From positions 1 through 34,893 of the forward strand of contig JACAFE010000014.1 in NCBI GenBank assembly GCA_013388435.1: a DNA stretch of 34,893 nt, written 5' to 3'. Shown in pieces: positions 1 to 34,893 of this stretch. The notes beneath the pieces are model-generated. The model saw only the letters and a list, made by a program, of their open reading frames with translations. It was not told the origin of the DNA and did no database searches. The position numbers and the translations under genes were made by a program. Numbering within the stretch: the first letter of the stretch is position 1; the number at the start of each line of letters is the position of its first letter. Source of the stretch: Nitrospirota bacterium (GTDB lineage Bacteria; Nitrospirota; Thermodesulfovibrionia; Thermodesulfovibrionales; SM23-35).

Positions 1-59
1 ATATTCTCATTATCAAACCAGACTCTTTTAGCCGCTGCTACTGCTTCCGAAATATGCAT
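1..59 (-). CDS. Unknown protein, N-terminal fragment (runs off the window)
   Basis: The minus strand has AAGGAGG seven bases before an ATG at 59. It is followed by an open frame to the window edge beginning MHISEAVAAAKRVWFDNEN. The strong ribosome-binding site and the good promoter at 164–192 make this a real gene. Nineteen residues are too few to name it. It is divergent from the gene at 286 and belongs to the integrated element. Confidence 0.6.
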   Translation of the reverse strand, partial: MHISEAVAAAKRVWFDNEN

Positions 60-122
60 TCCATGCCTCCTTGAAAACTTCCCTTTGCTCTTTCACTATT
101 CCTTCTATTTCTTTCAATTATT

Positions 123-152
123 AATGCTTTATTTTTAATAAATAAAAGCATT
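123..152. other. Inverted repeat in the leader of the partial gene
   Basis: AATGCTTT (123–130) and AAAGCATT (145–152) form an 8-bp perfect inverted repeat with a 14-base AT-rich loop. It lies between the predicted promoter (164–192) and the start at 59, so it would be in the 5' untranslated region. It has no following T-run on either strand, so an operator or leader hairpin is more likely than a terminator. Confidence 0.4.
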
Positions 153-163
153 ATAACGCTCAA

Positions 164-192
164 ATAATATCTAAATATTAACTTTTTGTCAA
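164..192 (-). promoter_or_regulatory. Sigma-70-type promoter for the partial gene at the window start
   Basis: On the minus strand TTGACA (192–187) is followed after exactly 17 bases by TATTAT (169–164). Transcription would start near 157, giving a leader of about 100 bases before the ATG at 59. A second AT-rich box, TATAAT at 156–151, has no good -35. Confidence 0.6.
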
Positions 193-285
193 ATATTTCT
201 TCTGTTATTTATTGCCTCTACAGATATGTCTGCTAAACTTGTAAATTGCATTATTCGGGTTGATACAATTTGTAATACATCTTAG

Positions 286-645
286 ATGGATAAGTTAAGA
301 AATATCGCCATTGAACTCTCACTTATGCCTCTAAATGTACAAAAGTCATTTATTAAAGAATTATTCAGTAATATTTCCGATAGTAGAAAAAAAATGTTGT
401 TTGAAACAGCTGCATATCTTACCTGCCCTTCCTCACGTTGGGTCGAAATTGGTAAATGGATGGAAAAACATTTCATTAAAGATATGAAACGCACTCCCTA
501 TCAGGTTGCTATGATGTGCCTGAATTATACAAAAATGGATACTAAAATGAAACCTCTGTTTATTAAGCTCGCAAGACAAGCTAAAGACAGAGTCAGAAAA
601 AGAATTTTCAATAATGATAATAAAAAGGAAAAAAAGAAAAACTAA
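286..645 (+). CDS. Unknown small basic protein of the element (119 aa)
   Basis: The 119-residue frame is not recognised. It is basic, with a lysine-rich C-terminus ending in a run of K/E/N, and has no membrane segment or signal peptide. Residues 30–60 look helical, with two Cys-poor aromatic patches. The start has no obvious ribosome-binding site; the sequence before it (TACAAT at about 264) is promoter-like, so the transcript may have a very short leader. The next gene starts 1 base after its stop, so the two form a unit. A basic protein beside transfer genes could bind nucleic acid, but this is only inference. Confidence 0.5.
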   Translation: MDKLRNIAIELSLMPLNVQKSFIKELFSNISDSRKKMLFETAAYLTCPSSRWVEIGKWMEKHFIKDMKRTPYQVAMMCLNYTKMDTKMKPLFIKLARQAKDRVRKRIFNNDNKKEKKKN

Positions 646-646
646 T

Positions 647-877
647 ATGATACAGCAAAATACTTTTCTAAAAAAAATATCTCTGCGTTGTCCAAGATGT
701 GGAGGCTTCCTTATGGAATCAGCCAAAAGATATTATGATGCAGCTCCGCTTTATAAAGACAAAAAATTCTGTATTAACTGCGGCAGAAATTGGAGACTGG
801 TTAAAAATGGAAAAAATAAATATGCAATGGAGCTTTTTCCGTTTAGAAGAGAATGGGAAGAAAGATTACTTGAATAA
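647..877 (+). CDS. Small zinc-ribbon-like protein (76 aa)
   Basis: ATG at 647 is preferred over the longer frame from 614 because it follows the upstream stop by one base and has AAAAAGGAAAAAAAG before it. The protein holds two CxxC pairs about 30 residues apart (CPRCGG and CINCGRN), a typical zinc-ribbon arrangement. It likely binds zinc and perhaps DNA or a partner protein. It is probably co-transcribed with the gene at 286. The exact role is unknown. Confidence 0.6.
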   Translation: MIQQNTFLKKISLRCPRCGGFLMESAKRYYDAAPLYKDKKFCINCGRNWRLVKNGKNKYAMELFPFRREWEERLLE

Positions 878-906
878 AAAAAAGGGGAGCAGTAATGCCC
901 CCCCTT
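876..906 (-). terminator. Intrinsic terminator after dnaN, tail-to-tail with the zinc-ribbon gene
   Basis: Read on the minus strand, AAGGGG…CCCCTT (906–901 with 887–882) forms a GC-rich stem directly after the dnaN stop. It is followed by eight T (883–876). In the plus direction the downstream tract is weak, so it mainly serves dnaN. The A-run overlaps the stop codon of the converging gene. Confidence 0.7.
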
Positions 907-913
907 AAAATAT

Positions 914-2029
914 CTATAAAATCATCGGAGCTAAAATGTACTTATAGCTATCATCGTCACTCTTTATTAATACGGGTGTCTTTGTATCTCTAAAATATAA
1001 AGACACCATGTCCTTCGTTCTGTTTATCAAATAATCTGTTATGTATCGAGCGTTGAATCCTATTTGAACAGGTTCCCCTTTATAATCATTTGCAAGTTCT
1101 ATTTTCTCGAATGCTTCTCCAAAGTTGGGGTCTGATGAGGATATTGTGAGTGTATTAGTAGATATATCTATCTTGATGTTATTGTTATTTATAACAGCTG
1201 CTCTTCTTATAGATTTCGTGAGCTTTCCTCCTTCTAATGTTATTACTTTGTCATTTTGAGGGATTATCTGTTCATAGTTAGGGTATTCCCCTTCAATTAG
1301 AGTAGATATAAGCTCAAAATTGTCAGTCTTGAACAGTACTTGATTTTCACTGAAACTTATCCTTACGGTATCAATACCATCTAAAAGCTTGCCAAGTCCA
1401 TAGGCTGTTTTTCTCGGTATTATCAGTTTTCTTTCCTCTTGACTATCATGTTCTACAACTTTGGTCATCATAGCTAATCTGAATTTATCTGTCCCTACAA
1501 TATTTATAATACCGTTTGGCTTTATATCTAAAAGCAGACCTGTTATTGCATATCTTGAATTATCGTCACCAACCGCGTATATTGTCTTTTCTATCATTTC
1601 GGCAAGATCTCCTGCCTTTAAAATTATCTCTCCTTTATCTTCAATATTCGGCCAGTCAGGGTAATCTTTAGAAGACAATAAAGCAAGTTTAAATTCGCTT
1701 TTGCCAGACATTATTTTTACCCATTGTTTATCAGATAATAATTCAAACGTAACATTCTTATCTTCTAATTCCTTTGTTATTTCAAGCAGCTTCTTTATAG
1801 GAATGCATAATTTCCCATTCTGCTGTGAATCAAAGTCATCAAAGTAAATGTTGATAGGTTCTTTTAGCGCTACCTCAAGGTCGTTTGCATAAAGGTTCTT
1901 TTCTTCTACATTTAACAAAAAATGATTTGAAAATGATGATTTTGTTACTATTATACTTTGTACGTGTTGCAGTTTTTTGATTAGCTCGTCTTTGTCCAAT
2001 CTAAAAAACAAATTTTTTTTGTTTTTCAT
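914..2029 (-). CDS. dnaN: DNA polymerase III beta subunit (sliding clamp)
   Basis: At 371 residues the length is normal for the bacterial beta clamp, which encircles DNA and holds polymerase III and other partners. The three-domain pattern is visible, with typical stretches such as IPIKKLLEI, the LLDIKPNGIINIVGTDKFRLA region, LIEGEYPNYEQIIP, and a C-terminus YKYILAPMIL like the family's end. The ATG at 2029 is chosen over one ten codons upstream because AAGGAGG sits 8 bases before it. It stands alone on the minus strand among element genes, not beside dnaA or recF. It is therefore probably an element-borne extra clamp; if the cell has no other copy it would be the chromosomal one. Confidence 0.9.
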   Translation of the reverse strand: MKNKKNLFFRLDKDELIKKLQHVQSIIVTKSSFSNHFLLNVEEKNLYANDLEVALKEPINIYFDDFDSQQNGKLCIPIKKLLEITKELEDKNVTFELLSDKQWVKIMSGKSEFKLALLSSKDYPDWPNIEDKGEIILKAGDLAEMIEKTIYAVGDDNSRYAITGLLLDIKPNGIINIVGTDKFRLAMMTKVVEHDSQEERKLIIPRKTAYGLGKLLDGIDTVRISFSENQVLFKTDNFELISTLIEGEYPNYEQIIPQNDKVITLEGGKLTKSIRRAAVINNNNIKIDISTNTLTISSSDPNFGEAFEKIELANDYKGEPVQIGFNARYITDYLINRTKDMVSLYFRDTKTPVLIKSDDDSYKYILAPMIL

Positions 2030-2046
2030 TATTGAAACCTCCTTAA

Positions 2047-2087
2047 CCTTGCCTACCAATTCTTATATCAGCAGGCAAGGTTTTTTT
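2047..2087 (+). terminator. Hairpin plus T-run in front of dnaN
   Basis: CCTTGCCT (2047–2054) pairs perfectly with AGGCAAGG (2073–2080), followed on the plus strand by seven T (2081–2087). It therefore has the form of a terminator for plus-strand transcription that would otherwise come antisense through dnaN. On the minus strand the same hairpin sits in the dnaN leader, touching the ribosome-binding site (AAGGAGG at about 2044–2038), so it could also regulate clamp synthesis. Confidence 0.55.
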
Positions 2088-2092
2088 AAAGA

Positions 2093-2359
2093 ATGGTTTC
2101 GCCGAAGGCGAAAATAATAGAAGTGCTCACTATTTACTCTTTCGAGTTAACTACTTAAATAATATTTATAAATGTATTACAGATTTAAGCAAAAAATTGT
2201 CTTCGTGGATAGGCGGTTATAATGAATAGCTCAAATTCAGGCTGTTAAATGCCGTTTTCGATGATCAGCTTAAAAAAAGTGGAATTACGTTTGAACGGAT
2301 ACGCACTTCGGTGGGAAGAACTTGATGAAGAAGTAATATGTTTATATGCAACCACTTGA
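2093..2359 (+). pseudogene. Possible remnant of a DUF2442-type small protein
   Basis: Two short frames flank a stop-filled stretch. MVSPKAKIIEVLTIYSFEL (from 2093) resembles the start of DUF2442 proteins. A frame from 2249 ending with NGYALRWEELDEEV resembles their end. Stops and shifts lie between them, so a decayed gene is the simplest reading. DUF2442 proteins often sit in toxin–antitoxin-like pairs. The 2249 frame overlaps the start of the coupling-protein gene by 14 bases. A perfect 7-bp hairpin (2097–2113, loop GAA) lies within the first piece. The match is by eye and weak. Confidence 0.3.
2165..2192 (-). promoter_or_regulatory. dnaN: Candidate dnaN promoter
   Basis: On the minus strand TTGCTT (2192–2187) and TATAAA (2170–2165) are separated by 16 bases. 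Transcription would start near 2158, giving a leader of about 130 bases that contains the hairpin at 2047–2080. The -35 match is only fair. Confidence 0.3.
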
Positions 2360-3773
2360 TTTGCTCAGAAAATACAACGCTAAGGGTCGTATTATACGCT
2401 CTAATGGCTTGCACCTTGGGACTGTTGTTGACCTTGAAGATGATGACTGGCATATAAGAGAATATTTCCTGCCAGAGAATATTCGCACCGGTCACCTCGG
2501 TTGCTTCGGTACTACCCGTACAGGTAAAACAAGACTCCTTACTCATATGATTGAACAAGATATTCTAACAGATAAAAACGTCGTGTTTATAGACCCAAAA
2601 GGCGATACCGAAGCTATCTCATGTGTTGTACATGCAGCTACCCTTGCAGGCAGATTAGATGAGATACTCTATATCAGCCCTATTAATGCTGATTACTCTC
2701 TGAAAATTGACCCACTTAGTTACTATTATCTTCTTGATGAAATAGTAGACCACGTTATATCAGGAATTAAAGCTAAAGAAGAATATTTCATCAATGTTGC
2801 CTCAGAAATTACTACTGCTGTTGTGGCAGGACTCGTAGCTATGTCTCTTGCTAAAGGACAAAAACCTAACCTGAACTTTATGCAGGTCAAAGAAAGAATA
2901 GACTATAACTCTCTTAAGTCATTTTCAGAATCGCTGCAATATCTTAAAAATCATACAGACCCTAAGGTTCAGGAACTTGCTAATGAATCTATATTTAACA
3001 TTTCTCAGGTTCTTAACTCACCACAGGACTTCTTCGCTAAAGTCTCATCTTCTCTTAGAACTGTCCTTACTTTGTTAACCTCCTCAACAACAGGTAAGAT
3101 TATAGGTAAAGCAGAAAATAATGAGTTTATTAAAAGATTCGAAGAAGGTAAAAGAGTTATTCTCATTTGTAATACAGGCAGTATGCTTGCCAGACGCACT
3201 GCTCATATCATAGGTAAAGTCATAGTATCTATGATTCAATCTATGGCGGGTCGCTTCTTTGCATCTGGCAGAAAACTTGACCCCCCGCTCGCACTTTATC
3301 TTGATGAGGGACATAACGTCTTATACTGGGGAATTGAGGATTTCTTCTCAAAGGCTGGTGGCGCCGGTGTTTATATTAATCTTTTTACACAAAGCATGGC
3401 ACAGATTGCTGAAGCCGTAAGCGAAGAAGGTACTGCCTCTATTATGGATAATATGAACACATGGATATTCATGCGTGTAAATCATAATGATACAGCTAAA
3501 TACGTGGAGGATAATTCCCCACTTAAAATCGTATATAAGAATGTAATCAGTATGGGTGGAAGTAAAGTCGCTATCTCTATGAAAGAAGACCAGGAACGCT
3601 TAATCCTTATGGAAAAGGTCCTTAAACTTAAACCAAGATATTTCTACCTGAGATCCGAAGGTAAAGTGTATAAAGGCATAGTGCCTTTTATTCAACCTTC
3701 ACCAATTAAAATCCATTACCCTAACCTCACCGATGATACAGGGAAAAATTCAAATGCTCAAGAAAAAAACTAA
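2346..3773 (+). CDS. TraD/VirD4-like type IV coupling ATPase, without membrane anchor
   Basis: At 475 residues this is a P-loop ATPase of the conjugative coupling protein group, which delivers relaxase-bound DNA to a type IV secretion channel. Walker A is GTTRTGKT (residues 55–62). VFIDPKGD (80–87) is the usual strand after it. Walker B is LALYLDEGHN (315–324), followed by a segment, EDFFSKAGGAGVYINLFTQS, close to the SXT-type TraD group. The usual N-terminal transmembrane domain is missing; the ATPase begins almost at once. The next two genes encode membrane proteins and could supply the anchor. Stop and next start overlap, so the three genes look like one operon. The start at 2346 has a weak ribosome site. 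Confidence 0.85.
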   Translation: MQPLDLLRKYNAKGRIIRSNGLHLGTVVDLEDDDWHIREYFLPENIRTGHLGCFGTTRTGKTRLLTHMIEQDILTDKNVVFIDPKGDTEAISCVVHAATLAGRLDEILYISPINADYSLKIDPLSYYYLLDEIVDHVISGIKAKEEYFINVASEITTAVVAGLVAMSLAKGQKPNLNFMQVKERIDYNSLKSFSESLQYLKNHTDPKVQELANESIFNISQVLNSPQDFFAKVSSSLRTVLTLLTSSTTGKIIGKAENNEFIKRFEEGKRVILICNTGSMLARRTAHIIGKVIVSMIQSMAGRFFASGRKLDPPLALYLDEGHNVLYWGIEDFFSKAGGAGVYINLFTQSMAQIAEAVSEEGTASIMDNMNTWIFMRVNHNDTAKYVEDNSPLKIVYKNVISMGGSKVAISMKEDQERLILMEKVLKLKPRYFYLRSEGKVYKGIVPFIQPSPIKIHYPNLTDDTGKNSNAQEKN

Positions 3774-4035
3774 ATTCATTATTTCTATCCTCGCTATTAC
3801 ATTTCTTGTTTTTCTTTTATACATATTATATATGCTTACAAAACAACCTATGTCTTTCTGGGATAAAATCGTGTACTCGGGGTTTATCCCAAGAGTTGTA
3901 GCATGGGTTTTTCTGATCAGTGCTGTCTATGGTTTGTCCAGAAGAAGATTCTCACCTCTTGTGGTTTTCTTTTTCTTCATGATTTCATTTTTTTTTGCTT
4001 ATATTGGAAAATTTCTAATTCCTGAAATTTATTGA
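3754..4035 (+). CDS. Small three-helix membrane protein (93 aa)
   Basis: The frame begins with lysines (MLKKKTKF) and has three hydrophobic segments, about residues 8–30, 45–62 and 68–88, with RRR between the second and third. The family is not recognised. The start at 3754 overlaps the coupling-protein gene by 20 bases and has AGGG ahead of it; a start seven codons earlier (3733) is possible. Position right after an anchor-less coupling ATPase suggests it may be the missing membrane part; this is inference. Confidence 0.6.
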   Translation: MLKKKTKFIISILAITFLVFLLYILYMLTKQPMSFWDKIVYSGFIPRVVAWVFLISAVYGLSRRRFSPLVVFFFFMISFFFAYIGKFLIPEIY

Positions 4036-4052
4036 AAAGAAGGTGAATTTAA

Positions 4053-4811
4053 TTGTCAAAAGAAACCGGAACTAAAACCTCTGCTTCTGCAGATGCAATC
4101 GTCACATCTCCTATGGTTGATGTAAGGGCTACAAGCCTCTTTCACGCTCTGTCTGAAATAGAGCAATTCTCAGCAGCTGAGCTTAGAACAGACCTCCCCG
4201 AAGGTGTTGTGCCTTTACTGCCTAAATTCTCCTTTATGGATGTGGGATTTAAAAACGGTACTGTTACTACTGCCGTGACTTTCTTTCTTGCTCCATTCAG
4301 TATGGCTGCTATTGAACACCTTATCCCTGTTTTCGGTGATAATAATCCATCTCTACTCGATAAGCTCTTCGTCTATGCCTTCGCATCTGCGCCCGCATGG
4401 GCTATGGCTATGCTTATAGCTTTTATCTCTATGAAAACCTATAGAGGCAGAATTACAAAAACACTTATTAATAACCTTCTGTTTTCATATGCCACTGCAA
4501 AAATTTCAGTCTCTATTTTCCTTATGGCAATCGGTTATTTTATCTATAGCAGAGTCTTTACTGCTGACCTAATCTCTAATTCAATGACTACTTTAAAAAC
4601 TGTTGTAGAATTTATTAGCGCTTCTGTGAATAATAACTTTACCAGTGATAAAATATATTATTTCTTGCTCGACTTTAGAAAAATAATCATTAAAGCTGTT
4701 AACTTCGCTGCACTCCTTCATGTAGGTACTGCTGTTATGCTGCTTATTTCACATATCATTGGAGTACAAAAAACAAGACAAATCGAATTATTAAGAAAAG
4801 AATGGGAATAA
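4053..4811 (+). CDS. Polytopic membrane protein of the element (252 aa)
   Basis: The start is TTG at 4053, with AGAAGGTGA about 7 bases ahead. The first 65 residues are soluble and polar. Then come about four hydrophobic segments, near residues 70–90, 105–125, 148–165 and 215–235, and a basic tail ending in RKEWE. The family is not recognised. It follows the small membrane protein by 17 bases in the same direction as the coupling ATPase. It may be part of a transfer or anchor complex, but nothing in the sequence proves this. Confidence 0.6.
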   Translation: MSKETGTKTSASADAIVTSPMVDVRATSLFHALSEIEQFSAAELRTDLPEGVVPLLPKFSFMDVGFKNGTVTTAVTFFLAPFSMAAIEHLIPVFGDNNPSLLDKLFVYAFASAPAWAMAMLIAFISMKTYRGRITKTLINNLLFSYATAKISVSIFLMAIGYFIYSRVFTADLISNSMTTLKTVVEFISASVNNNFTSDKIYYFLLDFRKIIIKAVNFAALLHVGTAVMLLISHIIGVQKTRQIELLRKEWE

Positions 4812-4859
4812 TAAATAAGAAAAAATTGAGATTATATGTTTGTGTAGTAATACAATATC

Positions 4860-5153
4860 ATGAGATGTATAAGGATTAAAGAAGTTCTCAAAAAAACAGG
4901 TTTAACCAAATCTACTATTTATGAAAAGGGTAGGGTTGGCTTATTCCCGAAACCAATAAAAATTAGCAGACTATCTCTCTGGATAGAAGAAGAGATCGAC
5001 ACAGTTCTCAGGGCATATGCAGCCGGTATAAGCGAATCAGAGATAAGATTTCTTGTAGCTAAACTTGAGCAAGAAAGAAAATTATTTGATGTTTTTGGAA
5101 CTTCTTTTGGAGCTCCCTTTGAGACTCCAGAGATAGTCAGCCCAGGCCTGTAA
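4860..5153 (+). CDS. AlpA-family HTH regulator (97 aa), possible excisionase or integrase activator
   Basis: The N-terminal 60 residues fit the AlpA/MerR-like winged helix: IRIKEVLKKTGLTKSTIYE, then FPKPIKIS and an SLWIEEEIDTVLRAYAAG stretch matching the usual W-x-x-x-E-I-D-x-W part. AlpA proteins are short DNA-binding proteins of P4-like elements that control integrase or excision. About 30 extra residues follow the core. The gene is convergent with the integrase and the two overlap by 72 bases (5082–5153). No ribosome-binding site is visible. Confidence 0.75.
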   Translation: MRCIRIKEVLKKTGLTKSTIYEKGRVGLFPKPIKISRLSLWIEEEIDTVLRAYAAGISESEIRFLVAKLEQERKLFDVFGTSFGAPFETPEIVSPGL

Positions 5154-6272
5154 CATTTCTTTTCTTTCCATGTAGAATTTGGTTCTATTATAGGCTTCTC
5201 CAAGTCTATCCGGAACTTTGTGAGCAAGCTGGTGCTCTATTACTTCAGGAGGATAACCCAGCTTTTCGTGTATTAGTGTTCTTGCCATTGCCCTGAAACC
5301 ATGAGAGGTTATCTCTGTCTTTGTGTTATATCCAAGTGACCTTAAAGCTTTATTGAGTGTTGATTCACTTATGGGTTTGTTTCTTAGCCCTTCAAATACG
5401 TATCTTTCTGGAGACGTCCCCGTTAGGTTTTTTAAACCCTTGAGAATTTCTTGAGCCTGTCTGGAAAGAAATACTCTGTGCGGTACTTTTGTCTTTGTCT
5501 TCTCTTCTGGTATATCCCATACCGCTTCGTTAATATTTATCTCTTTCCATTGAGCAGTTCTGAGTTCAAAAGGACGAACAAAAGTCAAAGACAAAAGTAA
5601 TAGTGCGTTCTTTACTATATAACTTCTATAGGATTCTATCTTCCTTAAAAGTTCACCAACTTTATCCGGGTCTAAAATTGCAGGCATATGTTTTTTGTTA
5701 GTGCATGGTGGTAATTTATATATTATTGTAGGGTCTTTATCTGTGAGATCTCTAAACATAGCAAATCTAAATACCTGAGAGATTATCTGTTTTACCCTCC
5801 GCGCTGTTTCTATCTGGCCTATTTTCCTTAAGGTATCAATAATATGAGAAATATCAGATTTTGTTATTTCCCTGAGAGGTTTATCTCCTATATTCGGAAG
5901 TATATATTTATTGAGTCTGCATTTAATGGTTTTCAAATGTCCTGGTTTTATTTCTACTTGTCTTACCTGTAACCATTCCATCGCTATTGTCTTAAAATAT
6001 ATTGCCTCTTCTGTTTTTTTCTTTTTCTGTGAGATGTCTACCCCTTGTCTAATAGAAGCCCTTGCTTCGTCTCTTTTTTGCCTTGCCTGTTTTAAAGAAA
6101 CTTCTGGATATACTCCAAAACTTGCAGTTTTCCTTTTTCCGTTATACCTGTAGTCATATCTCCAATATTTACTACCATTAGGAGTAACAAAAAGATAAAG
6201 ACCTTTTTCATCAAAGAGCTTGTAAGGTTTCTCTTTGGGTTTTAAGGTTTTTATCTTAACTTCGGTTAACAT
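5082..6272 (-). CDS. int: P4-type tyrosine integrase
   Basis: At 396 residues this is full length for integrases with the DUF4102 (Arm-DNA-bind_3) N-terminus. Residues 1–90 carry that domain (DEKGLYLFVTPNGSKYWR, then FGVYPEVSLKQAR). The catalytic set is complete: R233 in VRPFELR, H324 and R327 in HGFRAMARTL, H347 or H351 in HQLAHK, and nucleophile Y361 in AYNRTKF. It catalyses site-specific recombination, here into the neighbouring tRNA-Ala gene. The start at 6272 has no close ribosome-binding site and lies at the edge of a 12-bp inverted repeat, which hints at control of its expression. The tail overlaps the AlpA-type gene on the other strand. Confidence 0.95.
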   Translation of the reverse strand: MLTEVKIKTLKPKEKPYKLFDEKGLYLFVTPNGSKYWRYDYRYNGKRKTASFGVYPEVSLKQARQKRDEARASIRQGVDISQKKKKTEEAIYFKTIAMEWLQVRQVEIKPGHLKTIKCRLNKYILPNIGDKPLREITKSDISHIIDTLRKIGQIETARRVKQIISQVFRFAMFRDLTDKDPTIIYKLPPCTNKKHMPAILDPDKVGELLRKIESYRSYIVKNALLLLSLTFVRPFELRTAQWKEININEAVWDIPEEKTKTKVPHRVFLSRQAQEILKGLKNLTGTSPERYVFEGLRNKPISESTLNKALRSLGYNTKTEITSHGFRAMARTLIHEKLGYPPEVIEHQLAHKVPDRLGEAYNRTKFYMERKEMLQAWADYLWSLKGSSKRSSKNIK

Positions 6273-6325
6273 TTGACGGTATCTGACCTTTCTATAATTA
6301 TGATACCGTCAAAAATACCGTCAAA
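6272..6325. promoter_or_regulatory. Inverted repeat at the integrase start plus a third copy of the motif
   Basis: TTTGACGGTATC (6272–6283) and GATACCGTCAAA (6302–6313) are a perfect 12-bp inverted repeat with an 18-base spacer. ATACCGTCAAA returns at 6315–6325. The inner arm touches the integrase ATG. In the mRNA the pair could fold so that the start is sequestered, with an AGAAAGG ribosome-site-like run in the loop. As DNA the three copies could be binding sites for the AlpA-type protein or integrase arm sites. Confidence 0.65.
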
Positions 6326-6340
6326 ATTACTCGGCTTATA

Positions 6341-6421
6341 CTGGATATTCTCGGTCTTCACGGGAACTATTATAGTTGATTTTCCTTGATTTTTCAATAT
6401 TTCTGGATTTTCTCGGACTTC
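6341..6421 (+). repeat. Pair of 19-bp direct repeats between integrase and tRNA
   Basis: CTGGATATTCTCGGTCTTC (6341–6359) recurs at 6403–6421 with two mismatches, 62 bases apart. Direct repeats next to the attachment site are typical of arm-type integrase binding sites. Confidence 0.5.
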
Positions 6422-6435
6422 TATAAATGATAGAT

Positions 6436-6511
<76 letters not shown>

Positions 6512-6533
6512 AGGTTATTGATCAAGATATATA

Positions 6534-6562
6534 AATTAACATATTATTCTTATATCTGACAA
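6534..6562 (-). promoter_or_regulatory. Candidate promoter for tRNA-Ala
   Basis: On the minus strand TTGTCA (6562–6557), then 17 bases, then TTAATT (6539–6534). It would start transcription about 16 bases before the mature tRNA. The -10 is poor, and read-through from nrfA is also possible because no terminator is visible between them. Confidence 0.3.
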
Positions 6563-6579
6563 CATTCAGAATATCTGTA

Positions 6580-8049
6580 TTAAAAAAACTGTTCTTGTAA
6601 TCCGAACGGGTCTTTTATTTCCATTGATTTATTAAATTTGAGTTTTTTCTCGCCTCTGTTTTCAAGATATTTGTTTAGCTCGAGGTCAACTTTTAAAGGA
6701 ACATCAATTCCTGCTTTGATTAAAACTTGTCTTAACAATGATTCTGATTTCCCAGCAAATGCAAGTGCATCTCCAAGAACTCTCAATGCTTCTGAAGGAT
6801 TATGAAATCCAACTGAATTCTCTGCAGCTATGAAGTTTAAACGTAAAAATGATTGCATATAATATTCTCTTGCTTTTTCGTATAAAGTTTTGTCAATTGT
6901 TTTGCCGGAAACTTCTGCATTATGTACTTTTTCTATTAGTTTTGCAACTGTTGCTGTAGCATATCCCGAACGTATAATAAGTGACACAGTTCTATCCTGA
7001 ATTTCTTCAACCTGAGCCCTTAACCACTCTGCTGTTTCTGAATGGCACTGCATGCATGCTCTCATATCTGTTTTAAGTGGACTTGTGATTCTATGATTTG
7101 AAACTTTATATGAGCCTATTCTTGTATAAGGCATGTGACAGTCTGCGCATGATGCTCCCGCTTTCCAGTGTATGCTTTTATATGTAAATAACTCATATTC
7201 CGGGTGGCGTATGAATGGCATCTTGTAACCGGTAACATTTTGTTTCCATTCAAGATAGGATGGGTCGCTTGTGATCTTTTTAATGATATTTTCAATTGAA
7301 ATAGCACCCAATGAGCTTCCTTGCCAAGGGAAAAATATGCCAATCGACTTCATATCTTTATCTTTTACAATGTTATATGTAACATGGCATTGAGCACATA
7401 CAATACTGCGCATTTCCTGATGAGATAATTTACTTGTATCAACTCCCAAATCTTTCAATGCATTTATAAGAGTAAATCCTCTTGAGATATTTAGTGACAT
7501 GTCTTTATTATTATGACAATCTATACAAGCTACCCCGAGCTTCTGGAATTCAGGCGGTATTTTGCTATGAACTTCTTTAAAAGGCGTTTTATAATAATCA
7601 AGACCCATTTCTTTTTCCAATTTAGGAGCGTAAGGAGTTTTGCATGTTAAACAAACTCCACCGGCTTTAATCCTGCCAGCGTCAATATCCAGCTGGTCAA
7701 TTACCATATATGCGTGACCTCTTGGTTCGTTGTATTCTATGCCAAATCCCCATCCATTGAATAAAAGTGCAAGAAACGGAAATTCTGATAATTTATCGTA
7801 AACTATTTTATCTGCGTCAAAGCCTCTTTTATATTTGCTTTTACCAGATTCTGTAGGTTCTTCTGTTTTTTTCCATAATTCATAATGTAAAGGATATGCT
7901 TTTGCCCAATTCATAGGGTCAATTTCACCATCAGCAATTTTAACAGGTCTAACGGGTTCAGTTTTAGGAGGCGTACAAGAATATAAAAGTAAAATAGATG
8001 AAATTACGATAAATAATATGTACAAAAATAAATTAAAGTTTCTTTTCAT
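6580..8049 (-). CDS. nrfA: Cytochrome c nitrite reductase, ammonia-forming, pentaheme
   Basis: This 489-residue periplasmic enzyme reduces nitrite to ammonium with six electrons. It has five haem sites: CLTCK (133–137, the Lys-ligated catalytic haem), CIDCH (175–179), CAQCH (218–222), CADCH (301–305) and CMQCH (332–336). Active-site Y225 (in CHVTY) and H282 (in RHPEYE) are present. The N-terminus is a signal sequence ending LLYSC, so Cys25 is probably lipid-modified. Where calcium-binding NrfA has Glu and Gln ligands, this protein has T224 and R281, the pattern of calcium-independent forms. It lies 38 bases after nrfH, its electron donor, with GGGGG ahead of the start. Confidence 0.95.
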   Translation of the reverse strand: MKRNFNLFLYILFIVISSILLLYSCTPPKTEPVRPVKIADGEIDPMNWAKAYPLHYELWKKTEEPTESGKSKYKRGFDADKIVYDKLSEFPFLALLFNGWGFGIEYNEPRGHAYMVIDQLDIDAGRIKAGGVCLTCKTPYAPKLEKEMGLDYYKTPFKEVHSKIPPEFQKLGVACIDCHNNKDMSLNISRGFTLINALKDLGVDTSKLSHQEMRSIVCAQCHVTYNIVKDKDMKSIGIFFPWQGSSLGAISIENIIKKITSDPSYLEWKQNVTGYKMPFIRHPEYELFTYKSIHWKAGASCADCHMPYTRIGSYKVSNHRITSPLKTDMRACMQCHSETAEWLRAQVEEIQDRTVSLIIRSGYATATVAKLIEKVHNAEVSGKTIDKTLYEKAREYYMQSFLRLNFIAAENSVGFHNPSEALRVLGDALAFAGKSESLLRQVLIKAGIDVPLKVDLELNKYLENRGEKKLKFNKSMEIKDPFGLQEQFF

Positions 8050-8087
8050 TTCAACCCCCTATTTAATGTTTTTTATTATATGAAATT

Positions 8088-8567
8088 TTAAATTGTTCCT
8101 ATTATACCTGTGTGTATATGCATTATTCTTCTGTGGCATTCCCAGCATTTTCTATTCTTATAAATCATCATTACCATATTTTCATGACAGCGTATGCAAT
8201 TAGATTGAACCACTTTAATACCATGTGCGGATAATTTTATTCTTTCGGGAATTTTGCCTGAATGAAATATTAATAAATCCTTAAGTCCATCAATAGTTTT
8301 CCAAAAGTAATGCAGTGCCCGATTGTCATTAGGAAGATGGCACTCAACGCAGACTTTTTGCTTGTGAGAACCTGAATGCATCCATGCGACATATTCTTCT
8401 TGCATTACATGGCAACTTCCACAATATTCAGATTTTTCAGTTTTAGATATAAATCCTGTTTTTCCACAGGCTGAAAATAATAAAATAACAAGAAATAATA
8501 GGTTTATCAGAATTACATAAAAAACATTTTTATATTTTAAATCCATTTTATATTTTAATATATTCAT
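8088..8567 (-). CDS. nrfH: NrfH tetrahaem quinol-oxidising subunit
   Basis: This 159-residue membrane cytochrome takes electrons from menaquinol and passes them to NrfA. One N-terminal membrane helix (about 14–32) ends in FSAC. Four haem motifs follow: CGSCHVM (49–55, with the CxxCHxM pattern that gives NrfH its Met-ligated haem), CVECH (73–77), CIRCH (124–128) and CWECH (141–145). The NapC/NirT family fits in size and spacing. The ATG at 8567 begins just after the ybeY stop without a clear ribosome site, so translation may be coupled; MDLKYKN at 8546 is an alternative start. Confidence 0.93.
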   Translation of the reverse strand: MNILKYKMDLKYKNVFYVILINLLFLVILLFSACGKTGFISKTEKSEYCGSCHVMQEEYVAWMHSGSHKQKVCVECHLPNDNRALHYFWKTIDGLKDLLIFHSGKIPERIKLSAHGIKVVQSNCIRCHENMVMMIYKNRKCWECHRRIMHIHTGIIGTI

Positions 8568-8569
8568 TT

Positions 8570-9022
8570 TTAAATGTCTTCTGTTTGATTGATAAGTTTA
8601 TTTGTTATTTTTTGCATTTCTCTAAAATCTTTATTATTATTTTCATGGTCATATCCGATAAGATGAAGGACTCCATGTATAAGCAATCTTTTAATCTCCT
8701 CATAAAATGTTAAACCGTTTTCTTTGGCTTGTTTTTTTGCTTTAGGAACACTTATTACAATATCGCCAAGAATTACATTTTTCATTAAATTTAAATTTTT
8801 TAAAGAAATACTTTCTTCCTGCGGGAAAGAAAGAACATCGGTAGTTCTGTCAATTCCGCGATACTGATAATTAAGTAATCTCATTCTTCTGTCATTAACA
8901 AAAAGAATGCTTAACTCAGCCTGCGGAAGAGACAGTAGTTGCAGGATTTTCCTTAGAAGTTTTTGTATCTTCTGAAGGTTTATCTTTTGTTGTCTTTGCT
9001 GGTTCTTTATATAGACCTTCAT
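8570..9022 (-). CDS. ybeY: YbeY endoribonuclease (16S rRNA maturation)
   Basis: The 150-residue protein has the metal-binding motif HGVLHLIGYDHE, with zinc ligands H116, H120 and H126, and the conserved TDVLSFP upstream. YbeY is a single-strand endoribonuclease for 16S rRNA processing and ribosome quality control. The start ATG at 9022 (MKVYIKN) is chosen over a TTG at 9049 because it matches family N-termini. It overlaps the end of the pgpH-like gene by 107 bases, a long same-strand overlap in which the low-complexity tail of that protein is encoded. Confidence 0.92.
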   Translation of the reverse strand: MKVYIKNQQRQQKINLQKIQKLLRKILQLLSLPQAELSILFVNDRRMRLLNYQYRGIDRTTDVLSFPQEESISLKNLNLMKNVILGDIVISVPKAKKQAKENGLTFYEEIKRLLIHGVLHLIGYDHENNNKDFREMQKITNKLINQTEDI

Positions 9023-10529
9023 TTGAAAAGTCAAATCCAGGATAGTCAATTCTTTTATGGAATATCCCGGTCAAAATATAAGTAAAGCGTTTTTTGATTT
9101 CATGTATATCTTTCAGTGTAAGTTCGCATTCATCAAGCTGTCCCTCAAGGAAAATATGATTAATAATTCTATCCACAAGTGAAGCGATACGGGCTGGTGT
9201 AGGGTCTGTAAGCACTCTTGAAGATGCCTCAACCGCATCAGCCATCATTACAAGAGCTGCAACTCTTGTCTGGGGTTTAGGACCATGATATCTGTAATCT
9301 TCTTCATTTATTTTTTCATCATGGATGGTTTCCTTTGCTTTCTGGTAAAAGTAATTGACAAGCATAGTGCCATGATGCTGTTCTATTATATCTATAATTG
9401 GTTCTGGTAATTTGTATTGTTTGGCTATATCAATACCTTCTTTGACGTGGTTAATAATAATCATGCTGCTCATGTGAGGCGTTATCTTATCATGTTTGCT
9501 TACCGTTCCACCCTGATTTTCAACGAAATAATCAGGCATTTTTATTTTACCTATGTCATGGTAATATGCGCTTACTCTCGCGAGTAAAGGATTTGCTCCA
9601 ACTGCTTCTGCTGCTGCTTCAACAAGATTTCCAACAATTACGCTGTGATGATATGTGCCAGGGGCATTTATCATTAAACTTTTCATAATAGGTTGATTAA
9701 GGTCGAGCAATTCGAGAAGACTTATATCTGTTGTAACTTTGAATGAGTATTCTATGAGAGGTAGAAGGAGTGATACTATAGCTGCAACGCTAATACCACC
9801 GAGTGCGGCAAAAAGAATTGAAGGAGCGAATTTTGTAGTGAATAACTCTCCTTTGAAAAGAAGAAGTGTTACTACTGTTATTATATTCGCAGCAATAATA
9901 TATCCTCCTGCTCTTAGAATTGATGATCTTTTTTTACATTGTAAAGCGCCAAAAGCAGCGGTGATACTCCCAACAAAGATATAAACGGTAAAAAATGCAT
10001 CCTGAAGCCAGAGACCTGTTAAAAGACTTAGAATAAATGAAAAAATTATCGCTGTATGAAAATCAAAAATTAAAGAAACCAGCATTGCACCTGCCGGAAT
10101 AGGCAAACCGAATAAAGAAATTTCGAGAATTTTGTATTCCAATCCTTTTGAAAGGTTTATAAGAAGATACCCGAAAAGTCTTCCTGTTAAAAGAGTTCCG
10201 ATAATAAGTAGCCCGAGTAAAAGAAGCATATTTCTTTTTTTAATATAAGCAGGCTTGTAACGCATAATATCGCGATAAAAAATTGTTAGTAGCAGACAGG
10301 AGATTAAAAAACCTCCAATAAAATGGCCTGTTTTAAAAACAGTCTGAATTGATAATGATGCTATTACGCTGCAAATAATTAAAAAATAAATTCTGGTTAA
10401 ATTTTCTTTTTTATTTGCAGAAGAGAGTTCTTTGGTATCAGAAATATGTTTACCTTCTGTTAAATATTGAAAAAATTTTATTATTTTTAAAGATTTATTC
10501 TTCTGTTGTCCGTTTTTCATATCGTTCAT
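8916..10529 (-). CDS. pgpH: Membrane HD-domain phosphodiesterase (PgpH/7TM-HD type)
   Basis: The 537 residues start with a short cytosolic part, then about seven hydrophobic segments (roughly 48–265), then a cytosolic HD domain. Metal-binding residues are seen in TYHHS (about 293–297), YYHDIGK (H324, D325), EQHHGT (H385, H386) and a later ADAVEA. PgpH proteins degrade cyclic di-AMP. The large extracellular domain at the N-terminus of the Listeria protein is absent, which is why this one is shorter. The C-terminus is a Lys/Thr/Ser-rich tail encoded over the ybeY start. The phoH–pgpH–ybeY order is widely conserved. Substrate is inferred from the family. Confidence 0.85.
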   Translation of the reverse strand: MNDMKNGQQKNKSLKIIKFFQYLTEGKHISDTKELSSANKKENLTRIYFLIICSVIASLSIQTVFKTGHFIGGFLISCLLLTIFYRDIMRYKPAYIKKRNMLLLLGLLIIGTLLTGRLFGYLLINLSKGLEYKILEISLFGLPIPAGAMLVSLIFDFHTAIIFSFILSLLTGLWLQDAFFTVYIFVGSITAAFGALQCKKRSSILRAGGYIIAANIITVVTLLLFKGELFTTKFAPSILFAALGGISVAAIVSLLLPLIEYSFKVTTDISLLELLDLNQPIMKSLMINAPGTYHHSVIVGNLVEAAAEAVGANPLLARVSAYYHDIGKIKMPDYFVENQGGTVSKHDKITPHMSSMIIINHVKEGIDIAKQYKLPEPIIDIIEQHHGTMLVNYFYQKAKETIHDEKINEEDYRYHGPKPQTRVAALVMMADAVEASSRVLTDPTPARIASLVDRIINHIFLEGQLDECELTLKDIHEIKKRFTYILTGIFHKRIDYPGFDFSNEGLYKEPAKTTKDKPSEDTKTSKENPATTVSSAG

Positions 10530-11466
10530 ATGCCTTCACAATCTCCTGAACGAGTTTATGACGTACGACATCTTTCTCGGAAAAATAAACAAATTTGATG
10601 CCTTCTATACCGCTAAGTATTTTGGCTGCCTCAGTAAGCCCTGAAACTTTTCCATGAGGTAAGTCTATCTGTGTTACATCTCCTGTTATCACAGTTTTTG
10701 AATTAAATCCGAGTCTTGTCAGGTACATTTTCATTTGTTCGGATGTTGTATTTTGTGCTTCATCGAGAATAATGAATGAATCATTTAGTGTCCTGCCTCT
10801 CATAAAGGCAAGCGGAGCTATTTCAATGATTCCTCTATCAACAAGTTTTCCTGCTTTTTCAGCTTCCATCATATCAAATAAAGCATCGTATAATGGTCTG
10901 AGGTATGGATTTACTTTTTCATAAAGATCGCCTGGCAGAAATCCCAATTTTTCTCCAGCTTCAACAGCAGGTCTTGCGAGTACAATTCTACTAACCTGTT
11001 TCTTTAAAAAAGCGTTTATTGCCATAGCCATAGCGAGATATGTCTTACCCGTACCCGCAGGACCTATGCCAATTACAATATCATAATTTTTTATTGCTTC
11101 AATATACTGTTTTTGGGTATCGGTTTTAGGGATAATAAAACGTTTTTTCGAAGATACTGGTATATTATTTAGAAATAGGTCTTTAACAGAGACTGATCCA
11201 GATTCCGAAGATACAGATTTAATAGCAAATCGAATGTCTTCAGGATTTAAAAAATATCCTTCATGGCTTATTTTGCGTAAATCATTAATAATCTTTTCGG
11301 CTTTTTCAACAGCATCGGGTTCGCCCTGCAAAAATATCTTATTACCTCTCTGGGATGCAATAATACCGAGTGTTTCTTCTATTATTTTAAGATTTTTGTC
11401 GAGTCTGCCATATAGCAGATTAACCTCTTTTTCGCTATCAAGCTCAATTTCTAAAGTTAACGTAAT
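10495..11466 (-). CDS. phoH: PhoH-like ATPase, apparently with a non-canonical start codon
   Basis: PhoH/YbeZ proteins are cytosolic P-loop ATPases that work with YbeY in RNA metabolism. Walker A is GPAGTGKT (about residues 135–142 of the full product), with SFIILDEAQN as Walker B. The first ATG/GTG/TTG codon (TTG at 11331) would remove about 45 conserved residues such as LLYGRLDKNLKIIEETLG. The open frame with this homology runs up to AAAGGAGG at 11474–11467, then ATT (11466) and ACG (11463). No standard start exists between, so ATT or ACG is probably used. Full length would be about 323 residues, normal for the family. The end overlaps the pgpH-like gene by 35 bases. Confidence 0.85.
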   Translation of the reverse strand: MTLTLEIELDSEKEVNLLYGRLDKNLKIIEETLGIIASQRGNKIFLQGEPDAVEKAEKIINDLRKISHEGYFLNPEDIRFAIKSVSSESGSVSVKDLFLNNIPVSSKKRFIIPKTDTQKQYIEAIKNYDIVIGIGPAGTGKTYLAMAMAINAFLKKQVSRIVLARPAVEAGEKLGFLPGDLYEKVNPYLRPLYDALFDMMEAEKAGKLVDRGIIEIAPLAFMRGRTLNDSFIILDEAQNTTSEQMKMYLTRLGFNSKTVITGDVTQIDLPHGKVSGLTEAAKILSGIEGIKFVYFSEKDVVRHKLVQEIVKAYERYEKRTTEE

Positions 11467-11474
11467 GCCTCCTT

Positions 11475-12143
11475 TTAATTTTTAAAAGTTACAAAAGCAT
11501 GCTGTAATTTTTCGAATTTTCTAATTTTTATAGACATTATTTCAGCTTCTTTTCTTGTTGAAAATTCTCCAACCAGTACCTTATAAAGCTTATTGTTTTT
11601 CCTTTTATCAGATAGAACTACAACAACCTTATAACCTTTCTTGCTCAATTTATCTTTAAGTTCTTCTGCAGCATCCTGATTTTTAAATGCCTCAACCTGT
11701 ACTGTATATTTTTTTGATTTGCCATTTTTATTTGATGATTCAGTATTAGTTGAATGGCTGGTTTTTGATTTTTCATTTTGATTGTTTTGTTGTTCCTGTG
11801 TAAGAGGTTGTGTTTTTGTCTGAATTTGTCCTTTATCTGATTGTATAGTTTGAGAAGATTGTATTTGCTGGTTGGTTGTTGTCGAATTTGAATTCAATGG
11901 TTCGGTAACCTGTGTTGTATTATTTTCCTGTTGATTTGTGGAAGAGGGTTGCGCTGTTTCCAGAAAATTTTCTGGTGTAGTATTTTTAGAAATTTCTGAT
12001 AGTTCGGAATTATTCGGTCTAAAGGATTTTCCTGTAAAAAAGCCGAGCGTGAATCCGAGAGACGCCGTGATAATAAGGGCTGAAATAATAATACCTTTCC
12101 CTATATAAATTGTAGATGGCTTTTCTTTGATTTCCTGTCTCAT
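11475..12143 (-). CDS. SPOR-domain membrane protein
   Basis: The 222 residues comprise a short cytosolic N-terminus, one membrane helix (about 18–38) and a long Gln/Asn/Ser/Thr-rich linker (about 45–140). A C-terminal SPOR domain (about 145–220) has the typical YTVQVEAF start and a repeat-like LYKVLVGEF strand. SPOR domains bind denuded septal peptidoglycan, so a role in division or the cell wall is likely. Its ATG overlaps the queA stop (ATGA, 12140–12143), so translation is probably coupled. Confidence 0.85.
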   Translation of the reverse strand: MRQEIKEKPSTIYIGKGIIISALIITASLGFTLGFFTGKSFRPNNSELSEISKNTTPENFLETAQPSSTNQQENNTTQVTEPLNSNSTTTNQQIQSSQTIQSDKGQIQTKTQPLTQEQQNNQNEKSKTSHSTNTESSNKNGKSKKYTVQVEAFKNQDAAEELKDKLSKKGYKVVVVLSDKRKNNKLYKVLVGEFSTRKEAEIMSIKIRKFEKLQHAFVTFKN

Positions 12144-13147
12144 AAAATAAGCATAGCATCGCCATATGAAAGAAATCTATACTTTTGATTAATCGCTTCG
12201 GAATAGGCTTTAAAAAGTAAATCGCTTCCACATTTGGCTGATGCAAGCATTAATGGAGTTGATTTTGGCAAATGAAAATTTGTTATTAGTGAATCAATAG
12301 CTTTAAATTTATATCCCGGATAAATAAAAATATCTGTATCGCCTTTTATTTTACCGTTCATGCAGAAAGTGTTACAACGATTGCTAATAAACCCTTCCAG
12401 TACCCTTGTAGTTGTAGTACCTACAGCAAATATTTTATTCCCTGATTCCTTTGCATTTATTATATCGTCAATAAGATGACTGTCGAGTTCAAAGTATTCT
12501 TTATCCATAATATGATCTTCAATTTTTTCTGTTCTTATTGGTTTGAATGTGCCTATCCCTACGTGTAGAGTTACCTCTCTTATTTTAACACCTTTTGATT
12601 GAATCATTGAAAGAAGTTGCCGGGTAAAATGAAGACCGGCTGTTGGTGCTGCTATTGAGCCTTCGTATTTCGCATAAATAGTTTGATAAGTCTGGATGTC
12701 AGATTTATCAGGTTTGCGTTTGATATAAGGTGGTAAAGGCATATAACCATGTTCCCATATTAAATCAAAAAAATTTCCCTTAAATTCGAATCGTGCAATG
12801 CAGCCATCTTTAATTTCTGCTTGAAAATTATCTTCAAAATAAACTTTTCCTGTGTATTTGCCTTTTGTTAAAACTTCCCAGAAAGACTCTTTTATTTCTT
12901 TAACAAGCAAAATTTCAATGGGTTTTCCATTGTCCCGTTTACCCATGAGTTTTGCAGGAAAAACTTTTGAATTATTTAAGATCAATAAATCTCCTTCAGA
13001 AAGGTAATTGATAATATCTGTGAAAATTTTGTGCTCTATCTTTCCATCATTGTGAACGACGAGTAACCTTGAGTTGCTTCTGTTTTTCAAAGGTCTAATA
13101 GCAATGAGTTTTTCCGGAAGATTGTAATCAAAATCAGCGGTATTCAT
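12140..13147 (-). CDS. queA: S-adenosylmethionine:tRNA ribosyltransferase-isomerase
   Basis: QueA transfers the ribosyl part of SAM to preQ1-modified tRNA to make epoxyqueuosine. The 335-residue protein starts with the typical FDYNLPEKLIA and holds SIAAPTAGLHFT and AVGTTTTRVLE, hallmarks of the family, with full length. The start overlaps the SpoIID-like gene by 14 bases. QueH, which performs the next step, is encoded three genes upstream in the same operon. Confidence 0.96.
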   Translation of the reverse strand: MNTADFDYNLPEKLIAIRPLKNRSNSRLLVVHNDGKIEHKIFTDIINYLSEGDLLILNNSKVFPAKLMGKRDNGKPIEILLVKEIKESFWEVLTKGKYTGKVYFEDNFQAEIKDGCIARFEFKGNFFDLIWEHGYMPLPPYIKRKPDKSDIQTYQTIYAKYEGSIAAPTAGLHFTRQLLSMIQSKGVKIREVTLHVGIGTFKPIRTEKIEDHIMDKEYFELDSHLIDDIINAKESGNKIFAVGTTTTRVLEGFISNRCNTFCMNGKIKGDTDIFIYPGYKFKAIDSLITNFHLPKSTPLMLASAKCGSDLLFKAYSEAINQKYRFLSYGDAMLIL

Positions 13148-14120
13148 ATAATTTTATTATAGTGCCTGGATAGAAATATGAAAGAATTTCTTTATAATTT
13201 TTGCCTTCCCGTGCCATTTTGAGAGCACACCACTGGCACATTCCAACTCCGTGTCCGTAACCTTTGCCTTCAAAATAAAATGTGTTATTGTCTTTGCTGA
13301 TAGAAAAATTAGTACTCGGAAGGCGGCTCCATCCGATGGCTTTTCTGAATTCTGTAGAAGGAATTTTTAAAACACCTGAGTCTGTAATTATATTTAACTC
13401 TTTCACTCTATTGGTTGATGTATATGATGCTATAGATATATTTTTAATCAAAGGAATATTAAGAGCCTTTTCGATTTCTTTAATATCCATGCTCCTCTCC
13501 CATTCTGAATATGGTGATAAGTCGCATTTTGTCTCAACTGACTTAAGATAAGGATAGCTTTTCCCGAATACTTCTTCAGGATTTTCTGTTTTTCCTCCAC
13601 ATGTTGAATGATAGAATGCTGCGATAGGAATATTATTGTAAGTAAGAATTTCACCTTTTGTTTCTTCAACTGCAAATGCCACGCGAGCGTCAGGATTGTT
13701 TCCTTTATAAACCTGATGAAGAACAGAAGATGCTATGTGATAGAGCGAGCCTCCGCTAATTTTTTTCTGGTATAGTGCGTAAGTTCTCGAAACAACAGCC
13801 TGTGCTTTCAATGCTTCTATGTCCCAATCAGAACTTACTTCAGCAGCAACAACATCTTTAATATACTCTTCAAGAGGCAATTCATTAATTATATAAAGTC
13901 CGTTATCACCTTTCCAGACTTCAATATCTCCTGTATATTTTGTACCCATAACAAGCAGTGTTCCCTTCATGTTGCCAAGTTTTTCAATTTTTTCGTTATT
14001 TGAAGGGATATTTGGATAGTATTCATTGACAATGAGAACTTTAATTTTTTCTGAAGCAATTGCATTATCGAAAAATAATATAAACATCAATACTAAAATA
14101 AAAGAAATCGATTTTTTCAT
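13134..14120 (-). CDS. SpoIID/LytB-domain secreted protein
   Basis: The 328 residues begin with a signal peptide (about 1–22, ending IASE). The SpoIID domain follows, with LPLEEYIKDVVAAEV, EALKAQAVVSRTYAL, AAFYHSTCGGKTE and GYGHGVGMCQWCA. SpoIID-type proteins act on peptidoglycan; the spore-former version is a lytic transglycosylase, and in non-sporing bacteria the family likely has wall-remodelling roles. It sits between queA (14-base overlap) and a small membrane protein gene. Export to the periplasm is expected. Confidence 0.9.
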   Translation of the reverse strand: MKKSISFILVLMFILFFDNAIASEKIKVLIVNEYYPNIPSNNEKIEKLGNMKGTLLVMGTKYTGDIEVWKGDNGLYIINELPLEEYIKDVVAAEVSSDWDIEALKAQAVVSRTYALYQKKISGGSLYHIASSVLHQVYKGNNPDARVAFAVEETKGEILTYNNIPIAAFYHSTCGGKTENPEEVFGKSYPYLKSVETKCDLSPYSEWERSMDIKEIEKALNIPLIKNISIASYTSTNRVKELNIITDSGVLKIPSTEFRKAIGWSRLPSTNFSISKDNNTFYFEGKGYGHGVGMCQWCALKMAREGKNYKEILSYFYPGTIIKLYEYR

Positions 14121-14127
14121 ATAATTA

Positions 14128-14355
14128 TCACCTTTTTCTAAGTAACCAGAAAATAAGAGTTAAAATCAGGCTTATTAATAAACTGGTAGCCAATGGAAAA
14201 TAAAAACTAAAATTTTTTTTCTGAATGTATATATCACCAGGAAGCCTGCCGAACCATGACAGTTTACCTGCAAGCATAAAAATAACGCCTGCGATAATGC
14301 ATATTAAGCCCAAAAATATAAGAATTTTCCCAAAATATTGAATATTATCCGGCAT
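14128..14355 (-). CDS. DUF2905 small membrane protein
   Basis: The 75-residue protein has two hydrophobic helices (about 8–28 and 52–70) separated by FGRLPGDIYIQKKNFSFYFP, the signature of DUF2905. Function is unknown in the family. It starts immediately after the queH stop and ends seven bases before the SpoIID-like gene, in the same operon. Confidence 0.88.
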   Translation of the reverse strand: MPDNIQYFGKILIFLGLICIIAGVIFMLAGKLSWFGRLPGDIYIQKKNFSFYFPLATSLLISLILTLIFWLLRKR

Positions 14356-14886
14356 TTATTTTTTAAGATACCTTTCCATTTCTGAATAAATACATCCACA
14401 ATATTTCTGTCTGTATAAACCTAATTCCTTAGAGATTTTCATGCCTTCATAAAAGCCCGGCCTGAAATCTTCATCATAAAATGTTATACCATGCTTTTTA
14501 CCAATATCTTTGGCTGTTTTTATTATAACATCAAATTTCTGATAAGGACTTACAAGTAGGGATGTTGTGAATCCATCAAGTCCCATTTTCTTAGCTGTCT
14601 TTGCTGTTTCTTCAAGCCTGATATAGTAGCAATATTGGCATCTATTGTCTTCCTTGTTAACAATAGACCTGATAAATTCTTTTAGTCCGTAATTATCTAT
14701 ATATTCAATCTTAAGATTCCAGAGATTTTGTAATTTATTCAAAGAATCTAATCTGCTTTTATATTCTGTATAAGGGTGTATATTAGGATTAAACCATAAT
14801 CCAACAATATCTATACCCTTAGAAGTCAGGGTTCTAATCGGAAACAGGCAGCAGTTTGAACAGCATATATGCATCAGTAGCTTCAT
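14356..14886 (-). CDS. queH: Epoxyqueuosine reductase QueH
   Basis: QueH (formerly DUF208) reduces epoxyqueuosine to queuosine in tRNA, independently of the cobalamin enzyme QueG. The 176 residues show the N-terminal LLMHICCSNC with the paired cysteines, CQYC (about 95–98), and a late CGC before YSEMERY, as expected for the metal- and iron–sulfur-binding cysteines. WFNPNIHPYTEY is also typical. With queA in the same operon, this gives the last two steps of queuosine formation. Confidence 0.92.
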   Translation of the reverse strand: MKLLMHICCSNCCLFPIRTLTSKGIDIVGLWFNPNIHPYTEYKSRLDSLNKLQNLWNLKIEYIDNYGLKEFIRSIVNKEDNRCQYCYYIRLEETAKTAKKMGLDGFTTSLLVSPYQKFDVIIKTAKDIGKKHGITFYDEDFRPGFYEGMKISKELGLYRQKYCGCIYSEMERYLKK

Positions 14887-14906
14887 ATTTTATGGCAGGT
14901 ATTTCC

Positions 14907-15248
14907 TTATTTGTCTTCTCGTGTTTTATGTTTTTTAGTTTTAATATTTTTTGAAACACCAGATTGCTGCGGAGAAAAATCAGGATTTATTAGATATGCC
15001 TGTCTGAAATATTCATCTGCTTCGTCGAATTTTTTAAGTTTATATAAAGCATAACCTATTCTATAATAAGCATCTGAATCTGGTTTGTGTTTAACATATT
15101 CCTGTAAAATTTCTGCTGCCTCTTTGAATTTTCCTTTGTTGTAATAACTTAAAGCTTTTTCAAATTCAGAATCCATATTTGCAAAAGAAACATTTGTTAA
15201 GAAAATAATTGTTAAAAATATTATTTTAAAACCTATAATTATTTTCAT
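14907..15248 (-). CDS. Exported TPR-repeat protein (113 aa)
   Basis: A signal peptide (about 1–23, ending SFANM) precedes about two tetratricopeptide repeats (FEKALSYYNKGKFKEAAEIL and AYYRIGYALYKLKKFDEADE). A basic Lys/Thr-rich tail closes the protein. TPR repeats mediate protein contacts; no catalytic part is present. A strong ribosome site (AAGGAGG) precedes the ATG. It lies between ruvB (67-base gap) and queH. Confidence 0.8.
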   Translation of the reverse strand: MKIIIGFKIIFLTIIFLTNVSFANMDSEFEKALSYYNKGKFKEAAEILQEYVKHKPDSDAYYRIGYALYKLKKFDEADEYFRQAYLINPDFSPQQSGVSKNIKTKKHKTREDK

Positions 15249-15315
15249 CGCAACCTCCTTGTATGGAAGTCAGTATTTTAAAAAAGCTTAACAATAACTA
15301 TTAAAATTAGTCAAT

Positions 15316-16368
15316 TTATTTTCTTTTTTTGTCATGTTCTGTAAAAAGCCCCGGACTTTTATTAAATGATATTCCAAGATGTGAGTAAGCGATTTCAGTC
15401 GCCTTTCTGCCTTGCGGAGTTCTTATAATAAAGCCTGTTTTAAGAAGATATGGTTCAACAACATCAATAAGAACATCAGCTTCTATTTGAAGAGTAGAGG
15501 CAATAGCTTCTATACCAACAGGCCCGCCTTTATAGTTTAAAATTATTGTTTTTAGAACCTTACGGTCAGTTTCACCAATGCCCTGTTCATCGATTCCTTC
15601 AAGCAACAGTGCATCAAGTGCAACATTTTTTGTTATTTTTCCATCAGCGCGCACCTGAGCATAATCTCTGACCCTTTTCAATAGTCTGTTTGCCACTCTT
15701 GGTGTTCCTCTTGACCTGCGAGCTATTTCGAATGCTCCTTCATCGTCAATACTAACTTCAAGTATTGAAGCGGAACGCTTCACTATTTGAGTAAGCTCTT
15801 TTTTATTATAAAAATCTAAGTCTCTTGTTATACCAAATCTCTCTCTAAGTGGAGAAGATAAAAGACCTGCTCTTGTTGTTGCTCCAATAAGTGTGAATGG
15901 TTCAAGCCTGTAACGGTGAGTTCTTGCATGTGCACCTTTATCAAAGATAAAATCAACAGCGAAATCTTCCATTGCAGGGTACAGGAATTCTTCTACAATC
16001 TTTGGAATTCTATGAATTTCATCTATGAATAAAATATCTCCCTTTTCCAGATGAGTAAGTATTCCCATCAGGTCGCCTCCCTTCTCAAGAGCAGGTCCTG
16101 AGGATGTAATTATCCGTGTACCCATCTCATTTGCAATTATATGTGCAAGAGTTGTTTTACCAAGTCCAGGAGGTCCATTGAAAAGTATATGATCAAGGGA
16201 TTCTTTTCTTTTCAAAGCAGCTTCTATTGCTATCTTGAGTGTTTCAGTCACTTTTTTCTGTCCGATATATTCTGAAAGACGTGAGGGTCTCAGGCTATAT
16301 TTTATATCCTCGTCATCAGGAATTTGTTTTTTTAAGATATCCGAAATATTAGCTTCTTCCTGTATCAT
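15316..16368 (-). CDS. ruvB: Holliday junction branch-migration ATPase RuvB
   Basis: The 350-residue AAA+ motor drives branch migration with RuvA. The sequence begins with the usual [12 protein letters not shown]. Walker A is GPPGLGKT, Walker B is ILFIDEIHR, sensor 1 lies in [20 protein letters not shown], and a C-terminal winged helix has GPVGIEAIA and TPQGRKAT. Its ATG overlaps the ruvA stop by 4 bases. Confidence 0.98.
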
Positions 16369-16985
16369 CTTATTTGTCCTCTGTAAACTTCTTCAAAAAG
16401 TTCTTCTGAAGATTTAATAGCAGGATTTCTTTTGATAGCGTCTTCTATCATTTTGCGGGCTTCAGGGTATTTATGTCCGAGTTGCTTGACAAGAACATCC
16501 TCAACTTCTTTTATAAAATCTTCAGGTATTTCCGGGCAGGATGGAACTTCTTTAATTAACGCGTATTTTGCCACTTTCCCTTTCAAAGTGGCTACTATTT
16601 TTTCAGCCTTTCTTTCGCCTATTCCTTTCAGTTGTCTTAATGCTTTTATGTCTTTGTCTTCAATAAATCTTGCAATTTCTCTTACAGGTTTATTCAGAGC
16701 TTTTACAGCAGCTGAAGGACCTATATCTTCAACAGAGATGAAAAGCTCGAAGAATTCTTTGTCAAGGGAATTAGGGAATCCTACAAGAACAGGTTTGGGC
16801 TGTCTTTCTGTCTGATTATAGGAAATATATAATTCGAGTTCATCGTTTTCAGTTAACCTGCCTTTTATTTCCTTCATAGCATAAGATGGAATAAGCACAT
16901 CATAACCTATGTTGTTGACTATTAAAGTGATTCTATCATCATGAACATAATTAATTTTGATTTTACCTTTAAGATAAGCAATCAT
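16365..16985 (-). CDS. ruvA: Holliday junction DNA-binding protein RuvA
   Basis: RuvA (206 residues) binds four-way junctions and loads RuvB. It has the OB-fold N-terminus (MIAYLKGKI, then a barrel to about residue 63). Helix–hairpin–helix stretches follow, with [24 protein letters not shown], and a C-terminal domain that contacts RuvB. The start overlaps the ruvC stop (ATGA) and the end overlaps ruvB, so the three genes are translated together. Confidence 0.97.
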
Positions 16986-17467
16986 ACTCTTTTCCTGTTA
17001 GAATTTCTATAATAAGCCGTTAGAGCAGTTGCCAGTGCGTCAGACGAATGAAGAGATTTAATTGTTTTCATTCCGAGAATATTTTTAACAGCATCACGCA
17101 ACTGATATTTATCAGCTGCACCATATCCTGCGAGAGAATTTTTTATTTCCCTTGGTGTAATTTCGATCATCTTTAGATTATTCTGGAAAACTGTAAGATA
17201 TATAATTCCCAGAACACCTCCTAATATAATACCAGCACGAGGGTATCTTAATAAAGAATAAGCATTTTCAATTGCAATAATTTCAGGTTTTATTATTTTT
17301 ATAACTTTTAATAAGTCAATATGTATCTGAAAAAGCCTTTTTGAGATATGATCACCTGCATTGGTTTTAATTACTCCACATTTTATCAGCAAAGGTTTGT
17401 ATTTTTCTATTTTTATCGCTCCAAAACCTGTTGTTGCAAGTCCGGGATCAATTCCAAGAATGATCAT
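16982..17467 (-). CDS. ruvC: Holliday junction resolvase RuvC
   Basis: RuvC (161 residues) cleaves Holliday junctions in a RuvAB complex. The four acidic catalytic positions are visible: D7 in ILGIDPGLATTGFG, E in IAIENAY, and the C-terminal acidic pair around SSDALATAL. The size is typical. It lies 9 bases after gmhA and overlaps ruvA. Confidence 0.96.
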   Translation of the reverse strand: MIILGIDPGLATTGFGAIKIEKYKPLLIKCGVIKTNAGDHISKRLFQIHIDLLKVIKIIKPEIIAIENAYSLLRYPRAGIILGGVLGIIYLTVFQNNLKMIEITPREIKNSLAGYGAADKYQLRDAVKNILGMKTIKSLHSSDALATALTAYYRNSNRKRV

Positions 17468-17476
17468 AAAGAAAAA

Positions 17477-18064
17477 TTATTTTTTGCGGGGTATTTCAAA
17501 AAGAATCTCTTCCACCATCTGACATATTACATGACCAATTGTTATATGAGTTTCCTGAATTCGTGGTGTATTATCTGAAGGAACTATAAAAGAATACGTT
17601 GCTTTTGAAGCAAATCTTTCACCCTTTATGCCAGTAAGTGCAATAGTAATAAGCTTTTTCTTTTTAGCTACTTCCATGGCTTTAAGTACATTTGGCGAAT
17701 TACCGCTTGTGCTGATAGCAAAAACAATATCTCCTTCCTGCGCAAGGGCTTTTAATTGTTTTGCAAATACTTCTGAATAATCGTAATCATTAGCTATTGC
17801 TGTAATAACAGCCATATCTGTGTTAAGCGCTATTGCAGGAAGCCCGGGGCGTTCTCTTTTAAACCTGTTGATAAATTCCGCGGCTATATGAGATGCATCT
17901 GTTGAACTTCCGCCATTTCCAAAGAGAATAAGTTTTGAACCTTCATTAAAAGCATTGGCTATAACTTTAGAGACTTCAAATATCTTATCAATATTTTTGT
18001 CGTCTATAAATTTCTTTTTAATCTGTATGCTTTCTTCAAAAGATTTGATTATTTTATCTTTCAT
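17477..18064 (-). CDS. gmhA: Sedoheptulose-7-phosphate isomerase (phosphoheptose isomerase)
   Basis: GmhA converts sedoheptulose 7-phosphate to D-glycero-D-manno-heptose 7-phosphate, the first step to the heptose of lipopolysaccharide core, which fits a Gram-negative cell. The SIS fold shows GNGGSSTDASHIAAEF and ISTSGNSPNV, and the metal or active-site Glu/His are seen in IQETHITIGHVICQMVE. The ATG at 18064 (195 residues) is preferred over a TTG at 18112 that would lie inside the promoter region. It heads the long minus-strand operon. Confidence 0.9.
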   Translation of the reverse strand: MKDKIIKSFEESIQIKKKFIDDKNIDKIFEVSKVIANAFNEGSKLILFGNGGSSTDASHIAAEFINRFKRERPGLPAIALNTDMAVITAIANDYDYSEVFAKQLKALAQEGDIVFAISTSGNSPNVLKAMEVAKKKKLITIALTGIKGERFASKATYSFIVPSDNTPRIQETHITIGHVICQMVEEILFEIPRKK

Positions 18065-18101
18065 AAGTTGACAAATTTTCCCAGCTTGATATGATTTAAT
18101 T

Positions 18102-18130
18102 AGATTAATCAAATCAGTTTATTATGTCAA
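18102..18130 (-). promoter_or_regulatory. Candidate promoter of the gmhA–ruv–que–phoH–nrf block
   Basis: On the minus strand a perfect TTGACA (18130–18125), then 17 bases, then TAATCT (18107–18102). Transcription would start near 18095, about 30 bases before the gmhA ATG. The -10 is poor. Confidence 0.4.
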
Positions 18131-18141
18131 CCTTCAAGTTT

Positions 18142-18161
18142 ATCAAAACGAGTGTTTTGAT
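18142..18161. promoter_or_regulatory. 8-bp inverted repeat between divergent gmhA and kinase genes
   Basis: ATCAAAAC (18142–18149) and GTTTTGAT (18154–18161) are perfect inverted copies with a 4-base spacer. They lie 12 bases upstream of the gmhA -35 and 50 bases before the kinase start. This is a candidate operator for either gene; there is no T-run to make it a terminator. Confidence 0.4.
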
Positions 18162-18212
18162 GGTTGTAAAGTAATAAATTCGTAAGCATTATAATTGCAA
18201 GAGTATGCAAAA

Positions 18213-19820
18213 ATGGAAAAAAAACAGGACATAATTAATAATCTTAAGAATAAGATAATCGAACTTGAAAATAAACTGGATAATTTCAGGAAGAAAGAGG
18301 CTCAACTTCATAAAGAGTGGGAGAACATTTTTAACGCTGTAATGAATCCAATTTTTTTACTGGATGCTGAACAGACAATAATTTCAGTAAATAAAGCTAC
18401 TTGTGATATTACAGGAATTTCTCAGGAAGGTTTAATAGGCAAAAAATGTTATGAAATAATGCACGGGAATGAATTTCCACCTGAAGAGTGTCCTGTTAGA
18501 AAATTAAAAGAAACAAAGACCCTGGAAATTAGCGAGATGGAAATAGAAATGTTTGGCAGAATATTTCTTGTTTCATGCACTCCGGTTCTCAATAAAGATG
18601 TAGGTATAGAAAAAATAATACATATCTCAACGGATATTACGGAAAAGAAAAAAATAGAAGCTGAAAAAGCCGAGATTGAAAAGAATTTAATTCAGGCTCA
18701 AAAAATGGATGCCATAGGACAACTTGCAGCAGGCGTAGCTCATGATTTCAATAATATACTTACAGCTATTATCGCATACTCTCATTTCCTCAAATTAAAA
18801 ATGAAAAATAATGTTAATCTGATTAGTTATGTTGATAATATACTTAATTCATCCGAAAAAGCCGCTAATATTATAAGAAATCTCTTAACATTGGGTAAAA
18901 AACAGGCATTAAGCTTGAGAGTAGTAAGTATAAATGGTTTGCTTCAAAATATTGAGAGCATTCTTAGAAAAATATTGGGAGAGAATATTGAATTAAAAAT
19001 AAAGAAAGGTAAAAAAGAAGAGATTTTTGTGCAGGCTGATTATGCTCTTTTAGAGCAAGCATTATTAAATCTTGTTATAAATGCAAGGGATGCTATGCCA
19101 GATGGAGGCACATTGACTATATCAAGTGATATAGCAAAACCCCATAAAGATTTATTAAAAAAATACGGGGAATATAAGGATCAATACATGGGTGTTATTT
19201 CTGTAACTGACACAGGTGTTGGAATAGAAAAAGAGTATCAAGACAGAATATTTGAACCTTTCTTTACCACAAAAGAAACCGGAAAAAGTTCAGGACTCGG
19301 ACTTGCAATGGTTTACGGAATTGTTAAACATCATGGAGGATTTATTGAAGTTGATAGCGAAAAAGGCAAAGGAACTGGAATTAAAATTTATCTTCCTTTA
19401 TCTGATAAAAAACCAGAGAGACTTAAAACAGAAGATTATTTATCGATAAAAAAAGGTAAAGAAACAATCTTACTTGCTGAAGATGATTCTGATGTGCGTT
19501 CAAGCATTGGTTCAATACTTGAAGAATATGGATATAAGGTTATTGAAGCTGTTGATGGAGAAGAAATGGTGAAAAAATTTATGGATAATAAAGATAATAT
19601 TCATTTGCTGATTATAGACCTTATAATGCCAAAAAAAAGTGGGAAAGAAGCTTATGATGAGATACTCAAGATAAGACAAGGTATTAAAGCGATTTTTATA
19701 AGCGGTTATAAACCTGAGATTATTATGAAAAAAAGCATTTCCGATGAAAATCTTAATTTTATTCTTAAACCTGTTTCTCCAATAATTTTATTGAAAAAAA
19801 TACGTCAGATGCTTGATTAA
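18213..19820 (+). CDS. PAS-domain hybrid histidine kinase with C-terminal receiver
   Basis: The 535 residues hold a short coiled coil (about 1–35), one PAS domain (about 36–145), a linker helix, and a dimerisation/phosphoacceptor domain with H177 in AGVAHDFNN. The ATPase domain has NLVINARDAMP, DTGVGI, FEPFFTTK and SSGLGLAMVYG. A receiver (about 415–535) has the acidic pocket AEDD, phosphoacceptor D469 in LLIIDLIMP, and the conserved KPVSP. No membrane segment is present, so it senses in the cytosol. There is no separate response regulator or output domain beside it. ATG at 18213 is chosen over a TTG six codons upstream. Confidence 0.9.
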   Translation: MEKKQDIINNLKNKIIELENKLDNFRKKEAQLHKEWENIFNAVMNPIFLLDAEQTIISVNKATCDITGISQEGLIGKKCYEIMHGNEFPPEECPVRKLKETKTLEISEMEIEMFGRIFLVSCTPVLNKDVGIEKIIHISTDITEKKKIEAEKAEIEKNLIQAQKMDAIGQLAAGVAHDFNNILTAIIAYSHFLKLKMKNNVNLISYVDNILNSSEKAANIIRNLLTLGKKQALSLRVVSINGLLQNIESILRKILGENIELKIKKGKKEEIFVQADYALLEQALLNLVINARDAMPDGGTLTISSDIAKPHKDLLKKYGEYKDQYMGVISVTDTGVGIEKEYQDRIFEPFFTTKETGKSSGLGLAMVYGIVKHHGGFIEVDSEKGKGTGIKIYLPLSDKKPERLKTEDYLSIKKGKETILLAEDDSDVRSSIGSILEEYGYKVIEAVDGEEMVKKFMDNKDNIHLLIIDLIMPKKSGKEAYDEILKIRQGIKAIFISGYKPEIIMKKSISDENLNFILKPVSPIILLKKIRQMLD

Positions 19821-19858
19821 ATTTTTTTTAAATTAAAATTATCTTAAATAATTTGCGA

Positions 19859-19906
19859 TTCACATTTAATTTATTCTTGACCTTTATAATGTTCTTATGC
19901 GATACT
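19859..19906 (+). promoter_or_regulatory. Promoter region of the cold-shock gene
   Basis: TTGACC (19877–19882) and GATACT (19901–19906) are 18 bases apart. Alternatively the perfect TATAAT at 19885–19890 may be the -10, with only a weak TTCACA at 19859. Either way the transcript has a leader of more than 100 bases before the ATG at 20023, as is common for cold-shock genes. Confidence 0.45.
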
Positions 19907-19907
19907 A

Positions 19908-19934
19908 ACAACGAAGTTTCGGAAGTTTTGTTGT
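19908..19934 (+). promoter_or_regulatory. Hairpin in the cold-shock gene leader
   Basis: ACAACGAA (19908–19915) pairs with TTTGTTGT (19927–19934) through 8 pairs, one of them G·U. The loop contains TTCGGAA. A further palindrome, TAGAAGCTTCTA, lies at about 19959–19970. Such structures could make a temperature-responsive leader. If transcription starts from the 19901 box, only part of the hairpin is made. Confidence 0.35.
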
Positions 19935-20022
19935 ATGCTGCTTCAGGAATCATAGCTTAGAAGCTTCTATAGCATTACTCCGTAACATTAATTTTTTTAT
20001 TTTTTAAGGAGGTGTAGTTGTT

Positions 20023-20223
20023 ATGGTAAAGGGAACCGTAAAATGGTTCAATGAGTCCAAAGGATTTGGATTCATAACAAAGGAGGATGGTGGAGATGTT
20101 TTTGTTCATTATTCTGCCATTCAGGGAAATGGATTCAAAACTCTTGCTGAAGGGCAAGCAGTTAGTTTTGATGTGGTTGATGGACCAAAAGGACCTAAAG
20201 CAGAGAACGTAAATAAAATTTAA
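20023..20223 (+). CDS. Cold-shock domain protein
   Basis: The 66-residue single OB-fold protein binds single-stranded RNA and DNA and melts mRNA structure. Both RNA-binding motifs are present: KGFGFI (RNP1) and VFVHYSAI (RNP2), with the usual start [13 protein letters not shown]. An AAGGAGGTG ribosome site stands about 10 bases before the ATG. It is monocistronic, with its own promoter region and a strong terminator. Confidence 0.97.
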
Positions 20224-20232
20224 CCTCTAACA

Positions 20233-20264
20233 TACGGGCTCCATAAAATTGGAGCCTGTATTTT
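20233..20264 (+). terminator. Intrinsic terminator of the cold-shock gene
   Basis: TACGGGCTCCA (20233–20243) pairs with TGGAGCCTGTA (20250–20260) over 11 positions with one G·U. TTTT follows (20261–20264). It lies 10 bases after the stop codon. Confidence 0.85.
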
Positions 20265-20300
20265 CATATATAAACCTTCCATTTTTACATTTCAAAATTT

Positions 20301-20810
20301 ATGGAAAACGAAGAATATCTTGAAGTTGTCAATCATAAAGGTGAAGTTATTGGACATGCACCACGATCAATGGTGCATGGAAATCCATCTTTGATACACA
20401 AAGTAGTGCATGTTCTGGTTTTTGATGAAAAAGGAAATTTACTTCTTCAAAAGCGCTCAATGAATAAAGATGTTGCCCCTGGGAAATGGGATACCTCAGT
20501 CGGTGGACATGTTGGTGTTGGTGAGGATTTAATTACTTCATCTAAAAGAGAAATGCAGGAAGAACTCGGCATAACCAGTTCTAAAATAGAATATCTTTAC
20601 ACTTATATCCACAGCAATCATTATGAAACAGAACTGGTAACAACTTTTCGCTGCATATGTGACGGTAAAATATCTTTCAATAAAGAAGAAATTGAGGAAG
20701 TAAAATTCTGGAGTTTTGAAGATATTAAGGCTGTAATAGGCAAACAAATTTTAAGTGATAACTTTGAAAATGAGTTTATGAATTACCTCCAATATATGGG
20801 AATTCAATAA
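20301..20810 (+). CDS. Nudix hydrolase
   Basis: The 169 residues carry a complete Nudix box at about 74–96: G, then E after five residues, then the REMQEELGI end. Nudix enzymes cleave nucleoside diphosphates linked to another group. The start EYLEVVNHKGEVIG and the WDTSVGGHVGVGED segment resemble the YfcD/isopentenyl-diphosphate-isomerase-like branch, so the substrate could be a prenyl or nucleotide diphosphate; it cannot be read from sequence. It follows the csp terminator and has no strong ribosome site. Confidence 0.88.
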   Translation: MENEEYLEVVNHKGEVIGHAPRSMVHGNPSLIHKVVHVLVFDEKGNLLLQKRSMNKDVAPGKWDTSVGGHVGVGEDLITSSKREMQEELGITSSKIEYLYTYIHSNHYETELVTTFRCICDGKISFNKEEIEEVKFWSFEDIKAVIGKQILSDNFENEFMNYLQYMGIQ

Positions 20811-20848
20811 ATATTTCCTGAATATATATTAAAAACACTTATGCCTTT

Positions 20849-21727
20849 ATGAATCAAATGTGGATAATTTTGTCTCTTATTTCAGCATTTAGTCTTGCGA
20901 CTGCAGATGCATTTACTAAAAAAGCCCTACATAATAGCGATGATTATCTTGTTGCAATGTTCAGGCTGTTATTTTCTTTACCTCTTCTTGTTATAGTTCT
21001 GATTTTTATACCTTTCCCAACTGTTGATAGTATATTTTTCACTGCAATTTCACTTTCGTTGCCTCTTGAAATATTTGCATTTGTTTTTTATATAAAAGCG
21101 CTAAAGTTATCTCCAATGAGTCTTACATTACCTTTTTTATCGCTCACTCCTGTATTTTTGATTTTTGTTTCATTTTTTATTCTTGGTGAGGTAGTTTCTA
21201 TACAAGGCGGTATTGGCATAATATTCATAGCAGCTGGAAGCTATGTTCTTAATTTGCACGAGGTTAAAAAAGGAATATTAATGCCTTTTAAAGCAATTTT
21301 TAAAGAAAAAGGATGTGTCTTTATAATTATTACAGCAATAATCTATAGCATTACTTCAGCTTTAGGTAAATTAGCTATCCAGCATTCATCTGCTTTATTT
21401 TTTGGCTCTGTTTATTTTATTTTATTTACAGCTGTTTTTTCTTTTTTAGTGCTGGTAATTAAAAGAAAAGAAATAAAAGAATTTGTTTTACAAAAAAATT
21501 ACAAGGCTCTTATTTTTCCTGGTATTTGCCAGTCATTTATGGTTATTTCACATATGATTGCAATAAGCATTGCCAAGGTTGCATATATGATTTCTTTGAA
21601 GAGGACGAGTCTCTTAATAGGCGTTATTTATGGATATTTCTTGTTTAAAGAAAAACATATAAAAGAAAGATTATCAGGAGCTTTGTTAATGTTTGCAGGT
21701 TTTGTGCTTATAGTTACAGCGAAATAA
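20849..21727 (+). CDS. EamA/DMT-family transporter
   Basis: The 292 residues form about ten hydrophobic helices in two EamA-like halves (about 1–135 and 150–292). The halves have repeated features such as LPFLSLTPVFLIFVSFF in the first and SLKRTSLLIGVIYGYFLFKE in the second. Such carriers export small metabolites; the substrate cannot be told. The stop is followed after one base by the kup ATG, so the two are co-transcribed. Confidence 0.87.
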   Translation: MNQMWIILSLISAFSLATADAFTKKALHNSDDYLVAMFRLLFSLPLLVIVLIFIPFPTVDSIFFTAISLSLPLEIFAFVFYIKALKLSPMSLTLPFLSLTPVFLIFVSFFILGEVVSIQGGIGIIFIAAGSYVLNLHEVKKGILMPFKAIFKEKGCVFIIITAIIYSITSALGKLAIQHSSALFFGSVYFILFTAVFSFLVLVIKRKEIKEFVLQKNYKALIFPGICQSFMVISHMIAISIAKVAYMISLKRTSLLIGVIYGYFLFKEKHIKERLSGALLMFAGFVLIVTAK

Positions 21728-21728
21728 A

Positions 21729-23552
21729 ATGATTCAGAAAAATTCAAAAGCAGTTTTTATAAAAGGTATTTTAAAAGCACTGGGTCTTGTTTTTGGTGAT
21801 ATTGGGACGAGTCCAATATATACAATGACTGTTGTTTTTCTTTTTCTTGAAAAAACATACGAAAACATAATCGGAATTCTTTCACTTATTATATGGACAA
21901 TTACTTTGCTTGTGACAATTCAATTTGCCTGGCTTGCAATGAGTCTAAGTATAAGAGGTGAAGGAGGTAAAATTGTTTTAAAAGAAATACTGCTGCCGCT
22001 TGTTAAATCAAAGAGAAGCGCTGGTATTGTTTCTATGATTGCAATAATAGGTGTTTCTCTTTTAATAGGAGACGGGGTTATCACACCTGCTATAAGTATA
22101 ATGAGTGCAGTTGAAGGTTTAGATTTAATTCCGAGTTTTGAACGAATATACCAATCTGAATTTGTTTTTATTTCAGTAATTATAGCTATTATTCTTTTTT
22201 ATTTTCAAAAAAAAGGTACTGAAAAAGTTGCAGGTGCTTTTGGGCCCATTATGTTTATATGGTTTATATCTCTTGCTTTTTCAGGTATAGTCTCAATTTT
22301 ATATGCTCCTCAAATCCTTTTATCAATTAATCCCTATTATGCATTTAATTTTTTAATAAAAAATGGTTTAATCGGCTTTATTGTTCTTGGAGAAGTTATA
22401 CTCTGTGCAACCGGAGGAGAAGCCTTATATGCTGATATGGGACATCTTGGATCCAATCCAATAAGAATGGCATGGATAGGTGTATTTATAGCTTTAGTTC
22501 TTAACTATTTTGGACAGGGAGCTTATTTATTAAAACATCCTGAGGCAAAAAATATTCTATTTGAGATGATTTTTTTCCATGCACAGAATTTATACATACC
22601 CTTTCTTCTTCTTAGCATAATAGCTACTATCATTGCTTCACAGGCTATGATAAGCGGGACATTTTCTATTGTATATCAAGGAATCACAACGAGATTAATG
22701 CCTATGTTTAAGGTTGATTATACTTCTGAAGAAAAAAAGTCCCAAATATATATTCCATCTGTTAACTGGTTCTTATTAATCGCTGTAATTATTATAATGC
22801 TTGAATTTGGAAAATCAAGCAGACTTGCTACAGCTTATGGTCTTGCAGTTACAGGCACAATGGTTTTGACAGGAATTTTAATGGTATGGATATTTTATCT
22901 CAAGAAAAAAAGATTATTAGCTATTATAGCTTTGTTTATAACAGCTTTTGATATTATTTATTTCCTTGCAAATTTATATAAAATACCTCACGGTGGTTAT
23001 TGGTCTATCTTGATTTCAATAATACCTTTTACAATGATAATGCTTTATATAAAAGGGCAAAAAAAGTTATATAGAATGATAGATTTTATGTCACTTGAAG
23101 AATTTTTACATAAATTTAAAAGAGTTTATAATACTACAACCAAACTTAAAGGAACTTCATTATTCCTTCTTAAAGACGTTAATGTGATACCGTTTTATAT
23201 TACTCAAACCATTTTTTTTCACGGAATAATCTATGAAGATAATATTTTTGTTTCCATAATAAAAAGAGATGACCCTTATGGAGTAACAGGCTATTTTCGT
23301 GAAAATCTTTCAGAAGGATTAAGATTTTTTGAAATCCAGATGGGATATATGGAAATAATTGATGTTGAGGAAATATTAAAAGAAGCCGGGATTGAGGAAA
23401 GGGTTGTATTTTATGGACTTGAAGATATTGTTACAAATAATATTATATGGAAGCTTTTTGCATTTATAAAAAAAATAACACCCACTTTTATACAATTCTA
23501 CAAATTTCCTCCAAAGAAATTGCATGGAGTGTTTACAAAAGTCTGGCTTTAA
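21729..23552 (+). CDS. kup: Kup-type potassium uptake transporter
   Basis: The 607-residue inner-membrane K+/H+ symporter has about twelve helices in the first 430 residues and a cytosolic C-terminal part. The signature GLVFGDIGTSPIYT lies at residues 17–30. Other family stretches are IRGEGGKIVLKE, IGDGVITPAISIMSAVEG and GGEALYADMGHLG. Length matches the family. It ends in a 29-base overlap with the prmC frame. Confidence 0.95.
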   Translation: MIQKNSKAVFIKGILKALGLVFGDIGTSPIYTMTVVFLFLEKTYENIIGILSLIIWTITLLVTIQFAWLAMSLSIRGEGGKIVLKEILLPLVKSKRSAGIVSMIAIIGVSLLIGDGVITPAISIMSAVEGLDLIPSFERIYQSEFVFISVIIAIILFYFQKKGTEKVAGAFGPIMFIWFISLAFSGIVSILYAPQILLSINPYYAFNFLIKNGLIGFIVLGEVILCATGGEALYADMGHLGSNPIRMAWIGVFIALVLNYFGQGAYLLKHPEAKNILFEMIFFHAQNLYIPFLLLSIIATIIASQAMISGTFSIVYQGITTRLMPMFKVDYTSEEKKSQIYIPSVNWFLLIAVIIIMLEFGKSSRLATAYGLAVTGTMVLTGILMVWIFYLKKKRLLAIIALFITAFDIIYFLANLYKIPHGGYWSILISIIPFTMIMLYIKGQKKLYRMIDFMSLEEFLHKFKRVYNTTTKLKGTSLFLLKDVNVIPFYITQTIFFHGIIYEDNIFVSIIKRDDPYGVTGYFRENLSEGLRFFEIQMGYMEIIDVEEILKEAGIEERVVFYGLEDIVTNNIIWKLFAFIKKITPTFIQFYKFPPKKLHGVFTKVWL

Positions 23553-24426
23553 AATTGATTCACAAAAAATTATGCAAGCTCTTGTTAAAGTTAGGAATAT
23601 AAAGAAACTGCTTGAAAATGCTGGTGTGACAGATGCTTTAAAAGAATCTGAATTAATAGTTTCTTTCTGTCTGAATAAGGATAGAATTATTATATACAAA
23701 GATAACCCTGAAATTTTACCTCATGTTGAGAAAAAGATAGACAGTATTGTCTTAAGGAGAATACAAAGAGAACCATTACAATATATTATTGGATTCACAG
23801 AATTTTACGGATTTAAAATAAAGACTGTGCAGGGTGTTCTTATACCAAGACCCGAAACAGAATTGCTTGTTGAAGAATCCATTAAAATAATAAAAAATAT
23901 CAACAATGATGAAATTAAAGTGCTTGATTTATGTACGGGGACAGGGTGTATAGCCATTGCAATCGCAAAAAATTTTCCAGAAATTAGTATTTATGCAACA
24001 GATATATCCAGTGAAGCCATTCAATGCGCTCGAGAGAATGCTGAAATAAACGGGGTTAATAATATAATTTTTATTAAAGGCAATCTTTTTGACCCTTTAA
24101 TTGATTCAATATTTTTTGATGTCATAGTCTCTAATCCTCCATATATCAAAACTTCTGAAATAAACAATCTTCAGTTAGAAATAAGCAAATGGGAACCTAT
24201 TGAGGCGCTTGATGGAGGGAAGGACGGCCTTGATTATTACAGAAAAATATTACAGAATGCCAAAAATTACTTAAAACCAGATGGATTTATTATTTTTGAG
24301 ATGGGAGAAGGTCAGGCTGAACAAATAACGAAAATTGCTGAAGAAAAAGACTATAGTATATTTTCAATAAAAAGAGATTATTCAGGAATTGAAAGGATTG
24401 CGATAATAAATTTAAACAAATATTAG
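23524..24426 (+). CDS. prmC: Release-factor N5-glutamine methyltransferase PrmC (HemK)
   Basis: PrmC methylates the GGQ glutamine of RF1 and RF2 using SAM. The 300-residue frame has the SAM-binding VLDLCTGTGCIAIAIA (about 133–148) and the catalytic NPPY (204–207). The N-terminal helical domain and IPRPETELLVEE are also as expected. The start is uncertain: ATG at 23524 lies inside kup, and ATG at 23572 would give a family-like N-terminus; neither has a good ribosome site. No prfA is next to it, unlike in many bacteria. Confidence 0.93.
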   Translation: MECLQKSGFKIDSQKIMQALVKVRNIKKLLENAGVTDALKESELIVSFCLNKDRIIIYKDNPEILPHVEKKIDSIVLRRIQREPLQYIIGFTEFYGFKIKTVQGVLIPRPETELLVEESIKIIKNINNDEIKVLDLCTGTGCIAIAIAKNFPEISIYATDISSEAIQCARENAEINGVNNIIFIKGNLFDPLIDSIFFDVIVSNPPYIKTSEINNLQLEISKWEPIEALDGGKDGLDYYRKILQNAKNYLKPDGFIIFEMGEGQAEQITKIAEEKDYSIFSIKRDYSGIERIAIINLNKY

Positions 24427-24440
24427 AAAGGAAATAATAT

Positions 24441-25844
24441 ATGTCACTTTTAGAGGAGAATAAAAAATTAGAACAATTAGATAAACAATATATATGGCAT
24501 CCATTTACTCAAATGAAAGAATGGGTTGAAGATGTGCCTGTAATTATTACAGAAGGCAGGGATTGTTTCATTAAGGATATTTATGGTAAATGGTATCTTG
24601 ACGGTGTATCATCTTTATGGGTGAATATCTTTGGACACAGAAAAAAAGAACTTGATGAGGCAATAAAGGCACAGGTTGATAAAATATCTCATAGCACTTT
24701 GCTCGGACTGAGCAATGTTCCTGCAATAGAATTTGCGGAAAAACTAATAAATTTAATACAAAAGTTATACAGTAAAGAACAAACAATAAATAATTTGCCT
24801 GATAATAAAATACTATCAAAAGTATTTTATTCAGATAATGGCTCTACTTCGGTTGAGGTAGCCTTAAAAATGGCTTTTCAGTACTGGCAGCATAAAGGAA
24901 TAAAAGAAAAAACAGCTTTTGTTTCTCTTAAAAATGCGTATCATGGTGATACAATTGGAGCAGTCAGTGTCGGAGGAATTGATATCTTTCATAAAACCTT
25001 TGAACCTTTGCTTTTCAAAACATATAAAGCTCCTTCACCTTATTGTTACAGGTGTGAGCTTAATTTGGAATATCCTTTATGTAATCTGTCATGCGCGGGA
25101 AAGCTTGAAGAGATATTTAGAGAGAATGCTTCTCATATAGCTGCTTTTATTATAGAACCAATGGTTCAGGCAGCTGGTGGAATGATAGTGTCGCCCCCCG
25201 GATACCTGAAAACTGTCCATGATATATGTAAAAAATATAATGTGCTGATGATAGCTGATGAAGTTGCTACAGGATTTGGAAGAACAGGAAAATTGTTCGC
25301 ATGCGAGCATGAACAGGCATGGCCTGATATAATGTGCCTTTCAAAAGGCATAACAGGTGGATATCTGCCTCTTGCTGTAACTCTTGCCACAGAGGAAATT
25401 TATGATGCTTTTCTTGGTGAATTCAAGGACCTTAAAACGTTTTTTCACGGACATTCATACACCGGGAATCCAATTGCCTGTGCTATTGCTATAGCAGCGC
25501 TTAATATTTTTGAAAAAGAAAATATTCTTGAAAATGTAATGAAAAATACAGGGATTCTTGAATTATGGCTTGAAGAAATCAGTGAATTTAAACATACAGG
25601 CAATGTCAGGAATTGTGGTATGATGGCAGGGATAGAATTTGTCAGAAATAAAAAAACTAAAGAACCTTTTGCATGGGAAGAAAAAATAGGCTGGAAAATT
25701 GCTTTTAGCGCAAGGGATAAAGGAGTATTTATACGTCCTTTAGGCAATGTAATAGTTATTATGCCGCCGCTATCTATTAGTGAACGAAATTTGGGACAAC
25801 TTTTAAAGTTTATAAAAGAATCAATTATAGAAGTATTGGGTTAA
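24441..25844 (+). CDS. bioA: Adenosylmethionine-8-amino-7-oxononanoate aminotransferase
   Basis: BioA makes 7,8-diaminopelargonate, a biotin precursor, using SAM as amino donor and PLP as cofactor. The 467 residues show WHPFTQMKEW near the start, DGVSSLWVN, the PLP-phosphate SDNGSTSVEVALKMA, DEVATGFGRTG, and the Schiff-base lysine K302 in CLSKGITGGYLPLA. Residues 202–218 form a four-cysteine insert (CYRC…CNLSC) seen in some longer BioA proteins. AGAAAGGAAAT precedes the ATG. No other bio gene is beside it. Confidence 0.95.
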   Translation: MSLLEENKKLEQLDKQYIWHPFTQMKEWVEDVPVIITEGRDCFIKDIYGKWYLDGVSSLWVNIFGHRKKELDEAIKAQVDKISHSTLLGLSNVPAIEFAEKLINLIQKLYSKEQTINNLPDNKILSKVFYSDNGSTSVEVALKMAFQYWQHKGIKEKTAFVSLKNAYHGDTIGAVSVGGIDIFHKTFEPLLFKTYKAPSPYCYRCELNLEYPLCNLSCAGKLEEIFRENASHIAAFIIEPMVQAAGGMIVSPPGYLKTVHDICKKYNVLMIADEVATGFGRTGKLFACEHEQAWPDIMCLSKGITGGYLPLAVTLATEEIYDAFLGEFKDLKTFFHGHSYTGNPIACAIAIAALNIFEKENILENVMKNTGILELWLEEISEFKHTGNVRNCGMMAGIEFVRNKKTKEPFAWEEKIGWKIAFSARDKGVFIRPLGNVIVIMPPLSISERNLGQLLKFIKESIIEVLG

Positions 25845-26033
25845 CACAACACTAATAGACTAAAGGCAAACAGCTCACGGCTCATGGTTAACATATAACA
25901 ACATTATTATATTGGCGTGAAAAGAAATTAAGTCAGACAAGAAACCACAGACAGCGATAGAAGAAATTGAACCATATGAGTATTTAGGGAAAATAATATA
26001 ATATTTAAGTTAAAGAGGAACGAGGGTTATGCT
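25845..26033. other. Gap between bioA and the HicB-like remnant
   Basis: No intact gene is seen. A frame without a start codon (about 25918–26001) reads KEIKSDKKPQTAIEEIEPYE and then stops; it may be the tail of a lost small gene. A short AGCTCACGGCTCATGG run near 25870 is like the heptad-type repeats found around 32.8–33.4 kb. There is no clear terminator after bioA. Confidence 0.4.
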
Positions 26034-26287
26034 ATGAAATTCAATATAATACTTGAACCCTCTGAAGAAGGCGGCTTTAATGTGTCGGTACCGGCATTGG
26101 ACGGTTGCTTTACGCAGGGCAATACCGAAATTTCAAACGCTAAAGAGGAGATTTATGCCTATCTTTAAGGGCTTAAAAAATTGAATCAGATCTATTAATA
26201 CCGCCAAACAAGTAAAAGAAAAAATAGAAAACCTGACAAAACAGCTATTTTTTAAACTTTACATTACCCTATGTTCTTATGCTTTAC
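26034..26287 (+). pseudogene. HicB-like antitoxin, truncated by a stop codon
   Basis: A 44-residue frame from ATG 26034 (MKFNIILEPSEEGGFNVSVP, then ALDGCFTQG and AKEEIYAYL) is the N-terminal half of the HicB/UPF0150 antitoxin fold. TAA at 26166–26168 interrupts it where the family continues with EGLK-like residues; the same frame goes on with GLKKLNQIY and then stops again. No hicA toxin is beside it. A good ribosome site (AACGAGGG) precedes the start, so a short product could still be made. 26169–26287 holds no other recognisable gene. Confidence 0.6.
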
Positions 26288-26620
26288 TTAATTAAAGACA
26301 CCTGCAATATCTAAAATAGGAGTAATATAAGCTATACCCATACCAGGAATATCCATTTCTCCGGCTTTCTTCACAGCATCAAATATGTTTGAACTTATAT
26401 CTTCCTTGCATACTATTAAAATAATCTCTTTTTCTGGAACAATAGCCAGCCCGAGTAGCCCTAATCTCTGTCTTGTTCCGGTGCCACGTGCAAAAAACAA
26501 AGTAGCTCCTCCAGCTCCTGCATCAATAGCAGCTTTTGCTACTTTATCTCCCTTACCTCGCTGCACAATACAGGTTATAAGATGCAAATGAGTGTTATTT
26601 TGTTTATCAGTATTACTCAT
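26288..26620 (-). CDS. P-II-like regulatory protein linked to DUF1538
   Basis: The 110-residue protein fits the P-II (GlnB-like) fold: β-strand LHLITCIVQRGKGDKVAKAAIDAGAGG, a T-loop region with GTGTRQRLGL, then VPEKEIILIVC. The classical uridylylated tyrosine region is not evident. P-II-like proteins of this kind sit beside DUF1538 membrane proteins, as here (22 bases downstream of that gene, same strand). It probably regulates the membrane partner in response to a nucleotide or ion. Confidence 0.75.
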   Translation of the reverse strand: MSNTDKQNNTHLHLITCIVQRGKGDKVAKAAIDAGAGGATLFFARGTGTRQRLGLLGLAIVPEKEIILIVCKEDISSNIFDAVKKAGEMDIPGMGIAYITPILDIAGVFN

Positions 26621-26642
26621 GTTCAGCCTCCATTTTTAGTTG

Positions 26643-28238
26643 CTAATTAGACCTATGTGCATGTCTGACATAAAGTCCCAATAATAAAATATTTAGAACC
26701 GGATACGCTGAAGCAAGAGCTATTATTCCGAATCCCTCAGCGAAACCGGTAGCATGGCTTAGGGCAATCCCTATAGTAATCTTAAGAGGTACTGTTACGG
26801 GTCCGGTTGTCACTGAACCTCCATCCCATGCTATATTGACAAATTCCTCATCGCTGATTATAGTCAGCAGAAATAGCAGTATATAAGGTGGTAAAAGAAG
26901 CATGAGCAAATTGATATGATATACAGTGGAGACTATTCCTAATCCTGCCCCGATACCAACGCCGATAGCTACTGCCTGGCTGAATAACCATTTTTTAAAC
27001 GCTCCCTGAGTTACGTCTTCAACCTGCTTACCAAGAATATTGAATGCAGGTTCAGCCAATGTCGCTCCATAACCAAGAATAACGGCAAAAAAAACTACAA
27101 TTACTTTTCCAATATCGGATGGATACAAAGACATTCCAGGGGGGTGAAATGCAATTGGAAGACGATTCCCTACCTGATTTCCAAGTTCTGCCAGACCCAA
27201 ACTCAATCCAGAATTAAAGAGAAATAATCCTACAACTGAAAAAGCTATTCCAACAAGATATTGAGAAATTGGAATCCCTGTTTCCTTTAGCTTATATTTC
27301 ATGAAAATCCATAAGAAAACAGAAACAGGAGCTATTGCTCTTATAGACATGATCATTGAATCAATCATGATTTTAATAATAGAAAATTCTTCTCCTCTGT
27401 TTAAATAACGTCCTGCTTCAGCCACATCAAGCATAGTTCCTGAAGCTTTAAGAATATAAGTAAATATTATCACAAAAAATATAGGCATAACAGAGATCAG
27501 ACCGACCATTCCAAACCCCGCCATGCTCGTCTCAGCTTTGCCTGTTGCTCGAGATACACCAAGTCCAAGGGATAATACTAATGGACACAGCACAGGACCA
27601 ACAATAACAGCGCCTGTATCCCAGGCTAACCCGATTGCGCTGGCAAGAAGATTGTTACGTGTAGCGAGTAAGGTAGTAATTATACATAGACCGACAATAG
27701 GAAGAATAATCGGCTTAAGACTCCATCCAAAAAGGAAGCGCAGAGTACCAATAACTACAGCAACTCCTACTCCTAAGGAAACTATCCCGCTTAAATAAAT
27801 TGGATGCTTAACAAGTAGTGAGTATAGCAAGGGAGATTTTTGAGGGTCAACCCCTGAGCCTGCAATCTGTAGAGATCCAATAACAGGTTCACCAAACGCA
27901 CCAACAATTCCTAAAGCAAAAGCAAAAGCCAGTAATATAAACAATGAGCATTGCTTTGGAAGATTATCCCCTATTATCTCCCCAACAGGGGCTAAGCCGA
28001 TTCTTACTCCTTCAATAAAAAAAAGTAGTCCGAAGACAACCATTGAAGTCCCACAAGCTATCAATATGCTTTTTGAAAGGCCATACTGCAAAATTATTAT
28101 CTGGAACAAAATGAGATATAGACAGACTGGCACGACAGTAATGATCTGTTCCTTAAGCTTGTGCCATGTATATGGTGCAAGAATTTGTACTGCCTGCCAG
28201 AAAGTAACTCTGATCTGATTATTATTTGAGTTGCTCAT
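26643..28238 (-). CDS. Double DUF1538 membrane protein, likely ion transporter
   Basis: The 531 residues have about twelve or more hydrophobic segments, arranged as two DUF1538 halves (about 10–240 and 290–525). Each half has the family marks: an E-rich LxEGVRIG or LAEPAFNIL segment and a later AWDTGAVIVGPVLCPL or AWDGGSVTTGPVTVPL repeat. DUF1538 proteins in Halomonas (UmpAB) were reported as cation/proton antiporters, so a Na+ or K+/H+ role is plausible; here the two halves are fused in one chain. A GC-poor region without a strong promoter lies upstream. Confidence 0.85.
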   Translation of the reverse strand: MSNSNNNQIRVTFWQAVQILAPYTWHKLKEQIITVVPVCLYLILFQIIILQYGLSKSILIACGTSMVVFGLLFFIEGVRIGLAPVGEIIGDNLPKQCSLFILLAFAFALGIVGAFGEPVIGSLQIAGSGVDPQKSPLLYSLLVKHPIYLSGIVSLGVGVAVVIGTLRFLFGWSLKPIILPIVGLCIITTLLATRNNLLASAIGLAWDTGAVIVGPVLCPLVLSLGLGVSRATGKAETSMAGFGMVGLISVMPIFFVIIFTYILKASGTMLDVAEAGRYLNRGEEFSIIKIMIDSMIMSIRAIAPVSVFLWIFMKYKLKETGIPISQYLVGIAFSVVGLFLFNSGLSLGLAELGNQVGNRLPIAFHPPGMSLYPSDIGKVIVVFFAVILGYGATLAEPAFNILGKQVEDVTQGAFKKWLFSQAVAIGVGIGAGLGIVSTVYHINLLMLLLPPYILLFLLTIISDEEFVNIAWDGGSVTTGPVTVPLKITIGIALSHATGFAEGFGIIALASAYPVLNILLLGLYVRHAHRSN

Positions 28239-28459
28239 TAATACTTAAAATCACAAATCTGCTGGTTTATACGGATTAAAACATATAATTCTTTTAAAAA
28301 GCAACTATAGATTTTTGAAATCTATTATATATTTACTAATTAAATATTGATAATGTCTTATTCGCCTGTTCTGGATTAAATACAATACATGTTTAACATT
28401 TCAAGATAGTAATAAAGTGTGACATTTTAAAATAGTAATATTACCAATACTTCTAAGTC
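28239..28459. other. Non-coding gap with a short direct repeat
   Basis: No gene is seen. ACATTTCAAGATAGTAATA (from about 28397) recurs imperfectly as ACATTTTAAAATAGTAATA (about 28423), about 26 bases apart. It could be a remnant of a mobile-element end or a binding site. Confidence 0.35.
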
Positions 28460-28488
28460 TTTACGTTTTGCCTTAATGATAGTATATT
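28460..28488 (+). promoter_or_regulatory. Promoter upstream of the small membrane protein gene
   Basis: TTTACG (28460–28465), then 17 bases, then TATATT (28483–28488). Transcription would start near 28495, right at the ATG of a 26-codon frame, so that frame would be leaderless. Confidence 0.45.
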
Positions 28489-28494
28489 AAAATC

Positions 28495-28575
28495 ATGAAA
28501 ACAACAGCAAAAAAATCAATAATAAAAGCGGCCGATTATCGCAGTATCGTATATACCTTTTTTAAAGAGAGGTGA
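28495..28575 (+). CDS. 26-codon upstream frame, possible leader peptide or gene remnant
   Basis: The frame from ATG 28495 (MKTTAKKSIIKAADYRSIVY, then TFFKER) stops at TGA 28573–28575, just before the next ATG at 28578. The basic N-terminus with KAADYRS looks like the beginning of a longer protein, so it may be a truncated gene. It may also couple translation to the next gene, since its stop lies between that gene's ribosome site (AGAGAGG) and start. Confidence 0.3.
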   Translation: MKTTAKKSIIKAADYRSIVYTFFKER

Positions 28576-28577
28576 AA

Positions 28578-29003
28578 ATGAAAGAAAGAATAGGAGAAAA
28601 AATAGGCTGGACCGCAGGTTGGATAGGGGGATTCATTTGGGTATTTATACTATCTATTGTTTTTCTTTCCCATGAAAGAATTGTTCAGGGGCTATCAGGA
28701 ATAGCTTTGAACGTCATTGCCATTATCTCTATTGTTTTCTTTGCACCGTGGAGATTTCCATTAACACCATATTGGAAGCTCATTCTACCTCCATATGGAA
28801 TGTTCTTTTTATCTATAGTTTGGGCCATATGGTCATATGGTTGCATTGGAGCTGCAGGGCTGAGATGGTGGGATATATTCTGGCTATTACCCATTTTTTT
28901 ACCATTTCTTATGATGCCATTTGGGAATTTAGCTAAAAAGAAATGGGCAGACTCTATCACTCAACAAAGCACTCCGAAAGATGCAGCAGAGCCGCGGCAC
29001 TGA
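28578..29003 (+). CDS. Small polytopic membrane protein (141 aa)
   Basis: ATG at 28578 follows AGAGAGGTG by 4 bases. Four hydrophobic segments lie at about residues 12–32, 42–60, 72–92 and 100–118. WRFPLTPYWKL lies between the second and third, and a polar tail closes the protein. The family is not recognised. The C-terminus ends in AAEPRH. It stands alone, with decayed DNA downstream. Confidence 0.6.
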   Translation: MKERIGEKIGWTAGWIGGFIWVFILSIVFLSHERIVQGLSGIALNVIAIISIVFFAPWRFPLTPYWKLILPPYGMFFLSIVWAIWSYGCIGAAGLRWWDIFWLLPIFLPFLMMPFGNLAKKKWADSITQQSTPKDAAEPRH

Positions 29004-29303
29004 ACTTAGATAATTATTTGAGAGAAATTTAATAAAAATTTGTAGCACTTGGGATTGGCACATTTAACAAAGGTTTAATTACAGGAAAGAAGGCTATTAT
29101 TTTAACGTTTATGAATCAAAAGAACATGGATTTAAGTCTGAAATATTAGTGAAATTTTACAATCGCCTTTTGAATTGACTTGGTGCTAAAATAATCAATA
29201 TGTTTGAATGAAAAAAAGATCCTTATTAAAAAGCAGAATATCTTAAACAAGCTTACGATATTGACTCAGTTTAAAGGCTTTATGAAAAGATGGTGGATTA
29301 TAC
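29004..29303. other. Gap without an intact gene
   Basis: Only short broken frames are seen, such as EYLKQAYDIDSV and RLYEKMVDYT around 29228–29303, which may be remains of a small partner gene of the toxin fragment that follows. No terminator or RNA gene is evident. Confidence 0.35.
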
Positions 29304-29500
29304 ATGTCAAAAATAGAAGAAATCGAGGCTATATACGAGAACCTTTCTGAACCTATTCAGAAGATAGCAAAAAAGAACTTTGAGTTGCTTAAAATTAATC
29401 CTTCATATCCATACCTTCATTTTAAAAAAATCAGTGATTTTTATCAGTGCGAACTGGAATGAATTACAGATGAAAATGTGTTTGATTTTTTCCTATGCTA
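29304..29500 (+). pseudogene. Decayed RelE/ParE-like toxin
   Basis: From ATG 29304 a 52-codon frame (IEAIYENLSEPIQKIAKKNF, then ELLKINPSYPYLHFKKISDF) matches the N-terminal half of RelE/HigB-type toxins. Near 29435 the homology jumps to another frame, where SVRTGMNYR, the conserved toxin core, is read and then ends in a stop. A frameshift plus later stops therefore broke the gene. No complete antitoxin is beside it. Confidence 0.6.
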
Positions 29501-29546
29501 CATCAGCTCAGGTTTGTGGCTATGGAAGAAAGGACTGTAATACTTC

Positions 29547-30767
29547 TTGGAAACCGCTGTTTTAATCATATTCATTGCCACATATGCGGGGATTGCTCTC
29601 GGCGGGATACCGGGACTGGCTCTTGACAGAACAGGTGTTGCGTTGCTGGGCGCAATAGCAATGATTGTCATAGGCGAATTGACTCCTGAACAGGCAATAG
29701 GGTCAATTGATGTTTCCACCATTTTACTGCTTTATGGTCTTATGGTCATTTCATCTCAGTTGAGGCTGGGTGGTTTTTACACATGGGTATCAGCGAAAAT
29801 TGTGCGGTTTGTAAATGTCCCTGACCGGTTTCTCATGGTTATGATGTTAGTGAGCGCTTTGCTTTCAGCATGCCTTGCAAACGATATAATATGCCTGGCA
29901 TTTACTCCTGTGCTTACATTTTCCCTCCTTGAGGCAGGTCTTAATCCTGTACCATTTCTCATCGGACTCGCCGTATCCAGCAATATAGGCTCGGCAGCAA
30001 CGATAATAGGAAATCCTCAAAATATGCTTATAGGCCAGCTTGGCGGGCTTAAATTCGCCCATTTCTTTTTCTGGTGTGCACCGCCTTCTGTACTGTCTCT
30101 TGCAGCAGCTTACATTATCATAAGAATTTCGTATCGTGGAAATTTCTATTTATTTATGCCTGTTTCTGTTGGAGAACAGCAGTGGCCTGCGTTCGACAGG
30201 CATCAGAGCACAAAAGGGATATGGGCTGTGGCTGTCCTCGTGGTCCTCTTTTTTACTGAGATTCCGAGAGAACTCACTGCTATAACCATAGCCGGCCTCC
30301 TCCTTTGCAGCAGGAAGATTGAGACCAGATCAATACTCGGTTCTGTAGATTGGCATCTGATAACATTATTCTGTGCGCTTTTTATTGTGATAAAAGGTGT
30401 AGAACTCATACAACTCCCTTCTGTTTTTATCAAACTTTTAAACTCCAACGGCATAGATATTCACAACCTCTTTACCCTGACTATTGTTTCTGCCATATTC
30501 AGTAACCTTTTCAGTAATGTACCGGCGACCATGCTTCTGACAAAATTCCTCAGCCCTGATGATCATCTTCAGTGGTATGTGCTTGCCCTATCAAGCACTT
30601 TTGCAGGAAACCTCATAACTATTGGCAGTATTGCCAATCTGATCACAATTGAAGGAGCAAAGAAGTTCGGAGTAGTCATAAGTTTCAAGGAACACGCAAA
30701 AACAGGAATCCCGGTTACGGTTGTTTCACTTCTTATAACTCTTATCTGGATAGGTATTTTCAGGTAA
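29547..30767 (+). CDS. ArsB/NhaD/CitM-type ion transporter
   Basis: The 406 residues form about ten to eleven helices of the ion transporter superfamily that holds ArsB, NhaD and citrate carriers. Family marks are NDIICLAFTPVL (about 112–123), SSNIGSAATIIGNPQNMLIG (about 143–162), and in the second half SNLFSNVPATMLL and FAGNLITIGSIANLI. These paired asparagine-rich segments line the ion path. The substrate (anion, Na+ or arsenite) is unclear. The start is a TTG at 29547 with AAAGGA upstream. Base composition is visibly richer in G+C than most of the window, suggesting transfer. Confidence 0.85.
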   Translation: METAVLIIFIATYAGIALGGIPGLALDRTGVALLGAIAMIVIGELTPEQAIGSIDVSTILLLYGLMVISSQLRLGGFYTWVSAKIVRFVNVPDRFLMVMMLVSALLSACLANDIICLAFTPVLTFSLLEAGLNPVPFLIGLAVSSNIGSAATIIGNPQNMLIGQLGGLKFAHFFFWCAPPSVLSLAAAYIIIRISYRGNFYLFMPVSVGEQQWPAFDRHQSTKGIWAVAVLVVLFFTEIPRELTAITIAGLLLCSRKIETRSILGSVDWHLITLFCALFIVIKGVELIQLPSVFIKLLNSNGIDIHNLFTLTIVSAIFSNLFSNVPATMLLTKFLSPDDHLQWYVLALSSTFAGNLITIGSIANLITIEGAKKFGVVISFKEHAKTGIPVTVVSLLITLIWIGIFR

Positions 30768-30896
30768 TACTATGGGAAAAGATATATGCCTGTCTCTTAT
30801 ACTACACTATGAAACTTTTTATCAGCAATTTCAGGTGAACAAGAGACGAGATTGCTTCATGATAAGACTATTCAAAATTATTGTCAGTGGTGAAAA

Positions 30897-31760
30897 ATGA
30901 GAACCAGAGTCAGGAGAATCGGTGTGCATGTTTCTATTTCAGGTGGATTACATCTTAGCCTGGAAAGAGCTTACGCTCTTGGATGTAATACGATGCAAAT
31001 ATTTTCACATAATCCTAGAGGATGGGCTGTAAAAGGAATACCCCAAGGAGCCGCGTCATATTTTAAAACACGCAGGAAACAATTGAATATTGCACCCCTC
31101 TATATCCACACCTCTTACCTTATTAATATTGCTTCAGGAGATAGGATTTTGCGAAAAAAATCTCTTGATATGCTTATCTGTGAAATGCAGAGGGCTGATG
31201 CAATCGGAGCTGACTATGTGATTCTTCACACTGGAAGTGCAGCCGGATATGATGAGCAGCTTTCAAGGATGAGGGCAATCGAGACTCTGAATGAGATTGT
31301 ATTGTCTGGCGAATGGAAAGCAGGTCTTCTGCTTGAAAATACTGCAGGTGAAAAAGGCGATATTGCTGCAACGATTCACTCCCTTTCAGAAATTCTGAAC
31401 CATGTTAACGAGTCATTCATATCTGGAATATGCTTTGACACATGTCATGCATTTGCAGCCGGGTATGACCTTCGTGATTATAAGGGCATCCTGAATATCT
31501 CGAATGAGATTGAAAAATACATCGGGATTGACAAGGTAAAACTTTTCCATCTGAATGATTCAAAAGGCAGCTTGGGTTCGCATATCGACAGGCATGAGCA
31601 TATTGGTATTGGAAAAATCGGAGCTAAAGGCTTACAGGAATTGATTAACTTTGAACCTTTCAGGAAAATACCGCTGATTCTCGAAACACCCAAAAAGAAA
31701 GAAACGGATGACCCTATGAACTTAGAGAGAGTAAGAAAGATGATCAAAGCAAAACATTAA
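30897..31760 (+). CDS. nfo: Endonuclease IV (AP endonuclease)
   Basis: Nfo cuts DNA at abasic sites in base-excision repair, with three zinc ions in a TIM barrel. The 287 residues show IGVHVSISGGL at the start and LYIHTSYLINIAS. YVILHTGS, LLLENTAGE, CFDTCHAFAAGYDLR and HLNDSKGSLGSHIDRHEHIG contribute the His, Asp and Glu zinc ligands, and ILETPKK closes the set. Length is normal. GGTGAAAA precedes the ATG. Like the transporter before it, it looks more GC-rich than the core genes. Confidence 0.95.
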   Translation: MRTRVRRIGVHVSISGGLHLSLERAYALGCNTMQIFSHNPRGWAVKGIPQGAASYFKTRRKQLNIAPLYIHTSYLINIASGDRILRKKSLDMLICEMQRADAIGADYVILHTGSAAGYDEQLSRMRAIETLNEIVLSGEWKAGLLLENTAGEKGDIAATIHSLSEILNHVNESFISGICFDTCHAFAAGYDLRDYKGILNISNEIEKYIGIDKVKLFHLNDSKGSLGSHIDRHEHIGIGKIGAKGLQELINFEPFRKIPLILETPKKKETDDPMNLERVRKMIKAKH

Positions 31761-31940
31761 TTCAATAGTTGAAAACCATTTTTCTTAAAATAGAAAATGC
31801 AATATAAGTAATGAAAATGTTTGGAAAAAATTTATTTTTTGATACCTTGAGTAAATTTAAAAATGCATTGCAATGAATATGTTATGAATAAGTAAACATA
31901 ATGTCATAATCTGAAAATATCTCAATTTATTGACACTTAT

Positions 31941-32429
31941 TTATTTTGAAATCCATTCTGAAACAGTCTGAAATTTAGTTACATGTATGCAACGGACTAT
32001 TTTTATAAATATCAATTTCGTTTCAGGAGAGTTAATGATTTTATTAAGATTGGAATGTTTCCGTATGAGTATTTTGGCTAATGCTGACCATTTTCTACCT
32101 TTTCTTAAAGGTATAGCATCCCCTAAAATAGTTAAAGATTCAGCATTCATATAATCTTTTTCTGTATTCGTTCTTGTGTCAATGAGAAGGGAAACATGAT
32201 TATTTTTTAGAATATTTTTATATTTCTGCGTCTTTCGGGGTGTAGCAAATACAATTCCATTCTCATTGGGAACAAGTGCGTATGCAATCATAGAAGTATA
32301 AGGTTGTCCAGCTGATTCAGTTGCAAGTACAGCATAAAGCTGGTCTTTATCTAAGGCATATAACCTTTCCATTATTGGTGCACTGCCTTTTTTTACTCTG
32401 TCAGGTATTAATTCTTCTGATTTATTCAT
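31941..32429 (-). CDS. Pyridoxamine 5'-phosphate oxidase-fold protein
   Basis: The 162 residues have the split-barrel pattern of flavin-binding PNPOx-like proteins: LYAVLATESAGQPYTSMIAYAL, then GIVFATPRKTQKYKNILKNN and VSLLIDTR. Such proteins bind FMN, F420 or haem and reduce or oxidise small molecules; the substrate cannot be read. AAAGGTGTAAT precedes the ATG. It stands alone, antisense to nfo. The 180 bases between them hold no gene. Confidence 0.8.
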   Translation of the reverse strand: MNKSEELIPDRVKKGSAPIMERLYALDKDQLYAVLATESAGQPYTSMIAYALVPNENGIVFATPRKTQKYKNILKNNHVSLLIDTRTNTEKDYMNAESLTILGDAIPLRKGRKWSALAKILIRKHSNLNKIINSPETKLIFIKIVRCIHVTKFQTVSEWISK

Positions 32430-32885
32430 ATTACACCTTTATAAAAGACCACTGGCTTAAGGCTGAAGTCTTATAAGTGCTTGAAATTATAGCTAACCCA
32501 AAAGCACAAATGAATATTCTTAATTAATAAAACTCTCCTTCTATAATAGAAACAATTAGTTAGCAGTAAACAAATCTAAACAAAAGAAGAATAAAAATAT
32601 ACAGCCAGAATATACCACAAAAGCAGAAATTAATAAAGAGAGATAAAATTTAATCAGTATAATTTAATAGGAAGTTTTTTCTTTGCCGCATGTATAAATG
32701 GGTGTTAAAGGTCAACTTTCCATCTTGGAAAGGGCATATTTGTTTCGCTTTTACAAACTCATGCCTGCTTAAAAACTCCGTAAACATTGGAAGGTCATAA
32801 AAAAGGGCGTACTCAAAGAGTATCTTTCCATAGGCCATAGGCTGAAGGCTGAAGGATAATAAAAAACAGGCCATAGGCTGAAGGC
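32430..32885. repeat. Gap with heptad-type repeats next to the S23-family gene
   Basis: No convincing gene is seen. GGCTTAAGGCTGAAG occurs at about 32456–32470. From 32828 a block of seven-base units (CCATAGG, GCTGAAG and variants) begins; its first 37 bases (32828–32864) return exactly at 33331–33367. A minus-strand frame over 32650–32919 is partly a translation of these repeats and is not accepted as a gene. Confidence 0.6.
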
Positions 32886-33472
32886 TTAAGGCTGAAGCTG
32901 TGATTTTTGAATGCTCCATAACAGTTTGCCTACTTCAACTATTAACATTTTTGATTCTTTAATATCTGCTTCATTTATATAACCTAAATCTACTGAGAAT
33001 TCTAAAAGATATTCAACCTCTGCGACAGAACCAAGCGCTATGTCTATGAAATGTACAAATTCTTTTTTGCTTTTTCTGTTGTAGCCTTCAACAATGTTTG
33101 TTGGTATCGATAAAACAGCTCTTCTTAGTTGAGTTGTAAGCGCAAATTGCTCATGTCTTGGAAATGATTCGGTTAACTTGTAAATCAATAACGCAAGCTT
33201 ATGAGCTTTCTGCCATGCAATTAAATTTTTGTAATTAGCCATTAAATTGATTTTATCATAACTTCAGCCTTAAGCCTAAAGCCTTAAGCCTAAAGATATT
33301 CCTTATAGGTAGGCTCGCAATGAAAATAGGCCATAGGCCATAGGCTGAAGGCTGAAGGATAATAAAAGCTTTGAGTTATAAGCAAAGTTTTATTTCATAG
33401 AATGTTTGTTTTCTTCAGCCTTAAGCCTAAAGCCTTAAGCCTAAAGATATTCCTCATAGGTAGGCTCGCAAT
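32828..33472. repeat. Repeat-bordered segment carrying the S23-family gene
   Basis: A 37-base direct repeat lies at 32828–32864 and 33331–33367. A perfect 16-base inverted pair (AGGCTTAAGGCTGAAG at 32882–32897 and its complement at 33262–33277) frames the S23-type gene. A 60-base direct repeat (33262–33321 and 33413–33472, one T/C difference) joins heptad units to the last 24 bases of a CRISPR repeat. The units follow a seven-base rhythm, for example CCTTAAG CCTAAAG CCTTAAG. Confidence 0.7.
32886..33242 (-). CDS. Four-helix-bundle protein (S23/IVP family)
   Basis: The 118 residues match the S23 ribosomal/intervening-sequence protein family: YKNLIAWQKAHKLALLIY, then FPRHEQFALTTQLRRAVLSI, PTNIVEGYNRKSKKEF and a C-terminal long helix with LLEFSVDLGYI. 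The fold is a four-helix bundle that assembles as a pentamer; related proteins occur in 23S rRNA intervening sequences and as Avd in retroelements. No rRNA or retroelement is here. Its last codons lie within the heptad repeats (32882–32897), so the repeat has entered the coding end. Confidence 0.9.
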   Translation of the reverse strand: MANYKNLIAWQKAHKLALLIYKLTESFPRHEQFALTTQLRRAVLSIPTNIVEGYNRKSKKEFVHFIDIALGSVAEVEYLLEFSVDLGYINEADIKESKMLIVEVGKLLWSIQKSQLQP

Positions 33473-33606
33473 TATAAAGATGACTTGAAGATGTGGAATA
33501 CTGGGACCAGTTTCAATTCCTCATAGGTAGGCTCGCAATATGCCTAAAAATGAATTTCTTATGATTGCCTTGCGTTGTTTCAATTCCTTATAGGTAGGCT
33601 CGCAAT
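33298..33606 (-). CRISPR. Short CRISPR array: two full repeats, two spacers, degenerate distal end
   Basis: Full 30-base repeats lie at 33577–33606 and 33510–33539. On the minus strand they begin ATTGCGAGCC and end in ATTGAAAC, the usual 3' end. A truncated copy lacking that end is at 33449–33472. The two spacers (33540–33576 and 33473–33509) are each 37 bases. A further truncated copy (33298–33321) is separated by 127 bases of heptad repeats, so it is not part of the regular array. The repeats vary only T/C at one position. The array runs away from cas2, with the leader at the high-coordinate side. Confidence 0.9.
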
Positions 33607-33756
33607 CCATTTTTTTATAATAAAATTAAGCTGTTAAAATTTCAAAGAACAGATACTTGTTATTAACATATCAAATAAATTATTGTTTTTCAACAAAATT
33701 ATATTTCGTCGCTCATCTGATATTTTTACACTATTTGAGGTTGACGACATATTAAA
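33607..33756 (-). promoter_or_regulatory. CRISPR leader
   Basis: A 150-base AT-rich non-coding stretch lies between cas2 and the first full repeat, on the side expected for the leader. TCGTC (about 33706) and GACGA (about 33743) could pair. A precise promoter is not evident. Confidence 0.6.
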
Positions 33757-34020
33757 TTAATAGATAAATTCTTCACCTCCTTTTTTTACTCCTATTATTT
33801 CTCGTTTTGTGTACCATTCTGTTCTAAATGTATAAATAATTACAGAATCCTCTTCTTCTTTAATAATTTTTTTTATTTCCAATTTTAGCTTCTCAAGATT
33901 TGATTCCGTTATTTCACCTTCAAAAACAGAATTTTGAACCCAATAAAGATATTTCCTGCAGGTTTTTAAAACCTTTGATACTCTTTTCTCATTTATGTCA
34001 TAAACAAGAATTACTTGCAT
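33757..34020 (-). CDS. cas2: CRISPR-associated protein Cas2
   Basis: At 87 residues it is normal for Cas2, which bridges two Cas1 dimers during spacer capture. It starts with VILVYDINEKRVSKVLKTCR, having the conserved Asp after the first strand. YLYWVQNSVFEGEIT follows, as in the type I-B group. The ATG directly follows the cas1 stop, so the pair is translated together. Confidence 0.95.
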   Translation of the reverse strand: MQVILVYDINEKRVSKVLKTCRKYLYWVQNSVFEGEITESNLEKLKLEIKKIIKEEEDSVIIYTFRTEWYTKREIIGVKKGGEEFIY

Positions 34021-34893
34021 TTACCAATTAGAAATAAACGGTTTATATTCTTTTTCTCCCATTAGATGTTTTTGAATTTTATAAAGTTCAAGACGAATCA
34101 TCTGTCTGTATGAAACATTTCTTCCAAGTTCTTTATGCTGAATCGTGCTACTTATTCTTTCATCCATCTCACGAATAAATATTTCTCTTCCTTTATCATT
34201 TAAAACTACGCCATTAAGTTTTTGTTCAAAATGTTGTTTCTTTAACATTCCCTTATTAATAACTGTAAAAATTACCCTATCAGCAATGATTGGCTTAAAT
34301 ATTTCTGCAACATCAAGATTTAAAGTAAATCTCCTAAAGTTTGTTGCGTGAAGAAATCCAATTCGCGGGTCAAGATGTGTCTGGTAAATTTCACTCAGAC
34401 AATATGTATAGATAAGAGAATTACCAAAGCTGATCAATGCATTAAGTCTATTTTTTGGTGGTCTTTTTGTTCTTTCTTCAAATATAAAATGTTCATTATC
34501 AAGAATCCTATCAAATGCATAATAATATTGCTCTCTAATATTTCCCTCTATAGCCATAAGTTCATTTGTATCTTCACATGATTGAATAGAATTAGAAATA
34601 CTAATAATTTTCTCAATTATTTCTGAAAGTGGCTTCCCTCTTGCTGAATAATAAGCAAGTACTTTTTTAATATTTTCAATTGCGCCAAAAACGAACTTTT
34701 TGGCAAGTGCAAGTCTTTTATCATTGTCAAGGTAATGTTCAGCTTGCTTTAGAATCATATATCCTGAATTTAAGTGTTCTCTCGGATAAAATGAGCCTAT
34801 ATAATAGCCATAATAATTAAAAAAGTGCATTATGATTTCACTCTCTGTAAGAAACTCAAGAAGGCGTTTATTAATAGTAACCTCACCAAATAT
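34021..34893 (-). CDS. cas1: CRISPR-associated endonuclease Cas1 (N-terminus beyond the window)
   Basis: Cas1 is the integrase of spacer acquisition. The frame is open through the window edge; IFGEVTINKRLLEF precedes the internal ATG at 34830, so the true start lies outside. HFFNYYGYYIGSFYPRE and NALISFGNSLIYTYCLSEIY resemble the I-B type. The metal-binding residues are the Glu in LMAIEGNIRE, the His in RIGFLHATN, and the acidic residue in LDVAEIFKP. It precedes cas2 without a gap. Confidence 0.95.
   Translation of the reverse strand: MFGEVTINKRLLEFLTESEIIMHFFNYYGYYIGSFYPREHLNSGYMILKQAEHYLDNDKRLALAKKFVFGAIENIKKVLAYYSARGKPLSEIIEKIISISNSIQSCEDTNELMAIEGNIREQYYYAFDRILDNEHFIFEERTKRPPKNRLNALISFGNSLIYTYCLSEIYQTHLDPRIGFLHATNFRRFTLNLDVAEIFKPIIADRVIFTVINKGMLKKQHFEQKLNGVVLNDKGREIFIREMDERISSTIQHKELGRNVSYRQMIRLELYKIQKHLMGEKEYKPFISNW

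Follow-up and report, generated by a model that had tools for sequence, protein, structure and literature searches.

An S23-family gene in a Nitrospirota CRISPR array as probable cargo of a small mobile unit with short-period repeat arms

Does an S23-family gene that lies among seven-base repeats belong to a small mobile unit? The question was raised by a 34,893-nt contig of a Nitrospirota bacterium (JACAFE010000014.1; this whole stretch is called the window below). An initial annotation, made from the letters alone, had picked out a gene of the family found in rRNA intervening sequences and proposed that, with its flanking repeats, it forms a free-standing mobile cassette of the same kind. 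The assignment to the S23 family was confirmed by a profile search, in which the full-length protein scored 131.6 bits with PF05635 (cut-off 33.8) and 121.6 bits with TIGR02436 (cut-off 24). Among S23 proteins four residues (Q, N, E and E) are nearly invariant. A monomer model of the protein (pLDDT 96) had a TM-score of 0.96 to 2gsc and also matched 2rld. The predicted fold matched Avd as well (TM ~0.8), and the score against the Avd profile was 46 bits, below the cut-off of 80. No rRNA is present in the window; the S23 unit sits in a CRISPR array beside cas1-cas2 and not inside an rRNA gene (Table 1), a setting absent from the initial annotation.

Table 1. Features of the window around the S23 gene (positions are those of the window)
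Feature	Position	Strand	Remarks
S23 (23S_rRNA_IVP, four-helix bundle) gene, 118 aa	32886..33242	-	PF05635 E=1.6e-38; TIGR02436 E=1.6e-35
5' heptad arm of S23 unit, sense ATCTTTAGGCTTAAGGCTTTAGGCTTAAGGCTGAAG, grafted on CRISPR repeat	33262..33297	-	inverted to 32868-32904; TRF period 7/14
3' heptad arm of S23 unit, inner block	32868..32897	-	
3' heptad arm of S23 unit, outer block (37-nt direct repeat), abutting gene remnant	32828..32864	-	homology of relatives ends here
S23-less miniature unit	33328..33448	-	arms 33413-33448 and 33328-33367 around ~45 nt; RNA fold z=-4.7
CRISPR repeat remnant, 24/30 nt, joined to 5' arm of S23 unit	33298..33321	-	
CRISPR repeat remnant, 24/30 nt, joined to miniature unit	33449..33472	-	
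Two intact CRISPR repeats	33510..33606	-	33510-33539 and 33577-33606, 37-nt spacer between
cas2	33757..34020	-	PF09827
cas1, type I-B (Cas1b)	34021..34830	-	TIGR03641 395.6 bits
Solitary heptad block GGCTTAAGGCTGAAGT, half of 16-bp inverted pair	32454..32469		
174-bp gene remnant, broken exactly at outer arm	32655..32828	-	gene intact in relatives G004, G012, G013, G015

The S23 gene lies downstream of the type I-B cas1-cas2 genes, in the same direction and within the CRISPR array. Read along the minus strand, two intact CRISPR repeats (ATTGCGAGCCTACCTATGAGGAATTGAAAC and a copy that differs from it by one base) precede two cut repeats (copies at 33443 and 33292), which keep 24 bases, ATTGCGAGCCTACCTATRAGGAAT, and in which the last six (TGAAAC) give way to ATCTTTAGGCTTAAGGC..., with which a heptad array begins. 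Behind the first of the cut repeats comes a 120-bp unit without S23, consisting of an array, ~45 nt and the inverted array, and behind the second comes the S23 unit, consisting of an array, S23 and the inverted array as two blocks. At its outer end the S23 unit meets the 174-bp remnant, and the homology of four relatives that carry the intact gene stops exactly there. S23 is the sole ORF of its unit, which encodes no transposase. Because both units have an identical junction to the CRISPR repeat, we infer that the S23-less unit is probably a duplicated, shortened copy of the S23 unit and not an independent insertion. On the mobile-unit reading, one S23 unit and a miniature copy disrupted part of the CRISPR array.

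The seven-base rhythm described in the initial annotation was recovered as TRF periods of 7 and 14, while the two repeats that it had named as borders of the gene had to be reinterpreted. The 37-base perfect direct repeat was confirmed (32828-32864 = 33331-33367), but its copies do not mark the ends of a single cassette: one is the outer 3' arm of the S23 unit and the other that of the S23-less unit. The 16-base perfect inverted pair likewise exists (32454-32469 / 33261-33276), but it does not flank the gene, its left half lying ~400 bp away; the inverted pair that actually flanks S23 is 32868-32904 / 33255-33291, 37 nt long and 81% complementary. Folding of the window units as RNA, which had been suggested as a check, gave strong structures (z=-3.7 and -4.7). 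Elsewhere in the window, positions 31794-31890 hold a short dispersed repeat, of which ~55 nt (within 31794-31860) recur with 80-90% identity at tens of sites across the genome and the bacterial family to which it belongs, often at contig ends.

Heptads resembling GGCTTAAGGCTGAAG (AGGCTGA) were found in ~50 places of the window's genome, with 79 hits against 0 for the reversed pattern. Most of these arrays lie away from S23, in mosaic intergenic repeats, and this counts against the mobile-unit view. The outcome that the initial annotation had named as refuting was therefore seen only in part: the heptads do recur in this genome, mostly without S23, but nearly every S23 gene across bacteria has heptad-type arms (see below). 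The mosaic repeats in these ~50 places (L062-L105) also carry AGAGCGA-type heptads, GCGTTTATTGCGTTATA arrays and the palindrome CCCCCTTAATCCCCCTTAACAAAGGGGG; several end in AATAATGCAGACATT or its complement, and many are at contig ends. Three S23 genes are present in the window's genome: the window copy, a copy in C19, and a divergent copy without arrays. The C19 copy is flanked on both sides by another heptad, AAGATTC/AAAATTC, and a wider survey of S23 genes was therefore carried out.

A gene fixed at this place in all relatives had been named as an outcome that would speak against mobility. Near relatives of the window S23 instead occupy other loci. Three of these are CRISPR arrays in a complete genome (G030) from the same taxonomic order, and the copies there have the same heptad type. 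Besides these three window-type copies, the CRISPR arrays of G030 (L135, L136, L137) hold repeated shorter units with their own arms, several of which are joined to the CRISPR repeat at an identical position. Across the phylum, period-7 arrays reached 6.1 per 100 kb in S23-rich genomes versus 0.5 in S23-free genomes, as estimated from 20-kb samples that were not chosen for S23; the samples were small.

The survey took in 151 distinct S23 genes. About half came from 80 loci in named genomes of many phyla and the others from relatives of the window's genome; the scan for the collection used a narrower alignment (A2). Arrays were scored by self-similarity at each lag in the 250 nt on either side of S23, with a threshold of 11 that was picked after a first look; scores of 10, 12 and 14 give similar results. 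Lag 7 stood out, with a mean of 15.9 upstream and 15.4 downstream versus ~4.5 at neutral lags, and there were lesser peaks at 8, 9 and multiples. No lag peaks were seen in control windows of the same loci, 10% of which reached a score of 11. At that score and within 250 nt, an array was present on at least one side of 141 of the 151 genes and on both sides of 104, and the period was equal in both arms at 99 of these 104 loci (72 with period 7, 22 with period 8, 4 with period 9 and 1 with period 6). PIN-domain genes of the same genomes had an array in 3 of 30 cases and never on both sides, against 63/70 and 78/83 for S23. A fresh set of S23 genes from plasmids and viral contigs had arrays in 27 of 31 cases, and a divergent S23 subgroup (L003, L132, L148) lacks arms. 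One query of 50,697 phage records returned no S23 gene; S23 is present in 25 viral contigs of unchecked provenance, most with arms. A motif search of the fetched loci found no S23 inside rRNA.

The two arrays of a locus are mirror images of each other. At a net score of at least 13, the upstream and downstream arrays were inverted complements of each other in 85% of loci; this score was reached by 3% of 448 mismatched arm pairs, and by 30% in direct orientation. Unit identity was 0.76 between the two arms of one locus versus 0.51 between loci of equal period. Arms most often have four to five units, the median span from arm to arm is ~506 bp, and purines predominate on the sense strand of the 5' arm in 103 of 124 cases. 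Across many phyla, S23 is the only gene of a ~500-base insertion that ends in mirror-image arrays of 7-9-base repeats. Stop codons in all frames were considered as a reason for a period not divisible by three and this was set aside: the counts (a stop in the 5' arm units of 79/124 in sense versus 46/124 in antisense) are suggestive only, and period 9 exists.

The units occupy a preferred position. Relative to the stop codon of the preceding gene, the 5' arm starts at a median of -1 (62 of 95 between -10 and +20), and the 3' arm ends 7 nt (median) ahead of the start of the following gene. Where the two neighbours point alike, S23 was co-directional with them at 99 of 104 loci. Orientation was taken from automatic ORF calls, which are wrong at some GC-rich loci, and this count is conservative because L199 and L229, called antisense, are really carA/carB and nuoC/nuoD with S23 in sense. 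Sites include carA|carB, pgk|tpi and nuoC|nuoD, the last of these twice, in two Alphaproteobacteria with different heptads. S23 also lies between cas6 and cas4 on a plasmid of Anabaena sp. 90 (L286) and between cas10 and cmr3 on a plasmid of Picosynechococcus PCC 7003 (L293), so that CRISPR loci recur as S23 sites. In a planctomycete (L222:610-4608) an S23 unit lies within the error-prone DNA polymerase gene dnaE2, where it adds ~200 residues between profile positions 566 and 580; the 1332-aa frame is open throughout, S23 itself is in another frame, and the period-8 arms are without stops.

Empty sites, which had also been proposed as a check, were found in Nostocales plasmids, although none was found for the window's own copy. 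In these plasmids a given intergenic site occurs both filled and empty, at 90-98% identity. Trichormus and Scytonema have the filled arrangement AAAGTAAT-unit-GTAATTAAC and Nostoc linckia and Aulosira the empty AAAAAGTAATTAACAAAT, at ~98% identity, with GTAAT duplicated. Plasmid pNsp_a of Nostoc ATCC 53789 has GGTTCTA-unit-TTCTAGTTATG, against GGTTCTAGGTTATG in other plasmids of the same and other strains; here TTCTA is duplicated, inside a stop codon, and the unit restores TAA. At a third site (L288 versus L294) either ATG is shared or there is an imperfect duplication of 5 bp. A clean 5-bp target duplication was thus seen at two insertions only, the others being imperfect, imprecise or unclear. 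The empty sites have neither the S23 gene nor heptad arrays, and the arrays therefore arrive with the unit. At one site, relatives have a hairpin without S23 (L271) or a shortened S23 gene (L268); in L274 an S23 gene contains an inserted S23-less unit, and a further S23-less unit was found (L299). The same S23 unit was also seen at a different place on another plasmid (L273), where 416 bp match at 82% identity. A general trait of mobile elements, the occurrence of filled and empty sites among close relatives, is thereby established for the Nostocales relatives of the window unit. The proposal of a free-standing mobile cassette akin to the rRNA intervening sequences is in this way supported for the family, by filled and empty sites, by inverted arms and by the literature on the Coxiella sequence.

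Mapped on a tree of 153 S23 proteins, the period needs at least 20 changes, compared with 31.7 when labels were shuffled (the minimum of 200 being 27). The nearest S23 relative has an equal period in 117 of 136 cases, where 82 were expected, at times across phyla, and arm unit identity decays with S23 protein distance from 0.97 to 0.58. These comparisons, which are of sequences alone, show that the arms and the S23 gene travel together. Recognition of the period by the S23 protein is compatible with the tree and is not proven by it: arms simply inherited with the gene would alone make the period follow the S23 tree.

It could be argued that the arrays are ordinary intergenic microsatellites that were there beforehand, and that S23 genes land in them or survive near them. 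Such an account would draw on the ~50 AGGCTGA places away from S23 in the window's genome and on the heptamers known from many genomes (PMC4692102, PMC4679880). We consider it very improbable, given that empty sites at 90-98% identity have no array, that the arms are inverted, locus-specific, of equal period and follow the S23 tree, and that other genes are without arrays, which are also few in S23-free genomes of the phylum. An explanation at the RNA level remains possible, though we doubt it: the arms would form a transcript hairpin that is cut by RNase III, leaving the unit harmless in mRNA, rRNA and crRNA precursors, so that selection would act on the RNA stem and movement would be rare and incidental. 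RNase III does cut the Coxiella intervening sequence at its first heptamer (PMC4990558), S23 lies in sense orientation within operons, and the window units fold well as RNA. Any inverted repeat, however, folds well as RNA, and mismatches between the arms are not biased towards G-U (178 G-U versus 197 A-C), a bias expected if sense pairing were selected, so that nothing here points to selection for base pairing within the sense transcript.

A partner acting in trans was also weighed. If a Y1/REP-type tyrosine transposase (RAYT) moved the units as it does REP hairpins, S23 would be an accessory. RAYT-type Y1_Tnp, a class assigned here from frame length and score, occurred in 27 of 32 S23-bearing and 6 of 29 S23-free genomes of the phylum sample (Fisher 6e-7), rve transposases had no such link (15/32 versus 18/29), and S23-less miniature units exist. 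The association nevertheless lies between families and is gone within families f16, f21 and f22, so it may be confounded and a Y1/RAYT partner is a lead only; moreover, S23 is retained in the units and the period follows S23. IS200/RAYT chemistry is not known to make target duplications. We regard this explanation as unlikely. The fold shared with Avd, the partner of the reverse transcriptase of diversity-generating retroelements, suggests instead that S23 might act with a reverse transcriptase in trans, the unit RNA being copied into DNA at the target, and an RNA intermediate would give a sense bias. Retro-mobility of this kind appears improbable, and a reverse transcriptase as a required partner is ruled out by its absence from many S23-bearing genomes: PF00078 is missing, for instance, from G012, which has nine S23 matches, and the search for a diversity-generating retroelement gave no PF00078 match in the window's own genome (G000).

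Our preferred reading, to which we give a probability of roughly 0.8, is that the window S23 is carried, and probably driven, by its role in a small mobile unit: it would be the cargo and, less certainly, also the agent. Such a unit consists of a 5' array (mostly of 4-5 units, with a period of 7, 8 or 9), the S23 ORF and the inverted array, ~500 bp in all and without a recombinase gene. Its insertions, in sense orientation, fall between co-transcribed genes (at stop/start junctions), within CRISPR arrays and, according to the literature, within rRNA hairpins; insertion can duplicate ~5 bp of the target, and copies that lose S23 persist as heptad hairpins or lone arrays. The gene, its arms with their inverted complementarity and common period, the junction position and sense orientation, sites with and without the unit (the empty ones lacking arrays), the S23-less derivatives and the agreement of period and S23 tree are all observed. 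As to what drives the movement, S23 acting on its own arms with borrowed cutting enzymes seems to us the most likely candidate, held only tentatively, as this is an inference and there is no direct evidence that S23 moves anything. A pentameric S23 ring might bind the arms, read the unit length and bring the ends together at a nick or break, with nucleases supplied by the host or by other elements; all of these steps are inferred. The sense bias could reflect selection for expression without a promoter of the unit's own, or a step involving the transcript. More speculatively, S23 proteins may define a class of recombinase-free mobile elements of their own, in which the pentameric nucleic-acid-binding ring recognizes the arm period (7, 8 or 9), builds or copies arms at the new site and targets stop/start junctions, CRISPR repeats and rRNA hairpins for insertion. 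The sequence of newly built arms would then drift from lineage to lineage, and most intergenic heptamers of bacteria would be S23 arms, miniatures or relics. We consider this conjecture possible but less likely than not.

The closest known counterparts are the S23-encoding intervening sequences of 23S rRNA in Coxiella and Leptospira (PMC4990558), which resemble the units described here in having an S23 ORF between inverted arms, a length of ~430 nt, a sporadic distribution and a sense orientation in a transcribed unit, and, in Coxiella, heptamers in the 5' arm. The Coxiella sequence has tandem GACAGAT heptamers before the S23 ORF, in a number that varies between strains, as well as inverted arms, and a Xanthomonas S23 protein is described as a homopentameric toroid (PMC4990558). 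The rRNA sequences sit in rRNA helices, whereas the units found here lie in CRISPR arrays or, in protein operons, where one gene stops and the next starts. Avd (PDB 4dwl, 8ub7) has the pentamer-forming four-helix fold that the S23 monomer model resembles, but the two have 15-18% identity, and Avd has a partner reverse transcriptase and no known heptad arms. MITEs and REP/RAYT elements are likewise short inverted-repeat units of intergenic space with non-autonomous copies, but S23 arms are tandem arrays that vary by locus, and the full unit encodes S23 and not a transposase. A CRISPR mining paper lists the 23S rRNA IVP among CRISPR-linked domains (PMC10910872).

Heptamer repeats have been described separately. 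The GGGAATC and GGGGA(C/T)T heptamers of Xanthomonas and Nostoc (Rehm 2015, PMC4692102) share with S23 arms the period of 7, the preference for four units and the location near stop and start codons; GGGAATC arrays in Xanthomonas lie between aligned genes, as 70-75 convergent pairs per genome. They were presented as G-quadruplex repeats, without mention of S23 or of insertion. The TAACTGA repeats of Beggiatoaceae, Cyanobacteria and Bacteroidetes (MacGregor 2015, PMC4679880) are also intergenic, of period 7, patchy across phyla and suspected of horizontal spread, and for the Beggiatoaceae arrays horizontal transmission is stated with no evident mechanism. That study names no partner gene and does not mention S23, and a TAACTGA-binding protein as a mobile element was only speculation. 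In the open-licence literature the note on the Coxiella sequence was the only published link between S23 and heptads that we found, and a description elsewhere is not excluded. The published heptamers of Xanthomonas, Nostoc, Beggiatoaceae and the Coxiella sequence fit as arms or relics of S23 units.

Two puzzles that the literature has treated apart are now linked: S23, a protein with two solved structures and no function, and the heptamers of cyanobacteria, xanthomonads and Beggiatoaceae. Both become testable in this way, with a defined unit, a protein whose candidate ligand can be read from the sequence, and natural pairs of filled and empty sites. The link would explain the presence of this ORF in rRNA intervening sequences, and insertion of S23 between operon genes offers an origin for bacterial heptamer repeats. 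CRISPR arrays and essential operons (carAB, nuoCD, pgk-tpi) are revealed as insertion sites.
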